A stretch of DNA of 64,000 bases. Source: Thiothrix unzii (GTDB lineage: Bacteria > Pseudomonadota > Gammaproteobacteria > Thiotrichales > Thiotrichaceae). Shown one piece after another: positions 1 through 64,000 of the stretch (within the stretch, counting starts at the first letter, position 1; every line of letters starts with the position of its first letter). Position numbers and translations under genes: made by a program. The notes under the pieces are model-generated. The model worked only from the letters and a program-made list of their open reading frames with translations. It had not been told where the DNA came from and searched no databases. The stretch is taken from positions 3,038,001 to 3,102,000 of the forward strand of contig NZ_CP072793.1 in assembly GCF_017901175.1 (NCBI RefSeq). Reading direction: 5' to 3'.

Positions 1-1383
1 GCCAAATAGGTAGGGCTTTTATCCCAACGAGAGGTATCCACGGTGGCTTGCCCCAAGAAAGCACGTTGAAACGCGCGTAACAAAAAGCCCGCCGCCACCA
101 AGTTCCCCAAAGCCGCCGCAATCGTGACTAATGCGCCGAAGCGTTTAATCGCACCTTCCAGCACGAAATGCACCCCGTCGAAACCCGGCGTTCCCGGCAT
201 TCCCACAATCGCCAAACCCGCTACCAAGAACCCTAAGCCCACCGTCGGAATGTAATCAAACAAACCGCCCAGCTTACTCATGCGTGTAGTGCGGGTGCGC
301 TGCCACACCATGCCGCTCATTAACGCCAACCCGGTAATCGCCACCCCAAAGTTAACCGCCAGTAACACACTGCCCCGGAATCCCATCGGGTGCAAACTAA
401 ACAAACCAATCGTTAAAATCCCGGTATGGCTAATCACCGCGAAGGCCAACATTTCCCGCAGGGTTTGCTGACGCATTGCCAAAAATGCTGCGTAAAACAC
501 CCCGCTGGCGGCAAAAATCGTCGCAATTGTGTGCCATTCCTGCACCGCCTCCGGCACTATCGGAAACACAAAATGCAGCAAGCCAAATACGCCCACTTTC
601 AAACCCAGCAAATAAATCGGCGCGACCGCCACATTGCCGTTAATCATAAAGCTCGGCAACCAGCCATGCAGCGGAAACAACGGAATCCGCACCCCAAGCC
701 CATAAAACAGCGCGAAAAACACCAGCGTACCGACCATGCTGCCTTGCGGTAAATCCAGTTTCACCAGCTCATACAAGCTGAAACTCCACTGCCCTTGGTG
801 CGCATCTGCGTAACTCCAACCCAGCAATAACGTTCCCAACAACAGTAACATCCAGCCCACAGTCATGAATTGCAGAAAGCGCACCAGTGTCGGCTGAATA
901 TCGTGAAACGTCGGCCAGCGGCGCGTGATGTGCGCCACCAGCACGATTTCCACCAAACCCATCAAGGTAAACCACAGCAAATCCACCGTGACAAACTGAC
1001 TGATCAGGGTTGCCTGAATCCCCATCATGACCGCTAGTATCGAGCTTTCGTGCAACTTACGGATCAGGATGAACATGACGCTCAATAAACCCAACAAGCT
1101 GCTTAACAATACAAACAGCACCCCAATACCATCCACCGCCGCGTGGTAGTGCAACGCCCCCAGCAAGGGAATGTGTTCCGCAAATTGCATCGTGCCTGCG
1201 GGTAAACTGCTGTCAAAGCGCAGGTACAAACTCACCGCCAACAACAATTGTGTCACCGAAGTTATCCCTGCCAAGGCCAAAGCAGCTTCCCCGCGCACCC
1301 GAATCAGCAATAACCCAGTAAGCAATGGCAAGACCTGTAATACCGCGAGTAACGGGGTGTTTGCTTGGATTTCAGTAAACGTC
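1..1383 (-). CDS. Divergent NuoM/NuoL-type antiporter-like membrane subunit (3' end outside window)
   Basis: The minus-strand frame opens at ATG 1383, 12 bases after the stop of the upstream dabB, with AGGAGA just before it, and stays open to the window edge. About 461 residues are visible, almost all hydrophobic helices. The stretch PLFPLHGWLPSF is the signature region of proton-pumping complex I subunits (Proton_antipo_M). Two key positions look altered: the lysine of the GVK-P motif is arginine here (GVRIP), and the usual Trp-Glu of the fifth conserved helix reads Leu-Met, with a Glu four residues later. It ends a six-gene operon with two DabA/DabB pairs, so it probably belongs to an inorganic-carbon pump rather than to respiratory complex I. 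Role inferred; 3' end unseen. Confidence 0.8.
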
Positions 1384-1395
1384 ATGGTTTATCTC

Positions 1396-2952
1396 CTAGA
1401 AAATCACGACTAGCGTTACTGTCACCAGCAACATCAAATAACGCGGCTGGGTTAATAACCGCTCAATGCGATCCAGATAACCGCCCAACTTATCCAGCCG
1501 TTGTTTGGCTTTGCCGCCGTCTTGCTGCAATAACAAACGGTTTTCCAGCCATTCTAACGGTTCGGCAATGCCTTGCATCGCTTTCCCAAACAACCCGGAA
1601 CCGACCCCGACGCTGTTTTCCAAGCGTAATGTGCCTTGCTGCAACGCCTGCATTTCCGCCAAGGTTGAAATGCAGCAATGGTGGATCGGCGTGCCGGTTA
1701 ATTTATCCAGAATTTGCTCGTCAAAAATCTGGGTTTCGTGCGACAACGCCTGCGTCGGTTTGACCAACAGCCAATCGGCTAAGGGGTCGAGCCAGAAACG
1801 CTGTAACGCGGCATTACGCAACCAAGGCCAACGACGTAACCAAGCAGGTGCAAGCGGTGCAGGCTGCCATTCCACATGCAGTGCAAACGAGGGCGAATGC
1901 AAAAACTGGTAGGTGCGCCACACCGCGTGCGACAACAAATGCACCAATGCCAGCGTGTACCACCCCAAGGCAATTTCCACCAACATCAAACCGGTTTGCG
2001 CCAAGGTCGAAAACAGCAACGAGGTTTTAATATCGCTTTGTACCAAACCGCCCAACCAGCCGTACAACAGCGTCAATACACCCAGCAACAGCAGCACGTA
2101 TTGCAACGCAGGAGCTTGTTCCAACAACGGGTGAATCCGTAACAACAGGTAAATCCCCGCGTGTACCATTACCGCCCCGTAAAATACTGTACTCGATGGC
2201 GTAGGCCCTTCCAGCGCACGGGTAATCCACGCCGAAAACGGGAATTGCGCCGATTTCACCAACGCTGCCAGCATGAAACCTACCGCAGTTACCCCCACCA
2301 TCAAGCTGGACACCTCACTGTGCGGGGTTAACAACACATCCCATTCCACACTGTGAAACCAAGTAAACGCCATAAACAGCCCCAGCAGAAAACCCGCGTC
2401 CCCCACCCGGTTAGTCACAAACGCGCGGGTCGCATTGCGGGTAGCCGTTTTACTCTGCCAATTGTAAGCGATCAGCAAATACGAGCTTGCCCCTGCCAAT
2501 TCCCACCCCACGAAGGCCAACCACGCGCTCCCCGCCAGCACGATCAATTGCATCGCTGCCGCAAACAAAGCCAAGACCATGAAAAAGCGTTGAAACCCCG
2601 GTTCACGGTGCAAATAATTCATCGAAAAGCGCGTCACCAGCAACGTAATCAACGCCACCACCGCCGCCACGCTCAAACTCAAGCCATCCAGCCGGAAACT
2701 GATGTCGGCGTGATACGTGCCACTGTGCAACCAGGGTAATAACAACACTTGCTGCGCCGCACCCGTAATGACCACTTGCACTGCCGCAACCACAATTAAC
2801 AGCAAACTCAACGCCCCCGCACCCATTACGCTGTAAGCCGTGAGGTATTCGGCCTCATCACCGCGCCCCCAACGTAACAACAACCGTGCGGCAATCCAGC
2901 ACGCCGCCAACAACGGCAACCCCGGAATCAATAACAACCATAAATCAGGCAT
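1396..2952 (-). CDS. dabB: DabB-type NuoL-like membrane subunit of an inorganic-carbon pump (copy 1)
   Basis: A 518-residue polytopic membrane protein of the NuoL/Proton_antipo_M family. It keeps the two charged residues used for ion translocation in complex I antiporter subunits: Glu151 in GWELAGASSYLL and Lys233 in ALVKSAQFPFSAW. Its start overlaps the dabA stop by 8 bases, so the two are translationally coupled. In the DAB system DabB is the cation-conducting membrane partner that anchors and energises cytoplasmic DabA for vectorial CO2 hydration. It is shorter than complex I NuoL (about 610 residues), as expected for DabB. The second copy at 6183-7739 has the same length and the same key positions, showing a duplication. 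No other nuo genes are adjacent. Confidence 0.88.
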   Translation of the reverse strand: MPDLWLLLIPGLPLLAACWIAARLLLRWGRGDEAEYLTAYSVMGAGALSLLLIVVAAVQVVITGAAQQVLLLPWLHSGTYHADISFRLDGLSLSVAAVVALITLLVTRFSMNYLHREPGFQRFFMVLALFAAAMQLIVLAGSAWLAFVGWELAGASSYLLIAYNWQSKTATRNATRAFVTNRVGDAGFLLGLFMAFTWFHSVEWDVLLTPHSEVSSLMVGVTAVGFMLAALVKSAQFPFSAWITRALEGPTPSSTVFYGAVMVHAGIYLLLRIHPLLEQAPALQYVLLLLGVLTLLYGWLGGLVQSDIKTSLLFSTLAQTGLMLVEIALGWYTLALVHLLSHAVWRTYQFLHSPSFALHVEWQPAPLAPAWLRRWPWLRNAALQRFWLDPLADWLLVKPTQALSHETQIFDEQILDKLTGTPIHHCCISTLAEMQALQQGTLRLENSVGVGSGLFGKAMQGIAEPLEWLENRLLLQQDGGKAKQRLDKLGGYLDRIERLLTQPRYLMLLVTVTLVVIF

Positions 2953-5900
2953 ACGCGGCCTCCCCCGTAATCATTGCAGGTGACAAATGACCGTGATGCC
3001 CGCCATACCACGCCATTGAACTGGCAGCACGCGGCAACTGATGCAGCGTACCGTGCCATTGCACAAAACCGACTCCCGGTTTGAACTGATGAATTTCATT
3101 ACGCAACGGTGGTTTCACCGCTAACAATACCCACTCGTTATCCAGCAACTCACGCAAATACGCATGACGCTGATGGATTAAACCCAGCGTTTCCAGCTCC
3201 GCTTCCACCACCACCAGCAAGCGCATGGGTTCGTGCAGTTCCACCATCTGTTGCGCCAAGCCGGTGCGCAAATCGCTGGAACCGCCTTCCATTACCCCGA
3301 ATAAACCCGTGAGGTTGTGGGTGGCTTTACTGCCCGAACCAAAGTAACCGCTTTGCATCCGCGAAAAATAGTAATCCATCTGGATACCGACCCCGACCAC
3401 GCCGTTGCCTTGCAATTGCGCTTCCAGCATCCGGCCTTCCGGGTCATGGTGTGCGTCATAGGAAATCAGGAACGAACGCCGATCCCAAAACACCCCTTTA
3501 CTCAAGTCGCGTGCGCCAATGAAAGCGACTGCACAACCTTGATGCCCCAATTCCGCCCGCACCTGATCCGGGGAAGCCGCCCGCCCGCGTACATGACGCT
3601 GTGCTTGTTTGGGGGATAACTGCGCGGGTGCGGATGCAAATTTACGGCAACGTTCGTGCGATGACTGTTGCACCGCTTGCTGGGTGGCGGTGCGCACTTG
3701 TTGCAATACCGCCTGATGCGTATCGGGCAGCAAATCGGTGTCAAACCAATCAATTTCATCGCTGCTGGTATCGTGTTCACTCGCCATAAAACGGCAAGTT
3801 TCAGGAATCACTATGCCGTGTTCGGTTGCGAGTTGCGCCCGTACTACCGGGTCATTCGCCATCCCCGCAAACGCCCGCGCATTAGGCCCGCCGAAACGCC
3901 CGCTGCACGCCCCGCAGCCATAACCCAAAATATGCGGGTTATTTAAATGGCGGGAACGGTGCGCCATTAACACCACCAACGGCGCGAAACCGCTGGTAAA
4001 ACCGGTCAGTTTCAGAAAGGCCGCGACTTTAGCCACTTTCTCAGCGGCACTTAAACCGCGCTGATTGTGTTCTTTGGTGGGGCATTCCAACACCTCGCTG
4101 GCGGTGTAATCCACGCGGGTTTGCAGCGGCAAACTCACCCGCCGTTGCAGTTTCGTCATCCATCGCTGATAAGTCGCAGGCATAAAACCGCGCCCTAACA
4201 ATTCCAGCAAGGCAAACGGCGCGAACAACGGCAACGCCAAGGTCGTGCCTAATACGCTGTGACGCATCTGATGATTTTTCAGGCTGCGTAAAGCGTTTAA
4301 CCAACCATGCCGCAGCTGATGCCCACGCACCGCAGCAGCCGCCACACCGCCATCCGCCACTTCAGTAAATTCATGCACTGCGGTGACTACCGGCTGCGCC
4401 AGTTTCAACGGTTTAGGTGCGTCCAGACTGCGCCAGTTATTCGGCAAACCAAATACCCCAGCCGCGCCCAGCGTTTCCAGTTGCGGCGCGAGTTCTTCCA
4501 AGTGTCGGCGCACGCTTTCCTCACGATCATCCATGCAGAAAATCAATTGCGCAGCGGGTGGGGTGGATAGTGCAGGGGTTTCTTGTGCGTGCTTGTTCAA
4601 TAACGCGCTGAAAATTTCTTCGCTGTAATGGTGTTCATACGCGCGTAACCACAGATAACCGCTGGTATTCGGGTCATCCAAGGTATGTAAAATCGCCAGC
4701 AGTTTTTCAATATCCGCGTGTTCCAACTGTGCGAACTGCTGTGCATCCATTGCCAGATGTTGGGCTAAATGAAACACCCGCCACGCCTTGCGATAAACAT
4801 CTGCACCCACCGGAATAATCGCTTCCGGGGCAAGATTCCAAGTCAAAATCTGATGCGCTAACTGATGCCATTCATCCGCTTTAATGTCCTCTTGGCTTTC
4901 CAGAAACTGCTCGGCAAGCTGTTGCAAATACTCCGGCAACACCGTGTTGTACGCATGGTAACGCACAAAAAACTCATCCAGTTGCTGATGGAAATAACCG
5001 CGAATCGCCGGAACACTCGCTTCCACCTGCCACTGTTGGCTGGTAATGCGGCGGCAATACAGATGTTCCCACACCAAGCGCACTGCCAAATAATCTTCCA
5101 TGCCGATACGATTCGGCAACCCCAGGTAATCGGCATTTTTCGCCCGCCAATTCACCATACCCGACCAACCCGGCAACTCCAACGCCAAGGCTTGCAGGTA
5201 CGGTTCCCAATGCGCTTTGTCGATCCCGATGCGCATCAACTCTTGGTGAATGGTTTCCAGCGGATCACTGTGCAACGACAGCAGATAATCGCGCCAGTCA
5301 TCCATGCCTTCTAGCCAAGGAGTAATATCCTGCAACACCGATTCACGCCAATACGCATAAAAACTTGCGGCACGCGGTGGCAAACCCGCCAAACCTTGAT
5401 CCAACCAACTGCTCAAATACCGCCCCAATTGCGGTAAAATCGGCTCCATAACATCGGTGGCAGTTAAGTTTTTCAGCAGGCCACGCAGGGTTAAACTCAC
5501 CCCCACCCGATCACTCAGGGTATGCAGCAAATGACGGCTTTCCGCATTAATAAAACCTTCCGCATCGGTAATTCTCGCACCGTCCTGCCCGTGCTGATTA
5601 ATCCCATTCCAGATCGTATCAATATCCGCCATGCCCAGATTTAACAAGGCTTCCGGGTGCGGTAAGTCGTAATGCAAGCCCAACCGCTGCAAGCAAGTTT
5701 CCCATAACGCCCGAATCGCTTGGGCTTCGCTTTGCCCTGCGGCTTCGAGAAGTTTTTCGCGCTGTTCAAACGCCACATCCGCTTGAAAGCGTTCCAGCGC
5801 GTGATTTTCTTCCACCTGCCAACGCATTTGCTGAAACGAAATCGCCTTAATGTCGTGCGCCAACACCGTTAACCACGTTGCTTGTTCGGCTTGCGACACC

Positions 5901-6169
5901 CCGTCTTGAGTTAATACGCTGGTAATGTCGTGGCTGCTAATACGCCCTTGGCGGAAAAACTGACGGTATTCGGCGGCGGGTAAATACCCCAATGACCCGG
6001 TTTGCTGATGCACCTGACGCAACGCCTGCGCGAACGGCAAATGCTCGTAATTCATTAAAGGGTTAAAATGCACAAAATCCTGCAACGGTGCTTGAATCGG
6101 CAGCACCGCATCTAAGCGGGCAATCGCTTCGCGCAACAGAGTGTGTTGTGCCGTACTATGGTCACTCAT
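2945..6169 (-). CDS. dabA: DabA (DUF2309) carbonic-anhydrase-like subunit of an inorganic-carbon pump (copy 1)
   Basis: A 1074-residue soluble protein of the DUF2309/UPF0753 family. DabA resembles beta-carbonic anhydrase and is thought to hydrate CO2 in one direction in the cytoplasm, driven by the ion gradient through DabB. The expected zinc ligands are visible: Cys545 and Asp547 in FCMDDREE, His737 in LMAHRS and Cys752 in GYGCGACSG; the His-Cys spacing of 15 matches the characterised family. The N-terminus carries the family motif DFVHFNPL (31-38). It starts 13 bases after the preceding dabB stop and overlaps its own dabB by 8 bases. The paralogue at 7729-10950 has nearly the same length but clearly different sequence, so the duplication is old or the copies came separately. 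Confidence 0.92.
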   Translation of the reverse strand: MSDHSTAQHTLLREAIARLDAVLPIQAPLQDFVHFNPLMNYEHLPFAQALRQVHQQTGSLGYLPAAEYRQFFRQGRISSHDITSVLTQDGVSQAEQATWLTVLAHDIKAISFQQMRWQVEENHALERFQADVAFEQREKLLEAAGQSEAQAIRALWETCLQRLGLHYDLPHPEALLNLGMADIDTIWNGINQHGQDGARITDAEGFINAESRHLLHTLSDRVGVSLTLRGLLKNLTATDVMEPILPQLGRYLSSWLDQGLAGLPPRAASFYAYWRESVLQDITPWLEGMDDWRDYLLSLHSDPLETIHQELMRIGIDKAHWEPYLQALALELPGWSGMVNWRAKNADYLGLPNRIGMEDYLAVRLVWEHLYCRRITSQQWQVEASVPAIRGYFHQQLDEFFVRYHAYNTVLPEYLQQLAEQFLESQEDIKADEWHQLAHQILTWNLAPEAIIPVGADVYRKAWRVFHLAQHLAMDAQQFAQLEHADIEKLLAILHTLDDPNTSGYLWLRAYEHHYSEEIFSALLNKHAQETPALSTPPAAQLIFCMDDREESVRRHLEELAPQLETLGAAGVFGLPNNWRSLDAPKPLKLAQPVVTAVHEFTEVADGGVAAAAVRGHQLRHGWLNALRSLKNHQMRHSVLGTTLALPLFAPFALLELLGRGFMPATYQRWMTKLQRRVSLPLQTRVDYTASEVLECPTKEHNQRGLSAAEKVAKVAAFLKLTGFTSGFAPLVVLMAHRSRHLNNPHILGYGCGACSGRFGGPNARAFAGMANDPVVRAQLATEHGIVIPETCRFMASEHDTSSDEIDWFDTDLLPDTHQAVLQQVRTATQQAVQQSSHERCRKFASAPAQLSPKQAQRHVRGRAASPDQVRAELGHQGCAVAFIGARDLSKGVFWDRRSFLISYDAHHDPEGRMLEAQLQGNGVVGVGIQMDYYFSRMQSGYFGSGSKATHNLTGLFGVMEGGSSDLRTGLAQQMVELHEPMRLLVVVEAELETLGLIHQRHAYLRELLDNEWVLLAVKPPLRNEIHQFKPGVGFVQWHGTLHQLPRAASSMAWYGGHHGHLSPAMITGEAAYA

Positions 6170-6182
6170 TAATCATTATTCC

Positions 6183-7739
6183 TTACAAAATCACCGCCAA
6201 GGTCATCGCTATCAGCAAAATCAAATAGCGCGGCTGCATCAACAACGCTTCAATTTCGTCCAGATACTCTCCGGCTTGGCGCAAGGCTGCACCCCATTTA
6301 CCACCGCCTTGTTGCAGCAATAAACGCGACTCCAACCACTCAAAATGTTCCGCAACCCACTGCATCAGCTTACCCAATACCCCAGAACCGACCCCCACCG
6401 CATTGTCCAAATGCAATTTACCTTGCTGAAACGCCTGCATTTCCGCCAAGGTCGACAAATGCTGCCCGTCGGATGGCATCCCGGTTAAACGGTCAATAAA
6501 ATGGCTGTCAAAACGCTGGGTTTCCAACGCCAACGCCAGCGTCGGACGCACCAACAAGGCATTTTCCAGCGGAACCAACCAAAAACGCTGCACCGCTGTG
6601 CTGTATAACCAAGGGTAACGCCGCAACCACTGCGGGGCGGATTTCGCGGGCTGCCACTCGGTTTGCTGCAAAAACGAAGGTGAATGCAAAAACTGATACG
6701 CCCGCCAAATCGCGTGCAAAATCATGTGTACGCTCGCAAGGGTATACCAACCCATGCCGATTTCCACCAACATTAAGCCGGTTTGCTGCTGGGTCGAAAA
6801 CAATAAGGAGCTTTTAATATCGGTTTGTACCTGCGCCCCCAGCCAACCGTACAACACAGTTAATGTCCCCAACAGCAGCAACAAGTATTGCAGCATCACC
6901 ACCTGTTCCAGCAGCGGCGCGATGCGTAGCAATAAATAAATCCCCGCGTGCACCATCACCGAGCCGTAAAACACCGCACTTGACGGCGTGGGGCCTTCCA
7001 ACGCACGGGTAATCCACGCACTGAACGGAAATTGCGCCGATTTTACCAACGCCGCCAGCATAAAGCCCATCGCCATAATGCCCACGATCAAACCCGACAT
7101 TTGCGCGTGCGGCTGCAACAACACGTTCCACTCGGTAGTGTGCAACCACGCAAACGCCATAAACATCCCAAACAAATACCCGGTATCGCCAAAACGGTTG
7201 GTCACAAAGGCACGAGTCGCACCTTCGGTAGCGGCTTCGCGCTGCCATGCGTAAGTGATCAGCATATACGAGCTAATCCCCGCCATTTCCCAGCCGATAA
7301 AGCCCAGCAAGGCACTGCCCGACAACACGATCAGCAACATCGCACACGAAAACAACGCCATCACAATGAAAAACCGCTGAAAACCACTTTCACGATGCAA
7401 ATAATTCACCGCAAAACGCACCACCAACAGGTTAATCGTCGCCATCACCACCCCGAATGACAAACTCAAGGTATCCAGCATCAAACTCACATTCGCCTGA
7501 TAAGCACCACTTTGCAACCACGAAAACACCACCACATGACCCGGTGCGCCGTGGGTAAAGTCATAAATCGCCAGAGCCAACATCGCCAGCAAACTCAGCG
7601 TGTTCGCGGTAACGACCACAAACGCGGTTTCACGCTCACCTTTTTCGCCGCGATTCCAACCGAAGATGAAGCCGAGGACGATCCACAGGGCGGCTAGGAA
7701 AGGGAGGCCGGGGATTAATAGGAGTAATTCATTGGGCAT
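6183..7739 (-). CDS. dabB: DabB-type NuoL-like membrane subunit of an inorganic-carbon pump (copy 2)
   Basis: A 518-residue NuoL-like polytopic membrane protein. Glu151 (GWEMAGISSYML) and Lys233 (ALVKSAQFPFSAW) are intact, so it should still conduct ions. Its ATG at 7739 lies 11 bases inside the end of the upstream dabA, which points to coupled translation and 1:1 assembly. It is collinear with the copy at 1396-2952 but differs through the N-terminal helices and C-terminal tail. Function is taken from the DabA neighbour and from the DAB family; the possibility that either DabB pairs with either DabA cannot be settled from sequence. Confidence 0.88.
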   Translation of the reverse strand: MPNELLLLIPGLPFLAALWIVLGFIFGWNRGEKGERETAFVVVTANTLSLLAMLALAIYDFTHGAPGHVVVFSWLQSGAYQANVSLMLDTLSLSFGVVMATINLLVVRFAVNYLHRESGFQRFFIVMALFSCAMLLIVLSGSALLGFIGWEMAGISSYMLITYAWQREAATEGATRAFVTNRFGDTGYLFGMFMAFAWLHTTEWNVLLQPHAQMSGLIVGIMAMGFMLAALVKSAQFPFSAWITRALEGPTPSSAVFYGSVMVHAGIYLLLRIAPLLEQVVMLQYLLLLLGTLTVLYGWLGAQVQTDIKSSLLFSTQQQTGLMLVEIGMGWYTLASVHMILHAIWRAYQFLHSPSFLQQTEWQPAKSAPQWLRRYPWLYSTAVQRFWLVPLENALLVRPTLALALETQRFDSHFIDRLTGMPSDGQHLSTLAEMQAFQQGKLHLDNAVGVGSGVLGKLMQWVAEHFEWLESRLLLQQGGGKWGAALRQAGEYLDEIEALLMQPRYLILLIAMTLAVIL

Positions 7740-10700
7740 GGTGTGTCTCCAAAGTCACGGCATTCGCCGTCACCAACGCCGGTGACAAATGCCCATAATC
7801 CCCGCTATACCACTGCGCCGAACGCTCAACTGTTGCCAACTCGCTCACGTCCCCCTCCCAACGCACAAACCCCGTCCCCGGCACAAACCAATCAATCGCC
7901 GCCGAATCCGGGTCTTTCACCGCCAACAACAACCAACCGCCACCGATCAATTCCTGCAACGGCGGCTGGCGTGCGTAAATCTCCCCAACCAGTGCGGCTT
8001 TAGCCTCAACCACCACCAGCAAGCGCATTGGTTCGTGGATTTCGATCATTTGCTGCGGCAAACCGGTGCGCAAATCGCTGAATACGCCTTCCATCACTCC
8101 AAACAAACCCGTGAGGTTATGGGTTACTTTCGTACCCGCGCCGTAACGCTCGTTATTGACCGTGGAAAAATAGTATTCAAGGTTAATCCCTGCACCCACC
8201 GGCCCCGCGCTCAGCAAAATGTTTTCCAAAATCTTGCCATCCGGGTCACGGGTACAATCGTAGGAAATCAAAAAGCAGCGTCGATCCAAGAAACTGCCAC
8301 GGGTGACAGCACGTCGCCCGATCAATGCCCAAGCGTTAGTCGCGTGACCTAATTCGGGGCGGGCTTGACTATAATCCACCGCGCGACTGGCAATGTGTGC
8401 CGCAGCTTGTTGCAGGCTGGGTTTACGCGGGGCAGAAGCCAATTTGCGGCAACGTTCGTGCGCAGAATGGCGCGAAGCCTCCTCCAATAGGGCTTGTAAT
8501 TGCTGCAAAGGTTGTTGCCAAGCGGCGGGGATTTTATGGGTATCAAACCAAGGAATGTGTTCGTCGCAAGTGTCGTGTTCCGCCCCCACAAACCACGTAT
8601 CCGCCGGAATCACCAAGCCTTGCGCCGCCAACAATTCACGGACTTCTCCACGGTTAGCCATGGCCGCAAACACCCTCGCATTCGGACCACTGTGCCGACC
8701 GCTGCACGCACCGCACTCATAAGCAGCAGCGTGTGGGTTATTTTGGCTGGTCGAACCGTGCCCCATAATGACCACCAACGGCGCGAAACCGTCGGTCAAA
8801 CCGATCATCCGCAAAAACCCACCCACTTTGTCGGCCTGTTCCGCATCCGTAAACCCCATCTGGTTTTGCGCACTGGAACGCTCGGTGTTGGACTGCAATG
8901 CAATGTATTCCAAAGTGGTCGGAATCGGCTTATCCACCTTGCGTCGCAAGCCTTTCACCCATTGCCCGAACCCCAGCGGCAAATAGGATTTACCCAACAT
9001 AATCCCCAGCGAAGCAGGCGCGAGCAGCATTTGACTGAGCGTCCCCAGCAGTAAATGGTGGCGGGTAACGTGCTGCAAATGTGCAAACAAGCGTTTACGC
9101 CAACTCACCCGTAACTGGTGTTGGCGCAAATCCAAATCATCGTCCGCTATATCAGGAATTTCGCGCACCAAATGCACCGGAATCACTGGCACGGGGCAGA
9201 GTTTGGTCACGTCTTTATCGTCTAAGCCTTGCCAGTTCATCGGCAAATTGAAAAACGCCGCCGCGCCCAGTGTTTCAATTTGCGGGTTTAATTCTTCCAG
9301 ATGGCGGCGAATGCCTTCTTCGCGCTCATCCATGCAAAACACTAATTGCGCTTGCGGACGTTGCTCGCGGTTGCGCCACATGCCGCGCCCGTGGTTGTTC
9401 ACCACCGCATTGAAGATTTGTTCGCGGTAATGGCGTTCATAGGCTTGCAACCACAAAAAACCCGCACGTTCTTCATCCATCGCATCCAAACACGCGAAAA
9501 TGCTGGCGAGTTGCTCATGCGACAAGGAGCGTACCGTCGCCGCATCCACCTTGAGATGCTGCATCAACCGAAATAACCGCCAACCGTGATGGTAAGCAGC
9601 CCCCACGCTGCCGTTACCAACTTGCGCCCAAGTCCACATCTGGTGCGCTAACTGTTCCCACTGCTGATCTTCGTAAACCCGTGGGCGCGTATGCCGAATC
9701 AACTGCTGTGCCGGAGTCAGCAAATATTCCGGCAATGGCTGCTGAAAGGTGTAATAACGCACCAAGAATTCAGCCCAATGCCGCCGAAACCGCCCGCGAA
9801 TCACATCAACATTGGCTTCCATCCACCAAATACGACGGCACAAACGCCGCGCAAACAAGTGTTCCAGCACCAAGCGTAACGCCAGATAATCCAGCATATC
9901 CACTGCTGCCGCACGTTCCCCGCCGTACCCCGGATGCTGTTCACGCCATAAAAACATCCCCGACCAACCCGGCATTTCCAACGCCAAGCACTCTAAATAA
10001 CCGTCCCAATGCGCTTCGGGAATCCCTAAACGCTGCAATTCCGCGACAATCACCGCTGCTGGTTCATCCGGTAACGAGGCTAAGTGTTCGCGCCAATCGG
10101 GTAAATCTTCCAGCAACGGAGTTAAATCATTGAGACTGGCTTCGCGCCATGCGGCAAACAAGCGCGGCGCACGTTCGGCATTCGTCCAAGCGGCTAAACC
10201 TTGATCCAACCAAGCTCCCATTTGCCGCAATAACAACGGGCGCACGCTGTGCATAATATCTTCGCCCGTCACCGCCAATAGCAAACTGCGCACCGTGTAG
10301 TGCGTGCCAACCTGCCCCACCCAATCCAGCAATAAACGTTGTGCATCCTGCACCAAGCGTTCTTCCATTGAGGTTTCCGCCGTTTGCGCCAATTCCGCCG
10401 CAAACAAACGCACCGCCCGCTCTGGGGAAAACGTCATTAACTCTTCGGAGTGCAACAAGTAATGCTGCAAACTCAACGCCTCCAAACACCCTGCCCACAG
10501 CTCACCAAAGCGTTCCAGCACCCGGTTTTCTTCCACCTGCCACACAAACTGACTCGGTGAAATCGCTTTAATCGGGTGAATCAACGCCGCACGATACACA
10601 TCCCCACGGGTAACAGCACCCTCGGCATGGGTAAAAATCACCGCTGACGCATCCAACCCGGCATCCAACCCGGCATCCGCCTGCAATACCGCATCCAAAT

Positions 10701-10950
10701 CCGCCGCATCAATGCGCCCGCGCTGAAATTGCTCACGAAACCGAGCCACCGGCCAATAGCCATAAGCCCCGGTAATCTCGTGCATTTGCTTTAAAGCCTG
10801 CGGAAAAGGCAAGTGCTGAAACCCGTGCAACGTATTGTGATGCACAAAATCTCGCAACGGTGCTTGCCCCGGCAAAATATGCGCTAAATGCTCCAGCAAA
10901 TGGGCAAAACGTTGCGACGGCTGTTGATGCACCTGCCCAGCGTGACTCAC
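7729..10950 (-). CDS. dabA: DabA (DUF2309) carbonic-anhydrase-like subunit of an inorganic-carbon pump (copy 2)
   Basis: A 1073-residue DUF2309 protein. Zinc-site residues are Cys539 and Asp541 (FCMDEREE), His731 (IMGHGS) and Cys746 (YECGACSG), again with a His-Cys spacing of 15. The N-terminal DFVHHNTL corresponds to DFVHFNPL of the other copy. A short in-frame triplication (Gly-Leu-Asp-Ala units near 10640-10680) sits in a variable N-terminal loop. Its start overlaps the upstream NuoM-like stop by 4 bases and its end overlaps dabB by 11, so this half of the operon is fully coupled. Predicted to hydrate CO2 in the cytoplasm with the adjacent DabB. Confidence 0.92.
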   Translation of the reverse strand: MSHAGQVHQQPSQRFAHLLEHLAHILPGQAPLRDFVHHNTLHGFQHLPFPQALKQMHEITGAYGYWPVARFREQFQRGRIDAADLDAVLQADAGLDAGLDASAVIFTHAEGAVTRGDVYRAALIHPIKAISPSQFVWQVEENRVLERFGELWAGCLEALSLQHYLLHSEELMTFSPERAVRLFAAELAQTAETSMEERLVQDAQRLLLDWVGQVGTHYTVRSLLLAVTGEDIMHSVRPLLLRQMGAWLDQGLAAWTNAERAPRLFAAWREASLNDLTPLLEDLPDWREHLASLPDEPAAVIVAELQRLGIPEAHWDGYLECLALEMPGWSGMFLWREQHPGYGGERAAAVDMLDYLALRLVLEHLFARRLCRRIWWMEANVDVIRGRFRRHWAEFLVRYYTFQQPLPEYLLTPAQQLIRHTRPRVYEDQQWEQLAHQMWTWAQVGNGSVGAAYHHGWRLFRLMQHLKVDAATVRSLSHEQLASIFACLDAMDEERAGFLWLQAYERHYREQIFNAVVNNHGRGMWRNREQRPQAQLVFCMDEREEGIRRHLEELNPQIETLGAAAFFNLPMNWQGLDDKDVTKLCPVPVIPVHLVREIPDIADDDLDLRQHQLRVSWRKRLFAHLQHVTRHHLLLGTLSQMLLAPASLGIMLGKSYLPLGFGQWVKGLRRKVDKPIPTTLEYIALQSNTERSSAQNQMGFTDAEQADKVGGFLRMIGLTDGFAPLVVIMGHGSTSQNNPHAAAYECGACSGRHSGPNARVFAAMANRGEVRELLAAQGLVIPADTWFVGAEHDTCDEHIPWFDTHKIPAAWQQPLQQLQALLEEASRHSAHERCRKLASAPRKPSLQQAAAHIASRAVDYSQARPELGHATNAWALIGRRAVTRGSFLDRRCFLISYDCTRDPDGKILENILLSAGPVGAGINLEYYFSTVNNERYGAGTKVTHNLTGLFGVMEGVFSDLRTGLPQQMIEIHEPMRLLVVVEAKAALVGEIYARQPPLQELIGGGWLLLAVKDPDSAAIDWFVPGTGFVRWEGDVSELATVERSAQWYSGDYGHLSPALVTANAVTLETHHAQ

Positions 10951-12440
10951 GGCATTGCCCCCCCAGAAATAGCCGGGGCGTGCAACGTAACCGCTGCCAC
11001 AAACGGTTCTGCCGCCAAGGTAATCAAATCAAGTAACGGCGCGGGGTAAAAGCCCAGCACCAACATCCCCACAATCAGCGTGCCAGCCGCAATCCATTCT
11101 AAGGGGCGTAAATCTTCTACTTGCTGCATATCCAAGCGCATCGGCCCGGTATACAACTGCTTAATAGTGCGAATACTGTAAGTCGCGGTAATCAACACCC
11201 CCAACGACAATGCCACGATAGCCCAACCCCATTGCTGGAAACCACCGATCAAAACGTGCAATTCCGCCACGAACCCGGCAGTACTGGGCAAACCCACCCC
11301 GCCCACAAACGCCAAAATAATCAGAAACGCAAAGCGCGGAGTCACCCGAATCAACGAGCCGTAATCGTTAATATCTCGGGTGTGGGTACGCTCATACAGC
11401 AAGCCAATCAGCATAAACGTCGCCCCTGCCACCAAACCGTGCGCCACCATTTGATACAGTGCACCGATAATGCCGTAAGTGTTCAGCGTCGCAATCCCGA
11501 TTAACACCACGCCCATGTGACTCACGGACGAATACGCAATCATTTTTTTCATATCGCTTTGCCGCCAAGCCAGCAAACCGCCGTACAACAAGCCGATTAC
11601 CCCAATCGTAAACAACACGTTTTGCAGCGCATGAGCCGCCGCAGGCAGGATTTCAATGGCACGCAACAAGCCATACGACCCCATTTTCAGCAAAATACCT
11701 GACAGTAAAATACTCACCGGACTAGGAGCTTCAACGTGGGCTAACGGCAACCACCCGTGCAACGGGAAGATCGGCATTTTCACCCCAAAACCAATCAACA
11801 AGCCGAGGAAAATAACAGTCTGTTCGCCCGTGGATAAGGATTTTGCCCCTTCCGCCATTGCCGCAAAACTGAACGCATGGGAAGGCGTTGCATCAAACAA
11901 CATCAGTAACGCCAGCAACATGAATACTGAGCCGCCCATGGTGTACAGCACGAAATTTAACGCCGCCGTCTGGCGATTTTTGCCGCCCCAACGATCAATC
12001 AAAAAGAACAACGGAATCAGCACCAATTCCCAAAACACGTAAAACAAACCCCAGTCCTGCGCCATGAACACCCCCATCGTGGCGGCCTCCAGTAACAGCA
12101 GCAGCAGGTAATAGCCTTTAACGTGGTGGGTAATCATGTGCGAAGCCAGCATCGCCATTAACACCAGCAGTGTGGTGAGCAGTACCAAAGGCAGGGAAAA
12201 GCCGTCAACACCGAGGGCGAATGCCGTACCGAGTTGCGAGTTCCACACATGATGCACAGACAATTGGCTACCGGGTGCAGCCAAGTCAAACTGTGTCAGC
12301 AAACTCAGCGCGTAAACCAACGTGAGCAAAGCTGCACCAATCGCGGTGTAACGTAACAAGGCAGGGCGATTGTCTGGCAACACAGCCACGACTACCGCAC
12401 CCACAACGGGGAGCAATAACAGGAGGGTTAAAGGATCCAT
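10947..12440 (-). CDS. NuoM/NdhD-like proton-translocating membrane subunit heading the DAB operon
   Basis: A 497-residue membrane protein with the classic NuoM signature KMPIFPLHGWLPLAH followed by EAPSPVSILLSG. The conserved Glu138 (VFWELVLIP) and Lys221 (GFGVKMP) are present, so unlike the last gene of the operon this subunit has an intact channel. It is the first gene of the six-gene minus-strand run; its start at 12440 is preceded by only a weak ribosome site. In bacteria NuoM normally lies between nuoL and nuoN, but neither nuoN nor peripheral-arm genes are present here. I infer a role as an extra antiporter module of the inorganic-carbon pump, comparable with the NdhD3/NdhF3 pairing in cyanobacterial CO2 uptake. 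It could also be an orphan NuoM. Confidence 0.85.
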   Translation of the reverse strand: MDPLTLLLLLPVVGAVVVAVLPDNRPALLRYTAIGAALLTLVYALSLLTQFDLAAPGSQLSVHHVWNSQLGTAFALGVDGFSLPLVLLTTLLVLMAMLASHMITHHVKGYYLLLLLLEAATMGVFMAQDWGLFYVFWELVLIPLFFLIDRWGGKNRQTAALNFVLYTMGGSVFMLLALLMLFDATPSHAFSFAAMAEGAKSLSTGEQTVIFLGLLIGFGVKMPIFPLHGWLPLAHVEAPSPVSILLSGILLKMGSYGLLRAIEILPAAAHALQNVLFTIGVIGLLYGGLLAWRQSDMKKMIAYSSVSHMGVVLIGIATLNTYGIIGALYQMVAHGLVAGATFMLIGLLYERTHTRDINDYGSLIRVTPRFAFLIILAFVGGVGLPSTAGFVAELHVLIGGFQQWGWAIVALSLGVLITATYSIRTIKQLYTGPMRLDMQQVEDLRPLEWIAAGTLIVGMLVLGFYPAPLLDLITLAAEPFVAAVTLHAPAISGGAMP

Positions 12441-12628
12441 ACAGTCCAGAGCTTTGTGGTTGGAAAAGTCGATAAGCCCGTGATAATAACCCCCTTTGCC
12501 GTGGAATAACAGGCTTCACCCCCGCCATTACCCGCCAACAATTCAGGGGATTTATCCTGCTTTATCCCCTCAAGCAAGGGGCATATATCCATTTTGGATA
12601 GGTAGTGACTTCTACCGTAAAAAATTAC

Positions 12629-12657
12629 TTTACATTAGTAAATGCTAATATTATAAT
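12629..12657 (+). promoter_or_regulatory. Strong sigma70-type promoter
   Basis: TTTACA at 12629-12634 and TATAAT at 12652-12657 are separated by exactly 17 bases. It lies 55 bases upstream of the start at 12713, in a strongly AT-rich stretch. A short inverted repeat (GGTAG and CTACC, 12601-12616) sits just upstream. This is one of the best consensus promoters I see in the window and suggests the following small secreted protein is made in large amounts. Confidence 0.7.
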
Positions 12658-12712
12658 TTTCTCCATCACGTACATAGATACAGAAATTACCAACCTTTGC
12701 TAGGAGATTACT

Positions 12713-13132
12713 ATGAAATTACAAACTATCGTTTTTGCTACCCTGATCGCACTGTCTGGTGCTGCTTCTGCTGAATTCATCGACAACGGCACTGCAACTG
12801 GTCAAGGCAACAACCAAGGCACTGTAAACACAGCGGCAAACACCAATGGCTACGGCAACGGTGCTGGCGACATGAACGGTTTCAGCAAAAACAAAGGCAC
12901 TGCTGACGGCGAAGTTGAATTCAGCATCAACTTCAAAGGCAAAGGCAAAACTGACATGGCTAGCGACATGGCTGCTAACGGCAAAGGCAACGGCGACTGG
13001 TATGCTGCTGGTAACGGCTATGGCTACGGCGACAACAAAAACAACGTTTACGCTACTGGTCAATCTTCACAAAACGGCAACGGCTTTGCTCCTGTAATGC
13101 CAGCGGCTCCAGTAGCAGCACCGGCTAAGTAA
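12713..13132 (+). CDS. Small secreted Gly/Asn-rich protein, possible structural or sulfur-globule-type protein
   Basis: A 139-residue protein with a clear Sec signal peptide (about residues 1-20, ending GAASA) and a low-complexity mature part rich in Gly, Asn, Ala and aromatic Tyr/Trp, with motifs such as NGYGNGAG and GNGYGYGDN, and a Pro/Ala tail. There is no cysteine and no recognisable enzyme domain. TAGGAG lies 8 bases before the ATG; a consensus promoter precedes it and a strong terminator follows, so it is a highly expressed single-gene unit. Sulfur-globule envelope proteins of purple sulfur bacteria are likewise small, exported and Gly/Asn/Tyr-rich, so that role is possible, but this is inferred from composition only. 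An extracellular matrix protein is an alternative. Confidence 0.8.
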   Translation: MKLQTIVFATLIALSGAASAEFIDNGTATGQGNNQGTVNTAANTNGYGNGAGDMNGFSKNKGTADGEVEFSINFKGKGKTDMASDMAANGKGNGDWYAAGNGYGYGDNKNNVYATGQSSQNGNGFAPVMPAAPVAAPAK

Positions 13133-13153
13133 TCACTCGCTTACCAAGTGATT

Positions 13154-13180
13154 AAAAAAGGCTCCTTCGGGAGCCTTTTT
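13154..13180 (+). terminator. Rho-independent terminator
   Basis: Stem GGCTCC / GGAGCC with TTCG tetraloop (13160-13175), preceded by six A's and followed by five T's. It closes the single-gene unit at 12713-13132. An almost identical hairpin closes the symporter operon at 35281. Confidence 0.9.
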
Positions 13181-13262
13181 GCGTTTAGACGTTACGGCAT
13201 ATAGACGAATGCCCAAAAAGTTTGCTATTAAACCCGATGATTTTTCATGGTAATGCAACATT

Positions 13263-14012
13263 GTGACCGAAGCACCTCTTACCCCCACTCCCCTCCCGTT
13301 TTTTGGGGATGAATTCGCGACACTGACTAAAGCGGTCAGTGACTTAGGCTTTGACGGCGTGTTGTACTCTTTCTACCCCAAGCCGATGTACATGAGTAAA
13401 GAGGTGCAACCCGTGCTGCACTATTCCGCCAGCCTTGCCCCTTTTGTGGCGCATTACATTCAGCACAATTACGGCAACCGGGATTTTGTGCTGCGGCTGG
13501 CATTACAGGATTGGAAAAAAGCGATTGACTGGTGGGAGGAAATTAACGCCGGTCACGTCAGTCGCGAAGAACGCGCCGTCACCGAAGATGCCAGAAAGCA
13601 CTTTGGCATCCAGTACGGCCTGTCTGTCCCAGCACTACGGGGAACCTTTGCGATTGCCGGAATCTCTGTCATTAGTAAAAACCAGAGTTTGGCACACTTC
13701 CAAAACCTGAAAAAAACGCATCTCGCGCAACTTTTCACGCTTGCCAGCGACTATCACGCTACCGTGATTAACTCCAAAGAATCGCTGCGCTTTTTCATTC
13801 AGCCGCTACTGGAAAATTTGAATACCACTCAAAAAACGGTACTCAAACACCTGTTGACCGGCAAGCCGATGAAAAGCATTCCGCATACCTTCGGGATCGC
13901 ACCGCGTTACGCAGAAAAAGTATTACTCGGCATTCGGCAGGAATTCGGCAACATTACTAGCAATGAGCTGTTGTACATACTCGGCATGGTTAACATTCAC
14001 GAATATTTGTGA
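13263..14012 (+). CDS. LuxR-family transcriptional regulator (LuxR solo)
   Basis: A 249-residue protein starting at GTG 13263; the nearby ATGs at 13247 and 13253 are out of frame. The N-terminal about 170 residues fit an autoinducer-binding fold (LVLRLALQDWKKAIDWWEEIN falls in the usual ligand-pocket region; SVPALRGTFAIAGIS matches the later strands). The C-terminal 60 residues align with a LuxR HTH but are divergent: Thr-Gly-Lys-Pro-Met-Lys-Ser-Ile replaces the usual Ala-Gly-Lys-Ser-x-Lys-Glu-Ile, and the recognition helix is unusual. No LuxI synthase is visible, so it may sense exogenous or non-AHL signals. It stands alone between a terminator and the pip-dtd pair. Confidence 0.75.
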   Translation: MTEAPLTPTPLPFFGDEFATLTKAVSDLGFDGVLYSFYPKPMYMSKEVQPVLHYSASLAPFVAHYIQHNYGNRDFVLRLALQDWKKAIDWWEEINAGHVSREERAVTEDARKHFGIQYGLSVPALRGTFAIAGISVISKNQSLAHFQNLKKTHLAQLFTLASDYHATVINSKESLRFFIQPLLENLNTTQKTVLKHLLTGKPMKSIPHTFGIAPRYAEKVLLGIRQEFGNITSNELLYILGMVNIHEYL

Positions 14013-14075
14013 GCCTTTTTGCTGGGGCGGATTTCGTCTAAACTGCCAAGACTAATTCGTCCACAGGAGATTGAC

Positions 14076-15032
14076 GTGCTGCCACTTTATCCCCCCATCC
14101 ACGAAAACCGGCATTTTTTCCTCGCCGTGGACGAGATACACACCCTTTACGTTGAAGAATGCGGCAATCCAAACGGAGTTCCGATTGTATTTTTGCACGG
14201 CGGCCCCGGCTCTGGCTGTGAAACTTGGCATCGGCAGTTTTTTGACCCCACTCGCTACCGCATTATTTTGTTCGATCAGCGCGGTTGCGGACGCTCCACG
14301 CCTCATGCCTCGTTGGAAAATAACACCACATGGGATTTGGTCAGCGACATGGAATTGATTCGCGAAAGCCTAGGTCTCGACGAATGGGCGATTTTTGGCG
14401 GGTCATGGGGTTCCACACTGGCACTGGCGTATGCGCAGCAATACCCCGCACGGGTAAGCGGCATGGTATTGCGCGGCATTTTCTTATGTCGGCAGCGCGA
14501 TATTGCGTGGTTTTACCAACAAGGTCAGGGAATTGAACGGATTTACCCGGATTATTGGCAAGATTACCTCGCACCGATTCCACTGAATGAGCGCGATAAT
14601 ATGCTGGCGGCGTATTACCGGCGATTGACCGGGGAAAACGAAATTGCGCGGATGCAAGCCGCCAAAGCATGGTCGGTGTGGGAGGGGCGCACTGCGAATT
14701 TGCAACCGAAAGAGAGTGTCGTTGCACATTTTTCCGACCCTTACACCGCGATGAGCGTGGCGCGGATTGAAGCACATTATTTTATCAATGACGGTTTTTT
14801 CGAGCCAGATCAATTGCTGCGCGATGCGCACCGGATAGCACATTTACCGGGCAGCATTATTCACGGACGTTATGACATGATTTGCCCGCTGGAACAGGCC
14901 ACTGCATTGCATAACGTGTGGCAAAACGCGGATTTCCACATTATTCCTAACTGCGGGCACGCCGCGAGTGAAACCCCGATTCAACAAGCGTTAGTGGATG
15001 CCACCGATGCTTTGCTGGATAAACTTGCATGA
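14076..15032 (+). CDS. pip: Proline iminopeptidase
   Basis: An alpha/beta hydrolase (peptidase family S33) that removes N-terminal proline from peptides in the cytoplasm. Visible are the oxyanion motif HGGPGSGC, the nucleophile elbow GGSWGS and the later Asp (GRYDMICP) and His (NCGHAASE) of the triad. I place the start at GTG 14076 because ACAGGAGA lies 5-6 bases before it and the protein then begins [14 protein letters not shown], the normal Pip N-terminus; the frame is open upstream to a TTG at 14019 but without a ribosome site. About 318 residues, the usual length. Its TGA overlaps the ATG of dtd, giving a two-gene operon. Confidence 0.93.
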
Positions 15033-15466
15033 TCGCACTGCTTCAGCGGGTTACTCGCGCTCAGGTGGAGGTGGATGGGGTGAATGTCGGGCAAATCGGG
15101 CGCGGTATTTTGCTATTGCTGGGCGTGGAAAAAGCCGACACCGCCGCTGATGCGCAACGTTTGTTAGAGCGCGTGCTGGGCTACCGGATTTTTGCCGATG
15201 ATGCGGGCAAAATGAATTTGTCGTTGCGCGATATTGAGGGTGGGCTGCTGATCGTGCCGCAATTCACCTTGCCTGCGGATACTCGTAAAGGTACGCGCCC
15301 CAGCTTTACCCCTGCCGCTGATCCGCTACTAGGGCGGGAATTGTTTGAGTTATTTTATAACCAAGCTACCCAATATTACCCCAATGTTTCTAAAGGTGTA
15401 TTTGGCGCGGATATGCAGGTGAGTTTAGTCAATGACGGCCCAGTAACGTTTTGGCTGCAACAATAA
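15029..15466 (+). CDS. dtd: D-aminoacyl-tRNA deacylase
   Basis: A 145-residue DTD-family protein that hydrolyses D-aminoacyl-tRNAs and so protects translation from D-amino acids. The family motifs [17 protein letters not shown] (around residue 78) and NDGPVTF near the C-terminus are present; the latter holds the Gly-cisPro pair that rejects L-amino acids. The usual Ser before Gln-Phe-Thr is Pro here, a small deviation. ATGA overlap with pip implies coupled translation. Length and motifs make the call safe. Confidence 0.94.
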
Positions 15467-15643
15467 GCCTTAATGTAAGTTACTTATAATATGCTTATAT
15501 ATTAATATTAAGTTTTTCAGAGGCTTAGGGAACTTTTGCATTAATCTATACCACATATAAAAATACTTGTGGCTGGAAATGAATTCTGTTAAATGTATGC
15601 CTCACCACGAAAACTAAAGCAATTTACAGTTAGGATCATCAGG

Positions 15644-15988
15644 ATGAAAAAATTACCCCATTTCTTTTTATTGGCTTTGTTATCCATCACCAGTTTAACC
15701 GCGTGTGCTGAAGATGATCCGGCGAAGGCTGCGACGGCTGCACCAGCAGATGCGAAAGTTGCTGAAACGGCTGCACCTGCGAGTGAAGCTAAACCAGCGG
15801 AAACCGCAACAACACCAGCAGCCACAACAACAGATGCAGCCAAACCTGCCACTGATACCGCAGCTCCCGCAGCAACAGACGCAGCTAAACCTGCTACCGA
15901 CGCTGCGGCTCCTGCACCAGCGGGCGAAGCCAAACCTGCTGAAGGCGGCGACGCAAAGAAAAAAGGCGATGAGCCGGATTGCAACTAG
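15644..15988 (+). CDS. Ala/Pro-rich lipoprotein
   Basis: Starting at ATG 15644 (TTAGGATCATCAGG upstream), the 114-residue product begins MKKLPHFFLLALLSITSLTAC, a signal peptide with a lipobox ending in Cys. The rest is low-complexity Ala/Pro/Thr with repeated units such as ATDAAKPATD, ending in a charged tail (DAKKKGDEPDC). The frame is open upstream to 15593 but that extension would bury the signal sequence. No fold is recognisable; such tails often act as a flexible envelope spacer. It precedes the secreted rhodanese, whose C-terminus has the same kind of Lys-Pro-Ala repeat. Confidence 0.7.
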   Translation: MKKLPHFFLLALLSITSLTACAEDDPAKAATAAPADAKVAETAAPASEAKPAETATTPAATTTDAAKPATDTAAPAATDAAKPATDAAAPAPAGEAKPAEGGDAKKKGDEPDCN

Positions 15989-16076
15989 GCCATTACCGAC
16001 TGAGCACGATTGAATCGCCTTGCCTTGGAGAGGAGCAAGTGCGGTTAAATCTTATAACCACCATTGGAGGACTTAC

Positions 16077-16958
16077 ATGAAATTAACGAAACTGTTGGGT
16101 ATTGCTGCATTGGCAGCAGGTTTGAGCTTTTCAAGCGCGGTCATCGCGGCTGACGAAGCCAAGCCGGTTGGTATTACTGCTGACAAGATGAGCGTTACTG
16201 TTAAACACGACGGTAAAGATGTTGAAATCAAGCGTAACCAAGACAACAAAGCGGTTGTTGTTGATGACTTCGCGAAAACCTCACGCCCTTGCCCACCGTT
16301 CTGTATTCAACCTGACACCATTGCTGATGGCGTACAAACCATCGCTGAAATGGGCATGTTAGGCTATCTGGAAAAGATGAACGGCGGTGATAAAAGCATT
16401 TTGGTGGTTGACTCACGTACCCCAGACTGGGTTGAGAAAGGCACGATTCCGGGCGCGAAAAACATTCCTTGGGAAGGTTTAGCACCGGACAAAGGCGCGA
16501 GCACTGACGACATTATCAAGATTTTGACCGAAGACTTCGGCGCGAAATTGGCAGATGGCAAAGACTCTTTAGCCGTTGATGAAGCGGTAGCGGCTGGCGG
16601 CGACGCAGTAAGCAAAGTATTTGACTACTCAGGTGCGAAAACACTGGTCATGTTCTGTAACGGTATGTGGTGCGGTCAATCACCAACCAATATCAAAACG
16701 CTGTTGAAGTTTGGCTACCCGGCAGACAAAATCAAGTGGTATCGCGGTGGGATGCAAGACTGGGCTATCCTCGGTTTGACTACCGTTAAACCAGCAGGTG
16801 CTGCGAAAGCAGAAGAAAAACCAGCCGATGCTAAACCGGCGGATGCAAAACCAGCAGAAGCAAAAGCGGATGCTAAACCTGCGGATGCTAAGCCAGCAGA
16901 AGCGAAAGCCGATGCTAAACCTGCGGACGCAAAACCGGCGGAAGGCGAGAAAAAGTAA
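16077..16958 (+). CDS. Exported rhodanese-domain protein with Lys-Pro-Ala repeat tail
   Basis: A 293-residue protein starting at ATG 16077 (TTGGAGG 6 bases upstream). It has a signal peptide (about 1-25, ending VIAA), a conserved Cys pair (PCPPFC, 72-76) and a rhodanese domain (about 80-240) with VDSRTPDWV and the active-site loop FCNGMWCGQSPTN, where Cys194 is the likely persulfide carrier and Cys199 a second thiol. The last 50 residues are tandem Lys-Pro-Ala-Asp-Ala/Glu-Ala repeats. Rhodaneses move sulfane sulfur; export to the periplasm fits a role in sulfide or thiosulfate handling in a sulfur oxidiser. The exact substrate is unknown. A strong hairpin terminator follows. Confidence 0.88.
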   Translation: MKLTKLLGIAALAAGLSFSSAVIAADEAKPVGITADKMSVTVKHDGKDVEIKRNQDNKAVVVDDFAKTSRPCPPFCIQPDTIADGVQTIAEMGMLGYLEKMNGGDKSILVVDSRTPDWVEKGTIPGAKNIPWEGLAPDKGASTDDIIKILTEDFGAKLADGKDSLAVDEAVAAGGDAVSKVFDYSGAKTLVMFCNGMWCGQSPTNIKTLLKFGYPADKIKWYRGGMQDWAILGLTTVKPAGAAKAEEKPADAKPADAKPAEAKADAKPADAKPAEAKADAKPADAKPAEGEKK

Positions 16959-16981
16959 CCCGTTACTGTTTCCAGCTCACC

Positions 16982-17011
16982 AGAAAGCCAGCATTGCTGG
17001 CTTTCTTTTTT
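16982..17011 (+). terminator. Rho-independent terminator
   Basis: Perfect 11-base stem AGAAAGCCAGC / GCTGGCTTTCT with an ATT loop and a T-run after it. It ends the rhodanese gene and faces the convergent gene at 17030-17524. Confidence 0.9.
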
Positions 17012-17029
17012 CACGGGCGGTGCGGCGTA

Positions 17030-17524
17030 TTAACGGTAGCCTAAACCCGTTACCTGCTTATGTAATTTAGCGTTCTCATCGCTCAAATGACGCACCAAGC
17101 TATCCAAACTGCGAATCACAAACTCCAGCAAATTGGTGGCAATGTATGGCTCTTCAATCCGAATCCGGTTATACATTTGACGATTAATTTCCAGCAAACG
17201 CACCCCACTACGCCGCGCCCGTAACCGCACTGTGCGTGGTTGACGATCGAAAAACGACATTTCCCCCACCAAACAACCCGGTTCAATACGCCCCACCTCG
17301 AATTCTTTTTCGCCATCCACTTGCAATAATTTGATAGAACCGCCGATAACCAAGTAAAAACGATCGCTGATTTCGCCAATATCCGCGACCACTTCCTGCG
17401 AACCCATTTCACGGATGCGGGTATAACGCACGAAACGCGATACTTCTTCATCAGTTAACGCTGCACAAAACTCGTGACAGGTATCTTTGACTTGCTCAAC
17501 CAACTGCGTACTCACCTTGTTCAT
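17030..17524 (-). CDS. Cyclic-nucleotide-binding domain protein without HTH
   Basis: A 164-residue protein made almost only of a cNMP-binding domain (about residues 20-140). The phosphate-binding cassette is visible as GEMSFFDRQPRTVRLRA, with the Glu and Arg that contact the cyclic phosphate. No DNA-binding domain follows; the C-terminus is helical (SLDSLVRHLSDENAKLHKQ). It may act as a free sensor or partner rather than a transcription factor. It is a single gene on the minus strand, divergent from the bolA operon, with about 110 bases between them. Confidence 0.82.
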   Translation of the reverse strand: MNKVSTQLVEQVKDTCHEFCAALTDEEVSRFVRYTRIREMGSQEVVADIGEISDRFYLVIGGSIKLLQVDGEKEFEVGRIEPGCLVGEMSFFDRQPRTVRLRARRSGVRLLEINRQMYNRIRIEEPYIATNLLEFVIRSLDSLVRHLSDENAKLHKQVTGLGYR

Positions 17525-17635
17525 CGACTTGCCCTTCTAAAATAATTGAATGCCGCCATTATACGCATAGTAATAAGCGTTGTCGGCGGGGGCATAGTAT
17601 AATCTGCATCTTTGTCGCACCCGTGGAGCATTCCA

Positions 17636-17875
17636 ATGAGCATCAGCAACGACGCAGTAAAACAAATGATTCAAGATAAACTGCCAGACGCACAAATCAG
17701 TGTCAGCGGTGACGGTTATAAATACGAAACTGACATTATCAGCGAGGCATTTACTGGTTTAAATACACTGAAACGCCACCAACTGGTTTACGCTGCGGTG
17801 AACGAGGCGATTACCTCCGGGCAATTGCACGCGCTCACGATCCGCACGTTTACTCCGGCTGAAAAAACCGCTTAA
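17636..17875 (+). CDS. BolA/IbaG-family protein
   Basis: A 79-residue protein starting at ATG 17636 (GTGGAGC 8 bases upstream); a longer upstream extension to 17612 is unlikely. The BolA fold motif is seen in the centre to end: FTGLNTLKRHQLVYAAVNEAI followed by IHALTIRTFTP-type residues. IbaG/BolA proteins pair with monothiol glutaredoxins and bind Fe-S clusters. A TATAAT hexamer at 17598-17603 lies upstream. It is the first gene of a compact run through to 21405, followed 16 bases later by the LOG gene. Confidence 0.88.
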   Translation: MSISNDAVKQMIQDKLPDAQISVSGDGYKYETDIISEAFTGLNTLKRHQLVYAAVNEAITSGQLHALTIRTFTPAEKTA

Positions 17876-17891
17876 CCGGAAACCCTGCACT

Positions 17892-18617
17892 ATGGATGCA
17901 CAACACCGTAACCATCATCCCGCGTTGATGCCCATCAGTGACGAAGAACTCGCCCGCGAAAGCTGGAAAGTGTTTCAGATCATGGGGGAATTTGTGGATG
18001 GCTTTGAACGCTTGGCACATTTACGCCCGTCGGTGAGTATTTTTGGGTCGGCACGTATTTTAGCGGATGACCCACTGTACGCTTTGACGGAAGCCATTGC
18101 GCACAAGTTATCGGATGCGGGTTTCGCGGTGGTCAGCGGTGGCGGCCCCGGCTTAATGGAAGCCGCCAACAAAGGGGCATTCGCCGGGAAATCGCCCAGC
18201 GTCGGTTTAAACATTCAGCTACCGCACGAGCAACAGACCAACGCTTACCAAGATGTATCGCTGTATTTCCGGCACTTTTTCTCACGCAAGGTGATGTTTG
18301 TTAAATACGCTTCTGCTTACGTGGTAATGCCCGGTGGTTTTGGCACATTGGATGAATTGGCGGAAATCATTACCTTGGTACAAACCGGGAAAAGCCGTAA
18401 GATACCCATCGTGCTAGTGCACACGCCATTCTGGACGGGGCTACTGGAGTGGTTCAGGAATACGCTGGTAAAACAGGGTACAATAGCTGCCGATGACTTG
18501 GATTTGTTTGTCGTCCTTGATGACGCAGATGCCATCGTTAAACACATTTTCCACTATTACGAACGCGCGGTTTCCGGCCCCTCTGCTGCCGAACGCGCTA
18601 ATTTCATGGAGATATAA
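17892..18617 (+). CDS. LOG-family protein (TIGR00730-type nucleotide phosphoribohydrolase)
   Basis: A 241-residue lysine-decarboxylase-like Rossmann protein. The two family signatures are present: SGGGPGLMEAANKGA and the catalytic PGGFGTLDELAEI near residue 146. LOG enzymes cleave the N-glycosidic bond of nucleoside 5'-monophosphates; bacterial members of this longer group may clear damaged nucleotides, and the name lysine decarboxylase is historical. It is 16 bases after bolA and 2 bases before the next gene, so it is cotranscribed. Confidence 0.9.
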   Translation: MDAQHRNHHPALMPISDEELARESWKVFQIMGEFVDGFERLAHLRPSVSIFGSARILADDPLYALTEAIAHKLSDAGFAVVSGGGPGLMEAANKGAFAGKSPSVGLNIQLPHEQQTNAYQDVSLYFRHFFSRKVMFVKYASAYVVMPGGFGTLDELAEIITLVQTGKSRKIPIVLVHTPFWTGLLEWFRNTLVKQGTIAADDLDLFVVLDDADAIVKHIFHYYERAVSGPSAAERANFMEI

Positions 18618-18619
18618 TA

Positions 18620-19081
18620 ATGAAAACAACCGTCTTACTGGCTGTTGCTCTTGGGCTGACAACACTCAGCGGTGTAGCCGCTCATGCCGATGAAACCGCA
18701 CCATCGGTTTACGCGATTGAACCGATGGCTGCGGAAGCAATGCCGGAAGTTGCCCCACAAGCGGTAGTAGCTGATGTTGAAGCTGAAGTGGAACCAGTCG
18801 CCGTTGACGTACCGATGGAAGAAGCGACTGTTGCTTCCGCTGACAGCGTAGACAGCGAAACCGTTGGCAAGCTGAAAATGCAAAACATCCGTGTGGAAGA
18901 CCGCTTCGGCACGATTGAAGAAGACCGCGTGCAAGCCATGCGCAGCGAATTACGTTACGTGCCAACGGGCAGCGCGGACGGTTACAACCTGATTGAGTCC
19001 AACGGCTCACAAGGTAAAAGCCAAAGTGCGCACCAAGGCAGCGATATGAAAATTTCCAGTTGGAAACTATTTACTTGGTAA
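18620..19081 (+). CDS. Small exported protein of unknown function
   Basis: A 153-residue protein with a signal peptide (MKTTVLLAVALGLTTLSG, cleaved near AAHA-DE). The mature part starts acidic and Ala/Val/Glu-rich, then has a more ordered segment (KLKMQNIRVEDRFGTIEEDR, YVPTGSADGYNLIESN). No cysteines and no domain I recognise. It is embedded in the operon, 2 bases after LOG and 3 bases before the kinase-TusA gene, so it is real. Likely periplasmic. Confidence 0.75.
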   Translation: MKTTVLLAVALGLTTLSGVAAHADETAPSVYAIEPMAAEAMPEVAPQAVVADVEAEVEPVAVDVPMEEATVASADSVDSETVGKLKMQNIRVEDRFGTIEEDRVQAMRSELRYVPTGSADGYNLIESNGSQGKSQSAHQGSDMKISSWKLFTW

Positions 19082-19084
19082 TGC

Positions 19085-20245
19085 ATGTCAGTTTATACCC
19101 CCGTTAGTGCCGCCGAGTTAGCTGCCTTTTTAAGCGATTATCCCGTCGGCGAGTGCGTGGGGTTTGCTGGTATTCAAGCTGGCATTGAAAACAGCAATTT
19201 CTTTGTCAGCACCACCACTGGGGAATACGTTCTCACCTTATTTGAGCAACACCGCCCCGACGCTTTGCACTATTTTCTCGCATTGCTGCAACATTGGGCT
19301 GCGGCAGGCATTCCCGTGCCTGCGCCTTTGGCAAACCGGCATGGCGAAGTCTTAGGCACATTAAACGCAAAACCCGCCGCGCTGGTGGCGCGTTTACCTG
19401 GCACACACCCACAGCAAACCACGCCCGCTCAATGTGCCGCGATTGGTGCAATGTTGGCACGGATGCACCTTGCAGCGCGGGATTTTACCCTGCATCGCGC
19501 TTCCGACCGTGACCACCGTTGGCGAATGCAAATGGCGCACACCGTGTTGCCGCAATTGGACGCAGCGGATGCCGAATTGTTGCGTGCCGAAATTGCCTTT
19601 CAGCAGACCATTGCGTTTGCAGAATTGCCACAAGGCACGATTCACGCAGATTTATTTCGTGATAATGTGTTATTTGATGCGGAAAACCTCAGTGGTGTGC
19701 TGGACGTGTATTTCGCTTGCAACGACTGTTTGTTATACGACTTGGCGGTAGTGGTAAATGACTGGTGTTGTCAGGCGGATGGCTCATTGGATGAAACGCG
19801 CTTGCAAGCGTGCGTCAGCCATTACCAAGCCTTACGCCCGTGGGAACCGCAGGAACAGCAGGCGTGGCCTGCATTGCTACGCACCGCCGCGTTACGCTTT
19901 TGGCTGTCGCGCCTGTATGAACAGCACAACCCGCGCCCCGGCGAGTTAACCTTGCAAAAGAATCCGCTGGAATTTCGCCAAAAATTACAACACCGTATTG
20001 CCGCCATGACACCTGAAGCTGTTCACGTCAATGCACGCCGCTTACTGTGCCCACTGCCAGTAATTCGCGTGCAACAAGCCATTGAAAGCCTCCCTGCCGG
20101 AACCTGCGTTACCGCTGTTTGCACCGACCCCGGTGCGTTACACGATATTCCCGCATGGGCGCGGATTCACGGACACTGCGTGCTGGAAACCCGCACCGAA
20201 GGGCGTGAATACACCATTGTGCTGCAAACCGGAGGCCAGCCATGA
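19085..20245 (+). CDS. Homoserine-kinase-like phosphotransferase fused to a TusA sulfur-carrier domain
   Basis: 386 residues. The first about 310 are an APH-fold kinase closest in look to type II homoserine kinase: GIENSNFFVST at the nucleotide-binding strand, catalytic loop HADLFRDNVLF (about 187-197), metal-binding region GVLDVYFACND, and the closing KNPLEFRQKLQHRIA typical of that family. The last about 70 residues are a TusA/SirA domain: RRLLCPLPVIRVQQAIESLPAG, with the persulfide Cys at 322 in the CPxP motif. TusA proteins relay sulfur to tRNA, molybdopterin or sulfur-oxidation enzymes. The reading frame is continuous between domains, with no internal stop. The stop overlaps the CDF start by 4 bases. 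The fusion may link threonine or phosphorylated-substrate metabolism to sulfur transfer; that link is speculative. Confidence 0.85.
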   Translation: MSVYTPVSAAELAAFLSDYPVGECVGFAGIQAGIENSNFFVSTTTGEYVLTLFEQHRPDALHYFLALLQHWAAAGIPVPAPLANRHGEVLGTLNAKPAALVARLPGTHPQQTTPAQCAAIGAMLARMHLAARDFTLHRASDRDHRWRMQMAHTVLPQLDAADAELLRAEIAFQQTIAFAELPQGTIHADLFRDNVLFDAENLSGVLDVYFACNDCLLYDLAVVVNDWCCQADGSLDETRLQACVSHYQALRPWEPQEQQAWPALLRTAALRFWLSRLYEQHNPRPGELTLQKNPLEFRQKLQHRIAAMTPEAVHVNARRLLCPLPVIRVQQAIESLPAGTCVTAVCTDPGALHDIPAWARIHGHCVLETRTEGREYTIVLQTGGQP

Positions 20246-21405
20246 GCGGACATCACCACGCCCCAACGGAAGCCAACGCCCCGGACAACAGCCGCAAAGC
20301 CGTTACCAGCCGGGTAGCGATGGTGGGCATGGCGGTTAATATTTTCCTCACCATTGCGCAAATCATTGGTGGCATTTTGACGCACTCGCAAGCCTTGGTA
20401 GCGGATGCAATGCATACCCTGTCAGACTTGGTGGGCGATATTGTGGTGCTGTTTGCCGCGCATCATGCGGGAAAAGCAGCCGATGCCAACCACCCTTACG
20501 GGCATGGGCGCATTGAAACCCTCGCCACGGTCATTTTGGGTATTTTGCTCGGTGGCGTTGCTGCCGCTATTTTCCTGCAAGCATGGGATCGACTCGCGGG
20601 TGATGCGCCATTAGTGACCCCGGAACCTTGGGCAATGGCTATTGCAGCACTGGCGATTATCGGCAAGGAAGGGCTTTATCAGTACACCGTCCACGTTGCC
20701 AAACGCATCAGTTCGCCGATGCTCAAAGCTAGTGCATGGCATCACCGTTCGGATGCCATTTCATCGGTGTTGGTATTGTTGGCGATTGGCGGGGCGCAAC
20801 TGGGTTTCCCTTGGTTAGATTCAGTGGCGGCGATACTTGTCGCCATCATGATTTTTTACATGGCGATCCAACTGATTCTGGAAAGCACCAGCGAACTGGT
20901 GGATACCGGGCTGGACGCGCAGGAAGTGCAGGATATTCGTGATTTCATTTGCGCCATCAACGGGGTGGAAAGCGTGCATTTATTACGCACACGTCGTATG
21001 GGTGGGCGCGTATTAGCTGACGTGCATTTGCAAGTGGATGGGCGCATCAGCGTGTCCGAAGGGCATCACATCGGCGAAACCGTGATGTACCGCTTACGCA
21101 AACAGTTTCCCAGCATTAGCGATGTGGTAATTCACATTGACCCGGAAGACGATGAAACGGTGCATCCGTGTAAAAATCTGCCGTCGCGTGCCGAATTACT
21201 AAGCACATTGCAGGCACTCCCGGAGGCGGCAACACTTTTAGCCAGCGTCGACGACCTCACCTTGCATTACAACGGCGGCAAACTCCAACTGGAAATAGTT
21301 TTGAAAGAAACACCTTCTGCGGAAGTACTCGCGGCATTTCGGCACGCTTGCGGTAGCATCCCCTTAATTGAGCACGCCAGCTTTTTCACCAAAATAGTGC
21401 ATTAA
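20242..21405 (+). CDS. Cation diffusion facilitator (CDF) metal exporter
   Basis: 387 residues: a His-containing N-terminus, six predicted transmembrane helices (about 25-230) and a cytoplasmic ferredoxin-like C-terminal domain. Metal-site residues are seen as DAMHTLSD in helix 2 and AWHHRSD in helix 5, the Asp/His pattern of FieF/MamM-like Zn2+/Fe2+ transporters. It works as a dimeric metal/proton antiporter in the inner membrane. Its ATG overlaps the TGA of the preceding fusion gene. The last 21 bases of the gene also hold a good NtrC-type site serving the gene downstream. Confidence 0.9.
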   Translation: MSGHHHAPTEANAPDNSRKAVTSRVAMVGMAVNIFLTIAQIIGGILTHSQALVADAMHTLSDLVGDIVVLFAAHHAGKAADANHPYGHGRIETLATVILGILLGGVAAAIFLQAWDRLAGDAPLVTPEPWAMAIAALAIIGKEGLYQYTVHVAKRISSPMLKASAWHHRSDAISSVLVLLAIGGAQLGFPWLDSVAAILVAIMIFYMAIQLILESTSELVDTGLDAQEVQDIRDFICAINGVESVHLLRTRRMGGRVLADVHLQVDGRISVSEGHHIGETVMYRLRKQFPSISDVVIHIDPEDDETVHPCKNLPSRAELLSTLQALPEAATLLASVDDLTLHYNGGKLQLEIVLKETPSAEVLAAFRHACGSIPLIEHASFFTKIVH

Positions 21406-21432
21406 TTGTGTGTTAAGCACTGTTTTGGTGAT
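21385..21432 (+). promoter_or_regulatory. Two NtrC-type enhancer boxes upstream of the type III glutamine synthetase
   Basis: TTCACC-N5-AGTGCA (21385-21401) and AGCACT-N5-GGTGAT (21416-21432) both fit the NtrC dyad TGCACC-N5-GGTGCA (10 of 12 and 8 of 12 positions). Their centres are 31 bases apart, about three helical turns, like the paired sites at enterobacterial glnA. They sit about 160-195 bases upstream of the start expected from the sigma54 promoter at 21561. The first lies inside the 3' end of the CDF gene. Function is inferred. Confidence 0.6.
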
Positions 21433-21441
21433 AGCAAATAA

Positions 21442-21547
21442 ACCCCTCACCCCCCAACCCCCTCTCCCGCCAAGCGGTAGAGGGGGAGCAAGAGACTGTT
21501 TTCCTTATCCCCTCTCTCGTTTGACGGGAGAGGGGTTGGGGTGAGGG
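21442..21547. repeat. Large imperfect inverted repeat (REP/MITE-like)
   Basis: About 106 bases with outer arms CCCTCACCCC...CTCTCCCG and CGGGAGAGGGGTTGGGG...GAGGG, pairing over about 25 bases, plus an inner GAGGGGGAGCAAGAGA segment. Related sequence recurs at 54608-54657 (same GAGGGGGAGCAAGAGA) and, as a short form, inside hsdM at 53493-53526. It lies between the putative NtrC boxes and the sigma54 promoter. No coding sequence within it. Confidence 0.8.
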
Positions 21548-21560
21548 ATTTTTTATGGAA

Positions 21561-21576
21561 TGGCACAAAACTTGCA
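21561..21576 (+). promoter_or_regulatory. Sigma54 promoter of the type III glutamine synthetase gene
   Basis: TGGCACAAAACTTGCA matches the -24/-12 consensus TGGCAC-N5-TTGC with the exact GG-to-GC spacing. The expected start is near 21587, about 36 bases before the ATG at 21623. NtrB/NtrC are encoded at 30289-32758, so nitrogen-limitation control is likely. Confidence 0.85.
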
Positions 21577-21622
21577 TACTTCCTCATCATTTGTGATTTA
21601 TTCTATCGAACGAGGTTAATAG

Positions 21623-23797
21623 ATGAGCAGCAATTTAGCGCGTACCCAAGCAATCCAGACCATCAGCCAACGTTCCCCAATGGATCTCGGCAAAACCGAT
21701 CCATTAAGCAAAATCTGGGCTTGTGACGTTTTCAATCTGGCACGCATGGAAGAATGCCTTTCCAAAAATGCCTTCAAAGCCATGAAGAAAACCTTCCAGA
21801 CGGGCGCACCACTTGACCCTGCAACAGCGGATGTTGTCGCAGCGGCAATGAAAGAATGGGCGATGTCTAAAGGCGCGAAATTCTTCTCACACATTTTCTA
21901 CCCGATGACCAATGCTACGGCTGAAAAGCACGACGGCTTCATCATCACCAGCCCAGAAGGCAATGCCATCACTGATTTCAGCGGCAGCCTGCTGATCAAG
22001 GGCGAACCGGATGGTTCTTCTTTCCCTAACGGCAGCATCCGTGCAACTAACTCTGCGCGTGGTTACACCGCATGGGATCCAACCAGCCCTGCGTACATTA
22101 TGCACACTGCTAATGGCGCAACACTGATGATTCCTTGCGTATTCCTGTCTTGGACTGGCGAAGCACTCGACAAGAAAATCCCATTACTGCGCTCCAATGC
22201 AGCGATGAACGCGGCTGCCCAGCGCGTATTGAAACTGATGGGCGAAACTGACGTTGCCACCCTGAACTCTAGCTGTGGCGCGGAACAGGAATACTTCCTG
22301 ATCGACGAAGCCTTTGCTACTGCCCGCCCTGACATCCTGTTGTCTGGTCGCAGCCTGTTTGGTGCAGCTCCGGCGAAAGGTCAACAATTCGATGACCATT
22401 ACTTCGGCGCAATCCCAGAGCGCGTCCAAGTCTACATGCAAGACATCGAAGACAAGCTCTACCGCTTGGGCATTCCTGCTAAAACCCACCACAACGAAGT
22501 TGCACCGGGTCAGTTTGAAATCGCACCTTACTTTGAAGCAGCGAACGTTGCGGCTGACCATCAGCAATTGCTGATGACCATCATGAAAACCACCGCGAAA
22601 GCCCACGGTTTCCTGTGCATGTTGCATGAAAAACCGTTCGCTGGCGTAAACGGTTCAGGCAAACACGTTAACTGGTCTGTGGGTAACAGCACTCAAGGCA
22701 ACTTGCTTGATCCGGGTAATACCCCAGAAGACAACCTGCACTTCTTGGCATTCTGCGGCGCGGTAATCCGTGGCGTACATTTGTTTGGGCCATTGCTGCG
22801 TGCGGTTATCGCATCTGCATCTAACGACCACCGTTTGGGCGCGAACGAAGCACCTCCGGCGATTTTGTCAGTTTATTTGGGCGACCAACTCGAAAAAGTT
22901 TTCCAAGACATCAAAGACGGCAAAATCCTCAAAACGGCAAAAGGCGGCAAGATGGATTTAGGTCTGTCCCAGATTCTGCACTTCGACCGTGACCCCGGCG
23001 ACCGTAACCGTACTTCACCGTTTGCGTTCACTGGCAACCGTTTTGAATTCCGTGCAGTGGGTTCTTCACAGTCCGTGTCTGGCCCGTTAATTGCCATGAA
23101 CACCATGCTGGCTGACTCCCTGAACTGGGTTGCTGACAAGTTGGAAGCAGAACTCACCGGCGGCAAAGACGTTGCGACTGCTACCTTAGCGGTACTGAAA
23201 ACGTTGATGGAACAACACGGTAACGCGGTATTCGGCGGTAACGGTTACTCCCCAGACTGGCACAAAGCCGCTGTTGAAGAGCGCGGCCTGAAAAACCTGC
23301 CAACCTCTGCGGATGCATTGCCAGAACTGTTAAGCCCTGAAGTAGCCGGTTTGTTCGAGCGCACTGGCGTTTTGACTCCGGCAGAACTGCACAGCCGTTT
23401 TGAAGTTTACGCTGAACAATACATCAACAGCATCGACGTAGAAGCCAAGCTGATGGTTAACATGGCTACCACCATGATTTACCCTGCGGCGGTTACTTAC
23501 CTGTCTGAGTTGGCAGCGACTTCCGCTAACCTGCAAGAGCTGGGCATTTCACTGGATAACAGCGTTGCACAAAGCGTTGCTACAACAGCCAATGCACTGA
23601 TGGTTGCAGTTGGTAAGTTAAGTGAAGCCCGTGCTAAACACGACTTCGACAGCGTGCAAGACCACATGCGCTTCTTGGCTGATACCGTGCGCGGCTTAAT
23701 GACCGAAGTTCGTGCTCACGCTGACACCCTCGAAACGCTGATTTCTGACGAAATGTGGCCACTGCCTAAATACAGCGAAATGCTGTTCATCAAGTAA
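21623..23797 (+). CDS. glnN: Glutamine synthetase type III
   Basis: A 724-residue glutamine synthetase of the GSIII class, which assembles glutamine from glutamate, ammonia and ATP as a dodecamer. Class features are the long N-terminal part, the core motif NSSCGAEQEYFLID, HHNEVAPGQFEIAPYFE, NGSGKHVNWS and the C-terminal helical extension; length is normal for GSIII (about 700-730). GSIII is common in cyanobacteria and Bacteroides and patchy in proteobacteria, often under nitrogen control. AACGAGG lies before the ATG. Upstream are a sigma54 promoter and NtrC-like boxes, and a terminator follows, so it is a single-gene unit directly before the housekeeping glnA. Confidence 0.95.
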   Translation: MSSNLARTQAIQTISQRSPMDLGKTDPLSKIWACDVFNLARMEECLSKNAFKAMKKTFQTGAPLDPATADVVAAAMKEWAMSKGAKFFSHIFYPMTNATAEKHDGFIITSPEGNAITDFSGSLLIKGEPDGSSFPNGSIRATNSARGYTAWDPTSPAYIMHTANGATLMIPCVFLSWTGEALDKKIPLLRSNAAMNAAAQRVLKLMGETDVATLNSSCGAEQEYFLIDEAFATARPDILLSGRSLFGAAPAKGQQFDDHYFGAIPERVQVYMQDIEDKLYRLGIPAKTHHNEVAPGQFEIAPYFEAANVAADHQQLLMTIMKTTAKAHGFLCMLHEKPFAGVNGSGKHVNWSVGNSTQGNLLDPGNTPEDNLHFLAFCGAVIRGVHLFGPLLRAVIASASNDHRLGANEAPPAILSVYLGDQLEKVFQDIKDGKILKTAKGGKMDLGLSQILHFDRDPGDRNRTSPFAFTGNRFEFRAVGSSQSVSGPLIAMNTMLADSLNWVADKLEAELTGGKDVATATLAVLKTLMEQHGNAVFGGNGYSPDWHKAAVEERGLKNLPTSADALPELLSPEVAGLFERTGVLTPAELHSRFEVYAEQYINSIDVEAKLMVNMATTMIYPAAVTYLSELAATSANLQELGISLDNSVAQSVATTANALMVAVGKLSEARAKHDFDSVQDHMRFLADTVRGLMTEVRAHADTLETLISDEMWPLPKYSEMLFIK

Positions 23798-23813
23798 GGG
23801 TAATCCCTGCTAC

Positions 23814-23844
23814 GAAGGGCGTGATTTATCACGCCCTTTTTTTT
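23814..23844 (+). terminator. Rho-independent terminator
   Basis: Perfect stem GGGCGTGA / TCACGCCC (23817-23836) with a 4-base loop and an eight-T run. Separates the two glutamine synthetase transcripts. Confidence 0.92.
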
Positions 23845-23931
23845 GCCTATTATTTACAGTGCCCCCTAGTCTGCGTAACATCGCGGCTTATCTGAAAAAC
23901 TATTATTTTTCTACTCATCAGGAGGCTTGCA

Positions 23932-25341
23932 ATGTCTGCACAAGACGTTCTTAACATGATCAAAGATAACGACGCGAAATACGTCGATTTTCGTTTCACT
24001 GATACCCGTGGCAAAGAGCATCACGTTACCGTTCCTGCTTATACCGTAGAAGAAGACACCTTCACTGAAGGCAAAATGTTCGACGGCTCTTCCATTGCTG
24101 GCTGGAAAGGTATCAACGAATCCGACATGATTCTGATGCCAGACCCAACTACCGCATTCGTTGACCCGTTTTTCCAAGACGTAACCGTAAACATTTCCTG
24201 CGGTATCGTTGACCCAACCACGATGGAAGGTTACGAGCGTGACCCGCGTTCCATCGCGATGCGTGCAGAAGCGTATTTGAAATCCACCGGCATTGCTGAC
24301 ACCGCATTCTTTGGCCCGGAACCTGAATTCTTCATCTTTGATGACGTGCGCTGGGGTTCGGACATGAGCGGTTCTTTCGTTAAAATTGACTCGCAAGAAG
24401 CAGGCTGGAACTCCGAAAAAGTGTATCCAGACGGCAATATGGGACATCGCCCAACCACCAAAGGCGGTTACTTCCCTGTTCCTCCTGTCGATTCTTTCCA
24501 AGACATCCGTTCCACCATGTGTAACATTCTGGAAGAAGTCGGCGTTCCGGTTGAAGTTCACCACCACGAAGTCGCTACCGCAGGCCAGTGCGAAATCGGT
24601 ACACGTTTTGCGACATTGACCACCCGTGCGGATTGGGTGCAACGTCAAAAATACGTTATCCACAACGTTGCGCATCAGTACGGCAAAACCGTTACCTTCA
24701 TGCCTAAACCTATCGTCGGCGACAATGGTTCTGGGATGCACGTGCATATGTCTTTAGCAAAAGACGGCGTAAACACTTTCGCGGGCGACGGTTATGCGGG
24801 TTTGTCTGAAACCGCGCTGTACTACATCGGCGGTGTTATCAAACACGCTAAAGCACTGAACGCGATCACCAATCCGGGCACAAACTCTTACAAGCGTTTG
24901 GTTCCTGGCTTTGAAGCACCGGTTATGCTGGCTTATTCCGCACGTAACCGTTCCGCGTCTATCCGCATCCCGTTCGTGGCAAGCCCGAAAGGTCGCCGTA
25001 TCGAAGTGCGTTTCCCTGACCCGTCTGCTAACCCTTACCTCGCATTTGCAGCACTGATGATGGCAGGCTTGGATGGCATCAAGAACAAGATTCATCCAGG
25101 TGAAGCGATGGATAAAGACTTGTACGACCTGCCACCGGAAGAAGACAAACTCATCCCACGGGTTTGCCACTCTTTGGATATGGCACTGGATGCACTCGAC
25201 AAAGACCGTGAATTCCTGACCGCAGGCGGTGTATTCACCAACGACATGATTGATGCTTATATCGACCTGAAAATGGAAGAAGTAACCCGCTTCCGCATGA
25301 CAACTCACCCGGTTGAGTTTGATATGTACTACTCACTCTAA
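23932..25341 (+). CDS. glnA: Glutamine synthetase type I
   Basis: A 469-residue GSI-beta enzyme, the standard proteobacterial length. Motifs: [53 protein letters not shown], and near residue 397 LYDLPPEE with the tyrosine that is adenylylated by GlnE under nitrogen excess. TCAGGAGG lies 8 bases upstream of the ATG. I see no sigma54 element or NtrC dyad in the 87 bases upstream, in contrast to the glnN copy, so this gene may be constitutively expressed and controlled mainly by adenylylation. Confidence 0.97.
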
Positions 25342-25366
25342 GCTTCGCGCTTAAAGCTGGTAGCTG

Positions 25367-25393
25367 AAAACGCCTCCTCGTGAGGCGTTTTTT
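25367..25393 (+). terminator. Rho-independent terminator after glnA
   Basis: Stem ACGCCTC / GAGGCGT with a 5-base loop, flanked by A's and six T's. Confidence 0.9.
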
Positions 25394-25480
25394 ATGCCCT
25401 TCATCCAAGTTAATGCAACTAATGTGACAAATTGATGACAAAGCGGTTATCCTAGCCAAGAAAATTTTATTGGGGAACCC

Positions 25481-27115
25481 ATGTCGCACCATTACCGCCG
25501 TTACCTTCCACTGTTGATTGTCCTTCCCGTGACGTTGGTAATGCCCTATATCCTCACCGTGGATCAAGGCACTAACGGTGTATGGGGTGCTGTTTACAAT
25601 CGTCTGTATATTTTTCTGACATGGGCAAGCTTGTTTGGCGGCATCCTCGCACTGGCACGTCGCCCTTGGTTCGCCGCTGGCATGGCCTCGCTGACGCTGG
25701 TGGGTTTGTGGGTTGGGGCTGCGATTAAATACCAGTTTCTTGGCTCACAATTGGTTGCACCCGATCTGATTGTCGCGCTATTGAGCGGGGAAACCTTGCT
25801 GGAAATGGGTTTGTTACCCACCGCACTGATTACCGGTTATTGCTTGCTGCTATTGCTATTGCTGTGGTTGGAAAAACCGCTGCGCTTAGGTGAACATAAA
25901 GTTGCCATCGCCACTTGGATCGGGGTAATGCTCGGCTTCACTGCATTGAACTTACCCAACAATTACGTCGATTTGCAATGGACTGTGCAATACAAAAACA
26001 CCTTCCCCACCTTTGTGCAGAGCATTTGGCGCACCCAACTGCAAGAACCCGAACATCCCGGCAAAGCCAGCTATTGCTGCTTCAAAGCGGATACGCAAGC
26101 CGCTAGTTTTACCCAAGCTCCGACGGAAAAGCCCAACATTGTGGTGATTTTGGAAGAGTCGACCTTTCCCTTGGAACTCATTTCAACGTTTAAAGCTGAA
26201 GGTAAATTCTTCAAGGACGCTTACCCGCTCAAAGTGCATACGGCGGGAGGTTCAACTTGGGTGCAGGAAATCGCATTTTTGCACGGAGTCGCGCCACCGT
26301 TGTATGGTGATGGCTGGAAATCTATCAATTTATTCACACCCGGACGCTTAGATGGACGCATTGCGCCACAACTAGCCGCGCAGGGGTATCGCACCAAAAC
26401 GATCTACCCCACCGCTGGGCGGTTTTACGGCGGGCAACGTTTCCACGAACAATTGGGGATTCAGGATTTTATCGACTGCAAAGCCTTACCAGAATGCGCA
26501 AAACGCCAATGGAACCGCATCCCGGATGAAATCTTTTTTGATGAAGCAGTCAAGCAAATCAAAACCAATGATCAACCGTTATTCACATTCGTTGCCACCA
26601 TGCGGCAGCATTCACCGCACGAAAAAAACAGCAAACCGGACAGCCAACGCTGTGATGCGAGTCTGTCGCCCAAGCAATGCTCGATTTTGCTGGATTACAA
26701 CGACCGCTTAAAACTGTCGGTTAAAGCGTATGAAAACTTCGTTGCCCAGCTTAAAAAATTGCCGGAACGCACCATCGTGGTCGCGTTTGGAGATCACATC
26801 CCCGGCGATGTAGCGGCAAACTTCACCGAAAGCAGCTTTTACAAACAAGACCGCTTCCGCACGTTTTTCAATGTGTGGGATTCAGCGCACGGCTTTGTAA
26901 CACGCGAGGTGCTGGATGGGCAGGAATTTGAAACCATTGATATTGCGATGCTGGATGCCTTGACCCTGCGTTATGCTGGATTTGAAAGCCGCTACGTCAG
27001 CGATAAGCTGGTGCATATGCAGGAATGTTCCGGGAGTTTTTGTGCGTTTGACACCGGCTACACCCACGGCAATACCGCGTTGACCCAACTACAACCACCA
27101 CCGCCTTCGCCGTAA
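25481..27115 (+). CDS. LtaS/MdoB-type membrane sulfatase (phosphoglycerol or phosphoethanolamine transferase-like)
   Basis: 544 residues. The first about 155 form roughly five transmembrane helices; the rest is an alkaline-phosphatase/sulfatase-fold ectodomain: NIVVILEESTFPLEL (metal site and likely catalytic Thr), GGSTWVQEIAFLHG, TMRQHSPHEKN and FGDHIPGD (metal ligands). Cysteines are spread through the ectodomain (SYCCF, CKALPECAK, CDASLSPKQC, CSGSFC), suggesting periplasmic disulfides. In Gram-negatives this family decorates lipid A, glucans or other envelope polymers with phosphoglycerol or phosphoethanolamine. The substrate cannot be told from sequence. Single gene, no obvious operon partner. 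Confidence 0.8.
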   Translation: MSHHYRRYLPLLIVLPVTLVMPYILTVDQGTNGVWGAVYNRLYIFLTWASLFGGILALARRPWFAAGMASLTLVGLWVGAAIKYQFLGSQLVAPDLIVALLSGETLLEMGLLPTALITGYCLLLLLLLWLEKPLRLGEHKVAIATWIGVMLGFTALNLPNNYVDLQWTVQYKNTFPTFVQSIWRTQLQEPEHPGKASYCCFKADTQAASFTQAPTEKPNIVVILEESTFPLELISTFKAEGKFFKDAYPLKVHTAGGSTWVQEIAFLHGVAPPLYGDGWKSINLFTPGRLDGRIAPQLAAQGYRTKTIYPTAGRFYGGQRFHEQLGIQDFIDCKALPECAKRQWNRIPDEIFFDEAVKQIKTNDQPLFTFVATMRQHSPHEKNSKPDSQRCDASLSPKQCSILLDYNDRLKLSVKAYENFVAQLKKLPERTIVVAFGDHIPGDVAANFTESSFYKQDRFRTFFNVWDSAHGFVTREVLDGQEFETIDIAMLDALTLRYAGFESRYVSDKLVHMQECSGSFCAFDTGYTHGNTALTQLQPPPPSP

Positions 27116-27235
27116 TTCCCGCGCTACCGCTCCTCGTTTTTTTGCCACAATTCGGCGGATAACGTCGGAGCGGATCGACAAATCCAGTAAGATACCCCTA
27201 CAAACTCTACCAATATTAATAAAGAGGAGGCGGTA

Positions 27236-28078
27236 ATGTCAGCACTGGATCAAGAATGGCAACTGTGGCTGGATGACAATTTATTGCGCGGCTGTCACGT
27301 TGGCGATCTGTATAAAATTATGCGTGATAACGGCTTTGACATCAGCACCATCCAAGCCATGATGGGCGATGCTTTTCCGGTCGGCATTGAAACGCAGACT
27401 GATAATGCACCCAGCGTAGATTACCTGGCGTTAGCGCAAACCCTTGAAACGCAACAAGAACGCATTGGGGCAAAACGTTTTGATACCGATTTAATCCAGC
27501 TCTATACCATTGATGATTTCCTCACCCCCGACGAATGCGCCAAAGTTATCGCCCTGACCCAAGCAAAATTACGCCCGTCAGAAGTTTCCCACGACAACGG
27601 CGATAAAGCGTTTCGCACCAGCATGACCTGCCACTTAAATGATCACGAAGACCCGTTTGTGCGCTACATTGACGACAAAATTTCACGGGCATTGGGCGTG
27701 CGTTTAGCGTATTCGGAAGCGATTCAGGCGCAACATTACGCTATCGGGCAAGAATTCAAAGCGCACCACGATTATTTTTCGCCCAATATGGACGTTTATC
27801 AAGAATTTACCGGGGAAATGGGGCAGCGTACTTGGACATTCATGATCTACCTGAATGACACCCCCAAAGGCGGCGGCACTCACTTCCTGTATTTGGATCA
27901 GATTTTCTACCCGAAACAAGGGCAAGCGGTGATTTGGAATAATCTGTACCCCGATGGCACACCCAACCGAAATACCTTACACCACGGAATGCCGGTGGAA
28001 GAAGGCCAAAAAGTCATTATTACCAAGTGGTTCCGTGAAAAAGGTTCCGGCGACATGTTTTATCACACCAATCACTAA
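27236..28078 (+). CDS. 2-oxoglutarate/Fe(II)-dependent prolyl 4-hydroxylase-like oxygenase (copy 1)
   Basis: A 280-residue protein: an N-terminal helical region of about 60 residues (LDQEWQLWLDDNLLRGCHVGDLYKIM) and a P4Hc oxygenase domain (about 85-278). The iron-binding facial triad is visible as His and Asp in KAHHDYF and a distal His in NTLHHGMPVE, followed by KVIITKWFREK where the basic residue binds 2-oxoglutarate. GGGTHFLYLD is typical of the family. Such enzymes hydroxylate prolines or other side chains. GAGGAGG stands before the ATG. A homologue of the same architecture follows after 17 bases, so the pair is an operon born by tandem duplication. Confidence 0.88.
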   Translation: MSALDQEWQLWLDDNLLRGCHVGDLYKIMRDNGFDISTIQAMMGDAFPVGIETQTDNAPSVDYLALAQTLETQQERIGAKRFDTDLIQLYTIDDFLTPDECAKVIALTQAKLRPSEVSHDNGDKAFRTSMTCHLNDHEDPFVRYIDDKISRALGVRLAYSEAIQAQHYAIGQEFKAHHDYFSPNMDVYQEFTGEMGQRTWTFMIYLNDTPKGGGTHFLYLDQIFYPKQGQAVIWNNLYPDGTPNRNTLHHGMPVEEGQKVIITKWFREKGSGDMFYHTNH

Positions 28079-28095
28079 CGTTTGCAGGTATTGCC

Positions 28096-28926
28096 ATGAT
28101 TTCAACCTTGGATAAAGAATGGCAGGTGTGGTTAGACGAAAATCTTGCACGCCCCTGCGACCCGCTGGAGCTGTATGACATTATGCGCTCTGCCGGTTTT
28201 AGCAATTCCACCCTACAAGCAGTGATGGGCAATGCTTATCCGCCTCAGTATAAAGATGCGCCGTACCCTGCCAGCATTGATTACCAAGCTCTATCACAAC
28301 GTATGGAACGCCCTGAAATGCAGGGTATTGCACAGCGTTTCCCCAGTGATGAGGTGCAACTCTATACCATTGATAATTTTTTAACCGAAGCGGAATGCCA
28401 ACAATTAATTGAACACGGGCGCGAACGCTTAACCCCCTCGCAAACTACGCACTCCAACGGTGACCCGTATTTCCGTACCAGCATGACCTGTCATCTGGAA
28501 ATGCATACTTACCCGTTTATCAAAGCCATTGATGAAAAAATATCGCACGCGCTGGGGATTCGCTGGCCTTATTCCGAGCCAATTCAAATGCAGGCTTATC
28601 AAGTCGGGCAGGAATTGAAAGCGCATCACGATTACTTCCCACTAAATCCAGATATTTACCCCAAGGTTGCAGGTAAAGCCGGACAGCGCACTTGGACATT
28701 TGCGGTTTATCTGAATGAAGTGGAACAAGGTGGCGGCACGTATTTTCCTTACCTTGATCACACCATTTATCCCAAAACAGGACGCGCAGCTATCTGGAAC
28801 AACCTAGCCGCAGATGGAGTCATTAATCGCCAGACACTGCATTGCGGGATGCCGGTTGAGAGCGGGGAAAAATTTATTATTACCAAATGGTTCCGAGAAC
28901 ACGGCTTTGGCTCTGTGTTTATCTGA
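28096..28926 (+). CDS. 2-oxoglutarate/Fe(II)-dependent prolyl 4-hydroxylase-like oxygenase (copy 2)
   Basis: A 276-residue paralogue of the preceding gene with the same N-terminal segment (LDKEWQVWLDENLARPCDPLELYDIM) and P4Hc domain. Metal ligands: KAHHDYF and LHCGMPVES, then KFIITKWFREHG. Both proteins share YTIDNFLT / YTIDDFLT at the start of the oxygenase domain. Sequence divergence is spread over the whole length, so the duplication is not recent and the two probably have different substrates or timing. A terminator follows. Confidence 0.88.
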   Translation: MISTLDKEWQVWLDENLARPCDPLELYDIMRSAGFSNSTLQAVMGNAYPPQYKDAPYPASIDYQALSQRMERPEMQGIAQRFPSDEVQLYTIDNFLTEAECQQLIEHGRERLTPSQTTHSNGDPYFRTSMTCHLEMHTYPFIKAIDEKISHALGIRWPYSEPIQMQAYQVGQELKAHHDYFPLNPDIYPKVAGKAGQRTWTFAVYLNEVEQGGGTYFPYLDHTIYPKTGRAAIWNNLAADGVINRQTLHCGMPVESGEKFIITKWFREHGFGSVFI

Positions 28927-28945
28927 TTGATTCAGCCAAGCAATA

Positions 28946-28973
28946 AAAAGGCTTCCCTTGAGAAGCCTTTTTT
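28946..28973 (+). terminator. Rho-independent terminator
   Basis: Stem GGCTTC / GAAGCC with a 6-base loop, preceded by A's and followed by six T's; ends the oxygenase pair. Confidence 0.88.
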
Positions 28974-28975
28974 AT

Positions 28976-29000
28976 GTCAGCGACATGGTTAGTCGCTGAC
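28976..29000 (-). other. Perfect 9-base hairpin after the Thr-Pro repeat gene
   Basis: GTCAGCGAC / GTCGCTGAC with a 7-base loop lies 11 bases past the stop of the minus-strand gene at 29012. There is no U-run on the minus strand, so it is either an RNA 3'-end stabiliser or part of a shared convergent termination region. Confidence 0.5.
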
Positions 29001-29011
29001 GTTGAGGACGC

Positions 29012-30130
<1,119 letters not shown>

Positions 30131-30288
30131 AATGATTCCTCGGTTGAGAATTTTTGGTATTACCTGAAAGGGAACAATCCTTCCGGGATCATCATAGGCC
30201 AAACGTTAAAAATCCTAGCAGTGTTGCGAGACGAGAGGTAGCAACCATATGGAACAGCGGTCAATACACACCGCTATTCCCGCCAGAT

Positions 30289-31722
30289 TTACTTCTCGAC
30301 TTCACCCTCAATTTCAAGCTCCTTCAACTTGCGTGTCAGGGTATTGCGCCCCCACCCCAGCAATTCCGCCGCTTCGATTTTGCGCCCGCCGGTTTTCTTC
30401 AAGGCTGCTTGCAATAAAATTCGCTCGAAAATGGGGCTAAGGTCATTCAGCAAATTGCTCGCACCTTTGTTTAAACGATTATCGGCGAATAACGCCAATG
30501 CTTTTTCCCAGCTACCCGGCATTTCCGCTTTACCGGCATCAGTTTCGAGTAAATCGCTGGGCAAATCATCCATCACGATTTCACGCCCGGAAGCCATCAC
30601 GGTTAACCACCGGCAAGTGTTTTCCAACTGGCGCACATTGCCCGGCCAAGGCAAGGTTTGTAAATGTTCGGTAGCGCGTGCCGCGAGGGTTTTGGATTCG
30701 ACCTGCAACTCTTCCGCCGCACGGTGTAAAAAGTGATTAAGCAACAAAGGAATGTCTTCGCGCCGCTCACGCAACGGCGGGTTATGAATCCGAATCACGT
30801 TCAAACGGTGAAATAAGTCTTCGCGGAATTGCCCTTTGTTCACCAAATCTTCTAAATTTTGGTGAGTCGCGGCAATGATACGCACATCCACTTTTACCGG
30901 GGTATGCCCACCAACCCGGTAAAAAGTGCCTTCCGCCAGCACCCGCAATAAGCGTGTTTGCAGTTCCGCAGGCATATCGCCGATTTCGTCTAAAAATAAC
31001 GCGCCGCCGTCGGCTTGTTCAAAACGTCCCTTCCGTTGTGCATACGCACCGGTGAATGCACCTTTTTCGTGCCCAAATAATTCGGACTCCAGTAACTCAC
31101 GCGGAATCGCGGCGGTGTTAAGCGCGATAAACGGCTTATTGGCACGCGGGCTGTGGGTGTGCAAAGCCTTTGCCACCAATTCCTTACCCGTGCCAGACTC
31201 CCCAGTAATCAACACGGTAATGCTGGATTTGGAGAGTCGCCCAATCGCGCGGAACACTTCCTGCATCGCGGGTGCGTGACCAATCATGTCGCCACCGCTT
31301 AACAGATTAACTGCCGCTTCGGTGTCTTTACTCACATCACGTTCATGGCGCATTTTGCAGGCACGCCGCACCAAATCCACCGCTTCGTTGACATCAAACG
31401 GCTTGGGCAAATATTCAAATGCACCACCTTGGTACGCGGATACCGCACTTTCCAAGTCAGAATGTGCGGTCATAATCATTACCGGAATTTCCGGGTATTC
31501 GCGCTGCATCCGCTCCAGCAAGTGCAAACCGTCGGTTCCCGGCATTCGGATGTCGGTCATGAGCGCGTCCGGCTGCTGAGTACGCAAAGCCACAATGACC
31601 TGATCGGCACTTTCAAAACTGCGCACCCCGATACCGGCTTTTTGCAAAGCGCGTTCCAACACCCAGCGGATTGAGCGGTCATCATCGGCAATCCATATAT
31701 TTTCAACGAGAGGCATGTCCAT
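30289..31722 (-). CDS. ntrC: NtrC nitrogen-regulation response regulator (sigma54 activator)
   Basis: 477 residues in three domains: a receiver with phospho-acceptor Asp57 (LMTDIRMPG) and KPFD; a sigma54-interacting AAA+ domain with Walker A GESGTGKE, the sigma54-contact loop GAFTGA, and arginine fingers in FREDLFHRL; and a C-terminal Fis-type HTH (KIEAAELLGWGRNTLTRKLKEL). It activates nitrogen-scavenging promoters such as the one at 21561. It overlaps the ntrB stop by 20 bases; a second ATG at 31716 is also possible. Length and motifs match GlnG/NtrC closely. Confidence 0.95.
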   Translation of the reverse strand: MDMPLVENIWIADDDRSIRWVLERALQKAGIGVRSFESADQVIVALRTQQPDALMTDIRMPGTDGLHLLERMQREYPEIPVMIMTAHSDLESAVSAYQGGAFEYLPKPFDVNEAVDLVRRACKMRHERDVSKDTEAAVNLLSGGDMIGHAPAMQEVFRAIGRLSKSSITVLITGESGTGKELVAKALHTHSPRANKPFIALNTAAIPRELLESELFGHEKGAFTGAYAQRKGRFEQADGGALFLDEIGDMPAELQTRLLRVLAEGTFYRVGGHTPVKVDVRIIAATHQNLEDLVNKGQFREDLFHRLNVIRIHNPPLRERREDIPLLLNHFLHRAAEELQVESKTLAARATEHLQTLPWPGNVRQLENTCRWLTVMASGREIVMDDLPSDLLETDAGKAEMPGSWEKALALFADNRLNKGASNLLNDLSPIFERILLQAALKKTGGRKIEAAELLGWGRNTLTRKLKELEIEGEVEK

Positions 31723-32758
31723 TCTCCAACGGAATCAGGATAGAAAAGCACGTACAACCGGGCGCAGACTCGTATTGAATCAGCCCGTTATGACGACGCA
31801 CCAACGATTGCGCAATCGCCAGACCGAGGCCACTGCCCTCAGCATGACCGCTTACCATCGGTAAAAACAGTTTATCGCGTAAATGTGACGGAACGCCGGG
31901 GCCGTTATCACAAATCTCAATTTTCAACACGTGACGATAACGCACCTGATGAATCGTGAATTGGCGCAAAATACGGGTGCGTAACTGCACTTCACCCACA
32001 TTTTCCAAGGCACGCACCGCATTGCTAACAATATTCAGCACTACCTGCACTAATTGATCACGATCACCCTGAAATTCTGGAATGCTAGGGTCGTAATCAC
32101 GCACAAAATGAATGTCAGTCGCCATGTCGGTACTCACCAAATGCCGCACATGTTCCAACACTTCGTGAATATTGACCTCTTCCGCACGTGGCAATGTGCG
32201 CGGGCCTAACATGCCATTCACCAGATTTTTCAGCCGATCCGCTTCGGAAATAATAATCTGGGTGTATTCTTTCAACTCTGGATTATCCAATTCGGATTCC
32301 AGTAATTGCGCCGCACCGCGTAAACCACCCAGCGGATTTTTGATTTCGTGGGCAATGCCGCGCACCAATTCGCGAATGGCTTGCTGCTGGTGAATCATTT
32401 GCTCTTCGCGCACGATCCGCAACTGACGGTCAACCCGTTGAAATTCCAGTAATAAATGTTGCGGCCATTGCTCCAATGTCAGCGGTGTCAAAATGCAGTC
32501 AATGGTAATCAGCTCGCCACCTGCGACTTCAACCACGCACTCACGCAGCGAATGCGGGTCACGTTGATGCATCGCCAAGTCCAAATGCTCGAAAAAATCA
32601 TCGCCGCGCAGCAATTGCACCACCGATTCACCCACTGCACGCTGGTGACTCTGCCCGAACAGCATTTCACCGGACTGATTCATGTAGACAACGCACTTGC
32701 TGCCGTCTAATACCAGCACTGCGCAATTGAGGATGTCTAATAATTCTTTTGTGTTCAT
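31703..32758 (-). CDS. ntrB: NtrB nitrogen-regulation sensor histidine kinase
   Basis: About 351 residues: an N-terminal PAS domain (LLDILNCAVLVLDGSKCVVYMNQSGE), a dimerisation/phospho-acceptor domain with the H-box GIAHEIKNPLGGLRGA, and a HATPase domain with N-box (NIVSNAVRAL) and G-boxes (CDNGPGVPS, GSGLGLAIA). No transmembrane helices, as expected for a cytosolic kinase controlled by PII. The frame stays open further upstream (to 32842), but the sigma54 promoter at 32786-32801 predicts a start of transcription near 32775, so the start at 32758 is most likely; 32773 is the alternative. Confidence 0.93.
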   Translation of the reverse strand: MNTKELLDILNCAVLVLDGSKCVVYMNQSGEMLFGQSHQRAVGESVVQLLRGDDFFEHLDLAMHQRDPHSLRECVVEVAGGELITIDCILTPLTLEQWPQHLLLEFQRVDRQLRIVREEQMIHQQQAIRELVRGIAHEIKNPLGGLRGAAQLLESELDNPELKEYTQIIISEADRLKNLVNGMLGPRTLPRAEEVNIHEVLEHVRHLVSTDMATDIHFVRDYDPSIPEFQGDRDQLVQVVLNIVSNAVRALENVGEVQLRTRILRQFTIHQVRYRHVLKIEICDNGPGVPSHLRDKLFLPMVSGHAEGSGLGLAIAQSLVRRHNGLIQYESAPGCTCFSILIPLENGHASR

Positions 32759-32785
32759 TTCCAAATGTCTCATGCACCGAATCCA

Positions 32786-32801
32786 TGCAAAATTAATGCC
32801 A
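32786..32801 (-). promoter_or_regulatory. Sigma54 promoter of ntrBC
   Basis: On the minus strand TGGCATTAATTTTGCA has the GG and GC doublets at the exact sigma54 spacing (TGGCAN-N5-TTGC). Transcription would begin near 32775, just upstream of ntrB. Together with the NtrC dyad centred about 108 bases upstream it implies autoregulation. Confidence 0.75.
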
Positions 32802-32874
32802 TTAAGCTTAAACCGATAACCACGGGGCAAAACCCCGTTCAAGGATATTTTTTAAGCATTTCGTAAAAAATTAA

Positions 32875-32891
32875 CGCACCAATAAGGTGCG
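32875..32891 (-). promoter_or_regulatory. NtrC-type dyad upstream of ntrBC
   Basis: CGCACC-N5-GGTGCG is a perfect dyad and differs from TGCACC-N5-GGTGCA only at the two outer bases. Its centre (32883) is about 108 bases upstream of the start expected from the sigma54 promoter, the classic enhancer distance. It lies in the 320-base intergenic stretch between ntrB and the DUF4212 gene, so it might also act on the divergent symporter operon. Confidence 0.7.
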
Positions 32892-32896
32892 GAAAT

Positions 32897-32914
32897 AGGA
32901 TTGTCGACAATCCT
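32897..32914. promoter_or_regulatory. Perfect 18-base palindrome between ntrB and the symporter operon
   Basis: AGGATTGTCGACAATCCT is a perfect palindrome in the divergent intergenic region, 5 bases from the NtrC dyad and about 165 bases upstream of the DUF4212 gene. It has no loop and no T-run, so a dimeric repressor or activator site is more likely than a terminator. The regulator is unknown. The rest of the region up to 33078 shows only a weak TTTACA/TAAACT promoter pair (33012-33041). Confidence 0.5.
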
Positions 32915-33078
32915 GACCAATCTATTGCAGTATTTGCTGATATACACCCCGAAACACTGCACAAATATCTACAAAATGTTGGTCAATCGACAGTTTTTAT
33001 GGTCTCCCTAATTTACATCTTGTTTACATTCAAGCTAAACTCGGCTCGTTTGCAGAACAAACGGAGGAGTCTTTATTT

Positions 33079-33333
33079 ATGTTATCTCAAGATGCAAAAG
33101 CCTATTGGGCAGCGAATCTTCGCTTGCTTACATTGTGCTTGGTTATTTGGTTCGTTGTATCGTTCGGTTTCGGCATTTTATTGGTTGAACCACTGAATGC
33201 TATCAAACTTGGCGGCTACAAACTTGGCTTCTGGTTCGCCCAGCAAGGTTCTATTTATATTTTCGTTGGCCTGATTTTCTTCTATGCATGGCGCATGGGG
33301 CAAATCGACCGTCAATTTGACGTTCACGAGTAA
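33079..33333 (+). CDS. DUF4212 small subunit of a sodium/solute symporter
   Basis: An 84-residue protein with two transmembrane helices (about 18-38 and 52-72) and the family-typical AYWAANLRL start and FYAWRMGQIDR end. DUF4212 proteins are encoded directly before VC_2705-type sodium:solute symporters and are thought to be their small partner subunit. CGGAGGAG lies 11 bases before ATG 33079. The symporter gene follows after 11 bases. Confidence 0.92.
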   Translation: MLSQDAKAYWAANLRLLTLCLVIWFVVSFGFGILLVEPLNAIKLGGYKLGFWFAQQGSIYIFVGLIFFYAWRMGQIDRQFDVHE

Positions 33334-33344
33334 GGGGAAATCAC

Positions 33345-35258
33345 ATGACTGAACTTCAAATCTGGACTTATCTAATTGTTGGTGCCAGCTTTATGCTGTA
33401 CTTCGGTATTGCATGGTGGGCGCGTGCTGGTTCTACCAGTGAATTCTACGTTGCAGGCGGCAGTATCGGCCCGGTTGCTAACGGTATGGCAACAGCGGCT
33501 GACTGGATGTCAGCAGCATCCTTCATCTCTATGGCAGGTATCATTGCATTCAAAGGCTATGACGCTTCTGCTTACCTGATGGGTTGGACCGGTGGTTACG
33601 TACTGATGGCAATGCTGTTAGCACCTTACCTGCGCAAGTTCGGTAAATTTACCGTACCTGAGTTCGTTGGTGATCGTTATTACTCAAAGACTGCCCGTAT
33701 CGTTGCTGTTGTCTGCTTAATCGTTATCTCCTTGACCTATGTAATCGGTCAGATGAAAGGCGTTGGCGTTACCTTCTCTCGTTTCTTAGGCGTTAGCATG
33801 GAAATGGGTCTGATTGTCGGCATGGTTATCGTATTCTTCTATGCTGCGTTCGGCGGTATGAAAGGCATCACGTATACCCAGATCGCACAATACGTTGTTT
33901 TGATTTTGGCTTACACCATTCCTGCGATGTTCATCTCTTTCAACCTGACTGGTAACCCAATCCCACAATTGGGCTTAGGTTCTACAATGGCTGACGGCAG
34001 CGGCATTTACATGCTGGATAAACTGGATCAGGTTATCACTGAACTTGGCTTCAAGGCGTATACCACCCAAAATGACAGCACCATCAACGTCTTCATGTTA
34101 ACCATGACGCTGATGATTGGTACTGCGGGTCTGCCACACGTTATTATCCGTTTCTTCACGGTAGCAACCGTTAAGGATGCACGTTCTTCTGCTGGTTGGG
34201 CATTGATCTTCATCGCATTGTTGTACACCACTGCTCCGGCAGTAGGCGCAATGGCTCGCTTGAACCTGATGAATACCGTTCAAACTGGTGCAGTCGGTGC
34301 GGCTGATGGCAACTTGGCAATGGATGCACGTCCAGCTTGGATGGCTAACTGGGAAAAAACCGGTTTGATCTCATTCAAAGACAAGAACGGCGATGGCAAA
34401 ATTCAATACTACAGCGACGGCCCACTGAGCAAAGCGCAAGCTGACATGGGTGCTGCTGAAAAAGGCTTGAAAGAAGCCACAGAGAAAGGCGGCGACACTG
34501 CGAAAGCACAAGCGGCTGTTGATAAAGCAACGGCAGCATTGGCTGAAGCGACCACCAAGCACGACGGCACTAAGTTTGCTGGTTACGGCTGGAAGGGTAA
34601 CGAAATCACCAAGGTCGACAACGACATCATGGTATTAGCTAACCCTGAAATCGCTAACCTGCCTAACTGGGTTATCGCCTTGGTTGCAGCGGGCGGTATC
34701 GCAGCGGCACTGTCTACAGCGGCTGGTTTGTTGCTGGCAATCGCATCTTCCGTTTCTCATGACTTGATGAAAGGTATCTTCATGCCTAACATCTCTGAAA
34801 AGAGCGAATTGATGGCTTCGCGTGTTGCGATTACCATTGCAATCGTTTTAGCAGGCTACATGGGGATGAACCCACCAGGCTTCGCCGCAGAGGTCGTGGC
34901 CTTGGCGTTTGGTTTGGCGGCATCCTCCATCTTCCCTGTGTTGATGATGGGTATCTTCTCCAAGCGTATGAACACCGCAGGTGCTATCTCTGGGATGTTG
35001 GCTGGTATCGGCTTGACACTGGTTTACATCTTCTGGTTCAAAGGCTGGTTCTTCGTTAAGGGCACAGAAATGGCTCCTAACGTTGCAGCTAACTGGTTCC
35101 TGGGGATTTCTCCTGAAGCGTTTGGTACGGTTGGTGCAATTGCGAACTTCGCAGTAGCATTCATCGTATCTAAGTTCACTGCGCCACCTCCAGAGCACAT
35201 TCAACACTTGGTTGAAGATGTTCGTATCCCACGCGGTGCGGGTGCAGCAACTCACTAA
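33345..35258 (+). CDS. Sodium:solute symporter, VC_2705/ActP-like, with an inserted hydrophilic loop
   Basis: A 637-residue SSS-family transporter, about 13 helices. Family features: FYVAGGSIGPVANGMATAADWMSAASF near the N-terminus (sodium-site helix), YVIGQMKGVGVTFSRF, GTAGLPHVIIRFFTV. Between about residues 320 and 425 a long soluble loop interrupts the core: it contains DKNGDGKIQ, an EF-hand-like calcium loop (around 347), and an Ala/Glu/Lys-rich helical stretch (KAQADMGAAEKGLKEATEKG). Relatives carry acetate, pyruvate or other monocarboxylates; the substrate here is unknown. Paired with DUF4212, terminated at 35281. Confidence 0.88.
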   Translation: MTELQIWTYLIVGASFMLYFGIAWWARAGSTSEFYVAGGSIGPVANGMATAADWMSAASFISMAGIIAFKGYDASAYLMGWTGGYVLMAMLLAPYLRKFGKFTVPEFVGDRYYSKTARIVAVVCLIVISLTYVIGQMKGVGVTFSRFLGVSMEMGLIVGMVIVFFYAAFGGMKGITYTQIAQYVVLILAYTIPAMFISFNLTGNPIPQLGLGSTMADGSGIYMLDKLDQVITELGFKAYTTQNDSTINVFMLTMTLMIGTAGLPHVIIRFFTVATVKDARSSAGWALIFIALLYTTAPAVGAMARLNLMNTVQTGAVGAADGNLAMDARPAWMANWEKTGLISFKDKNGDGKIQYYSDGPLSKAQADMGAAEKGLKEATEKGGDTAKAQAAVDKATAALAEATTKHDGTKFAGYGWKGNEITKVDNDIMVLANPEIANLPNWVIALVAAGGIAAALSTAAGLLLAIASSVSHDLMKGIFMPNISEKSELMASRVAITIAIVLAGYMGMNPPGFAAEVVALAFGLAASSIFPVLMMGIFSKRMNTAGAISGMLAGIGLTLVYIFWFKGWFFVKGTEMAPNVAANWFLGISPEAFGTVGAIANFAVAFIVSKFTAPPPEHIQHLVEDVRIPRGAGAATH

Positions 35259-35280
35259 ATCGATCTCCACATCGGTTTGT

Positions 35281-35306
35281 AAAAAGGCTCCTTCGGGAGC
35301 CTTTTT
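35281..35306 (+). terminator. Rho-independent terminator
   Basis: GGCTCC-TTCG-GGAGCC with A's before and T's after; near copy of the hairpin at 13154. Ends the symporter operon. Confidence 0.9.
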
Positions 35307-35427
35307 CTCGTCTGGACTTTTTCACCGCCAAAAACTTGCTTTATCTCATGGTATACGTGGTTATTAACCCCTATGCTGGACAATTGAAAATAATGTAACG
35401 CAGCAACGCTAGAGAGAACCTTGGTTA

Positions 35428-35895
35428 ATGAGTGGACTTGTTTTTTATCATCGCCCCAATACCCACCCGGCTTTTACGGTATTGCAATCTGCCATCCGTA
35501 TGAATGGCGAACATCGGGTCATTCACGAATTCAATGAATTTTTGATTGATGCTTACGTATTGGCGGATTCATTGACATCGCGCGTTATCGCACTGGACTT
35601 TGACAATACCATTACCGCTGATGTTGATTTCTACATTGACCTGATCGACACCTACCGTAAACACGGCTGGGAGCCGGTCGTATGCACCTTACGCGATGAT
35701 TTAGGCGATAACCTCACCGAAATCCATGAGAAACTGCACGACTCCGGGATTCGCGTCTACACCACTGACGGTAAACGCAAACGCGCCTTCATGCTCCACG
35801 AAGGCATTAGCGTTGGGTTATGGATAGACGATTACTTCCCCGGCATCAGCCAGTGCGGAACCTCTTTCCTCCTAAACAACGGCATAGACTATTGA
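35428..35895 (+). CDS. Small HAD-superfamily phosphatase-like protein
   Basis: 155 residues. Motif I IALDFDNTITAD carries the two catalytic aspartates of HAD phosphatases; VVCTLRDD fits motif II (Thr), and the late GLWIDDYFPG fits motif IV (Asp pair). A lysine (motif III) is available in TDGKRKRAF. The cap is minimal. Small stand-alone HADs of this type are seen on phage and plasmid genomes as well as chromosomes. It precedes the zinc-ribbon/kinase gene by 2 bases, so the two form an operon. Confidence 0.75.
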   Translation: MSGLVFYHRPNTHPAFTVLQSAIRMNGEHRVIHEFNEFLIDAYVLADSLTSRVIALDFDNTITADVDFYIDLIDTYRKHGWEPVVCTLRDDLGDNLTEIHEKLHDSGIRVYTTDGKRKRAFMLHEGISVGLWIDDYFPGISQCGTSFLLNNGIDY

Positions 35896-35897
35896 TT

Positions 35898-36584
35898 ATG
35901 GACATTGACTCTAGCAAAGACATTCTGGAATGTTTCATCAAGGGTAAATTCAAACGCATGAATTGCCCGCAATGTGAAAACACCTTTCTCACCAATGTCT
36001 ACGAACTCAAGTGCTTTGATCATGGCAAAAAACTCAGCGTCAGATGCGCTCAATGCAAAAAGGTATTCCTCGCTAATACCGAAACCAGCGCGTGGGCAAA
36101 CTACGTGATTCTGGAAAAATACGCGCTGGGTTTGGAATATTTTTATGATGCGATTCAGCAATACGATTTAGTGCGCGTACCGTTCATTCGACGGGTCGGG
36201 ATTCTCGATGAAAATGACATCAACCTTGACCCTAGCGTGGTGCAGTTATTCAGCTATGCGGAGCCGGATTACCGCATGATTTACGTGATGGAACGCTTGG
36301 AACATTTGGACGAAGCGGACGCAGCTTTTTTCACCGAACACGTTTACGGCATGGACTGGAAAGACGATAAGACCCGTGCCGAGGTACTGGAATGGGTCGC
36401 CACCAGTTACGGGGAAACGCTTGCCGAAGATATTCGTAAACTGTGCCGTTATTACCGCGAACATGAGGCTTACCTGTCGTGGGATTTACACGGTGACAAC
36501 CTAATGCGCCGCACCAAAGACGGTGAAATCGTGGTAATGGATCCGTTCGCGCCGAAGATGGGCGAGTATTTGACGGAAATATAG
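35898..36584 (+). CDS. Zinc-ribbon plus kinase-like (APH/protein-kinase fold) protein
   Basis: Start chosen at ATG 35898, right after the HAD stop; the frame is open upstream but overlaps the HAD gene. 228 residues. The N-terminus has two CxxC knuckles (CPQCENTF and CAQCKKVF, about residues 17-55), a zinc ribbon. The rest ends with a kinase-type catalytic loop, LSWDLHGDNLMRR, and a metal-binding strand, IVVMDPFAP, as in APH or protein kinases; the ATP-binding lobe is short and a glycine loop is not obvious. It could phosphorylate a small molecule or a protein, or be a degenerate kinase. Partner of the adjacent HAD phosphatase. Confidence 0.6.
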   Translation: MDIDSSKDILECFIKGKFKRMNCPQCENTFLTNVYELKCFDHGKKLSVRCAQCKKVFLANTETSAWANYVILEKYALGLEYFYDAIQQYDLVRVPFIRRVGILDENDINLDPSVVQLFSYAEPDYRMIYVMERLEHLDEADAAFFTEHVYGMDWKDDKTRAEVLEWVATSYGETLAEDIRKLCRYYREHEAYLSWDLHGDNLMRRTKDGEIVVMDPFAPKMGEYLTEI

Positions 36585-36625
36585 ATAAGTGCGGCGTGTA
36601 TCTTGCAACACGCCGCAACCTAAAT

Positions 36626-37435
36626 TTAATGGCGTGGTGGCGGTGGCGCGTAACCACCGTTTTCAGGCCAGAAACGATTATTACCGGGACGTGGCTGCAC
36701 TGCACGGCATTCCGGCAACACGCGCTTTTCGCACAAGGTTTCACGCCATTCGTATTTCAGGAATAGCTTTTCCATCGGGTTGCCAACCGGCTCGAAATCC
36801 ACGGAATGGCTGGGCGACCAAGTAGATTCACCGTAACCTGTGCCGGGAGCCGGACGCATCATCGGCGCGGCGGCGGGCGCAGCTTCCATACGGTTGCCGT
36901 GCATAACCGGCGGCGGTGGGAGGCGCGGTTTTTCAGGGTATGCCGCCATTGCAATTACGCCCATCGCACTGGTGTCACCCCATGCGGTTGCGTAAGCATT
37001 GGAAGCTTGAGTGAAAAAGAAACGGTTGGTTTGATTTTGCCCGCTGCGCCAGCCTTCATACGTGCCGCTGGCATACGGCTCAAGAATGTACATACGTTCA
37101 TCATTGCGCAGGTTGGACTGCTTACCACTGATAATATTACGCCCATCCACCGCAATCACCACGCCGATACGCTCGCCGCTGTTATTGGTAACGCGCAAAC
37201 GGTAACGCTCATTCGGGGTTGCCTGCACGTAAGCGCGGTAATGTTTGGCGTTGCCATTCACGGGAAATTCCCGCGCCGCACCGGTATTGTCGCCTTCCAC
37301 CCGCATATCCACTGCTAGTTCCGGGCGGGACATGTCGCGGTAATCGGCTCGTGCATCGCTAATCACCGGGTTTTCCACGCAACCCGCGAGAGCCAGCACC
37401 GCCAACGCGCTCATTTTTAATTTAAGGTGTTTCAT
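36626..37435 (-). CDS. Lipoprotein of unknown function
   Basis: A 269-residue protein with a lipoprotein signal (ALAVLALAGC) and a mature domain with YRDMSRPELAVDMRVEGD and a beta-rich segment (YRLRVTNNSGERIGVVIAVDGRNIISG) that looks like an Ig-like or lectin-type sandwich. A Pro/Ala/Met-rich linker follows, then a C-terminal Cys-containing tail (WRETLCEKRVLPECRAV). AAGGAG precedes the start; a GTG one codon upstream (37438) is also possible. It lies downstream of the VWA operon on the same strand, about 130 bases away, and may share its envelope function. Confidence 0.7.
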   Translation of the reverse strand: MKHLKLKMSALAVLALAGCVENPVISDARADYRDMSRPELAVDMRVEGDNTGAAREFPVNGNAKHYRAYVQATPNERYRLRVTNNSGERIGVVIAVDGRNIISGKQSNLRNDERMYILEPYASGTYEGWRSGQNQTNRFFFTQASNAYATAWGDTSAMGVIAMAAYPEKPRLPPPPVMHGNRMEAAPAAAPMMRPAPGTGYGESTWSPSHSVDFEPVGNPMEKLFLKYEWRETLCEKRVLPECRAVQPRPGNNRFWPENGGYAPPPPRH

Positions 37436-37568
37436 CACAAATATCTCCTTTTTGTTGGTTCACCTGAGGTTGGACAACTTTTTTAGGTCAATTGCACATG
37501 CGTAAGCCTGCAAATTTGCACCCTGCTTCGCTCCGCGTTGATCTGGATCATAAATGTTACGTAACGCG

Positions 37569-38099
37569 TCAGATTCCTCCTTCCAGCAAACCGGGCTGAT
37601 CGGTGTACACCTTCGCCAGTTTGCCTGCCATGACTTTGAGGCTGTCATCGCTGAGGGCATCTTTACTGCCGGGTTGCCAGCCAGCGGCAAGGCTCAGTTG
37701 GTACTGACCTTGGGGGTGGGTCAACATCAGCATCTTGCCAACGAAACCGTCTTCCGGTTCACGCTTGCTTGCCAGTAAACCTTTCCAGCCTTCAACCTCG
37801 ATGGGGGTGCTATCCGTGTTAGCAGGATTACCATCACCCTCGGTGGCATCTTCCGGGCTTTCCTTACCGACCCCAATGTTCAGGTGCACTGTAGCACCCA
37901 GCATTCCGGTATTGTTGAAGAAAGAGCAAGTAGCTCCTGCCTCTTCCGCGTCACCCAGCATACAGACTGGAGCAGTCTTGAAAGGGTCGGTTGGCACAAC
38001 GGCACGAACCTGTTCCTGAAAGGCTTTCAGGTCAACCGCGCCCGCTGACGCAGACAGTAAGGCAAGGGCGCAAGCCAAGGTAAGTTTTGTCATGTTCAT
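37569..38099 (-). CDS. Exported protein of unknown function, partner of the VWA protein
   Basis: 176 residues with a signal peptide (MNMTKLTLACALALLSASAGA). The mature part has two cysteines (APVCMLG, GATCSFF) that may pair, an acidic Asn/Asp linker and a C-terminal region with YQLSLAAGWQPG. Its ATG overlaps the stop of the upstream VWA gene by 4 bases, so the two are coupled. No family recognised; probably periplasmic. Confidence 0.72.
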   Translation of the reverse strand: MNMTKLTLACALALLSASAGAVDLKAFQEQVRAVVPTDPFKTAPVCMLGDAEEAGATCSFFNNTGMLGATVHLNIGVGKESPEDATEGDGNPANTDSTPIEVEGWKGLLASKREPEDGFVGKMLMLTHPQGQYQLSLAAGWQPGSKDALSDDSLKVMAGKLAKVYTDQPGLLEGGI

Positions 38100-39343
38100 G
38101 GCTGTGCACCACCAACTTGGATGGGCAGTTCAGCCATCACTTTCCTGTCGGGCTTTGCCTCAAATTTGAAGACGTATGCGCCCGCCACTTCTGGCAGCGT
38201 GAATTTCATGGACTTATAGTTTTCAATGGCATCTTCACGCACGTATTCAATGCCAACCTGTTTCGTGCCATTTTGTGGGTAAAGGCGCACTTCGCCCTTC
38301 AATCCTAACGGCGCATCCAGCTTCACCTCAACCTTGCTGCCCGGTGCGGCTTGGGCGGGGGCAAGCAATTTGACCTCAGCCTCAATGACCTTGAGCGGGG
38401 CTTCCGCCAATACGTGTTTTTTGTCGCGTGTCAGCAATTTGACGGTGAAATCACCCGCAACGTTCGGCACTCGCAGGGTGGCAGGTTTATACCCTCCCGC
38501 TTTTTTATCCTCGTAAACGTATTGATGTTCCGCAGCAACATTTTTGCCGACTTTGAACAGCTCAAGGTGGGCGTGACCACCGCCGGTAATGTCTTCCGCA
38601 CTTTCCACGTTAATGGTAATTTCCGCGCCCTTGATGACTTCAGCCGGGGTAATGGTCAGCGTAGCCTTAGGCAAAACAGGTGGTTCAGGCTTAGTTTCTG
38701 GAGGTGGCGCAGGCTCTGGTTCGGGAGCTTTAGCGGTTTGTTCCAACGCGGTTTTGAGTTCACCTGCATTGGCGGCGGAAATGAATTTCCCGCCCGTGTT
38801 TTCCGCCAGACAGCGCAAACCTTTTTGATCTTCCACCTTGTTCACATCAAAACCGATGACGTGCGCGGTGAAATCCACACCGAGTTTTTCCAGTTCCGTC
38901 CCCAAAGCGCAAGGGTCAAGATTACAGGTTTCCACCCCGTCGCTGATCAAGACCACGGTAGCTTTTTCTTCGGTGTATTTAAGGGCTTCAGCAGCGTGTT
39001 TGACGGCGGCAGAAAGCGGGGTTTTACCTTTGGGGGTTAACCCATCGACAATCGCCCCCATTTTTGCCGCATCCACCGCGCCTGCGGGTAATAAGGTTTC
39101 AATATCGGCGCAATCGTCTTTATGGCGATGCCCGTAAGCCACCAAACCAACCGAACGACCTTCAGGCCATGCCGCCACCAAGGTTTTCAGGGCATCGCGG
39201 GCAATATCAATTTTGGGTTTACCATCCACCTGTCCCCACATACTGCCCGATGCATCCAACACCAGCATGGAACGCTCTTCGGCCTGCACCGAAGATACAG
39301 CGGCACACACTAACAAGCTGACTAAGGCAATTTTTTTATTCAT
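38096..39343 (-). CDS. Periplasmic VWA-domain protein
   Basis: Start placed at ATG 39343 (GGGAGTATTGAA before it); the product of 415 residues begins with a signal peptide (MNKKIALVSLLVCAAVSSVQA). A von Willebrand A domain follows (about 24-205) with an intact MIDAS: LVLDASGSMWG, then KGKTPLSAAVKHA and VVLISDGVETC. The C-terminal half, after a Pro/Glu linker, is beta-rich, with repeats of the form KVEVKLDAP and ITINVESAED. VWA proteins of this kind bind partner proteins through metal. It is the first gene of a short minus-strand operon with the 176-residue protein. Confidence 0.85.
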   Translation of the reverse strand: MNKKIALVSLLVCAAVSSVQAEERSMLVLDASGSMWGQVDGKPKIDIARDALKTLVAAWPEGRSVGLVAYGHRHKDDCADIETLLPAGAVDAAKMGAIVDGLTPKGKTPLSAAVKHAAEALKYTEEKATVVLISDGVETCNLDPCALGTELEKLGVDFTAHVIGFDVNKVEDQKGLRCLAENTGGKFISAANAGELKTALEQTAKAPEPEPAPPPETKPEPPVLPKATLTITPAEVIKGAEITINVESAEDITGGGHAHLELFKVGKNVAAEHQYVYEDKKAGGYKPATLRVPNVAGDFTVKLLTRDKKHVLAEAPLKVIEAEVKLLAPAQAAPGSKVEVKLDAPLGLKGEVRLYPQNGTKQVGIEYVREDAIENYKSMKFTLPEVAGAYVFKFEAKPDRKVMAELPIQVGGAQP

Positions 39344-39461
39344 TTCAATACTCCCTATCAAACGCAAATAATAAGCTTACTCTACGCCCTAGACTTGCAC
39401 TCCTGCATGATGTAAGTCAACTGATTGAAGCGACAACCATTGAGCATCATTTTGCCATTAA

Positions 39462-39489
39462 TGGACAAGTCGGGTGAGCGTGGTATGCT
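39462..39489 (+). promoter_or_regulatory. Possible sigma70 promoter for rlpA-hypAB
   Basis: TGGACA (39462-39467) and TATGCT (39484-39489) with 16 bases between, 40 bases upstream of the chosen rlpA start. It is the only promoter-like pair I see before the rlpA-hypA-hypB run. Confidence 0.4.
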
Positions 39490-39529
39490 TACCAAAATCA
39501 ATCTGTTATTACTGCGGAGATATGGGGAT

Positions 39530-40351
39530 ATGGCTTCTTCCGTTGCTATTTTCACAAACCCGATGCACCGTTGGAGCATGGGTATATTACTGGGCTTATC
39601 AGTCACGACCTTGCTACTGCCACACGATGCGGCGGCAAAAGATAAAAAAACGGCGAAAGCCGTGGTGGTTAAGGTGAAAAAAACCACCAAACCCACTGCG
39701 AAAGCGTCCGTCAAAACCGCTAAACCGGCTAAACTCACCACCAAAACCAAGGTGAAAGCGACTAAAACCGCAGCGGCGACCAAAAATACCGCCGTCAAAA
39801 AGACCGCTAAAACCAAATCGAGCAAAGCCAGCGTTATTGCCAGCAAAAAAACCCTCAAAGCAAAACCGCTCAAACGCAGCAGCCGCCAGCACGCCGTTAA
39901 GCGCGACGACGATTCACTATGGCAACCACCCACCAACGTATCGCAGCAAGCGTATTACCAAATGCCCGGTGGCTCTTCTTTCGACGAAGCCATTCCCGAC
40001 GATTATCAAACCCAAGCTGCACCGGAAACCGAAACCAACGAAGAGCGTGAAGCCCGCTATTTACACACAGGTACTGCCTCGTATTACAGCGACAAATTTG
40101 ATGGCGGGCGCACTGCCAGCGGCGAACGCTTCGATCAGGACAAACTCACCTGCGCTCATGGCAGTTTGCCTTTTGGATGTAAAATACGTGTCACCAACTT
40201 ACGCAATAATCAATCGGTGGAAGTCAAAGTCAACGACCGGGGCGGCTTCCACAAATACGGGCGTGTGATTGACTTATCCAAAGCTGCTGCCCGCCAAATT
40301 GGGATGCTGGGCGCGGGCACTGCCAAGGTCAAGGTCGAAGTACTTGAGTAA
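39530..40351 (+). CDS. rlpA: RlpA-like septal-ring protein with a Lys-rich H1-like region
   Basis: About 273 residues from ATG 39530 (GGAG 13-16 bases upstream; 39563 is the next candidate). A hydrophobic signal segment (MGILLGLSVTTLLLPHDAAA) is followed by a 90-residue Lys/Ala/Thr tract resembling histone H1 tails, a linker, and a C-terminal double-psi beta-barrel: GTASYYSDKFDGGRTASGERFD and VNDRGGFHKYGRVIDLSKAAA, the RlpA motifs. RlpA-type proteins bind or cleave naked glycan strands at the septum. There is no SPOR domain. The Lys-rich tract may bind anionic cell-wall polymer. It lies 17 bases upstream of hypA, an unusual operon neighbour. Confidence 0.85.
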   Translation: MASSVAIFTNPMHRWSMGILLGLSVTTLLLPHDAAAKDKKTAKAVVVKVKKTTKPTAKASVKTAKPAKLTTKTKVKATKTAAATKNTAVKKTAKTKSSKASVIASKKTLKAKPLKRSSRQHAVKRDDDSLWQPPTNVSQQAYYQMPGGSSFDEAIPDDYQTQAAPETETNEEREARYLHTGTASYYSDKFDGGRTASGERFDQDKLTCAHGSLPFGCKIRVTNLRNNQSVEVKVNDRGGFHKYGRVIDLSKAAARQIGMLGAGTAKVKVEVLE

Positions 40352-40368
40352 ATACGGTTTCACCCGCC

Positions 40369-40710
40369 ATGCATGAAATGTCCTTGTGCGAAAGCGTGTT
40401 GCAGGTCTTAGAAACCGAAGCCAAACGCCAACAATTTCACCAAGTCAAAACGGTATGGCTGGAAATCGGCGCGATGTCCGGCGTAGAAATTGAAGCAATG
40501 CGCTTTTGTTTTGACGTAATCGTGCGAAATACCTTGGCCGATGGGGCTACACTGCAAGTTATTGAAGTTCCCGCCGAAGCATGGTGTTTAGATTGTGCGC
40601 AAACGGTCAAAATCCAACAGCGTTACGATACCTGCCCCCATTGCGGCAGTTGCCAGCTACAAGTTATTCGCGGCGAGGAAATGCGCATCAAAGAACTGGA
40701 GGTAGCATAA
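40369..40710 (+). CDS. hypA: Hydrogenase nickel-incorporation zinc protein HypA
   Basis: 113 residues. N-terminal [12 protein letters not shown] has the nickel ligand His2 and the conserved Glu; the zinc site is CLDC and CPHCGSC (about 73-95), CxxC pairs of the HypA zinc finger. HypA delivers nickel to the large subunit of [NiFe] hydrogenase with HypB. Its TAA overlaps the ATG of hypB by one base (TAATG). Confidence 0.96.
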
Positions 40711-41510
40711 TGTGTAGCGTATGTGGTTGCGGCGAAGGCGAACTCACCATTGATGGTAAATACCCACCTCACGCCCTGATTCGTGGGTTGCAGGCACAGC
40801 AGCCGCGACACTCCCATGCCCACGCACCCGGCATGACCCAAGCCCGCATGGTGCAAATCGAACAAGACATTCTCGGTAAAAACAACCAATACGCCGCCGA
40901 TAATCGCCGCTGGTTGGCGGAGCGTGGCATTCTGGCGTTGAATCTCGTATCCAGCCCCGGCTCAGGCAAAACCACCTTACTGACCGCCACTCTCAGCCAA
41001 TTACAGGGGCAAATGCCCTTAGCGGTGATTGAAGGCGACCAACAAACCAGCAATGATGCGGAACGCATTCGCGCTACCGGCGTGCCTGCGGTGCAAATCA
41101 ACACCGGCAAAGGTTGCCATCTGGACGCACACATGGTCGGTCACGCGCTGGAAACGTTACCCATAGCCGCTGGCGGTATTTTATTCATCGAAAATGTAGG
41201 CAATTTGGTGTGTCCCGCCGCCTTTGATTTGGGCGAAGCGCATAAAGTCGTGATTCTCTCTGTCACGGAAGGTGAAGACAAACCCATCAAATACCCCGAT
41301 ATGTTTCATGCCGCCGATTTAATGATATTAAATAAAACCGACTTACTGCCTTACCTACAATTTGATGTAGCAAAGTGTGAAGACTATGCCCGCCGGGTTA
41401 ACCCCAATATCCAAATCCTGCACTTATCCGCCACCAGCGGAGAAGGCATGGCTGCATGGGTTGGCTGGCTACAACATCAATTGGCAGGAAAAACTGTAAA
41501 TATTGTTTAA
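40710..41510 (+). CDS. hypB: Hydrogenase nickel-incorporation GTPase HypB
   Basis: 266 residues from ATG 40710. The N-terminus [11 protein letters not shown] is the high-affinity nickel-binding CxxCGC motif; a modest His stretch (RHSHAHAPG) stands where other HypBs carry poly-His. The GTPase has P-loop [24 protein letters not shown] (switch I/metal), [10 protein letters not shown] (with the Cys at the dimer metal site) and the specificity motif NKTD. GTP-driven dimerisation hands nickel to hydrogenase. The frame is open upstream inside hypA but the coupled ATG is certain. The next hyp gene is over 8 kb away, beyond a defence island. Confidence 0.96.
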
Positions 41511-41608
41511 CTGCGCCAGTTGCCGGATAATCAGCTCGTCGACATTATTTTATTTTAATAAGTCGCACATTATCACTAATTAAATGAATGTAAAAAGGAG
41601 CGTATCCA

Positions 41609-41824
41609 ATGGCTGAATGGCGTAAAGTAGCAAAAGGTTTTGCACTGGGCGATGGTCACGTAAGTACTAAAGAAGTCGACCTGCTGCGCGAACTCGTATT
41701 GAAAGACGGCGACGTTAGCAAAAGCGAACTCGATTTCCTGAAAGAAATCAAAGCAGAAGCAAAATCAGCGGTACAAGTGTTGGACGACCTGATCGCAGAA
41801 TGCGAAGCAATGGTCAACAAGTAA
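41609..41824 (+). CDS. Small acidic helical protein of unknown function
   Basis: 71 residues, no signal peptide, no cysteine loop beyond one Cys near the end. It reads as helical repeats: VSTKEVDLLRELVLKDG and VSKSELDFLKEIKAEA are two similar units, reminiscent of a TerB-like or EF-hand-like helix pair (GDGHVS...; KDGDVSKSE has a DxDxS-like loop). AAAAGGAGCG lies before the ATG and a hairpin with T-run follows, so it is an independent gene between hypB and the toxin-antitoxin pair. Confidence 0.7.
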   Translation: MAEWRKVAKGFALGDGHVSTKEVDLLRELVLKDGDVSKSELDFLKEIKAEAKSAVQVLDDLIAECEAMVNK

Positions 41825-41851
41825 GCTTTCCGTAGATAACGGACTGATACG

Positions 41852-41884
41852 ACGGCGGTGCAAGCGATTGTATCGCCGTTTTTT
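41852..41884 (+). terminator. Rho-independent terminator
   Basis: ACGGCGGT / ATCGCCGT stem (one G-T pair) with a 14-base loop and six T's, 28 bases past the small acidic gene. Confidence 0.7.
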
Positions 41885-41983
41885 ATGATCGGAGATACTT
41901 CATACGCACGCTATCTTTATGCCAAATCGGTAGTTTTTGGTGTACGCTGCACCTACTAGCACAGTTGTATTAGGAATAGCACC

Positions 41984-42235
41984 ATGCAATGTTTATCAAT
42001 ACCTTACGCTGATGACCTATTAGTCACATCCGGCAAGGCTCCACGCGAGTTAGAGGAAGAATTACGCTTTTTACTGGCTCTCAAGTTGTTTGAACTGCAC
42101 CGCTTGTCACTGGGCAAGGCAGCGGAATTCTGCGGGATGGCAAAGCTGAAATTCATGTTTGAACTGGGACGGCTGGGTGTCTCCGTGGTTAATTTGCAGA
42201 ATGACCAGATCGCAGACGAGTTGCGGGATGATTAG
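41984..42235 (+). CDS. UPF0175-family antitoxin
   Basis: 83 residues. The signature of the family is seen in the C-terminal two-thirds: LEEELRFLLALKLFELHRLSLGKAAEFCGM, a helix-turn-helix-like segment, followed by KFMFELGRLGVSVVN. UPF0175 proteins are usually encoded just before DUF3368 PIN-like proteins as antitoxins and probable autoregulators. The next gene starts 8 bases before this one ends. Confidence 0.85.
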   Translation: MQCLSIPYADDLLVTSGKAPRELEEELRFLLALKLFELHRLSLGKAAEFCGMAKLKFMFELGRLGVSVVNLQNDQIADELRDD

Positions 42236-42722
42236 ACCAGCTATCGTTGCGGACAGCGGCCCGTTAATTTCATTAGCCATTATTGGGCAACTGGACTTAT
42301 TGAGGCAGTTGTATCAGCGGGTTTTAGTTCCACCCGCTGTATGGCATGAGGTGACGGTGAAAGGTTTGGGGATGCCGGGTGCGCAGGCTGTTGCTCAATT
42401 ATCTTGGCTGGAAATTCGTAAACCGGAACCGCAAGTACTCCAGCCGCTATCCATCTTAGTTGATCCGGGTGAAGCGGAAGCTATTGCGCTGGCACAAACT
42501 ATCGCCGATAGCATTGTACTGCTGGATGATTCCCAGGCTCGACGGGTAGCGGAACGTTTCCATATTCCGCGTATAGGGACTTTGGGCATCTTGCGCAAGG
42601 CAAAAAAGCAGGGATTGATTGCCGTGATAAGACCTCACGTTGAATATCTGCGAGCGAATAATATTTATATGGCTGAGAATTTGGTGGAGGCTGTACTGCG
42701 CGATGTTGGGGAGTGGGATTGA
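42228..42722 (+). CDS. DUF3368 PIN-like toxin
   Basis: Start chosen at ATG 42228, overlapping the antitoxin stop; 164 residues. PIN-like acidic residues are visible: VADSGPLISLA at the N-terminus, GEAEAIALA in the middle, and LLDDSQARRVAERFHIPRIGTLGIL toward the end. Such toxins are expected to be RNases. With UPF0175 it forms a type II toxin-antitoxin module in the gap between hypB and the TIR/MoxR operon. Confidence 0.85.
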   Translation: MIRPAIVADSGPLISLAIIGQLDLLRQLYQRVLVPPAVWHEVTVKGLGMPGAQAVAQLSWLEIRKPEPQVLQPLSILVDPGEAEAIALAQTIADSIVLLDDSQARRVAERFHIPRIGTLGILRKAKKQGLIAVIRPHVEYLRANNIYMAENLVEAVLRDVGEWD

Positions 42723-42891
42723 GGCAATCACTGCATCGTTTTTTTAGGTTTGACCGGCAACTTTTTCGCTAAGTCGAACGCGCTTAAACGAGCGCATTCC
42801 CGCACTCAGTGCAGTAGTTTTGGTGTGGTTCTGACTTGGGCTGTCACTGTTTGGTTGCTAGTTGAATGTCTTGAGGTAAATATATCGTACT

Positions 42892-44385
42892 TTAAGTTTT
42901 TAGATCGGGGGAAGAATAAGGAGTGTATTTATCTAACATCAGGTAAAAGTCGAAGATTAGTGATGCCAACTCCTCAGATTCTGGGATCACCAAAGCATTT
43001 TCTTGGTTAGAAGATTTCAGGAAAATTAGTGGCAACTCTGGAAGACGCCGCATCAGTTCTTCACGTATTCCCGTATCTATCAGAGGATGAGTAGGGTCAT
43101 CTGGGATAACCACATAATAGTTGTTTTTCTTTATACTTTTACGTTTATGACGAGCTTTTATTTGTGCCCCTAAACGCCTTTCATTCAGTTTTTCCGGGCG
43201 ATCTGTCGGAAATACCTGAATCCAAACTTTTTGTAGAATATCAGTTACAATATCAAAATACGTCACCCATGCAGTAACAGCATCTTCACCTGTGATTTCG
43301 GTTTTTGTATTATTGAATTTAAAACGCGGTATTCTTTGCAAATAACGCGAAGTAATAATTTCCACTATACTCTCCGAGTTAAATGGCATTTGATATAAAC
43401 TTGAAACTGTTAAATTGTATCGCTGAAAGTAATCTACCATCCACTGTTCACGCACTGCATATAGGACTAAACAAGAAAATAGCATATCAGCACTACTGAT
43501 TAGTTGCTGGAACTCCTTTACTATCCAAGAAGATTCAATATCGAATCGAAATGACAACTCATGTAATTTTTCATCAATAGCAATATGCATATCATCCCGT
43601 AGTAGTTCGTCCAAACTGTTTTCACAACGGTCGACTAGGATGTTGACAAGTGTTTTGATATCTATGCTGCTATCGACTCTGAATTGTCTGACAATTGCTT
43701 CTCGCAAGAGATTGGATTTATCTAGTTCCTCTTGCATTCTCGCCTTGACTTCAAGCATAAAATTTTGATCGGATTGGGCATGGGAGGTATAAGAGGAAGA
43801 TGTTTTGTGTAGAGAATTGATTGGATCAAGTAACTGAGCATAATTGCTTGCTTTGAGTTGTTCCAACGGCGTGGTGAGTCTGCCCGCCGCGAAATTCATC
43901 AGTTGATTCGCATTCTGGCTGATGTCGCGGAGCATGTTGGCTTTCTTGAACTCTTCAACAAACAGAGCGAGATCGCGACCTTTCAGAAGCTCCCTGATTT
44001 TCTCATGCTCGACAACCCAATGATCAACGACAGAAATCCGGTAAGCGACATCCTGTAAATCACAGTCATCGACGATGATGGGATGGATACGATTATGGAA
44101 GTCGCCTCTTTGCCATATCTTTAGCAATTCATACATGCACCAATGTGCTTGGAAATAAGATTTGCTGAATACGGTAATGACATGTTCACCTCCTGTTAAC
44201 TTATCCATAAACTGTTGGATCAATTCACCGTGTTTGATTTGATTGTTATCACGCAACAGATGAATATTGCGTGACTGGCAGTGTTTTTCGAGTTCATCAA
44301 CGATACCTATATCGCGTTCAACACTCCATGAATACGATACAAGTACATTGATGTTAGAGTTGTTGGTAATTTCTTTTTTGATCAT
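42892..44385 (-). CDS. TIR-domain protein with large C-terminal region (last gene of TIR/MoxR operon)
   Basis: 497 residues from ATG 44385 (AAGGTGA upstream; a TTG at 44409 is in frame). N-terminal TIR domain (about 10-140): INVLVSYSWS, HVITVFSKSYFQAHWCMYEL with the expected catalytic Glu86, as in NAD-consuming TIRs. After a linker (TSSSYTSHAQSDQ) a 300-residue region follows that I do not recognise; it is helical and may sense a trigger or bind the MoxR complex. The gene is clearly more AT-rich than its neighbours, a sign of separate acquisition. It lies 98 bases downstream of the 278-residue gene on the same strand. Confidence 0.82.
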   Translation of the reverse strand: MIKKEITNNSNINVLVSYSWSVERDIGIVDELEKHCQSRNIHLLRDNNQIKHGELIQQFMDKLTGGEHVITVFSKSYFQAHWCMYELLKIWQRGDFHNRIHPIIVDDCDLQDVAYRISVVDHWVVEHEKIRELLKGRDLALFVEEFKKANMLRDISQNANQLMNFAAGRLTTPLEQLKASNYAQLLDPINSLHKTSSSYTSHAQSDQNFMLEVKARMQEELDKSNLLREAIVRQFRVDSSIDIKTLVNILVDRCENSLDELLRDDMHIAIDEKLHELSFRFDIESSWIVKEFQQLISSADMLFSCLVLYAVREQWMVDYFQRYNLTVSSLYQMPFNSESIVEIITSRYLQRIPRFKFNNTKTEITGEDAVTAWVTYFDIVTDILQKVWIQVFPTDRPEKLNERRLGAQIKARHKRKSIKKNNYYVVIPDDPTHPLIDTGIREELMRRLPELPLIFLKSSNQENALVIPESEELASLIFDFYLMLDKYTPYSSPDLKT

Positions 44386-44483
44386 AATATTAAATTTATC
44401 ACCTTGCAATGTTTGTAGATTTAAGCTTGATATGTGTTTGGGGATATAAATTACTCGTCCTGGCCAGAATAATTCCCATTGCC

Positions 44484-45320
44484 TTATTTTTGAAACTTGT
44501 CCATAATCAGTTTTGCTAATCCCCCCCCGCTCTCCAAATTAGAGGGTTTAGCATTAAATTCAAGCATTACAGTAGTTGGTAATGGCATGGAAAGCTCAAT
44601 TACTTTTAAATTCTCATTCGGATTTAACACTTCCAACACTCCTGGACGCATTCGTAATCCTACTTTCTGTGACTTTCCTTTGGGTAAAGCCTTTATTAAG
44701 ACTTCAGGCATTGGTTGCAACTCAGCATCTTTTGTCTGCCATGTGACAGATGCCCCCAATGCTGCAATTACGTACTGCAATAACCATTGTTGCTCTCTAT
44801 CAACTTTCTCTATGTCTGCCAACACGGGTAATGCGCCTTTCACCCAACGTGCCAACTCACGTTTTTCAATATCCCCCTCTGCCAGTGTTACAGCCTTCAA
44901 AATACGTTGCACGTTATTTTTTAAAGTCTGCTCATTACCTTCTAGCACAGCCCAACGCATTTCCTGTTCAATTCGATCGGTTTCAGGCCAGTGATGTGTC
45001 AGTTTGCCAATCTCGGTTTTGGCTGATGCAAAGCGATCCAAATTCTCATTTTTCAAAGCATCACACAAAGCACGGGCGATACCAGAGTACATCGTTGCTG
45101 CCTGTACATTCCGGGTATGGATTAACGATGAAAACCAGAGTTCGGTTTCCAATTCCACGTTGCTTTTGGGGAGAAAGTACAGGCGGAGGTTACGCAACAA
45201 CCGTGAATCTATCCGCAAAGCCAAGGCCAGTACTTGTGCATACGCATAAAGTTCAGGTTGCACTTCCCGTAATTGCTGAATGTCTTGCTCATCTTCGAGG
45301 GTAGGTTGCAACCAACTCAT
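44484..45320 (-). CDS. Helical protein of unknown function in the TIR/MoxR operon
   Basis: 278 residues; mostly alpha-helical up to about 200 (LREVQPELYAYAQVLALALRIDSRLLRNLRL), then a beta-rich end (VLEVLNPNENLKVIELSMPLPTTVMLEF). No catalytic motif seen. Its start overlaps the stop of the preceding vWA-like gene by 4 bases, and it is read in the MoxR operon, so it is probably a third component of that system. Near the 3' end the frame runs through a tract of eight G's (plus-strand C's at 44521-44528), coding Gly-Gly-Gly, which could slip and change the last about 14 residues. Confidence 0.75.
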   Translation of the reverse strand: MSWLQPTLEDEQDIQQLREVQPELYAYAQVLALALRIDSRLLRNLRLYFLPKSNVELETELWFSSLIHTRNVQAATMYSGIARALCDALKNENLDRFASAKTEIGKLTHHWPETDRIEQEMRWAVLEGNEQTLKNNVQRILKAVTLAEGDIEKRELARWVKGALPVLADIEKVDREQQWLLQYVIAALGASVTWQTKDAELQPMPEVLIKALPKGKSQKVGLRMRPGVLEVLNPNENLKVIELSMPLPTTVMLEFNAKPSNLESGGGLAKLIMDKFQK

Positions 45321-46318
45321 AGCCGTATGCCTTGCTTATGGTTGATCAGGCGTTTGACATCAGAAGCGCGGGTTTGTGAATTCCAGTCGATAATGGACAT
45401 AAGATGTGCCAATTCTTTGGGGCAACGCTTATGCCCCAATGGTGTCAACACAATCACGGGAATCTGCCAGCGGCGGCAGTGCAAGGCAAAATCACGCCAG
45501 ACGGATAAACCGGGGCGCACTTCATGGCGGATGGTGCGAACTTGTCCCAAATCAGAGGCAATCACCACGGGCTTCCCAGCAATTGCTTGCCAAGGTTGTT
45601 CACCTGTTTCTGTCCAACGGACTGCGTGGCGTGGATTGTCGGTGAACTCATACACTGGGCAAGCGGTTTCCCCTAACACAGCATGAAATTGCTGGATCAG
45701 ATCGCGCATGTCGTCCCACCACGGCACTAATGCTTCGCTGAAATCCAGTAACAATTGGCAACCCTGTTGGGTACTGAAACGTGGCAGTAACGGTAAACTT
45801 CGTAAGGGTTGGCATTGTACAGAAGCCCGAATCAGCCGTGGCATGTCCAAATCATACCCGCCTGAAGGTTGGGCAACACTTGCTGCCAACAAACCCCGCA
45901 CCGTGCGCTGCGGAAACAAGGAAAGGCGCGGCACAGGTGGGTGATTGGATGCGCCAAGCTCCAGTGGCTCTTGGTTGGCAATTTCTGCTGGCAAAGGAGG
46001 CGCAAGTCCCGCTTCTAAGGTATTCGGTAGCTTTTCTATACGAATGGGTAATATTTCATCCGGCAATTCAGGCCGTGATTCTGTAGCGGGTGCAGAAGTT
46101 GGTTTATCGGTAGGTGTGTCTGTACGAACTTCTGGCTTACGTGCATTACGCTGCCACGCGCCCCGTGTCGGTTGGTCATTATATGTGTTTTCCACTTTGT
46201 CCGTTTGTAAGCCTAAACAGCGTGCAACCAACGCACGCTCTGAATCCGTGATCGCAGGCAGTTCTGCCAAAACCCGCACCCAATCCGCCAAACCGATTTC
46301 AGCCCGCCGGGTTGTCAT
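45317..46318 (-). CDS. Degenerate vWA-like partner of the MoxR ATPase
   Basis: 333 residues. An N-terminal helical module (LADWVRVLAELPAITDSERALVARCLGL) is followed by a 100-residue Pro/Glu-rich linker and a C-terminal alpha/beta domain. That domain begins GCQLLLDFSEALVPWWDDMRDLI, in the place where a vWA MIDAS Asp-x-Ser would be, and continues with CPVYEFTD, VVIASDLGQ and IPVIVLTPLG strands. I read it as a vWA fold with a weakened metal site, like those that travel with MoxR ATPases in bacterial conflict systems. The assignment is from pattern, not search. TAATG overlap with moxR upstream and ATGA overlap with the next gene show strict coupling. Confidence 0.6.
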   Translation of the reverse strand: MTTRRAEIGLADWVRVLAELPAITDSERALVARCLGLQTDKVENTYNDQPTRGAWQRNARKPEVRTDTPTDKPTSAPATESRPELPDEILPIRIEKLPNTLEAGLAPPLPAEIANQEPLELGASNHPPVPRLSLFPQRTVRGLLAASVAQPSGGYDLDMPRLIRASVQCQPLRSLPLLPRFSTQQGCQLLLDFSEALVPWWDDMRDLIQQFHAVLGETACPVYEFTDNPRHAVRWTETGEQPWQAIAGKPVVIASDLGQVRTIRHEVRPGLSVWRDFALHCRRWQIPVIVLTPLGHKRCPKELAHLMSIIDWNSQTRASDVKRLINHKQGIRL

Positions 46319-47292
46319 TATGCATCCTCTGCCTGCTTGGGTTGTTTCTTCAAGGTGGCTTGCTCAACCTGCTGCCAGATTTCGTTTTCAGGAGTAATAC
46401 CAAGTTCCAGACAGGCACGCACGGCATCCAGATATTCACTCGTGCCTGGTGGACGGCGACTTGTGCCTTTGGCTACTTTTACCAAATCACTGAATTTCTC
46501 AGCGACAGCTGCAAAAAGGGCTTGTTTATATGTGCATTCCTCTGTCTTGAAATGAAAATCTGCAATCTGCTGCAAGGCTTCCGAATCCGGGCTTTGCAAT
46601 TCCAGATGGATACAACGACGAAGGAATGCAGGTGGCAAATCACGTTCGCCATTGGTCGTAATCACTACTAACATGTGCAAGTCATCAGTGGCCTTGATTT
46701 CTGTGCCATCCGGTAACTGGAAAATACGTCGATCCAATGGTTCCAATAAATCATTAGGCAAATCAGGTTCTGCTTTGTCGATTTCATCCAACAGAATAAC
46801 GATACCAGCGGCGTTATTTTGCAGTGTTTTCGGAGGAGTCGTTTGTTTGATGCCATTCTCTACTTGTTCCTCAAATTCTTCTGGTTCACGCCCCTTGAGT
46901 TGTGCAGAAATGGGATCAAATCCCCACCAAAATAACCCCGGTTTCAGATATGCCCAATCAGGCATCAGTGCGTTTTCGTTTGATATGGCAGTATGGGCAT
47001 CATGCAGGCGTTGCAACTGATCTACTTCACCCGTCAAATCTTCCAAACGGCTACGAGAGGTCAATGTATGTTTCAGGTAACTCCAACCTTGGGATTCAGC
47101 AACCACCTTTGCCAATGTAGTCTTACCGCTACCCGGTAGGCCGGAAACCAATAAAGGGCGGTTTGTCACCAAAGCAACTTTTAGGGCGATTTTGATCTCC
47201 TCGGATAGCACATACGGCGGCGTCCCAGTCTCCGGGTTGCCTAGCCAGACATTGGTTTCAGGGAATTTAAAATCTTTCAGTATGTTGTTCAT
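46318..47292 (-). CDS. MoxR-like AAA+ ATPase
   Basis: 324 residues. Walker [15 protein letters not shown] (about 49-62), Walker B IVILLDEIDKAEPDLPNDLLEPLDRR and sensor 1 VVITTNGERDLPPAFLRRC, followed by the typical MoxR lid region. MoxR ATPases remodel or gate partner proteins and usually act with a vWA protein, which here is the next gene (1-base overlap). It is 12 bases after the 172-residue gene. In this setting I infer an NTP-dependent switch that restrains or triggers the TIR effectors. Confidence 0.92.
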   Translation of the reverse strand: MNNILKDFKFPETNVWLGNPETGTPPYVLSEEIKIALKVALVTNRPLLVSGLPGSGKTTLAKVVAESQGWSYLKHTLTSRSRLEDLTGEVDQLQRLHDAHTAISNENALMPDWAYLKPGLFWWGFDPISAQLKGREPEEFEEQVENGIKQTTPPKTLQNNAAGIVILLDEIDKAEPDLPNDLLEPLDRRIFQLPDGTEIKATDDLHMLVVITTNGERDLPPAFLRRCIHLELQSPDSEALQQIADFHFKTEECTYKQALFAAVAEKFSDLVKVAKGTSRRPPGTSEYLDAVRACLELGITPENEIWQQVEQATLKKQPKQAEDA

Positions 47293-47304
47293 GGCTTTAG
47301 TCCG

Positions 47305-47823
47305 TTACATGCTCTCGATGTATTGCTTCACTTTACAGTAGTTCAAGTACTGCTCATCTTCCATTGCCACATCCAAGGCGGGTTCAATGGGTTGCAAATC
47401 TGGTCTGCAATCGGGAGAAGTTTCTCCAACTGGAATAAAAATGACTGTCGTCGGGTATTTCCCCATGATGTCTTTCAGCAAATTTTCGTCAGGCAAAAGA
47501 TCAATGTCGGGTGCAACCTCATCAGGCGCAGGAAAAACCAGTAAAATGGGTTCAGAAATAGTTTTCAGCAGTTTATCTTTGTAGCGCAGGGGCATGGTTC
47601 GCAGGCCGACACTTTGCCGCATTGCCTCTTCAATCGCCCCCATATCACGGCAATGACCAACAGGTACAAGCCAGTGATTGCCTTTGCCCCAAGCTCTATC
47701 TGCAAAACTCCCCGCAGTAAAATCTTCTGGGTTAAAACCGTTGACGGTAATCGGTATCCGCTGGGTATGTGCATTAGAAAGATGAGCGGCAGCATCAGAA
47801 CTCACCCACAAATGCCTGACCAT
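47305..47823 (-). CDS. Unknown protein between TIR and MoxR genes
   Basis: 172 residues with an alpha/beta look: HWLVPVGHCRDMGAIEEAM, PILLVFPAPDEVAPDIDLL, TTVIFIPVGETSPDC. No enzyme motif recognised. Its position directly before moxR, and the alternating strand-helix pattern ending in a short tail, resemble the C-terminal partner domains (VMAP-type) of vWA-MoxR conflict systems, but I cannot confirm this. It starts 29 bases after the first TIR gene and ends 12 bases before moxR. Confidence 0.65.
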   Translation of the reverse strand: MVRHLWVSSDAAAHLSNAHTQRIPITVNGFNPEDFTAGSFADRAWGKGNHWLVPVGHCRDMGAIEEAMRQSVGLRTMPLRYKDKLLKTISEPILLVFPAPDEVAPDIDLLPDENLLKDIMGKYPTTVIFIPVGETSPDCRPDLQPIEPALDVAMEDEQYLNYCKVKQYIESM

Positions 47824-47852
47824 ATGCAGCAGAGTACGGGCTTTCTCTTGCC

Positions 47853-48521
47853 CTACGACTGACCAATGCCTTTCATCAAAGCTGACAGGTTTTCTAGTGC
47901 CTTGTACTGTTCACTGGCAACCGAAAGTGCCAATGTGTGGGCAAGATGAGTATTCCAGTTGAGTGTGGCAACACAATTGCAGTCCAGAAGCCTGATAGCA
48001 CGCTCCAGTGTGGCGGGCTTGATGTACTCCAGCGTTTCGCTCATTTTGAGCAGCAAATCACCCAATGGGGAATAGGGTCTGATGGTTAAATCAGCTAGCT
48101 CCTCAATGATTTCTTCCGGCGTTTTGTGTTTGGGCTGGAACTGAATATCGTGTAACCGGGCAACGCCGCCCAGATAAGGACAAGCCTGAATTTGTTGGGC
48201 AGTAACTTTGTCCAATGTCACCACCACCAGCTTTAACGCAAGGTCGCCGTACCTGCGCATCGCAGAAAATGCGGCTTCTTGCTTTACCCAGTGCGAAGCC
48301 AGTGCTTTTTTCGAGAGCAGGATTACAACGGCATCACAGGTGCAAAGGTTTTTGAGGATTTTCTGATGCCACTCTTCACCCGTAGTGATTTCCTTACGGT
48401 CAAGAAACACGTCAAAGCTGTTTCCCCCATCATGTTGTTTTAATGCGGCATAGACTTGATCCAGAAAAGGCTTATTTGCTGGTGAGGTACTGTGGCTGAT
48501 GAAAACTTTGGGTCGGCGCAT
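47853..48521 (-). CDS. TIR-domain protein (first gene of TIR/MoxR operon)
   Basis: 222 residues from ATG 48521; the frame is open to 48587 but MRRPKVFISHSTS is the natural TIR start. The TIR domain (about 4-135) shows KVFISHSTSPANK, FDVFLDRKEITTGEEWHQKI and VILLSKKALASHWVKQEAAF, with Glu82 as the likely catalytic residue for NAD+ cleavage. A helical tail of 85 residues follows (ERAIRLLDCNCVATLNWNTHLAHTLA), perhaps an adaptor region. It starts the minus-strand operon; the intergenic region to the divergent ACT gene is 217 bases. Confidence 0.88.
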   Translation of the reverse strand: MRRPKVFISHSTSPANKPFLDQVYAALKQHDGGNSFDVFLDRKEITTGEEWHQKILKNLCTCDAVVILLSKKALASHWVKQEAAFSAMRRYGDLALKLVVVTLDKVTAQQIQACPYLGGVARLHDIQFQPKHKTPEEIIEELADLTIRPYSPLGDLLLKMSETLEYIKPATLERAIRLLDCNCVATLNWNTHLAHTLALSVASEQYKALENLSALMKGIGQS

Positions 48522-48680
48522 CCGGTTTCTTTGTGGAGGATTCGTTGTACGGATGAGATTACTTATTTCTGAGACAATTACAAGCACAAACCCCGATTAT
48601 GCTTCTCTAGAGGCTGATCTATCTCAGCGACGCAACACTGTTCGTCCCTACCCAACATCAACAACCATGACCTATACCAC

Positions 48681-48708
48681 GTTTTGCGCTACGCAAAACT
48701 GCTACAAT
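48681..48708 (+). promoter_or_regulatory. Operator-like palindrome overlapping a promoter
   Basis: GTTTTGCG-CTA-CGCAAAAC (48681-48699) is a perfect interrupted palindrome, followed 3 bases on by TACAAT (48703-48708), a -10-like hexamer 30 bases upstream of the ACT gene. A dimeric regulator bound there would cover the -35 region. The -35 itself is poor, consistent with activator dependence. Regulator unknown. Confidence 0.45.
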
Positions 48709-48738
48709 CTCACCATAACAACCGCAACAGGAGCTATC

Positions 48739-49251
48739 ATGCAATCATCGCTTGTCCTCACTGTCCTTGGCTCTGACCGTGCTGGTCTGGTCAAATCCAT
48801 TGCCGAAGCTGTCGCCGCCCATCAGGGTAACTGGCAGGAAAGCCGGATGGTGCATCTGGCGGGGCAATTCGCCGGGCTTGCCCACGTGACCCTACCGCAA
48901 GAGCAACTCGCCGCACTGACCCAAACGCTGCAAGCATTACAACAGGACGGTCTGCAAATCCTGCTCCAGCATTGTGAAACCCCGACCACTCGCGCTATCA
49001 CACCGTTGTCGCTGGAACTGTTAGGCCATGACCGCCCCGGTATTATCCATGACATTACCCGCCTGCTTGCTGCACTCAATGTGAATATCGAAGAGTTGGA
49101 AAGCGAACAGCGTGCTGCCCCGATGTCGAGTGAACTGATGTTTTACGCGCATCTCAAATTGGGTTTGCCAGAGGGTGTGACGGCTGATGATGTGCAAGGG
49201 GCATTTGAGGCGATGCCTGACCCGCTGACGGTTGACCTGAGTTTTAGCTAA
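48739..49251 (+). CDS. ACT-domain protein, GcvR-like
   Basis: 170 residues from ATG 48739 (CAGGAGC 5-9 bases upstream; the frame is open to 48499 but overlaps the TIR gene). Two tandem ACT domains: VLTVLGSDRAGLVKSIAEAVAAHQGNW (about 5-80) and LELLGHDRPGIIHDITRLLAALNVNIEEL (about 92-168). This layout is that of GcvR/UPF0735-type regulators, which bind amino acids (glycine in GcvR). It leads into hupE after 26 bases, so it may be cotranscribed with the hyp genes, though a functional link is not obvious. Confidence 0.85.
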   Translation: MQSSLVLTVLGSDRAGLVKSIAEAVAAHQGNWQESRMVHLAGQFAGLAHVTLPQEQLAALTQTLQALQQDGLQILLQHCETPTTRAITPLSLELLGHDRPGIIHDITRLLAALNVNIEELESEQRAAPMSSELMFYAHLKLGLPEGVTADDVQGAFEAMPDPLTVDLSFS

Positions 49252-49277
49252 CTTTTATCCGTAATAGGAGAACAACC

Positions 49278-49850
49278 ATGAAACGCACTTGGATGACAGT
49301 AAGCCTGATGCTCGCCAGTACTTCCGCACTGGCACACACCGGGCATGATGTACACGGTTTCGCCAGTGGTATGGCGCACCCACTTGGCGGTTTGGATCAT
49401 TTGCTGGCAATGCTGGCGGTGGGTATGTGGTCAGCGACGGCAATGCCGCGCCAGTGGTGGGCGGGTGCTGCGGCGTTTATGGCAGCAATGCTAATCGGCG
49501 CAACCCTTGGTATTGGCGGTGTAACGTTACCGCTGCTTGAACCGGGCATTGCCTTGTCGGTGGTGGTCATGGGTCTGTTGGTCATTGGTTTCTCGCGCTT
49601 GGGGGCAATGCCTGCTTTAGGTTTGATTGCCGCATTTGCTTTGTTCCACGGTAACGCGCATGGGGTGGAAGCCCCCGCAGGTGGTGCGATAGCGATGTAT
49701 TTGCTGGGTTTCTTGCTGAGTACCGGCTTGCTGCATTTAGCGGGTGTGGGTATTGGCTCGTTGAGCGTGCGTAGTGCGCAACTGTGGGTGCTGCGCTTAT
49801 TCGGGGCGGGCATGAGTGCCGTGGGCGCGTGGTTGTTGCTCGCCAGTTAA
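49278..49850 (+). CDS. hupE: HupE/UreJ-family nickel (cobalt) permease
   Basis: 190 residues: signal-like first helix (ending SALAHTGH) and about six transmembrane helices. The family motif HPLGGLDHLLAMLAVG (about residues 34-50) carries the His and Asp that bind Ni2+. HupE imports nickel for hydrogenase; GGAG precedes the ATG and hypC follows after 21 bases, supporting that role here. Confidence 0.92.
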   Translation: MKRTWMTVSLMLASTSALAHTGHDVHGFASGMAHPLGGLDHLLAMLAVGMWSATAMPRQWWAGAAAFMAAMLIGATLGIGGVTLPLLEPGIALSVVVMGLLVIGFSRLGAMPALGLIAAFALFHGNAHGVEAPAGGAIAMYLLGFLLSTGLLHLAGVGIGSLSVRSAQLWVLRLFGAGMSAVGAWLLLAS

Positions 49851-49871
49851 TGCCTTTAAGGAGGGTGCAGC

Positions 49872-50144
49872 ATGTGCCTTGGTATCCCCGGTCGTATTGT
49901 TGGTTTGCTGGACGCGGAATGTTACCTCGCCATCGTGGAGATTGGCGGGGTGCAGCGTTCGGTGAGCATTGCCTGCATTGTGGATGACGAACATCCGGCG
50001 GAAAGTTGCGTCGGCGACTGGGTGTTGGTGCATGTCGGTTTCGCCATGAGCCGCTTGGACGAGGACGAAGCCGCACGCACCTTGGCATTGTTAGCAGAAT
50101 TGAGCGACATGCAACAGGACGAGTTACCAGGTCAAAGCGCATGA
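49872..50144 (+). CDS. hypC: Hydrogenase maturation chaperone HypC
   Basis: 90 residues with the invariant start MCLGIPGRIV; Cys2 binds the Fe(CN)2CO precursor together with HypD and then the hydrogenase large subunit. The beta-barrel strands SVSIACIV and VGDWVLVHVGFAMSRLDEDEA are typical. Its TGA overlaps the hypD ATG by 4 bases. Confidence 0.96.
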   Translation: MCLGIPGRIVGLLDAECYLAIVEIGGVQRSVSIACIVDDEHPAESCVGDWVLVHVGFAMSRLDEDEAARTLALLAELSDMQQDELPGQSA

Positions 50145-51274
50145 AATACGTCGATGAATTCCGTGACCCCAGCAAAGCCAAAACCTTGGTAGCGGAAATC
50201 AACCGCCTCGCAGCCATTGCCCGTGGCGAACGCGAGATGCCGTTGCAAATCATGGAATTCTGCGGCGGACACACCCACACCCTGTTCAAGTACGGCATTG
50301 AGTCGATGTTGCCCGCTGACATTGAAATGGTGCACGGCCCCGGCTGCCCGGTGTGCGTATTGCCAATGGCGCGGGTGGATGATTGCGTGGCGATTGCGGA
50401 ACAACCCGGCGTAATTTTCACCACCTTTGGCGATGCGATGCGTGTTCCCGGGACGCGCAAAAGCCTGTTGCAAGCCAAAGCGGATGGCTGCGATGTGCGT
50501 ATGGTGTATTCGCCATTGGACGCGCTCACCCTTGCCCGCCAACACCCAGACCGTGAAGTGGTGTTTTTCGCGCTTGGCTTTGAAACTACCATGCCCAGCA
50601 CCGCACTGACTTTGTTGCAGGCACACCGCGAAGGGCTGAAAAACTTTTCGCTGTTCTGCAACCACATCACCACGCCTGCGACAATGCGGGCAATCCTCAC
50701 CGACCCCGATTTGCGGCTGGATGGGTTCCTTGCACCCGGACACGTCAGCATGGTGATCGGCGCGCACCCCTATGACTTCGTGACCCGCGATTACCACAAG
50801 CCGCTGGTGATTACCGGCTTTGAGCCGCTGGATATTTTGCAAGCCTTGTGGATGCTGGTGAAACAGTTTGCCGAAGGGCGTTGCGAAGTCGAAAACCAAT
50901 ATGCGCGGATTGTGCCGGAGGCGGGCAATGTCGCGGGGTTGAAAGCAATTGCCGAGGTTTACGAAACGCGGGAACACAGCGAATTTCGCGGCTTGGGCAA
51001 TATTGGTGATGCGGGAATCCAGATTCGGGAAGCGTATGCAGCTTACGATGCGGAGAAGAAGTTTAAGCTGCAAGCGACGGCGAGTACGCACGACCCCGAA
51101 CACCTCAAATGCGCGGATGTATTGCGCGGGGTGATAAAACCGTGGGATTGCCCCGCGTTTGGAAAAGCCTGTAACCCGCAAAATCCGCTAGGGGCATTGA
51201 TGGTGTCACCGGAGGGTTCGTGTGCGGCGTATTACGCTTACGGCAAGCTGGCGAAATGCAAGGAAACCGCATGA
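50141..51274 (+). CDS. hypD: Hydrogenase maturation Fe-S protein HypD
   Basis: 377 residues from ATG 50141; upstream in-frame sequence lies within hypC and is not used. Conserved motifs: MEFCGGHTHTL (Cys and His of the Fe-CN site), GPGCPVCVLP (thiol pair), and the C-terminal cysteines KCADVLRG, CPAFGKAC and GSCAAYYAYG that hold the [4Fe-4S] cluster. HypD is the scaffold where CN and CO are attached to iron. ATGA overlaps at both ends (hypC, hypE). Confidence 0.97.
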   Translation: MKYVDEFRDPSKAKTLVAEINRLAAIARGEREMPLQIMEFCGGHTHTLFKYGIESMLPADIEMVHGPGCPVCVLPMARVDDCVAIAEQPGVIFTTFGDAMRVPGTRKSLLQAKADGCDVRMVYSPLDALTLARQHPDREVVFFALGFETTMPSTALTLLQAHREGLKNFSLFCNHITTPATMRAILTDPDLRLDGFLAPGHVSMVIGAHPYDFVTRDYHKPLVITGFEPLDILQALWMLVKQFAEGRCEVENQYARIVPEAGNVAGLKAIAEVYETREHSEFRGLGNIGDAGIQIREAYAAYDAEKKFKLQATASTHDPEHLKCADVLRGVIKPWDCPAFGKACNPQNPLGALMVSPEGSCAAYYAYGKLAKCKETA

Positions 51275-52296
51275 ATCTTACCGGCACAATCACCCTCGCC
51301 CACGGCAGCGGCGGACGCGCCATGCACCAACTGGTCGATGACCTAATCCGCAGCACCTTCAGCAATCCACTGCTGGAAGAAGGCGAAGATCAAGCCCGCA
51401 TCCCACTAGCAGAATTGGTTGCGCAAGGCGACCGGCTGGCATTCACCACTGATTCTTACGTCGTTACCCCACTGGAATTCCCCGGTGGCAATATCGGCAC
51501 ACTCGCCATCAATGGCACGGTTAACGATCTGGCAGTCGGGGGCGCAATCCCGCTGTACCTGAGTTGCGGTTTCATCATCGAAGAAGGTTTGCCGCTGGAA
51601 ACCTTCGCACGTATTTTGCAAGCGATGCGCTTGGCGGCAGATGAAGCAGGTGTGCAAATCGTCACAGGTGATACCAAAGTCGTACAACGCGGCGGCGCGG
51701 ATAAGCTGTTTATCAATACCGCTGGCGTGGGCGTGATTCCCGCAGGTTTCAACCCGTCCGCTGGCGGTGCGCAAGTGGGCGATGCGGTGATCGTCAACGG
51801 CTGGTTGGGCGATCATGGCGCGGCAATCCTGAATGCGCGGGGCGATTTGGCGTTGGAGGCGGATATTGAAACCGATTGCGCTCCATTGAATGCGTTGGTG
51901 GAAGCGATGTTTGCCGCTTGCGCTGACATCCATTGCTTGCGCGATGCAACCCGTGGCGGTTTGGCGACGGTGCTGAATGAATTTGCGGAACGTTCCGGTG
52001 TCGATATTGTGCTGAAAGAAACAGCATTGCCGATTCGTACTCCGGTGCGCGGCATGTGCGAAATCCTCGGCCTTGATCCGTTGTACCTGGCGAATGAGGG
52101 CAAGCTGGTAGCGGTAGTTCCCGCAGCAGCGGCGCAAGCGGTGTTGGTAGCGATGCAACGCATCCCCGAAGGCCGTGATAGCCGCATTATCGGCGAAGTG
52201 CTGGAAGGCGACGGGCATGTGATCTTGCAAACCGCTTTCGGTGGGGAACGGATTGTTGATATGCTGCCCGGAGAGCAGTTACCGCGCATTTGCTGA
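51271..52296 (+). CDS. hypE: Hydrogenase maturation protein HypE (carbamoyl dehydratase)
   Basis: 341 residues from ATG 51271. PurM-like fold with N-terminal AHGSGGRAMHQLV and ATP-site motifs (DSYVVTPLEFPGGNIG, GDTKVVQRGGADK). The C-terminus is LPRIC, the flexible tail whose last Cys receives the carbamoyl group from HypF and is dehydrated to thiocyanate. hypF, which normally lies close by, is 8 kb downstream beyond the type I restriction locus. Confidence 0.97.
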   Translation: MNLTGTITLAHGSGGRAMHQLVDDLIRSTFSNPLLEEGEDQARIPLAELVAQGDRLAFTTDSYVVTPLEFPGGNIGTLAINGTVNDLAVGGAIPLYLSCGFIIEEGLPLETFARILQAMRLAADEAGVQIVTGDTKVVQRGGADKLFINTAGVGVIPAGFNPSAGGAQVGDAVIVNGWLGDHGAAILNARGDLALEADIETDCAPLNALVEAMFAACADIHCLRDATRGGLATVLNEFAERSGVDIVLKETALPIRTPVRGMCEILGLDPLYLANEGKLVAVVPAAAAQAVLVAMQRIPEGRDSRIIGEVLEGDGHVILQTAFGGERIVDMLPGEQLPRIC

Positions 52297-52336
52297 AGGT
52301 ATATGCACCTTAAAATTTCCGCGCAAAAGGCAAATC

Positions 52337-53989
52337 ATGGCACTAACCCCGACCAGCAAACCATCCGGCAAAGGTTTTGAAGAATCCCTGTGGGACACCG
52401 CCAATAAATTACGCGGCACGGTGGAATCTTCCGAATACAAGCACGTTATTCTCAGCCTGATTTTCCTGAAATTCGCCAGCGACAAATTCACCGAGCGTGA
52501 ACAGGAGTTGATCGACGAAGGCAAGGAAGCCTATCTTGACATGGTGGAGTTTTACACCATGAAAAACGTGTTTTACCTGCCCGAAGCTGCCCGCTGGCTT
52601 TACATCCAAACCTACGCCAAACAGCCCGATATTGCCCTCAAGATCGACACTGCGTTGGCGACGCTGGAAAAGCACAATAAGGCGTTGAAAGGCGCATTGC
52701 CGGACAATTACTTTTCGCGCCTTGGCCTCGACTCCAGCAAACTGGCTGCGTTGATCGACACCATCAGCAATATCGACACCACCCACGACAAGGAAAACGA
52801 TGTGGTCGGGCGGGTGTATGAATATTTCCTCGGCAAGTTTGCCGCATCAGAAGGCAAAGGCGGCGGCGAATTCTATACGCCCAAGTGCGTGGTCAACCTG
52901 ATTGCGGAAATGATTGAGCCGTACAAGGGCAAAATTTACGACCCGTGCTGCGGTTCGGGCGGGATGTTCGTGCAGTCGGTCAAATTTGTGCAAAGCCATC
53001 ACGGCAATCAAAAAGACATTTCGATTTACGGGCAGGAAAACACCAGCACCACCTATAAGTTGGCGAAAATGAACCTCGCCATCCGGGGCATTGCCGGGAA
53101 CTTGGGCGATGTGCCAGCCGATACCTTTTTCAAGGATCAGCATCCCGAACTCAAAGCCGATTTCATTATGGCTAACCCGCCTTTCAACCTGAAAGACTGG
53201 CGCGGTGCGGATGAACTGACCAGCGACCCACGCTGGGCAGGCTACGAAGTGCCACCCACGGGCAACGCCAACTATGCGTGGATTCTGCACATGATTGCTA
53301 AGCTCTCCGCCAACGGGATAGCGGGCTTTGTGATGGCAAATGGCTCGATGTCGACAAATACCAACTCGGAAGGCGAAATCCGCAAGAAGATTATCGAAAA
53401 CGATTTGGTCGATTGCATGATCGCATTGCCGGGGCAGTTGTTTTACACCACGCAGATTCCGGTGTGTTTGTGGTTTCTCAGCAGAAACAAGAACCCTCAC
53501 CCCAGCCCTCTCCCTGAGGGAGAGGGAGTACAGCAGTTCCGTGACCGTCGGGGTGAAACGCTGTTCATTGATGCCCGCAACAGGGGTTCGATGGTCGACC
53601 GCACCCACAAAGAATTGACCAGCGACGACATCGCCGCGATTGCCTGCACCTATCACGCTTGGCGCGGTGTAGGGGCAGACCTGCGTGTCTGCCCTTCCGC
53701 CAATTCAGGTAACTCCGGCATCACCGAAAAGAGGGCGGACACGCAGGTCCGCCCCTACATGGATATGCCAGGGTTCTGCAAATCGGCAACATTGGCAGAT
53801 ATTCGCGCCAATGACTACGTGCTGACACCGGGGCGTTATGTGGGCGCGGCGGAAATCGAAGACGACGGCATCGCGTTTGAAACCAAGATGGAAGAACTGA
53901 CGCGCACGCTTTACCTGCAAATGCAGCAGGCGGAAACGTTGGATGCGGTGATTCGCAAGAATTTGGCGGTGCTGGGGTATGGGGAATGA
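52337..53989 (+). CDS. hsdM: Type I restriction-modification methyltransferase subunit HsdM
   Basis: 550 residues from ATG 52337, 40 bases after hypE. Helical N-terminal HsdM_N domain (FEESLWDTANKLRGTVESSEYKHVILSLIFLKF), then the N6-adenine methyltransferase domain with SAM motif DPCCGSGGMFVQS (about 202) and catalytic MANPPFNLKDW (about 280). Two palindromic repeat elements are translated in frame in the C-terminal third: residues about 386-397 (PHPSPLPEGEG) and about 445-474 (VGADLRVCP...). They add roughly 40 residues without breaking the frame. HsdM methylates the target site within the M2S complex. Confidence 0.95.
   Translation: MALTPTSKPSGKGFEESLWDTANKLRGTVESSEYKHVILSLIFLKFASDKFTEREQELIDEGKEAYLDMVEFYTMKNVFYLPEAARWLYIQTYAKQPDIALKIDTALATLEKHNKALKGALPDNYFSRLGLDSSKLAALIDTISNIDTTHDKENDVVGRVYEYFLGKFAASEGKGGGEFYTPKCVVNLIAEMIEPYKGKIYDPCCGSGGMFVQSVKFVQSHHGNQKDISIYGQENTSTTYKLAKMNLAIRGIAGNLGDVPADTFFKDQHPELKADFIMANPPFNLKDWRGADELTSDPRWAGYEVPPTGNANYAWILHMIAKLSANGIAGFVMANGSMSTNTNSEGEIRKKIIENDLVDCMIALPGQLFYTTQIPVCLWFLSRNKNPHPSPLPEGEGVQQFRDRRGETLFIDARNRGSMVDRTHKELTSDDIAAIACTYHAWRGVGADLRVCPSANSGNSGITEKRADTQVRPYMDMPGFCKSATLADIRANDYVLTPGRYVGAAEIEDDGIAFETKMEELTRTLYLQMQQAETLDAVIRKNLAVLGYGE
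53493..53526. repeat. Short palindromic element in hsdM, translated as PHPSPLPEGEG
   Basis: CCCTCACCCC and CCCTCTCCCTGAGGGAGAGGG: an inner palindrome with a G/C-rich stem, related to the large repeat at 21442. It is read in frame inside hsdM. Confidence 0.8.
53669..53758. repeat. Composite palindromic element in hsdM (copy 1)
   Basis: A left hairpin unit GTAGGGGCAGAC-CTGCGT-GTCTGCCC and a right unit ending GTCCGCCCCTAC in inverted orientation, 30-base spacer. Each unit is itself a small hairpin. 90 bases, in frame. Left unit reads VGADLRVCP; right unit reads RADTQVRPY. Confidence 0.9.
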
Positions 53990-54046
53990 CCAATTTGACA
54001 GCTTAATTTTTTGTACATACAATAAATAAAAATAAGGATTTCCCAC

Positions 54047-54316
54047 ATGAACGTAACCTGTGATCCGAAAAAAGATGCACTCAATATCCGTAGCCACCAC
54101 ATTTCGTTGAATGAGGCTAAACGGATGGAGTGGGACACATTTATTGCGCGTGAAGATACTCGCTTTGCTTACGGTGAAATGCGGATGATCGGTTTCGGTT
54201 ACATTGGGATGACGTTGTACTGCCTAGTGTATGTAGAACACGATGAGGAAAACTGGCGGGCTATCAGTTTGCGAGAAGCAACCAAGAAGGAGATTAACGA
54301 TTATGCCAAAGCTTAA
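54047..54316 (+). CDS. brnT: BrnT-family toxin
   Basis: 89 residues with BrnT features: an N-terminal strand (VTCDPKKDALNIRSHHISLNEA), central RFAYGEMRMIGFGYIGMTLYCLVYVEHD, and C-terminal RAISLREATKKEINDYAKA. BrnT is a RelE/ParE-like ribonuclease toxin, here inside the type I restriction locus between hsdM and hsdS. The antitoxin gene starts 14 bases before its end. Confidence 0.88.
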   Translation: MNVTCDPKKDALNIRSHHISLNEAKRMEWDTFIAREDTRFAYGEMRMIGFGYIGMTLYCLVYVEHDEENWRAISLREATKKEINDYAKA

Positions 54317-54593
54317 AGTAGGGACTATTTTCCCAACAGACGCAGAAGATGCACAAATTCGGGCTGGGATTGCCGCTGACCCTGATACCTATGAGGTGAC
54401 AAGTGCTGAGGAATGGGCGCAGATGAAACCAGTGTCAATGCGGGGTCGCCCGAAAGCTGATGTCACGAAGGATCGAATCACAGTGCGCTTGTCTGCTGAG
54501 GTGACAGAGTATTTCAAGGCATCGGGCAAAGGTTGGCAAACTCGTATGGATCAAGTGTTACGTGAATATGTAGCGCAACATAAAGCAGCTTGA
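54303..54593 (+). CDS. brnA: BrnA-family antitoxin
   Basis: 96 residues from ATG 54303. C-terminal ribbon-helix-helix-type segment DRITVRLSAEVTEYFKASGKGWQTRMDQVLREYVAQH, matching BrnA; the N-terminal half wraps the toxin. Expected to neutralise BrnT and autorepress. No promoter of its own is obvious. Confidence 0.88.
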   Translation: MPKLKVGTIFPTDAEDAQIRAGIAADPDTYEVTSAEEWAQMKPVSMRGRPKADVTKDRITVRLSAEVTEYFKASGKGWQTRMDQVLREYVAQHKAA

Positions 54594-54607
54594 TGATGCG
54601 AAATTTA

Positions 54608-54657
54608 AAGACCACCCCCTGCCCCCTATCCCAGAGATGGAGGGGGAGCAAGAGAGC
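54608..54657. repeat. Palindromic repeat between brnA and hsdS
   Basis: CCCCCTGCCCCCTATCCC...GGAGGGGGAGCAAGAGAG, imperfect stem. Shares GAGGGGGAGCAAGAGA with the repeat at 21442-21547. Confidence 0.7.
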
Positions 54658-54699
54658 GTATGCAAATACACCCTCCCCAACATTGGAAGGTGCTGAATA

Positions 54700-56061
54700 A
54701 TGGCGAGTGAATGGCAAAAATATCGTCTTGATGATATTGCTGAAGTTATAGATTCATTGCATAAATCCCCATCTTATTCTGATCATGGTTATTCAATGGT
54801 TAGAGTAACAGATATAAGGCCAGGATTCCTAAATCTTAATAACACATTTAAAGTAACATTTAGCATCTTTGACGAATTTACTAAGAAATACAAACCTAAA
54901 AAAGGGGATATTGTTTTTAGTCGAGTTGGTTCATATGGTATTAGCAGTTATGTTTCTACTGATGAACCATTTTGCTTAGGTCAAAATACTGTTGTTATAA
55001 ATCCAAAAATAGATGAACGATTTTTATATTTAACACTTCAGTCTGCATCAGTAAGACACCAAATTGAGAGTGTAGCTGTCGGTACAACTCAGAAAACAAT
55101 TAGTTTAAAAAGCATCAAAAATCTGGAAATTCTTTGTCCAGAAGTGCAGGAACAAAAAGCCATTGCCCACATCCTCGGCTCTCTCGACGACAAAATCGAA
55201 CTCAACCGCCAGATGAATGCCACGCTGGAAGCAATGGCGCAAGCCCTGTTCAAAAGCTGGTTCGTGGACTTCGATCCAGTGATTGATAACGCGCTGGCGG
55301 CGGGGAATCCCATTCCCGACGAACTCGAAGCCAAAGCCGCCGCCCGTCAAGCCTTGGGTGATGCGCGTAAGCCACTGCCGGAGGACATCCGCTCGCTGTT
55401 CCCGAATGCGTTTGTGTTCACTGAGGAAATGGGGTGGATACCGGAGGGGTGGGAGATTCTTTCTGTGAGTGAAGCGATTACAGTAAATCCTAGTGTTCAG
55501 CTTAAGAAAGGTGAAGTTGCTCCATTTATTGATATGAAAGCATTGCCGACTTCAGGCTATGCAATTGATGATGTAAGCCGAAAAGCCTATGCAGGTGGTG
55601 CAAAATTTAAGAATAAAGATGTATTGCTTGCTCGTATTACGCCTTGTTTAGAAAATGGAAAAACGGGAGTAGTCGATTTTTTGAAGAAGGGCGAATCAGG
55701 TTTTGGCTCAACAGAGTTTATTATTCTTCGAGGACGAAATGGATTAAATATGCCCTTTGTTGCATGTTTAGCTCGTGACGATAAATTTCGCACTCACTGT
55801 ATTCAAAGCATGGTTGGTTCTTCGGGCAGACAGCGTGTTCAAAATGCTTGCTTTGACAGTTTTTATTTGTGTTTACCCAAATCCGAGAAAATCAAACAAC
55901 AGTTTCACGATTCAACCAATGGCTTCTTTGAAAAAATTACAACACTAAAAAATGAAACCAATAGTTTGACACAGCTTCGGGATACGCTGTTGCCGAAGTT
56001 GTTGTCGGGTGAGTTGCGGATTCCAGAGGCGGATGAATTGGTGGAGGAATCCGTGGCATGA
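54700..56061 (+). CDS. hsdS: Type I restriction-modification specificity subunit HsdS
   Basis: 453 residues, two target-recognition domains (about 1-150 and 235-400) each followed by a helical conserved region. The first conserved region reads EQKAIAHILGSLDDKIELNRQMNATLEAMAQALFKSWFVDFDPV; the second ends LTQLRDTLLPKLLSGELRIPEA. Both TRDs are markedly AT-rich compared with the conserved regions, a usual sign of domain shuffling. GGAAGG precedes the ATG. It sets the split DNA target of the complex. Confidence 0.95.
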   Translation: MASEWQKYRLDDIAEVIDSLHKSPSYSDHGYSMVRVTDIRPGFLNLNNTFKVTFSIFDEFTKKYKPKKGDIVFSRVGSYGISSYVSTDEPFCLGQNTVVINPKIDERFLYLTLQSASVRHQIESVAVGTTQKTISLKSIKNLEILCPEVQEQKAIAHILGSLDDKIELNRQMNATLEAMAQALFKSWFVDFDPVIDNALAAGNPIPDELEAKAAARQALGDARKPLPEDIRSLFPNAFVFTEEMGWIPEGWEILSVSEAITVNPSVQLKKGEVAPFIDMKALPTSGYAIDDVSRKAYAGGAKFKNKDVLLARITPCLENGKTGVVDFLKKGESGFGSTEFIILRGRNGLNMPFVACLARDDKFRTHCIQSMVGSSGRQRVQNACFDSFYLCLPKSEKIKQQFHDSTNGFFEKITTLKNETNSLTQLRDTLLPKLLSGELRIPEADELVEESVA

Positions 56062-56093
56062 TTCCCTATCGGTTATATGAATCGTTGTGTCGA

Positions 56094-56168
56094 AGAGGGC
56101 AGACACATAGGTCTGCCCCTACAGATGATCGTGCCGTTGTAGGGGCGAACCTGCGTGTTCGCCCTCTT
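56094..56168. repeat. Composite palindromic element between hsdS and the phosphoesterase gene (copy 2)
   Basis: Two hairpin units in the order right-then-left: AGGGCAGAC...GTCTGCCCCTAC and GTAGGGGCGAAC...GTTCGCCCTC, 16-base spacer. Same family as the in-frame copies; here outside any gene. Confidence 0.88.
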
Positions 56169-56200
56169 AATGACCCTGATTCCGAAAAGGTGGTGCTTGC

Positions 56201-56833
56201 ATGAACCTAACCTTCATCTCCGACACCCATTCCCTGCACGACCGCTTACCCGCTATCGACGCAGGCGACGTGCTGATTCACTGCGGCGATTTCACCGGGC
56301 GCGGCACATTGGACGACACGCTGAATTTCGCCGAATTCATGGCAGCGCAGCCATTCACCCACAAGATCGTGATTGCCGGAAACCACGACTGGTGCTTTGA
56401 AGACAAACGCCGCAAAATCGCCGAATACATCCTCAAAGAATACGGCCTCATTTACCTAAACGATTCCGGCATCGAAATTGACGGCGTGAAATTCTGGGGT
56501 TCGCCCATCCAGCCCGAATTCTGTGACTGGGCATTCAACCGCGAACGCGGCGCAGACATCCGCCAACACTGGGACAAAATCCCCGCCGACACTGACGTAC
56601 TGATTACCCACGGCCCCGCGTCCGGCATACTAGACTTATGCACGCATGGTGAACGGGTTGGCTGCGAAGATTTGCTACACGCCATCCAGCGCATCAAACC
56701 GCGCATCCACGCCAGCGGCCACATCCACGAGGGCTACGGCAAAAAGAAAGTCGGCAAGACCCTATTCATCAACGCTTGCCTGCTGGACGAACGTTATCAG
56801 GTGCGTAATCCGCCGATTGTGGTGAAGTTATGA
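56201..56833 (+). CDS. Calcineurin-like metallophosphoesterase in the hsd operon
   Basis: 210 residues with all metal motifs of the family: FISDTHSLHDR (Asp, His), HCGDFTGRG, AGNHDWCF, ITHGPASG and HASGHIHEGYG. Binuclear metal phosphatases of this type cleave phosphomono- or diesters, or nucleic acids. It is read with hsdR (the stop overlaps the hsdR ATG by 4 bases), so it probably acts together with the restriction system, perhaps as an accessory nuclease or phosphatase. Its role in the system is unknown. Confidence 0.9.
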   Translation: MNLTFISDTHSLHDRLPAIDAGDVLIHCGDFTGRGTLDDTLNFAEFMAAQPFTHKIVIAGNHDWCFEDKRRKIAEYILKEYGLIYLNDSGIEIDGVKFWGSPIQPEFCDWAFNRERGADIRQHWDKIPADTDVLITHGPASGILDLCTHGERVGCEDLLHAIQRIKPRIHASGHIHEGYGKKKVGKTLFINACLLDERYQVRNPPIVVKL

Positions 56834-59800
56834 GCCGTTTCACCGAAGCCAAACTGGAACAAGCCATCATCACCCTACTGGGCGAACAGGGCTACCCGCA
56901 CGTTCGCGGTGACACCCTGACCCGCACCCCGCAGGACGTGCTGCTGCAAGACGAACTCCGCGCTTACCTGCAAAACCGCTACGCGCATGAAGGCATTACC
57001 GCTGGTGAAATCGAACAGATCATCCGCCATTTGGAAGCACTGCCCGCCTCCGACCTCTACGACAGCAACAAAACCGTAATGAAGTTGGTCTGCGATGGTT
57101 TCCTGCTCAAGCGCGAAGACCGCAGCCAGAAAGACCTCTACATCCAGCTCATCGACTACAGCGATTTGGTAGGGGCAGACCTACGTGTCTGCCCTCCTTC
57201 AAACGTAACGGCACAAAGAGAAGAGGGCGCACACATAGGTGCGCCCCTACGCGAGGAAATGGCGATTGCGGAAGGTTTCCAACCTCGCTACCGTGCCAGC
57301 AAAAACCGCTACCAACTGGTCAACCAGCTCGAAATCGAAGGCTACGAAAAGCGCATTCCCGACGCGATCCTGTACATCAACGGCTTGCCGCTGGTGGTGT
57401 TCGAGTTCAAAAGCGCGGTACGTGAGGACGCCACCATCCACGATGCCTACGTGCAGCTCACCACCCGCTACCGTCGCGACATTCCCGAACTGCTCAAATA
57501 CAACGCGCTGTGCGTGATTTCCGACGGAGTAAACAGCAAGGTTGGCTCGCTATTCGCCCGCTATGAATTTTTCTACGCATGGCGCAAGGTCACGGGCGAT
57601 GAAAATCTGGCGGTGGATGGCATTTCATCGCTGCACACCCTGATACAAGGCTTATTCGACAAACGCCGTCTGCGCGATGTAATCCGCAATTTCATCTACC
57701 TGCCGGACACTTCCCGCAAAGAAGAAAAAGTGGTGTGCCGTTACCCGCAGTATTACGCCGCCACTAAGCTGTATGCCCACATCCTCACACACCGTAAACC
57801 GCACGGCGACGGCAAAGGCGGCACGTATTTCGGCGCGACGGGTTGCGGCAAGAGCTACACCATGCTGTTCCTTGCCCGCCTACTGATGCGCAGTGTGGAA
57901 CTCGCCAGCCCCACTATCGTGTTGATTACCGACCGCACCGACCTCGACGACCAGCTTTCCGGGCAGTTCGTCAAAGCCAAAAGCTACATCGGCGACGACA
58001 ATATTATCAGCGTGGAAAGCCGCACCCAGTTGCGTGAATTGCTCAAAGGGCGCACCAGCGGAGGGGTGTTCCTCACCACCATCCACAAATTCACCGAAGA
58101 CATTGAGCTACTGTCCGAGCGCAACAACATCATCTGCATTTCGGATGAGGCGCACCGCAGCCAGATTAACCTCGACCAGAAAGTCCGCGTTACCGAACAG
58201 GGTGTGAAACGCACTTTCGGTTTCGCCAAATACCTGCACGACTCGCTGCCCAACGCCACCTACGTCGGCTTCACTGGCACACCCGTGGATGCCACGCTAG
58301 AAGTCTTCGGGCGTATCGTCGACAGCTACACCATGACCGAATCGGTCAAAGACGACATCACCGTGCGCATCGTCTACGAAGGCCGCGCCGCCAAAGTCAT
58401 CCTCGACAACCAGAAACTGAAAGACATCGAAGCCTACTACCAGCAATGCGCGGAAGATGGCGCGAGCGACTACCAAATTGAGGAAAGCAAAAAAGCCTCC
58501 GCCAATATGAGCGCGATCCTCGGCGACCCCGACCGCCTCAAGGCACTCGCGGCTGATTTCGTCGCACACTACGAAAACCGGGTGGCGGAAGGCGCAACCC
58601 TCAAGGGCAAAGCCATGTTCGTGTGCAGCAAGCGCGAAATCGCCTGGGATTTCTACCAGCAAATCATCGCCCTGCGTCCCGAATGGGCAGAAGTGCGTGA
58701 ACCTGTAGGGGCAGACCTACGTGTCTGCCCTTCTTCGGAATCAGGGGATTTGGGGCAAGGGCAGACACGCAGGTCTGCCCCTACAAGAATCAATGACATA
58801 AAGCCCAGCGAACACCTAAAACTGGTGATGACACGCGGGCAAGATGACCCCAAAGCCCTGTACGACCTGTTGGGAACCAAGGAATACCGCAAGGAACTCG
58901 ACCGCCAGTTCAAGGAAGCCAAGTCCAATTTCAAAATCGCCATCGTGGTGGATATGTGGCTGACTGGCTTTGACGTGCCGGAACTGGACACGATCTACAT
59001 CGACAAACCGATCCAGCGGCACAGCCTGATCCAGACCATTTCCCGCGTCAACCGCACCATTGCAGGCAAAAACAAGGGGCTGGTGGTCGATTACATCGGC
59101 ATCAAACGCCAAATGAACGAAGCCCTCAAGCAGTATTCCAAAGGTGACGAAGACAACTTTGAGGAAATCCAGCAATCCATTATCGCCGTCAAAGACCAAT
59201 TGGATTTACTGGATAAATTGTTTTATCCATTTTTTCAATCAGACACCGAAAAAGGGCAGACACACAGGTCTGCCCCTACGAGGAATGGCGGTTCTATTGT
59301 AGGGGCGCACCTACGTGTGCGCCCTGATTTCACAAGATATTTCTACAGCACGCCTGTTGAACAATTGACGTACCTGAATCTTGCCGCCGAATTCGTGCAG
59401 CTCACCCAAAAGCTCGAACAGCGTTTCATGGGGCTGGTGAAACGCCTCAAGGCCGCTTACGACATCTGTTCCGGCAGCGACGCTTTCACCCAAAGCGACC
59501 GCGACCGCATCCACTTCTACTTGGCAGTGCGCTCCATTGTCTTCAAGCTCACCCGTGGCAACGCCCCGGATACCGCGCAAATGAACGCCAAAGTACGCGA
59601 AATGATCAAAGACGCGCTGCAAAGCGATGGCGTGGAAGAAATCTTTAAGCTGGGCGAAGATGCTACCGCTGAGGTGGATTTATTCTCGGACGACTACCTC
59701 GCCAAGATCGACAAGATCAAATTGCCCAACACCAAAATCAAACTGCTGCAACAGCTACTCGAACGCGCCATTGCCGAATTCAAGAAGACCAACCGCGCCA

Positions 59801-60258
59801 AGGGCGTGGACTTCTCCAAACAGTTCAAAGCACTGGTTGACCGCTACAACGAGCGCGACGAACAAAATGTGCTGGTCAGCAACGTGCTGGATGACTTCGC
59901 CAATGAAATCATCGACCTGTTCCACGCCCTGCAACGCGAAAAGGCATCTTTCGCTGATCTCGGCATCGACTTTGAGGAAAAGGCATTCTACGACATCCTC
60001 AAGGGGCTGGCGGTCAAATACGACTTCACTTACCCGGAAGCGAAGCTGCTGACCCTCGCCCAAGCCGTGAAAGCGGTGGTCGATGACAAAAGCAAATACA
60101 CCGACTGGAACCAGCGCGAAGACATTAAGGCAGAACTGAAAGTTGACTTGATTATGCTGTTGGCTAAATACGGCTACCCGCCAGTCGATCGCGACGAGGT
60201 TTACAAGGAAATCTTTGCGCAGGCGGAAAACTTCAAGCAATACCGGAATTCAGCATGA
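56830..60258 (+). CDS. hsdR: Type I restriction endonuclease subunit HsdR
   Basis: 1142 residues. N-terminal PD-(D/E)xK nuclease (IPDAILYINGLPLVVFEFKSA, about 180-195), then SF2 translocase with Walker A FGATGCGKSYT (about 336) and DEAH (about 438), and motif VI region LIQTISRVNRTIAGK. The helical C-terminal domain binds HsdM. Three palindromic elements are translated within it: about residues 114-140, 626-652 and 808-832, each beginning or ending with VGADLRVCP/VGAHLRVRP. They fall in likely loops, outside the named motifs, and all keep the frame. The stop overlaps the hypF start. Confidence 0.95.
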   Translation: MSRFTEAKLEQAIITLLGEQGYPHVRGDTLTRTPQDVLLQDELRAYLQNRYAHEGITAGEIEQIIRHLEALPASDLYDSNKTVMKLVCDGFLLKREDRSQKDLYIQLIDYSDLVGADLRVCPPSNVTAQREEGAHIGAPLREEMAIAEGFQPRYRASKNRYQLVNQLEIEGYEKRIPDAILYINGLPLVVFEFKSAVREDATIHDAYVQLTTRYRRDIPELLKYNALCVISDGVNSKVGSLFARYEFFYAWRKVTGDENLAVDGISSLHTLIQGLFDKRRLRDVIRNFIYLPDTSRKEEKVVCRYPQYYAATKLYAHILTHRKPHGDGKGGTYFGATGCGKSYTMLFLARLLMRSVELASPTIVLITDRTDLDDQLSGQFVKAKSYIGDDNIISVESRTQLRELLKGRTSGGVFLTTIHKFTEDIELLSERNNIICISDEAHRSQINLDQKVRVTEQGVKRTFGFAKYLHDSLPNATYVGFTGTPVDATLEVFGRIVDSYTMTESVKDDITVRIVYEGRAAKVILDNQKLKDIEAYYQQCAEDGASDYQIEESKKASANMSAILGDPDRLKALAADFVAHYENRVAEGATLKGKAMFVCSKREIAWDFYQQIIALRPEWAEVREPVGADLRVCPSSESGDLGQGQTRRSAPTRINDIKPSEHLKLVMTRGQDDPKALYDLLGTKEYRKELDRQFKEAKSNFKIAIVVDMWLTGFDVPELDTIYIDKPIQRHSLIQTISRVNRTIAGKNKGLVVDYIGIKRQMNEALKQYSKGDEDNFEEIQQSIIAVKDQLDLLDKLFYPFFQSDTEKGQTHRSAPTRNGGSIVGAHLRVRPDFTRYFYSTPVEQLTYLNLAAEFVQLTQKLEQRFMGLVKRLKAAYDICSGSDAFTQSDRDRIHFYLAVRSIVFKLTRGNAPDTAQMNAKVREMIKDALQSDGVEEIFKLGEDATAEVDLFSDDYLAKIDKIKLPNTKIKLLQQLLERAIAEFKKTNRAKGVDFSKQFKALVDRYNERDEQNVLVSNVLDDFANEIIDLFHALQREKASFADLGIDFEEKAFYDILKGLAVKYDFTYPEAKLLTLAQAVKAVVDDKSKYTDWNQREDIKAELKVDLIMLLAKYGYPPVDRDEVYKEIFAQAENFKQYRNSA
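57169..57250. repeat. Composite palindromic element in hsdR (copy 3)
   Basis: GTAGGGGCAGAC-CTACGT-GTCTGCCC, spacer, then AGGGCGCAC...GTGCGCCCCTAC. 82 bases; left unit reads VGADLRVCP, right unit EGAHIGAPL. Confidence 0.9.
58705..58784. repeat. Composite palindromic element in hsdR (copy 4)
   Basis: GTAGGGGCAGAC-CTACGT-GTCTGCCC and AGGGCAGAC...GTCTGCCCCTAC, 80 bases; left unit reads VGADLRVCP, right unit GQTRRSAPT. Confidence 0.9.
59253..59325. repeat. Composite palindromic element in hsdR (copy 5)
   Basis: Units in right-then-left order as at 56094: AGGGCAGAC...GTCTGCCCCTAC then GTAGGGGCGCAC...GTGCGCCCT. Reads GQTHRSAPT then VGAHLRVRP, in frame. Confidence 0.9.
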
Positions 60259-62576
60259 TGACCGCCCAACGCATTCGCATCACCGGCCTAGTCCAAGGTG
60301 TCGGCTTTCGCCCCAACGTCTGGCGGCTGGCGCAGGCTTGCCATATCGCCGGAACTGTGCGCAATGACAGCAGCGGCGTATTGATCGAAGCGTGGGGCAG
60401 TGAATCTGCACTGGCAGCTTTTCAACAGCAATTACGCACCGATATTCCACCACTGGCGCACATTGAACGGCTCCAGATTACCGCGCTGGAAGCCGCTTGC
60501 CCGCATCACGATTTCCGCATTATTGCCAGTGAGTCCGGTGAAATTCACACCGGTATCGTCGCGGATGCGGCGACGTGTGCCGCTTGCCGTGCGGATATTT
60601 TCGACGTAAACAATCGCCGTTACCGTTACCCATTTACCAATTGCACCCATTGCGGGCCGCGTTTGAGCATTGTGCGCACCATTCCCTATGACCGTGCGAA
60701 TACCAGCATGGCGGGGTTTGCGCAATGTCCCGACTGTTTGCGCGAATACACCGACCCCGCTGACCGGCGGTTTCATGCGCAACCGAATGCGTGTCCGACG
60801 TGTGGCCCCAAGGTGTGGCTAGAAGATATGGCGGGGCAAGCGATTTCAGCCGATGCTGGCGAACGCGATTGCCTTGATACCGCCCAGCGTTTATTGCGCG
60901 AAGGGCATATTCTCGCGTTAATGGGCTTGGGTGGAGTGCATTTGGTGTGTGATGCCAGCAATGCAACGGCGGTGGCAAATTTGCGGCAGCGTAAACGCCG
61001 TTATCAGAAACCGTTGGCGTTGATGGCGCGGGATTTAGCGGTGGTGCGGCAATATTGCCGGGTCAGCGAGGCAGAGGCGGCGTTGTTGCAAAGCAAATAC
61101 GCGCCGATTGTGTTGTTGGAAGCAAAGGTGTGGTTAAACGGGGTATCTTCCGTTCCCTTCCTCGGCTTCATGCTCCCCTACACGCCGCTTCATGCCTTAT
61201 TGCTCGAAACGTGGGACACGCCGCTGGTGATGACCAGTGCCAATCTCAGCGAAGAACCGCAGTGCATCACCTTGGATGAAACCCGCCAGCGGATGCAGGG
61301 CATCGCCGACTATTTGCTGTTACACAATCGCCCGATTGTTAACCGCGTGGATGATTCTGTTGCGCGGATTCTGGGCGGTAAGTCGCGCTTATTGCGGCGG
61401 GCGCGAGGTTATGCACCGGAACACATTCATTTACCGGCGGGCTTTACGGATGTGCCGCCACTGCTCGCGATGGGTGGCGAACTCAAAAACACCTTCGCAC
61501 TGGTACGCGACGGGCAAGTGATACTTTCGCAACATTTAGGCGATCTTGAGGACGCACGCACCGGGCGCGAATACACCCACACCTTGCAGCTTTACCGCGA
61601 CTTGTTTCAACACCAGCCGCAAGCGATTGTGGTCGATAAACACCCCGGCTACCGCTCCACTCAAGTGGGGCAACAATGGGCGCGGGAACAGGCTTTACCC
61701 GTGATTGAAGTGCAACATCACCACGCCCACATAGCGGCTTGCATGGCGGATAACGACTGGTCGTTAGCGGGTGGTCAAGTTTTGGGTATCGTGCTGGACG
61801 GGCTGGGTTACGGCGATGATGGCACGTTGTGGGGCGGCGAATTTTTGCTGGCAGATTACGCCAATTACCAGCGTGTCGGGCATTTCAAACCCGTTGCCAT
61901 GCCCGGTGGTACGCAAGCGATTTTGCAACCTTGGCGCAATACTTGGGCACATTTACACGCGCTCGGCTGGGACAACATAGCCGCATCGTTTGCGGATCTG
62001 GGGTTGCTGCAATTCCTGCAACAACAACCGCTGGCAACGCTGGAAACCATGCTGGCGCGTGGCTTGAATTCGCCGTTAAGCAGTTCCTGCGGGCGACTGT
62101 TTGATGCGGTAGCGGCAGCACTCGATTGCAGCCGCGCCAATATCAGCTACGAAGGGCAAGCCGCGATCGAACTCGAAGCTCTTGCCGCCGCTGCGCCCGA
62201 TAGCGTTCAACCCTATCCGTTCGCCATTGCCAAAAACGCAGCGGACTGTTGGGAAATCGACCCCGCTCCGCTCTGGTACGCGCTGCTTCATGACCTGCAA
62301 AACGGCACGCAACGCGCAACCATTGCGGCGCGTTTCCACCAAGGTTTGATCCGCGTGATTGTTGAGTTGGCGCAACGGTTGCGTGTGGAATATCCCGACA
62401 TTCAAGCGGTCGCGTTATCGGGTGGGGTGTTTCAAAATACGTTGCTGTTTAACGGGATTAATCAGCAATTGACCGACGCAGGGGTGCGGGTCTTAACACA
62501 CCAACACGTACCGACTAACGATGGCGGCATTGCGTTGGGGCAGGCGGTGATTGGCGCGGCGCGGGGTAAAGTCTGA
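60255..62576 (+). CDS. hypF: Carbamoyltransferase HypF
   Basis: 773 residues. Domains: acylphosphatase-like (RIRITGLVQGVGFRPNVWRLAQ, 1-90), two zinc fingers (CAACRADIFD...CTHC, CPDC...CPTC, about 107-180), a YrdC-like domain (about 200-375) and the Kae1-like carbamoyltransferase domain (VIEVQHHHAHIAACMADN, DGLGYGDDGTLWGGE, LSGGVFQN). HypF makes carbamoyl-AMP from carbamoyl phosphate and loads the HypE tail. Its ATG sits at the hsdR stop (ATGATGA), so it seems to be translated from the restriction operon message. Completes the hypABCDEF set. Confidence 0.97.
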   Translation: MMTAQRIRITGLVQGVGFRPNVWRLAQACHIAGTVRNDSSGVLIEAWGSESALAAFQQQLRTDIPPLAHIERLQITALEAACPHHDFRIIASESGEIHTGIVADAATCAACRADIFDVNNRRYRYPFTNCTHCGPRLSIVRTIPYDRANTSMAGFAQCPDCLREYTDPADRRFHAQPNACPTCGPKVWLEDMAGQAISADAGERDCLDTAQRLLREGHILALMGLGGVHLVCDASNATAVANLRQRKRRYQKPLALMARDLAVVRQYCRVSEAEAALLQSKYAPIVLLEAKVWLNGVSSVPFLGFMLPYTPLHALLLETWDTPLVMTSANLSEEPQCITLDETRQRMQGIADYLLLHNRPIVNRVDDSVARILGGKSRLLRRARGYAPEHIHLPAGFTDVPPLLAMGGELKNTFALVRDGQVILSQHLGDLEDARTGREYTHTLQLYRDLFQHQPQAIVVDKHPGYRSTQVGQQWAREQALPVIEVQHHHAHIAACMADNDWSLAGGQVLGIVLDGLGYGDDGTLWGGEFLLADYANYQRVGHFKPVAMPGGTQAILQPWRNTWAHLHALGWDNIAASFADLGLLQFLQQQPLATLETMLARGLNSPLSSSCGRLFDAVAAALDCSRANISYEGQAAIELEALAAAAPDSVQPYPFAIAKNAADCWEIDPAPLWYALLHDLQNGTQRATIAARFHQGLIRVIVELAQRLRVEYPDIQAVALSGGVFQNTLLFNGINQQLTDAGVRVLTHQHVPTNDGGIALGQAVIGAARGKV

Positions 62577-62651
62577 TTTTTCAGATTCATTCTCGGAATA
62601 CAGATAGATCAACGCGTTGGAATCAAGGAAAAGCTTAGCGGGCATTGGCAT
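62577..62651 (-). pseudogene. Truncated PIN-domain toxin (5' end only)
   Basis: The minus-strand frame right after the antitoxin starts MPAKLFLDSNALIYLYSENE, the first strand and catalytic Asp of a VapC-like PIN toxin. After about 25 residues the sequence becomes the antisense of hypF and no PIN motif follows. The break is at the hypF stop codon, so the toxin was cut by the event that joined hypF to this place. Confidence 0.65.
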
Positions 62652-62832
62652 CCTCACGGTCAAAGCGATAACCACGGGTTTTCAACTTAATCGCCAAGAA
62701 ATTACGTTTGCCTTTAGCGGAGCGTTGAGCCTCTTCACGCATCATCTGCATGAATTTTTCCTCGCTCACCTCGGCAAGTTCATCTGGTGACAGATCTGCC
62801 AAACGCTGTTGTAGGTCGTTCAGTGTGGTCAT
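62635..62832 (-). CDS. Small antitoxin-like protein next to the broken PIN toxin
   Basis: 65 residues from ATG 62832 (GGGAGG 8 bases before; 62853 is an alternative). Helical and charged: LNDLQQRLADLSPDELAEVSEEKFMQMMREEAQRSAKGK, then a basic beta tail. The stop overlaps the start of the PIN remnant, the usual antitoxin-toxin order. It is intact and probably a left-over antitoxin. Confidence 0.7.
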   Translation of the reverse strand: MTTLNDLQQRLADLSPDELAEVSEEKFMQMMREEAQRSAKGKRNFLAIKLKTRGYRFDREDANAR

Positions 62833-62993
62833 GCTTCGCGCCTCCCGTATCATGTGCTTAGAGTCTTGAATGTTGAATCATTATTGTCAATATCGCCACC
62901 TTGAAGCGGTGATTAACTGTTCATAAAGCCGGACAAAATGGCGGATAAACGTTATGATTCATGGCGTAAACCCTTATCGCCACAAGGTTATCC

Positions 62994-64000
62994 ATGACTG
63001 CCAAACGCTTCCAAGTTGCCCTGTCCTTTCCCGGTGAATACCGTGATTATGTGTCACAAGTAGCGGCGATATTGGGGCAAAAGCTGGGGCAAGATACGGT
63101 GTTCTACGACCAATGGTACACAGCGGAATTAGCCCGTCCGAATATGGATACCCACTTGCAAGCCATTTACCATGACCATGCAGAACTGATTGTGCCATTT
63201 TTGTGTGCGGATTATGAGCGCAAACAATGGTGTGGGTTGGAATGGCGGGCAATCCGTGATTTGCTGAAAAAACGTCAAGATAATGACATCATGCCGCTAC
63301 GGTTTGATGATACTGACATTCCCGGTCTGTTCAGCATTGATGGCTACATTGACTTACGCAGGCATACGCCGGAACAAATTGCCGGATTCGTTCTTCAGCG
63401 GGTAAAACCCCGGCAGCAAACTAGTACGGTAACGACCATCCACTCCGACCGCCTCCCCACCGTCAAGGGCGGCTTTTTCGGGCGCACAGCCGAACTGCAA
63501 TTGCTGAACAACGCATGGTCTGGCGCAACACCCACCACCACCGTAGAGACGCAAAATCTTGCGTCTCTACCAACACCACCCACGCCCCCCACGACATCCA
63601 CCACCACCCGCATCATCCAGTTCATCGCCCCCGGCGGCACAGGCAAAACCAAATTGCTACGCCACTGGCTTGACCACACCGCCGACATCCCGGTGCTAAT
63701 CGCGTGGTCGTTCTATTCGCAAGGCTCATCTGAGGATAAGCAGACTTCCGCAACGCCGTTTTTCAGCCATGCGCTTGCCAAGCTGGGTTCGACCCGCGAG
63801 CGGTTTGCGTCGGAGGAGGACAAGGGCGACCACCTCGCCGAGTTGTTGCACGGCAAACGCTACGTGCTGGTGCTGGATGGGCTGGAGCCGCTGCAACACG
63901 GCGGCGCGGCAATGCGCGGCGAACTCAAGGACAAAGCCATCCGCCAGTTGTTGCGCCAGCTTGCCCGCCATCCGTGTGGTTTGTGCATTATCACCACGCG
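62994..64000 (+). CDS. TIR-STAND NTPase (3' end outside window)
   Basis: 335 residues visible. TIR/SEFIR-like domain (about 5-135): FQVALSFPGEYRDYV, AELIVPFLCADYERKQWCGLEWRAI with Glu83. Then a linker and a STAND/NB-ARC-type NTPase: FFGRTAEL, P-loop APGGTGKTKLL (about 212-222) and Walker B RYVLVLDGLEPL. Such proteins sense phage by a C-terminal repeat domain, then oligomerise and consume NAD+. The C-terminus is missing here. Between the domains the linker includes a 28-base perfect palindrome, coding VETQNLASL. AAGG lies before the ATG. Confidence 0.88.
   Translation, partial: MTAKRFQVALSFPGEYRDYVSQVAAILGQKLGQDTVFYDQWYTAELARPNMDTHLQAIYHDHAELIVPFLCADYERKQWCGLEWRAIRDLLKKRQDNDIMPLRFDDTDIPGLFSIDGYIDLRRHTPEQIAGFVLQRVKPRQQTSTVTTIHSDRLPTVKGGFFGRTAELQLLNNAWSGATPTTTVETQNLASLPTPPTPPTTSTTTRIIQFIAPGGTGKTKLLRHWLDHTADIPVLIAWSFYSQGSSEDKQTSATPFFSHALAKLGSTRERFASEEDKGDHLAELLHGKRYVLVLDGLEPLQHGGAAMRGELKDKAIRQLLRQLARHPCGLCIITT
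63543..63570. repeat. In-frame 28-base palindrome in the TIR-STAND linker
   Basis: GTAGAGACGCAA-AATC-TTGCGTCTCTAC: perfect 12-base arms with a 4-base loop. A similar repeat word is common in cyanobacterial genomes. It lies in a Thr/Pro-rich linker of the ORF, between TIR and NTPase domains. Confidence 0.9.

Follow-up and report, generated by a model that had tools for sequence, protein, structure and literature searches.

The restriction operon described here raises the question of why five palindromic repeats, four of them translated within hsdM and hsdR, lie in a single type I restriction-modification (R-M) locus of Thiothrix unzii. The window, i.e., the whole 64-kb stretch of DNA that was analyzed, was compared with the remainder of the host genome, with related genomes, and with homologous proteins.

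Paired REP units in an intact restriction operon

The operon is encoded on the plus strand and comprises hsdM (52337..53989; N6_Mtase and HsdM_N domains; 550 residues from the ATG at 52337), a BrnA-type antitoxin gene (54243..54593), hsdS (54700..56061; Methylase_S; 453 residues), a calcineurin-like phosphoesterase gene (56201..56833), and hsdR (56830..60258; HSDR_N, SWI2_SNF2, T1R_D3-like, and T1RH-like_C domains; 1142 residues). Both hsdM and hsdR are intact, and all in-gene repeats keep the frame, in agreement with the earlier note. The motifs DPCCGSGG and NPPF were found in HsdM, and EFKSA, GATGCGKS, DEAHR, and QTISRVNR were found in HsdR. Comparison with the hsdR gene of genome G002 gave a dN/dS ratio of 0.14, a pairwise figure that is not branch-specific, and by this measure hsdR is under purifying selection. 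The open frames, the motifs, and the dN/dS ratio rule out the frameshifted, dead hsdM and hsdR genes against which the note had cautioned.

A 26-nt hairpin unit, GTAGGGGCNNACCTNNGTGTNNGCCC, matched the window at 10 positions without mismatch, all within 53669-59324, in comparison to a mean of 0.00 matches in shuffled sequence, even with 3 mismatches allowed. The ten units form five inverted doublets. The hsdM doublet (53669-53758, 90 bp) consists of a head unit on the plus strand (53669..53694; VGADLRVCP) and a tail unit on the minus strand (53733..53758; RADTQVRPY). The second doublet (56097-56164, 68 bp) is located between hsdS and the phosphoesterase gene, with units at 56097..56122 (minus) and 56139..56164 (plus). 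The three remaining doublets are in hsdR, at site 1 (57169-57250, 82 bp; plus unit 57169..57194, VGADLRVCP; minus unit 57225..57250, EGAHIGAPL), site 2 (58705-58784, 80 bp; plus unit 58705..58730, VGADLRVCP; minus unit 58759..58784, GQTRRSAPT), and site 3 (59254-59324, 71 bp; minus unit 59254..59279, GQTHRSAPT; plus unit 59299..59324, VGAHLRVRP). The five composite repeats and the two arrangements that had been described (plus-minus in three pairs, minus-plus in two) were thus recovered, with measured lengths of 68 to 90 bp instead of about 73 to 90. A native-like TAQR motif sits between the two site-1 units, which may bracket host codons, as suggested by this very short motif.

The tetranucleotide GTAG is present at the foot of the hairpin in 10/10 window units and in all 18 units of the genome. 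The window repeats are GTAG-type REP doublets (REPINs). The five pairs fold as DNA with z scores of -3.5 to -9.9, and no known RNA family was detected in the window at the gathering threshold. The sixth, different element reported in hsdM (53494..53528, plus strand; PHPSPLPEGEG) is a real in-frame palindrome unrelated to the REP pairs. It is older than these pairs, since a diverged copy is present at the equivalent place in G014.

Among 20 units from five genes and two genomes, heads are always read as VGADLRVCP-like peptides and tails are read in all three frames, extending the pattern initially noticed in the window. This pattern is partly forced, because one of the three head frames runs into the TAG of GTAG and because a CTA loop would be a stop in the tail frame read as RADTQVRPY or RANTQVRPY, in which the loop carries CAG (Gln) in 6/6 units. 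The remaining open head frame was used in none of 10 head units. Since several of these are tandem copies, their sequences provide weak support for a true preference in head frame.

RAYT-like transposases in and near hsd operons

Genome-wide, the host carries 18 units organized in nine pairs, all inverted, and five of these pairs lie within the same 5.66 kb, which represents 0.15% of the genome (bound for uniform placement, about 5e-8). The concentration in the restriction locus therefore holds at the scale of the genome. The total of 18 units is below the usual level of REPs, which exceeds 100 per genome (PMC2817692). Three of the other four pairs are intergenic and one is in a wzt-like gene, where the copy (residues about 279-301) sits between two Pfam domains. 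Such dispersed copies would be expected if REPs were mobilized in trans and hopped anywhere, with only dispensable, loop-rich genes such as hsd keeping in-gene copies and no transposase needing to reside in the operon. REPs within genes are already known in several species (PMC3733652), and the exact window unit accompanies RAYTs located outside hsd operons at loci L171 and L172. We nonetheless consider this scenario improbable, since the proportion of pairs in the operon exceeds what dispensability alone predicts and since a RAYT is in place in the operon of G009.

RAYTs are single-strand transposases, usually present in single copy and rarely transferred horizontally. In G009, another species of the genus, the operon has the order hsdM-hsdS-Fic-RAYT-hsdR and the RAYT-like gene is ringed by the window unit. 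The hsd operon of this genome contains 26/30 units of the family (≤1 mismatch), including in-frame copies in HsdM (7) and HsdR (3). Two further Thiothrix RAYTs, associated with different REPs, are also located in hsd loci. The gene order is hsdM-RAYT-hsdS in G007. In G010, another REP family occupies 13 places. Ten of these are grouped around a RAYT that adjoins a remnant of hsdM, including two inside the remnant, and one more falls in a truncated hsdM open reading frame of a second system. All nine Thiothrix RAYTs have GTAG REPs close by, of seven kinds. Less in line with deposition close to a resident RAYT, the REP family is spread over the genome in G011, among the matches listed (which include no rows for G001 and G010), and the three doublets of G131 all fall outside open reading frames of 90 residues or more. 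Relatives of the G009 RAYT were found in only 4 of 72,556 plasmid records.

The search for a transposase that the note had suggested thus revealed RAYT-type genes in both the host and its relatives. The sole RAYT found in the host was detected with NF047646 at a loose limit, a search of the host genome with PF01797 at an E value of 0.001 having returned no RAYT. This gene is 2 Mb from the window and is flanked by a different REP, which makes the present activity of the element in this genome, as the note had proposed, doubtful. No RAYT remnant was recognized in the window with 38 queries; matches at E≤0.05 were weak and the best of them corresponded to REP-coded peptides. The MPNHxH version of the HUH motif is invariant in 6/6 aligned RAYTs. 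Most of the RAYTs are referred to as RAYT-like because they are below the curated NF047646 cutoff of 80 bits (9/10 score 38 to 71, and only L038, with 202, passes).

A class-wide survey returned 54 rows, from which that of the host itself was set aside and 21 (E values of 4.8e-18 to 8e-11) were left out; the other 32 merged into 29 genes. For seven of these 29 RAYTs, an N6_Mtase or HSDR_N domain is encoded no more than 2.5 kb away, versus 0.33 expected (Poisson P of 6e-8, or 1.3e-6 with the paralogous pair L182/L187 counted once, both values ignoring the clustering of defense genes and mobile DNA). No hsd neighbor was apparent for 20/29, including L171 and L172. One of the left-out rows (G203 C2:10921) is also near N6_Mtase and HSDR_N. 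The RAYT was on the strand of the operon in all 14 tabulated RAYT/hsd cases; at L169, hsdM similarity was judged by eye, since Pfam identified only Y1_Tnp. In the class sample, REPs were found within 600 bp of the RAYT at 22/29 loci, and REP density across the 29 loci was 0.83/kb at distances of up to 1 kb from the RAYT, compared with 0.038/kb farther away. No REP was detected near the RAYTs of three hsd operons (L178, L182, and L187). We found no earlier report of RAYTs in hsd operons in the literature searched. To our knowledge, the benefit of RAYTs for their hosts is not established; type I R-M operons offer a place to seek it, or else to study hitchhiking on an addictive locus.

Insertions in HsdM and HsdR

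Alignments of HsdR (best 80 of 463 relatives) and HsdM (49 relatives) revealed that the REP inserts fall in variable loops and are missing from most homologues, as anticipated by the note, which had suggested this comparison and insertion at tolerated loops. Mobility was thereby assessed from presence and absence between species. Four genomes besides that of the window (G009, G007, G014, and L071) also have palindromes inserted in the site-2 loop of HsdR, and an unrelated palindrome is present at site 1 in L061. Visual inspection was used to recognize the palindromes of L057, L061, and L064, as well as the CCCTC-type inserts present in G007 and G014. Among the best 80 of the 463 relatives, three hsdR loci have a GTAG REP, one of them within hsdR. 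By these counts, hsdR shows no general enrichment in GTAG REPs where the operon bears no RAYT.

If the operon, or an hsdM segment, had been acquired from a donor rich in REPs and had brought its repeats along, their concentration would be a mark of foreign DNA rather than of local deposition. Type I systems move often, the boundaries of the hsdM insert are identical in the window and G009, and a 40-column stretch of hsdM (window residues 441-503) is nearer to G009 (0.82) than to G014 or G005 (0.72). We regard this origin as unlikely, because the window HsdR is 91% identical to that of G002, which lacks inserts, and 89% identical to that of G014, versus 72% for G009. The operon also adjoins hypF in the window and in G014, the decayed locus of G010 is located between hypE and hypF, and the intergenic pair is found with matching flanks in G010 (L134 5095-5162).

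A selected role, in which insert peptides or mRNA hairpins tune HsdM and HsdR, for example by slowing translation of the nuclease subunit, appears very unlikely. The RNA hairpins within hsdM and hsdR are stable (-44 to -66 kcal/mol; z scores of -5.5 to -10.6) and several lineages have used the same loops. However, the peptides vary by site, with tails in three frames, GTAG inserts are absent from HsdR of G002, G005, and G014, and the insert regions are predicted to be unstructured (pLDDT of <50 in the HsdM and HsdR models; residues 447-470 of HsdM). For HsdR, low pLDDT at the inserts tells little, because the model is poor overall (mean of 58.6; 428/1142 residues below 50). We found no evidence for the protein-level role that had been suggested. 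On our analysis, the concentration is likely to be better explained by a RAYT residing within the operon, as seen in G009, than by such a role. The insert sites, presumably at the protein surface, point to loops in HsdM and HsdR that are permissive and might be used for tags or fusions. Between about 20 and about 150 additional residues are tolerated in these loops (158 in G009 HsdM between the first and last REP units, both included), suggesting a route from palindromic DNA to protein via a resident transposase.

Proposed origin and comparison with known systems

The explanation that we favor, and consider probable, is local deposition of REPINs moved by a RAYT-like IS200-class transposase that settles in type I R-M operons and was later lost from the window lineage. 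The transposase would mobilize GTAG REP doublets, recurrently settle inside such operons, and deposit REPs mostly within a few kb of its own gene, so that hsdM and hsdR would collect copies. With HsdM and HsdR still under selection, the surviving copies would be those in surface loops that leave the reading frame open. Deposition would be local, and a RAYT of the G009 type would have moved the window copies. In the window lineage, the transposase would since have been lost, or would have operated from another place, and the five pairs would now be orphans. As the window contains no trace of a RAYT and the host RAYT has another REP, we can only infer that a RAYT once resided in this operon. A broader and more speculative proposal, to which we assign a rather low probability, is that type I R-M operons regularly house RAYT-REP modules, in many cases immediately upstream of hsdR, in a standing partnership (or parasitism) of transposase and restriction system. 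If so, an addictive, horizontally mobile operon would maintain a transposase that in turn remodels the loops of HsdM and HsdR by introducing palindromic peptides and hairpins.

Rickettsia palindromic elements, to which the repeats had been likened, are translated in frame at tolerated places. Like the window repeats, they are palindromes inside protein genes, but RPE-4 and RPE-6 are filed under CGTC repeats and said not to be associated with transposase genes (PMC3733652). The GTAG tag of the window units and the link to RAYTs rule out this assignment.

Like known GTAG REPs and REPINs (PMC3733652, PMC3116915, PMC2817692, and PMC3390384), the repeats carry GTAG at the base of a short hairpin, occur as inverted doublets, and lie in part within genes. 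In those systems, a cognate IS200-class RAYT has the unit on its flanks; this was found here in G009 and at L171 and L172, whereas the one RAYT found in the host is flanked by another REP. The repeats differ from those described in these sources by their few copies, mostly in one operon, by in-gene copies mainly in hsd genes, and by the location of several RAYTs within type I R-M operons. A search of the main text of PMC3733652 for hsd or restriction gave no match. The RAYT genes can also be compared to Fic and BrnA, cargo genes found here in type I R-M operons, as accessory codirectional open reading frames between hsdM, hsdS, and hsdR. RhuM-like genes are such cargo. Unlike these genes, the RAYT has REPs that lie in the neighboring genes.

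REP pairs of the window operon and their translation

The 26-nt GTAG-type hairpin (REP) unit GTAGGGGCNNACCTNNGTGTNNGCCC was present in ten mismatch-free copies, all within positions 53669-59324 of the window, and dinucleotide shuffles of the window contained zero copies. The ten units formed five inverted pairs, confirming the five composite repeats that the earlier note had assigned to one restriction operon: one in hsdM (53669-53758), one in the gap between hsdS and a phosphoesterase gene (56097-56164), and three in hsdR, at sites 1 (57169-57250), 2 (58705-58784), and 3 (59254-59324), the genes being named from Pfam. Long hairpins were predicted from single-stranded DNA of the five pairs (z, -3.5 to -9.9), and RNA folding of the four in-gene pairs gave -44 to -66 kcal/mol. 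An Rfam scan of the window returned zero families at threshold. The operon interrupts hydrogenase maturation genes (51220-62576): upstream are hypD and a hypE-like gene with an AIRS domain, and hypF is downstream. A TIR-domain protein gene (47853-48587, minus strand) lies ~4 kb upstream of hsdM.

The genome-wide count of genic and intergenic copies proposed in the earlier note recovered 18 units at ≤2 mismatches in Thiothrix unzii (3.72 Mb, 8 contigs), invariably in inverted pairs. Five of these nine pairs fall in 5.66 kb of the window (crude uniform-placement bound, ~5e-8). Three of the remaining four are intergenic, and one is in frame within a wzt-like ABC gene, in the stretch separating the ABC_tran domain from the Wzt_C domain. 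Of the 57 genomes in the search set, which included the host, 12 had the unit at ≤1 mismatch: the host itself plus 11 further genomes, each of them Thiothrix. In G011, the REP family was dispersed over the genome, judging from the matches listed.

Not every in-gene pair has a length divisible by three (90, 82, 80, and 71 bp), and the reading frames remain intact because flanking loop codons changed too. As first read from the sequence, one unit of each in-gene pair (the head, VGADLRVCP-like) was translated in a single frame (10/10 heads, from five genes of two genomes) and the other (the tail) in all three. GTAG itself supplies a TAG stop in the second head frame; the third head frame has no stop but goes unused. 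All six tails giving RADTQVRPY or RANTQVRPY have CAG where a CTA loop is a stop. Dead hsd genes would have told against the earlier note, but the genes did not appear to be dead: hsdR had a dN/dS of 0.14 (window versus insert-free genome G002), and catalytic motifs were kept in HsdM and HsdR. In structure models, the HsdM insert region (residues 447-470) had no secondary structure and the HsdR inserts (114-155, 623-660, and 804-832) were mostly coil, all with pLDDT <50. This is weak evidence, however, since 428 of the 1142 HsdR residues were below 50.

Insertion loops in HsdR and HsdM

Alignment with the best 80 of 463 HsdR relatives, which include Thiothrix sp. and Candidatus Thiothrix singaporensis as closest matches, bore out the proposal of insertion at tolerated loops: the inserts occupy variable loops and are missing from G002, the tree partner of the window HsdR (91% identity; support, 0.69). 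Site 1 is a variable loop; in loci L049, L061, and L068, 10-12 extra residues are inserted there or close by. The insert of L061 (Pirellula-labelled genome; residues ~124-135) is palindromic (20/22 letters complementary, judged by eye) and unrelated to the window unit. Site 3 had one neighbouring insert, in L073 (10 residues, no evident palindrome). GTAG REPs were present in 3 of the 80 hsdR loci and inside hsdR itself in one.

Site 2, which follows WAEV/I, has been targeted repeatedly across genomes: G009 has three copies of the window unit there, G014 and G007 (L033/L150) have inverted pairs of the CCCTC type, and L071 (Desulfobacteraceae genome) has a different GTAG pair. Since the G009 HsdR (72% identical to that of the window) falls outside the grouping of the window with insert-free G002, the site-2 insertions of the 26-nt unit in the window and G009 are most likely parallel events.

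The HsdM alignment comprised ORFs of 49 relatives, some partial and one locus (L034/L151) entered twice. In both the window and G009, the loop between YHxWR and GFCK contained the window unit. An hsdM remnant of G010 has a different GTAG REP in this loop, and L057 and L064 have other palindromes there. The window and G009 inserts may have a common origin through recombination, because they have the same boundaries and the window hsdM is locally more similar to that of G009 than to those of G014 and G005. The 665-residue G009 HsdM (L132, 5064-7061) has seven in-frame REP units, spanning 158 residues from first to last.

RAYTs at hsd loci

The search for a REP-associated transposase (RAYT) elsewhere in the host genome, also suggested in the earlier note, was fruitful, revealing one RAYT-like gene (C2:1090486-1091079), though its flanking REP, GTAGGGGCRACCGGCYGGTYGCCC, differs. 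A RAYT may formerly have resided in the window operon, but no RAYT trace was recognized in the window. Seven of 16 Thiothrix genomes hold RAYTs, nine in total, all with GTAG REPs nearby (seven kinds), and three of the nine are hosted by hsd loci. In G009, the RAYT cognate to the window unit is located within the hsd operon (hsdM-hsdS-Fic-RAYT-hsdR), flanked on both sides by arrays of this unit. The unit is in frame in both HsdM and HsdR, and 26 of 30 family units (≤1 mismatch) fall inside the operon. The hypE-hypF position of the window operon is occupied in G010 by another RAYT and, adjoining it, the hsdM remnant, two loops of which bear the REP of this RAYT. This locus holds 10 of the 13 places of that REP family, and one further place is in a second hsd system, within a truncated hsdM ORF. 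The third hsd-located RAYT, in G007, lies between hsdM and hsdS. Four of the other Thiothrix RAYTs share a site beside a ferredoxin-like ORF (judged by eye). The remaining two, of different RAYT families in L152 and L153 (G008 and G011), adjoin a TIR/FGE-domain gene and recG (recG by eye in L153), possibly a second defence-linked RAYT site.

The G010 locus (L134, G010:C2:3776000-3787000) is decayed, with hsdR reduced to residues ~1-52 and 1068-1142, no hsdS match, and a partial hsdM next to the RAYT. This remnant lies between the corresponding hyp genes, and hsdR of G014 adjoins hypF.

A RAYT profile search of 369 genomes of the class returned 54 rows; 29 genes outside the host (E ≤3e-21) were followed and 21 weaker rows set aside. 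Pfam searches of their 24 genomes detected N6_Mtase within 2.5 kb of 5/29 RAYTs, HSDR_N within 2.5 kb of 3/29, and either domain in 7/29 versus 0.33 expected (Poisson P, 6e-8, or 1.3e-6 if L182 and L187 count as one, uncorrected for defence islands). Inspection raised the number to nine, including L169 by eye; for 20 of the 29, no hsd neighbour was seen. Gene orders included hsdS-RAYT-hsdR (L178), hsdS-x-RAYT-hsdR (L161), hsdS-RAYT-hsdM (L183), and hsdM-hsdS-x-RAYT-hsdR (L188). Two more RAYTs lay upstream of hsdR among the best 80 of 463 HsdR loci, in L038 (canonical by NF047646) and L073. RAYT and hsd operon were codirectional in 14/14 tabulated cases. HsdR of L161 and of L162, the latter broken into two ORFs, contained GTAG palindromes in frame. 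Because hsd-located RAYTs are scattered across the RAYT tree, these settings arose repeatedly. One clade (G009, L182, L183, and L171/L172; support, 0.78-0.85) had ACCTNNGTGT-type units wherever REPs were seen. In L182, REP-like peptides only were detected, without REPs; L171/L172 had the exact window unit near the RAYTs, outside an hsd context.

The RAYT-like proteins of L182, L144, and L183 contain REP-coded peptides past the HUH motif, e.g., VGADLRVGPNDG...RANTQVRPY. One hsd operon of G131 (L188, 6341-8255) has three REP doublets that share the same spacing, two intergenic and one at a RAYT fragment.

Relation to known REPs

RAYTs inside type I restriction-modification operons were unreported in the literature searched, which comprised few subscription papers and no bioRxiv preprints. 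Both subjects are mentioned in PMC3390384 and PMC7606416, with no link drawn in the passages concerned, and a term search of PMC2817692, PMC3116915, and PMC6006769 found no mention of restriction. REPs within genes are already known, frequently in repair genes (PMC3733652, the main text of which mentions neither hsd nor restriction). The association of RAYTs with hsd genes is the part deserving follow-up.
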